Assembly: GCA_021815655.1 (NCBI GenBank)
Contig: JAKAGJ010000177.1
Coordinates: 1 to 5,778, forward strand
Direction of reading: 5' to 3'
From: Deltaproteobacteria bacterium
Lineage (GTDB): Bacteria; Desulfobacterota; Desulfarculia; Desulfarculales; Desulfarculaceae
Length of the DNA: 5,778 nt
Shown: positions 1 through 5,778 of the stretch, piece after piece
How the letters are laid out: each line of letters begins with the position of its first letter
Position numbering within the stretch: the first letter of the stretch is position 1
The notes under the pieces: model-generated
The model's input: the letters and a program-made list of their open reading frames with translations, nothing else
What the model was told of the DNA's origin: nothing
Databases searched by the model: none
Position numbers and translations under genes: made by a program

Positions 1-362
1 CCCTCTTGAGCGAAAACTCGCGCATTCCCGTGGACGATCCCACCACCCACCTGGAACTGACCATGATCCACGAGGTCATGGTGCTGGATCACGGCGGCCC
101 CGACCTGGGGATGATCCTCTACGGGGCCTCCATAAAACTCTGGATCATGTGCGCCCTGCTGGCGGGAATACTGGTGCCGGTGCGCACCGGCAACCCCTGG
201 CTGGACGCGGGGGCCGTCATCGGCGGAATTTTCCTGCTGGCGGTGGCCATCGGAGTGATCGAGTCCTCCCTGGCCCGGCTGCGGCTCCTGCGGGTTTCGC
301 AATTCTTGACCGGCGCCGGGGTCTTGGTCGTCGTGGCCCTCCTGCTGGATTTTTGGGTGTGA
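1..362 (+). CDS. HyfC/HycD/NuoH-like membrane subunit, C-terminal part (5' end outside window)
   Basis: This is the C-terminal ~119 residues of a membrane subunit of the NuoH/HycD/HyfC family, which anchors the hydrophilic arm of complex I and group 4 hydrogenases and couples electron transfer to ion pumping. The frame is open to the left edge, so the TTG at position 6 is not the true start. It opens with the family's conserved cytoplasmic loop, ENSRIPVDDPTTHLELTMIH, which in this family faces the electron-transfer arm. About three hydrophobic segments follow. A conserved acidic/basic stretch, VIESSLARLRLLRVSQF, precedes the last helix. The stop (360-362) lies one base before the next ATG, so translation is probably coupled. 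The loop is much closer to HycD/HyfC than to NuoH of NADH dehydrogenase. I am confident of the family; the exact subtype rests on the neighbours. Confidence 0.93.
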   Translation, partial: LLSENSRIPVDDPTTHLELTMIHEVMVLDHGGPDLGMILYGASIKLWIMCALLAGILVPVRTGNPWLDAGAVIGGIFLLAVAIGVIESSLARLRLLRVSQFLTGAGVLVVVALLLDFWV

Positions 363-363
363 C

Positions 364-1008
364 ATGAAACTCTGGCTAGACACGCTGTTGGTGCTGCTCA
401 TCCTCACCAACTTAAAGCTTATCAGTTCCAGCCGCCTGAGCGCCTGCATCCGGGTGGTGGCCATGCAGGGCATCCTGCTGAGCCTGGTGCCCCTCTTGGT
501 GGGCGCGGGGCACTTGAGCCTGCGCATGGTCCTGCTTTCGGCCTTGACCATGACCGTCAAGGGCATGGTGTTTCCATGGCTGTTGCTGAAGGTGCTGCGC
601 ACGGCCAGCGGCAGCCGCGAGATCGAGCCCTTCGTGGGCTTCACGACCTCTCTGCTGGTGGGCGTGGGCTTGCTGACCGCCTCCTTCTGGATGGGCAGGC
701 AGTTGCCCCTGCCGGTGCCCTCGCAGTCGTCGCTGGTGGTGCCCCTGGCGCTGTTCAACACCATGATGGGCCTGTTCGCCATCATCAGCCGGCGCAAGGC
801 GCTGTCCCAGGTGCTGGGGTACCTGGTCATGGAGAATGGCATCTACGCCTTCGGCCTGGCCTTTGCCCTGGAGGAGCCCCTGCTGGTGGAGCTGGGGACG
901 CTGCTGGACGTCTTCGTGGCGGTTTTCATCATGGGCATCATGGTGTTCCACATAAACCGCGAACTGGATCACACCGACACCGACCGGCTAAGCATTTTGA
1001 AGGATTGA
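364..1008 (+). CDS. hyfE: HyfE-like hydrogenase-4 membrane subunit
   Basis: A 214-residue, very hydrophobic protein matching hydrogenase-4 component E in length (about 216 residues in E. coli) and layout. It has roughly seven membrane helices. The C-terminal half resembles NuoK/MrpC, with the motif LGYLVMENGIYAFGL (about 151-165) carrying a membrane-embedded Glu157. A second acidic pair, E176 and D182, lies in the helix LVELGTLLDVFVAVFIMGIM. In NuoK-type proteins such buried glutamates take part in the proton path; a similar role here is inferred. The ATG is one base after the preceding stop. No strong Shine-Dalgarno is visible, which suggests coupling to the upstream gene. It sits between the NuoH-like and antiporter-like subunits, as expected for a Hyf/Ehr membrane arm. 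The symbol denotes the homologous subunit and does not imply that the complex is a functional hydrogenase. Confidence 0.88.
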   Translation: MKLWLDTLLVLLILTNLKLISSSRLSACIRVVAMQGILLSLVPLLVGAGHLSLRMVLLSALTMTVKGMVFPWLLLKVLRTASGSREIEPFVGFTTSLLVGVGLLTASFWMGRQLPLPVPSQSSLVVPLALFNTMMGLFAIISRRKALSQVLGYLVMENGIYAFGLAFALEEPLLVELGTLLDVFVAVFIMGIMVFHINRELDHTDTDRLSILKD

Positions 1009-1013
1009 GCCAC

Positions 1014-2534
1014 ATGATCTTAACCCTGGTCCTTCTGCCGGTCTTGGCGGGGCTGGTCGCCTTTTTCCTGCGCCATGCCCCCACGCGGCGCCTCCTCCTG
1101 GTGCTCACGGCCTTGGGCCATTTTGGCCTGACCGCCCTGGCCTGGGTGCGCCGGCCCGCGCCGGCCCTGGATGACTGGCTGCTCATGGACGCCCCCGGGC
1201 TATTGTTCCTGAGCATTGCCAGCCTGCTGTTTCTGGTCATTTCCATCTACACCCTGGGCTATTTGCAGCGGGAGGATTGGGGAAGGCGCCAGGATTTCGC
1301 CGAGGCGTTTTTGTTCAGCAACGCCAGGGAGCCCTCCTTCACCGTTTGCCTGCTTATTTTCCTGGGCATGATGACCCTGGTCACCGTCAGCCAGCACTTT
1401 GGCCTGCTGTGGGTGGCCGTGGAGGCCACCACCCTGGCCAGCGCCCCGCTGATCTACTTCCACCGCCACAGCCGCTCCCTGGAGGCCACCTGGAAGTACA
1501 TCATGATCTGCTCGGTGGGCATCGCCCTGGCCCTCTTGGGCAACTTCTTCCTGGCCGTGGCCGCCACCCTGGGCGAGCATGAGTATGTGCCCCTGCTGTT
1601 GACCAGTCTTATCGAGCGGGCCGCCAGCCTGCACATGCCCTGGTTCAAGGGGGCCTTTTTGTTTCTGCTGGTGGGCTATGGCACCAAGATGGGCCTGGCC
1701 CCCATGCATACCTGGCTGCCCGACGCGCACAGCGAGTCCCCTTCCCTGGTTTCGGCCCTGCTGTCGGGGGCCTTGCTCAACTGCGCCTTTTTGGCCATTT
1801 TCAGGGTCCAGCAGGTGGCGGTGGCCGCGGGGCAGGGTCCCTATGGCCGCCACCTGCTCCTGGGTTTCGGGCTGCTCTCCATGGCCGTGGCGGCGGCCTT
1901 CATCGTCAGGCAGGCCGATTTCAAACGCCTGCTGGCCTATTCCAGCGTCGAGCACATGGGCATCCTGGCCCTGGCCGTGGGGCTGGGCGGCAAGGCCGGC
2001 TTCGGCGCCATGCTCCACGCGGTCAACCATTCAGTGACCAAGGGCATGCTTTTCCTGGTGGCCGGCAACATCCTGGCCCTGTATCGCAGCAAGTCCACCG
2101 CCGACATCCGGGGCGTGTCCCGCAAGCTGCCGATCTCGGGGGCGCTGTGGGTGGTGGGCTTTCTGGCCATAACCGGCTCGCCGCCCTTCGGCACCTTTCT
2201 CAGCGAACTGGTCATCCTCAAATCCGCCCTGGATCAGGGGCGGACGGCGGTGGCCGTGGCCTATCTGGCCCTGCTCAGCATCGTCTTCGTGGGCATGGGC
2301 TCCTTGATGTTGCGCATGACCCAGGGCCAGCCGGCGGGGTTGCCGGTTGAGCAATCCGAGGCCGGCCCCGGCCAGGCCGTGGCCGCCCCGGCCCGCCTGA
2401 GCGTCCGGGAATCCTGGCTGTCGGTCCTGCCGCCCATCATGTTGGGATCAGTGGCCTTGTTATTGGGAATCTACGTACCTCCCGCCCTGCGGCAGCTCCT
2501 GGAACAGGCGGCCAAGGCCGTCGGGGCCCAATAG
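1014..2534 (+). CDS. hyfF: HyfF-like proton-antiporter-type subunit (NuoL/M/N, MrpA/D family)
   Basis: A 506-residue polytopic membrane protein of the NuoL/NuoM/MrpD superfamily, closest in pattern to hydrogenase-4 component F (526 residues in E. coli). Residues tied to ion translocation in this family are present: Glu137 in WVAVEATTLAS, Lys225 in GYGTKMGLAPMHTWLPDAHS, Lys304 and His314 in the ADFKRLLAYSSVEHMG region, Lys343 in VNHSVTKGMLF, and Glu399 in PPFGTFLSELVIL, the position of the NuoM TM12 glutamate. A hydrophilic linker (about 434-468) precedes a last C-terminal helix. I chose the ATG at 1014 over a much longer open frame starting at 576. It has GAAGGA at 999-1004 with 9-nt spacing, starts directly with a membrane segment, and lies 5 nt after the HyfE stop; the longer version would run through HyfE in another frame. 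It looks intact and competent as an ion channel. Confidence 0.93.
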   Translation: MILTLVLLPVLAGLVAFFLRHAPTRRLLLVLTALGHFGLTALAWVRRPAPALDDWLLMDAPGLLFLSIASLLFLVISIYTLGYLQREDWGRRQDFAEAFLFSNAREPSFTVCLLIFLGMMTLVTVSQHFGLLWVAVEATTLASAPLIYFHRHSRSLEATWKYIMICSVGIALALLGNFFLAVAATLGEHEYVPLLLTSLIERAASLHMPWFKGAFLFLLVGYGTKMGLAPMHTWLPDAHSESPSLVSALLSGALLNCAFLAIFRVQQVAVAAGQGPYGRHLLLGFGLLSMAVAAAFIVRQADFKRLLAYSSVEHMGILALAVGLGGKAGFGAMLHAVNHSVTKGMLFLVAGNILALYRSKSTADIRGVSRKLPISGALWVVGFLAITGSPPFGTFLSELVILKSALDQGRTAVAVAYLALLSIVFVGMGSLMLRMTQGQPAGLPVEQSEAGPGQAVAAPARLSVRESWLSVLPPIMLGSVALLLGIYVPPALRQLLEQAAKAVGAQ

Positions 2535-2587
2535 GGGTCCGGGAAACCGTTAGCGCGAGACCATCAACGAGCAAGGAAACGACCTTC

Positions 2588-4114
2588 ATGGCCACGCCAG
2601 CTTCCAGACATCCTGGCCTTTCCAACGGCCAGGCCGTGGATATCCAAAGCCTGCCGATCATGGCCACGGCCGGTTTTCTCGAGAGCGTGGCCCAGGCCGT
2701 GGCCCAGGGCATGCGGGTTTCGGCCTTCTTCGCCCAGCCCCTGGACCAGGGTCGCCTGCGCCTGTGGGCCATACTGGCCCAGGACAGCCAGTCCCTCCTG
2801 TTCCCTTATTGCACCGACCTGGAGGATGCGCACTACCCGGCCTTGACGCCCCGCTGCCCGCAAATGCATTTGTTCGAAAGAGAGGTCTGCGAACAATGGG
2901 GCGTCGAGCCGCGGGGGCACCCCTGGCTCAAACCGGTTCGCTTTCACGCCCCCTATCGCCAGGGCCAGGCCAACGCCGGGTCAGGTAGCGGCAACCAGGT
3001 GGGGGTGACGGACTACTTTAGGGTCGAAGGCGAGGAAGTCCACGAGGTGGCGGTGGGGCCGGTGCACGCCGGCATTATCGAGCCGGGGCACTTCCGGTTT
3101 CAGTGCCATGGGGAGGAGGTGCTGCACCTGGAGATTTCGCTGGGGTACCAGCATCGCGGCGTGGAGCGCCACCTGGCCGCGGGGCCGGATAGGCGCTCCC
3201 TGCACCTGGCGGAAACCCTGTGCGGCGACACCAGCATCGGTCATGCCACGGCCTACTGCCAGGCCCTGGAAGCGCTGGCCGGCGATCAGGCGTCAGCCCG
3301 CGCCCAGATGCTGCGGGGGGTGGCCCTGGAGCTGGAGCGCATAGCCAACCATGTCGGCGACCTGGGCGCCCTGGCCGGCGACGTGGGGTTTCTGCCCGTG
3401 CTCTCCTTTTGCGGCCGCATCCGGGGTGATGTCCTTAACATGACCGGCCTGCTCTGCGGCAACCGGTTCGGCCGCCGCATGGTCCGTCCCGGTGGCGTGG
3501 GCTACGACCTCGATTCGGCCGTGGCCGCTGAGTTGCAGAAGCGCCTGGATATCCTGGAAAAGGACTTGACCGTCGCCCTGGACCTCCTATGGGGCACTTC
3601 CTCGGTGATGGCGCGTTTCGAGGGGACCGGCGCCATCAGCGGGCAGACCTGCAAGGCCCTGGGGCTGGTGGGGCCGGCGGCGCGGGCCTGCGGGGTCGAG
3701 AGGGACATCCGTTGGGACATGCCCGCCGGCATTTTCCAATTCGCGCAAATCCCGGTTTCCACCTGGGGCTCGGGTGATGTCCATGCCAGGGCTCGGGTGC
3801 GCTGGCTGGAGACCTTCAGGTCCATTGCCTTTCTCAGGGAGCAGTTGGCCAACCTGCCAGCCGGCGAGATAAGAACGCCCCTGGGTCCGCTGGCCCCCAA
3901 CCACCTGGCGGTGGCCTTGGTGGAAGGTTGGCGGGGGGAGATTTGCCACGTGGTCACCACCGACGCCAAGGGCAATTTCTCCAGCTACAAGGTGGTGGAC
4001 CCCTCCTTCCACAACTGGTTTGGGCTGGCCCAGGCCCTGCGGAACCAGCAGATATCCGATTTCCCGCTGTGCAACAAGAGCTTCAACCTGTCTTACTGCG
4101 GCCACGATCTGTGA
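2588..4114 (+). CDS. Ehr-type large subunit: NuoC-NuoD-like fusion related to HycE/HyfG, lacking most Ni-Fe ligands
   Basis: A 508-residue soluble subunit with two domains. Residues ~1-125 are NuoC-like, with the family signature around 85-120 (ALTPRCPQ, FEREVCEQWGVEPRGHP). Residues ~140-508 are the NuoD/hydrogenase large-subunit fold, with HAGIIEPGHFRF (160-171), LGYQHRGVE (185-193), ELERIANHVGDLG (248-260) and GNRFGRRMVRPGGV (291-304). In active enzymes L1 is CGxC and the C-terminal motif is DPCxxC. Here L1 reads LCGDTSIGHA, with C212 kept and the second Cys replaced by T215. The C-terminus reads SFNLSYCGHDL, with S502 and G505 at the two Cys positions. The protein then ends, without a cleavable tail. 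Ni-Fe binding is therefore unlikely, which matches the energy-converting hydrogenase-related (Ehr) group. E. coli HycE is longer (569 residues). The start has AAGGAAA at 2573-2579, 8 nt before the ATG. The catalytic role is unknown. Confidence 0.93.
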   Translation: MATPASRHPGLSNGQAVDIQSLPIMATAGFLESVAQAVAQGMRVSAFFAQPLDQGRLRLWAILAQDSQSLLFPYCTDLEDAHYPALTPRCPQMHLFEREVCEQWGVEPRGHPWLKPVRFHAPYRQGQANAGSGSGNQVGVTDYFRVEGEEVHEVAVGPVHAGIIEPGHFRFQCHGEEVLHLEISLGYQHRGVERHLAAGPDRRSLHLAETLCGDTSIGHATAYCQALEALAGDQASARAQMLRGVALELERIANHVGDLGALAGDVGFLPVLSFCGRIRGDVLNMTGLLCGNRFGRRMVRPGGVGYDLDSAVAAELQKRLDILEKDLTVALDLLWGTSSVMARFEGTGAISGQTCKALGLVGPAARACGVERDIRWDMPAGIFQFAQIPVSTWGSGDVHARARVRWLETFRSIAFLREQLANLPAGEIRTPLGPLAPNHLAVALVEGWRGEICHVVTTDAKGNFSSYKVVDPSFHNWFGLAQALRNQQISDFPLCNKSFNLSYCGHDL

Positions 4115-4183
4115 GCGGGCCGGCGGGGGCGACCAATAATATCGTGAGACAGTTCTCGACCGCCCTGGGAAGGTGTTAGGCCG

Positions 4184-4957
4184 ATGCTAGATATCATCCT
4201 GGCCAGAATGCAGCAGAAGCACCGCACCATGAAGTTCCCCTATGGCCCCGCGCCCCAGATGCCACCGCGCTATCTGGGCCGACCGGCGGTCATGCCGGGC
4301 GACTGCCCCTCCGGATGCAATATTTGCAGGGAGGTCTGCCCCACCGGGGCGCTGGGACGCCAAGGCCGTCTTGGCCTGGACATGGGACGGTGCATATTTT
4401 GCGGGGAATGCGCGCCGGTTTGCCCGGCGCAACGCCTGCGCTTCACCCAGGACCACCGGCTGGCCACGGGCAGCCGGGCCGACCTGTTGGTGGATTCCGA
4501 GGTCATCCGGCCGGCCTCGCCCCTTGACGCCCAGCGCAAGCGTCTTTTCGGGCGCTCGCTCAACCTGCGCCAGGTGAGCGCCGGCGGCTGCAACGCCTGC
4601 GAGGCCGACACCAACGTCCTGGGCACCATTGGCTGGGACCTGGGCCGGTTCGGCATACATTTCGCGGCCTCCCCCCGCCACGCCGACGGCCTCTTGGTGA
4701 CCGGACCGGTGCCGGCAAACATGCGCCTGGGATTACTGAAGACCTATGAGGCCTTGCCCACGCCCAAGCTGGTCATTGTGGTGGGCGCGTGCGCCATTTC
4801 AGGAGGACCTTTTGCCGGGCACGAGGAAGTGGCCGACGGGGCCGGCGACCTGTTGCCGGTGGACCTTTACGTCCCAGGGTGCCCGCCCCATCCCTTGACC
4901 ATACTGGATGGCCTGTTGCGGCTCTTGGGCAGATTGCCCGAGCCCGGCAAGGATTAA
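4184..4957 (+). CDS. Fused 2[4Fe-4S] ferredoxin (HyfH/NuoI-like) and small subunit (HyfI/NuoB-like)
   Basis: A 257-residue protein joining two electron-transfer subunits that are separate genes (hyfH, hyfI) in E. coli. Residues ~1-95 form a two-cluster ferredoxin. Cysteines 41, 45, 48 and 52 are in DCPSGCNICREVCP, with an unusual CxxxC first spacing; cysteines 70, 73, 76 and 80 are in CIFCGECAPVCP. Residues ~120-257 are the NuoB/small-subunit domain. Its proximal-cluster ligands are C136 and C139 (GGCNACEAD), C203 (VGACAISGG) and C233 (VPGCPPHPLT). The spaced CxxC is hydrogenase-type, unlike the tandem Cys-Cys of NuoB in complex I. All twelve expected ligands are present, so an intact electron wire toward the large subunit is likely. 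GGGAAGG at 4167-4173 lies 10 nt before the ATG. It is the last gene of the operon; a 69-nt spacer separates it from the large subunit. Confidence 0.93.
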   Translation: MLDIILARMQQKHRTMKFPYGPAPQMPPRYLGRPAVMPGDCPSGCNICREVCPTGALGRQGRLGLDMGRCIFCGECAPVCPAQRLRFTQDHRLATGSRADLLVDSEVIRPASPLDAQRKRLFGRSLNLRQVSAGGCNACEADTNVLGTIGWDLGRFGIHFAASPRHADGLLVTGPVPANMRLGLLKTYEALPTPKLVIVVGACAISGGPFAGHEEVADGAGDLLPVDLYVPGCPPHPLTILDGLLRLLGRLPEPGKD

Positions 4958-4967
4958 TTCCCACCAA

Positions 4968-5009
4968 GAGGGTGCCGACCGTGACGGGGATGCCTCGGGC
5001 GGCACTCTC
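4968..5009 (+). terminator. Hairpin downstream of the Ehr operon, possible terminator without U-tract
   Basis: GAGGGTGCCG (4968-4977) pairs with CGGCACTCTC (5000-5009) over 10 bp with one G-U wobble. The 22-nt loop contains a small CCG/CGG stem. It begins 11 nt after the stop of the last operon gene. No T-run follows (the next bases are AAGTTGTTCC), so it may be a weak or Rho-assisted terminator, or a 3'-end stabilising structure. Confidence 0.4.
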
Positions 5010-5012
5010 AAG

Positions 5013-5043
5013 TTGTTCCGCGCCCGCCCATCTGTGCTATCAT
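5013..5043 (+). promoter_or_regulatory. Candidate sigma70 promoter with extended -10
   Basis: TTGTTC (5013-5018) resembles a -35 box. TGCTATCAT (5035-5043) matches an extended -10 (TGn followed by TATCAT). The spacer is 19 nt, longer than the optimal 17, but extended -10 promoters tolerate a poor -35. Transcription would start near 5050 and could serve the response regulator through a leader of about 320 nt, or a short RNA. The prediction comes from sequence alone. Confidence 0.33.
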
Positions 5044-5056
5044 CCTTATCATCCTT
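5039..5056 (+). repeat. 9-bp tandem repeat (ATCATCCTT x2)
   Basis: Two perfect adjacent copies of ATCATCCTT lie at 5039-5047 and 5048-5056. A partial echo, CATCCTCAA, lies near 5071. The first copy overlaps the proposed -10 box, so copy number could affect the start region. No function is known. Confidence 0.6.
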
Positions 5057-5186
5057 GCCCCTGAACCTGCCATCCTCAATACTGGACTTTCGCCGCGGCC
5101 GGCTACGCCCATGGGAGGACGGCCCTACCGGTGCGCCACGATTTATTTGGTCTTGTGCCAAGTTGCGATCAAACAACCAGCGGGGT

Positions 5187-5199
5187 GTTGAAAAAGTCC
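5187..5199. repeat. GTTGAAAAAGTCC stretch, possible relic of a mobile-element end
   Basis: From memory, TGTTGAAAAAGTC-type sequences recur next to insertion-sequence ends in many Proteobacteria and Desulfobacterota genomes. A second, similar stretch (GTTGAAGAACAGCCCG) begins at 5224. No transposase fragment or clear matching inverted end is visible in the window, so this is only a suggestion. Confidence 0.2.
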
Positions 5200-5231
5200 G
5201 TCCGTGGCCAGCCTTGGCAGGCGGTTGAAGA

Positions 5232-5251
5232 ACAGCCCGCTACTGGGCTGT
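5232..5251. other. GC-rich 7-bp hairpin
   Basis: ACAGCCC (5232-5238) and GGGCTGT (5245-5251) form a perfect 7-bp stem with a 6-nt loop. CCCCG follows on the + strand and no T-run is present on either side, so it is not a standard intrinsic terminator. It could be part of a mobile-element end or a 5' leader structure. Confidence 0.4.
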
Positions 5252-5280
5252 CCCCCGTAATTTCCGTGAATATGACGTAA

Positions 5281-5361
5281 CTGGGCAGGCTGGTGAGCAA
5301 ATACGAATTCATGGGCGCCCTGACCGAGGTAAAGGATATCCACGCCAAACAGGAAGGATGA
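5281..5361 (+). pseudogene. Possible 3' remnant of a truncated gene upstream of the response regulator
   Basis: After an in-frame TAA at 5278-5280, this frame stays open for 26 codons to a TGA at 5359-5361. It reads LGRLVSKYEFMGALTEVK and then DIHAKQEG. The acidic, amphipathic composition looks like a real protein C-terminus. The stop lies 9 nt before the response-regulator ATG, the usual spacing of co-transcribed genes. The motif vaguely resembles the last helix of an HPt phosphotransfer domain (hydrophobic-F-x-x-A-L pattern), which would suit a signalling operon. That assignment is speculative. No start with a good ribosome site precedes it, and the sequence upstream does not continue a protein in any frame. 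It could also be a chance open frame. Confidence 0.3.
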
Positions 5362-5370
5362 GCGAGGACC

Positions 5371-5778
5371 ATGAAGGAACTCTCCCAGTGCAGCGTGCTG
5401 GTGGTGGACGACACCGAGGCCAACGTGGACATCCTGGTGGAGGCCTTGGGCGACACCTATGACCTATCGGTGGCCATAGACGGCGAGTCGGCCCTGGAGG
5501 CGGTGGCCGAGAATCCGCCCGACCTCATCCTGCTGGACATCATGATGCCGGGCATCGACGGCTACGAGGTTTGCCGCCGGCTCAAGAAAGACCCCTCCCG
5601 CGCCAAGATACCCGTGATCTTCCTCACGGCCATGACCGAGATCGAAAACAAGACCAAGGGCTTTCAACTGGGGGCCGTGGACTACGTCACCAAGCCCTTC
5701 GAGATCATGGAAGTACAGGCCCGGGTCAAGACCCACCTCTCGCTGATGCTGGCCGGCCGCGAACTGGAGCGGCAGAAC
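5371..5778 (+). CDS. Response regulator with N-terminal receiver domain (3' end outside window)
   Basis: The frame from ATG 5371 is open to the window end (136 codons visible). Residues ~7-125 are a complete CheY-like receiver: acidic pair D13/D14 in VLVVDDTEANVDILVE, phosphoacceptor D56 in LILLDIMMPGIDGYEVCRRL, switch threonine T86 in VIFLTAM, and catalytic K108 in DYVTKPF. It is therefore probably phosphorylated on D56 by a histidine kinase not seen here. After the receiver, AGRELERQN looks like the start of a coiled-coil linker, as in regulators that go on to kinase, cyclase, GGDEF or HD-GYP outputs; which one cannot be told. The start is constrained because an in-frame stop lies at 5359-5361 and no other start codon intervenes. 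AGGAAGG (5351-5357) is a distant ribosome site and GAGG (5364-5367) a very close one, so initiation may be modest. Confidence 0.93.
   Translation, partial: MKELSQCSVLVVDDTEANVDILVEALGDTYDLSVAIDGESALEAVAENPPDLILLDIMMPGIDGYEVCRRLKKDPSRAKIPVIFLTAMTEIENKTKGFQLGAVDYVTKPFEIMEVQARVKTHLSLMLAGRELERQN

Follow-up and report, generated by a model that had tools for sequence, protein, structure and literature searches.

Comparison of the encoded proteins identifies the window, a whole contig of 5778 bp (C178), as a locus of the Ehr (Ech-hydrogenase-related) complex, a known family, with EhrL as its large subunit. Across the sampled family, EhrL has lost four of four Ni–Fe ligands, and its pocket, as judged by aligned residues, fits neither a hydrogenase, nor the archaeal MBS, nor complex I. 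New here are an invariant hydrogenase proton relay, the replacement of the canopy Asp by Asn, 12 kept cysteines in the small subunit EhrS, and the absence of the quinone-site His and Tyr of complex I. This pattern of kept and lost residues narrows the reaction that Ehr may perform and makes it testable. We tentatively favor reading Ehr as an ion pump powered by ferredoxin, with a protonatable compound, probably menaquinone, as its electron acceptor and without hydrogen production.

Passages in three reports (PMC6349859, PMC10284858, PMC12342949) describe Ehr as having subunits like those of complex I and Ech, as lacking the NiFe ligands, and as being of unknown function; one of these passages places it in about half of Nitrospirales genomes (PMC12342949). 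The Geobacter sulfurreducens complex (GSU0739–0745) is described in part of PMC7894505 as having a large subunit without NiFe ligands together with NuoL-like, HyfE-like, and small subunits. The original prediction had assigned the window protein to Ehr, and this identity holds: the ligand loss and the subunit set (antiporter-like, NuoH-like, HyfE-like, and NuoB-like) fit the published descriptions, and the EhrL proteins of the Geobacter-group isolates Geomobilimonas luticola (L069) and Geobacter sp. AOG1 (L071) are 59–60% identical. These were the sole Geobacter-group loci compared, with GSU0739–0745 matched by description. The D. ruminis "EhrL", according to a passage in PMC3569383, keeps four Cys, unlike the EhrL discussed below. 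The warning that automatic annotation would mislead was also justified, as close relatives are labeled "Ni,Fe-hydrogenase III large subunit" or "NADH-quinone oxidoreductase subunit C"; labels such as the former would lead to false predictions of H2 metabolism from environmental genomes.

Sampling and Alignment

The window comes from a draft genome (G000) that is 71% complete in 641 contigs. From a protein search with 8000 scored candidates we kept the best 120, and from a genome scan with 442 confirmed loci the best 80. The resulting 199 EhrL rows comprise 119 proteins, 79 loci, and the window; they are partly redundant, are 55–81% identical to the window protein, and represent the nearer part of the Ehr family. 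Two of the 81 locus rows were left out: L061, whose C-terminus is shifted, and L086, which is the genome's own NuoD. Correspondence between EhrL and Escherichia coli HycE was established by phmmer and by MAFFT with HycE, HyfG, NuoCD, and relatives, and the two methods agree. Around the first ligand loop, MAFFT offset the E. coli NuoCD row by about six columns; complex I positions there were taken from the phmmer alignment. The latter ends at residue 503, so the assignment of G505 rests on MAFFT and the ungapped end.

For position 212, a tree of 112 rows was built with column 212 removed, using 70 loci, the 12 Cys rows, every fourth other protein, and three outgroups. Eleven locus rows with partial, over-long, or odd frames were excluded, and 44 of the 108 inner branches are unsupported. 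A single AlphaFold prediction gave a mean pLDDT of 83.8, with values below 50 at the pocket loops (155–167 and 494–508), and we claim no distances from it.

Table 1. Features of the window and of contig C333 from the same genome, with counts over the 199 EhrL rows where residues are listed
Feature	Position	Strand	Comment
HyfC/NuoH-like membrane anchor, C-terminal 119 aa, start off contig	3..362	+	PF00146 E 6e-5, 22.9 bits, under cut-off of 27; homologues at same place in relatives
HyfE/NuoK-like membrane subunit, 214 aa	364..1008	+	PF00420 barely above cut-off; NF008556 (hydrogenase 4 membrane subunit model) 99.7 bits, cut-off of 136 not reached
HyfF-like antiporter subunit, 506 aa	1014..2534	+	PF00361 E 3e-46; conserved E137, K225, K304
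EhrL, 508 aa	2588..4114	+	NuoC-like N-terminal domain and [NiFe]-hydrogenase/NuoD-like large subunit without the Ni–Fe ligand set
E165, equivalent of the β1–β2 loop proton donor (HycE E193)	3080..3082	+	199/199; role as given in a passage of PMC9474812
C212, first ligand position (HycE C241)	3221..3223	+	Ala 159, Ser 28, Cys 12 of 199
T215, second ligand position (HycE C244)	3230..3232	+	Thr 179, Ser 16, Ala 3, Met 1; Cys 0/199
H255, proton-path His (HycE H284)	3350..3352	+	199/199
R366, proton-path Arg (HycE R395)	3683..3685	+	199/199
E408, proton-path Glu (HycE E437)	3809..3811	+	199/199
R449, canopy Arg (HycE R478)	3932..3934	+	199/199
N500, at canopy Asp position (HycE D529)	4085..4087	+	Asn 195, Asp 3, Ser 1 of 199
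S502, third ligand position (HycE C531)	4091..4093	+	Ser 199/199
C504, near-invariant Cys specific to the family, flanked by the two lost C-terminal ligand positions	4097..4099	+	197/199; Ser in HycE
G505, fourth ligand position (HycE C534)	4100..4102	+	Gly 199/199
EhrS, 257 aa	4184..4957	+	two-cluster ferredoxin domain fused to NuoB/HycG-like domain; PF01058, Fer4
Response regulator receiver domain, runs off contig	5371..5778	+	PF00072
HTH-EIIA gene, window's genome	L122 (G000:C333) 2754-3461		67% identical to L005 copy (L005:1642-2346)
HyfB-like gene start, runs off contig	L122 (G000:C333) 3753-4094		291 bp downstream of HTH-EIIA

Loss of the Ni–Fe Ligands

The original prediction mapped the four ligand positions to C212, T215, S502, and G505, and both alignments to HycE reproduce this mapping. 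The two CxxC motifs that supply the four Cys of group 4 [NiFe] hydrogenases, among them E. coli formate hydrogenlyase (Hyc) and hydrogenase 4 (Hyf), are absent from EhrL, and no alignment with HycE, HyfG, NuoCD, and relatives placed Cys at all four positions in any of the 199 rows. The proposed loss of three of four ligand Cys is thus correct for the window protein but too small for the sampled family, which lacks all four. Likewise, C212 is kept as a letter but not by descent. On the 112-row tree, the distribution of Cys in column 212 requires at least five changes, with Cys arising inside Ala-bearing clades, and the row nearest to the window (P0002) has Ala. Because the position is mostly Ala and Cys is nested within Ala clades, C212 is a secondary cysteine, and we rejected its interpretation as a retained ligand or half-site.

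Large subunits of group 4 [NiFe] hydrogenases carry a C-terminal tail that is removed on maturation. HycE and HyfG have 35 residues beyond the position equivalent to 505; all 199 EhrL rows have three, as in NuoCD, and there is therefore nothing for a maturation protease to cut off. HypD was not found in the window's own genome, which is 71% complete, and is present in 23 of the 27 other Ehr genomes. Its presence alone therefore says little, hydrogenase maturation usually being at hand. The suggestion that EhrL reflects divergence and not decay is upheld, since the frame is open, every one of the 199 rows shows the loss, and cluster and pump residues are retained in the partner subunits.

A Retained Proton Relay and an Altered Canopy

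The proton-path residues of HycE are named in a passage of the E. coli FHL structure paper (PMC9474812), according to which the relay Glu takes the position occupied in complex I by the quinone-protonating His. Their equivalents E165, H255, R366, and E408 are invariant in EhrL, as is the canopy Arg (R449). Other positions differ: the canopy Ser of HycE is replaced by Asn (N254) and the second acidic loop residue, D192, by Ile, each in all 199 rows, and Asn occupies the canopy Asp position. The same source describes this Asp (D529) as strictly conserved and reports that its replacement impairs quinone reduction in complex I.

The quinone-site residues of complex I are also missing. In the phmmer alignment, Nqo4 H38 and Y87 correspond to I164 and G213, both invariant in the 199 rows, whereas the genome's own NuoD (L086) has the HPSTHG and MDY motifs. 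The retained relay, the missing maturation tail, and the upstream gene described below go beyond the original prediction.

The Electron Wire and the Pump

EhrS fuses the ferredoxin and NuoB-like parts that are separate in Hyc and Hyf. Eight cysteines of its ferredoxin domain (C41, C45, C48, C52, C70, C73, C76, and C80) account for two clusters, and C136, C139, C203, and C233 form a proximal cluster site of the hydrogenase type, with a CxxC motif and spacing as in HycG. Each of the 12 is kept in 73–75 of 75 loci, and the proximal CxxC with its two other Cys in 74–75 of 75. The tandem Cys of complex I cluster N2 is not found; EhrS has CxxC in its place. The first ferredoxin motif (C41–C52, window 4304-4339) has the unusual form CxxxCxxCxxxC, with one residue more than its counterpart in HycF (CxxCxxCxxxC).

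The two antiporter-like subunits have Glu and Lys residues that are fully or nearly invariant. Among the loci aligned at each position, the HyfF-like subunit has E137 in 70 of 71 and K225 and K304 in 73 of 73, and the HyfB-like subunit (numbered as in the L009 copy) has E141 in 70 of 70 and K222, K299, and K350 in 73 of 73. We take these Glu and Lys residues to be pump residues.

An Upstream HTH-EIIA Gene

A gene encoding an HTH_17 DNA-binding domain and a PTS_EIIA_2 domain precedes the HyfB-like gene, as seen in two relatives' copies and in the copy from the window's genome that were scanned. By tblastn it lies upstream in 52 of the 56 loci with at least 6.3 kb of upstream sequence and is missing in L013, L064, L076, and L081. 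Its carriers include records titled Deltaproteobacteria, Planctomycetes, Lentisphaerae, Acidobacteria, Spirochaetes, and Geobacter, among others. The gap to the HyfB-like gene has a median of 5 bp and is at most 150 bp in 48 of 52 ORF-picked loci, a set slightly different from the tblastn 52 and including some negative values from over-long ORF starts. Matches occur in 55 loci, and in all 50 aligned copies of 180–300 aa both H136, within an IAIPH motif, and H183 are present. We take the IAIPH histidine to have the role that it has in EIIA proteins. Four of five PDB matches are PtsN or nitrogen-regulatory IIA proteins; the upstream protein resembles PtsN/EIIA-Ntr in its PTS_EIIA_2 domain and invariant IAIPH histidine but adds the N-terminal HTH_17 domain and heads the Ehr operon. 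In the window's genome, the gene and the start of the HyfB-like gene sit on another contig (C333), whose linkage to the window contig we infer, the two being unjoined. A Mutator-family transposase (L122 529-1437) and an EamA transporter (L122 1481-2407) are encoded upstream of it there.

PTS enzyme I was found in 27 of 28 Ehr genomes, the one miss being the incomplete G000, as compared with 7 of 14 control genomes. Part of PMC13104625 states that EIIA-Ntr regulates K+ homeostasis, and a title cited there reports inhibition of a K+/H+ antiporter; by analogy, EIIA-Ntr control of the antiporter-bearing Ehr complex is plausible. No published link between EIIA and Ehr appeared by title or abstract in the literature searched, which mostly lay outside subscription journals. 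If confirmed, the regulator would tie the Ehr ion pump to the PEP state of the cell.

A Proposed Function for Ehr

A ferredoxin domain, a relay leading to an emptied pocket, and a conserved pump are read most economically as the ferredoxin-driven pump that reduces a protonatable acceptor. Electrons would enter through the ferredoxin domain of EhrS, the donor being suggested by the domain alone, and would reach the proximal cluster beside the emptied EhrL pocket. A small substrate may be reduced there with protons from E165, acting in place of the complex I histidine, and the resulting movement would drive the HyfB/HyfF-like subunits. The upstream DNA-binding EIIA-Ntr protein might switch the operon with the PEP-dependent phosphorelay.

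Menaquinone is a first guess for the acceptor. MqnC, MenD, or UbiE/MenG scored above its curated cut-off in 22 of the 28 Ehr genomes (10, 5, and 21 of 28, respectively). EhrL was the only PF00346 protein found in four genomes (G001, G004, G008, and G016), and three of the four have a quinone marker. UbiA-family proteins, which also serve other pathways, occur in all 28, and MqnA/D family members in 14, the G004 match among these being weaker and the G022 match poor. None of MqnC, MenD, and UbiE/MenG exceeded its cut-off in six genomes (G004, G010, G015, G021, G022, and G025), of which five carry rpoB over its cut-off; a strong NuoD-family match is nevertheless present in three of them (G015, G021, and G025). 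Three explanations offer themselves: the markers overlook a pathway, genes are missing from the assemblies, or Ehr uses another acceptor. The six genomes count against menaquinone. According to part of PMC6349859, Ehr-bearing Riflemargulisbacteria have no full quinone pathway. The aligned residues also count against menaquinone, in that equivalents of H38 and Y87 are absent and 195 of 199 rows have Asn for the canopy Asp.

Other reactions have to be weighed against this proposal. We consider it unlikely that Ehr joins a formate dehydrogenase in a formate-oxidizing ion pump, an idea put forward in a passage of PMC6349859 on the ground that fdhA accompanies NuoE/F-like genes in the Riflemargulisbacteria and Saganbacteria that carry Ehr. 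The Ehr subunits of G. sulfurreducens are reported in part of PMC7894505 to be more abundant on formate, a response that leaves a link of Ehr to formate, even to H2, conceivable. However, the EhrS ferredoxin domain needs no co-encoded partner, and just one of the 80 loci (L017) had FdhF-, NuoE-, NuoF-, or NuoG-like genes in its fetched flanks, a search confined to flanks in loci of 4.6–17.6 kb whose E. coli queries may miss distant forms. This count, which also sets Ehr apart from respiratory complex I, favors a diffusible donor, and a co-encoded dehydrogenase partner was rejected. That EhrL continues to work as a hydrogenase on a diminished ligand set is scarcely credible: C212 is present in the window protein, the fold and relay are hydrogenase-like, and H2 production from formate is suggested as one reading of the Geobacter proteome (a passage of PMC7894505), but the 199 rows hold no Cys at three of the four ligand positions and hold it at 212 in 12, and the maturation tail is gone. 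Expression of Ehr in N. moscoviensis did not rise with H2, as reported in part of PMC12342949.

Reduction of sulfane sulfur at the proximal cluster, as by Pyrococcus MBS, is improbable, although MBS is a complex I superfamily relative of known reaction that has likewise lost NiFe ligands (two of four, as against all four in the Ehr family) and has no equivalents of Nqo4 H38 and Y87 (passages of PMC7684303), and record titles of several relatives name sediments or groundwater. MBS catalysis is stated there to require that three Cys on a shortened motif hold the proximal cluster and that the pocket be aprotic and lack the relay Glu, whereas Ehr keeps the full four-Cys cluster and an invariant E165. 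We regard it as equally improbable that Ehr is an ion transporter that senses, or is gated by, redox state and whose pocket has no dedicated terminal acceptor. The wire and pump residues are kept while the known catalytic ligands are lost, and one EIIA-Ntr elsewhere binds a K+/H+ antiporter (part of PMC13104625); against this, an invariant relay into the pocket suggests proton-coupled chemistry there. More improbable still is a different metal site built from C504, D214 (199/199), H219 (198/199), and H506 (192/199), which lie in both former Ni–Fe loops. Against it, otherwise intact proteins have Ser at 504 (L023 and L056) and Phe or Tyr at 506 (seven rows), HycE also has the equivalent of H219, and the low-pLDDT pocket loops of the predicted model give no geometry.

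The ferredoxin-driven, acceptor-reducing pump can be taken one step further. Ehr could represent a fourth engine of the complex I superfamily, in which a metal-free, proton-coupled reductase pocket (E165, R449, N500, and C504), derived from an emptied hydrogenase site, is driven by ferredoxin; a dedicated DNA-binding EIIA-Ntr sensor of the PEP phosphorelay, the product of the upstream gene, would throttle the pump by acting on the operon and also directly on the antiporter subunits; we regard this fuller version as doubtful. The fixed and lost hydrogenase parts turn the question of Ehr function into one for point mutations and assays. If Ehr does reduce a quinone or another protonatable acceptor without a metal, this would bear on the origin of the complex I quinone site from a hydrogenase.

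Variation in Locus Organization

Every gene in the window is on the forward strand. Where at least 900 bp is available downstream of EhrL, tblastn places the EhrS gene there in 75 of 75 loci, mostly across a gap of about 150 bp or less. The two genes are adjacent in the window and 2.8–3.6 kb apart in both Geobacter-group isolates; the intervening sequence in L071 encodes DUF4145 and DUF2007 proteins, an alpha/beta hydrolase, and an acetoacetate decarboxylase-like protein. The response regulator gene starts about 410 bp past EhrS. It looks unrelated to the Ehr operon because the 14 other tabulated loci give just one match, which is weak and on the opposite strand of L054. An extra or enlarged antiporter-like frame lies upstream of the operon in L023, L025, L027, L045, and L046, and the number of pump modules seems to vary among relatives.
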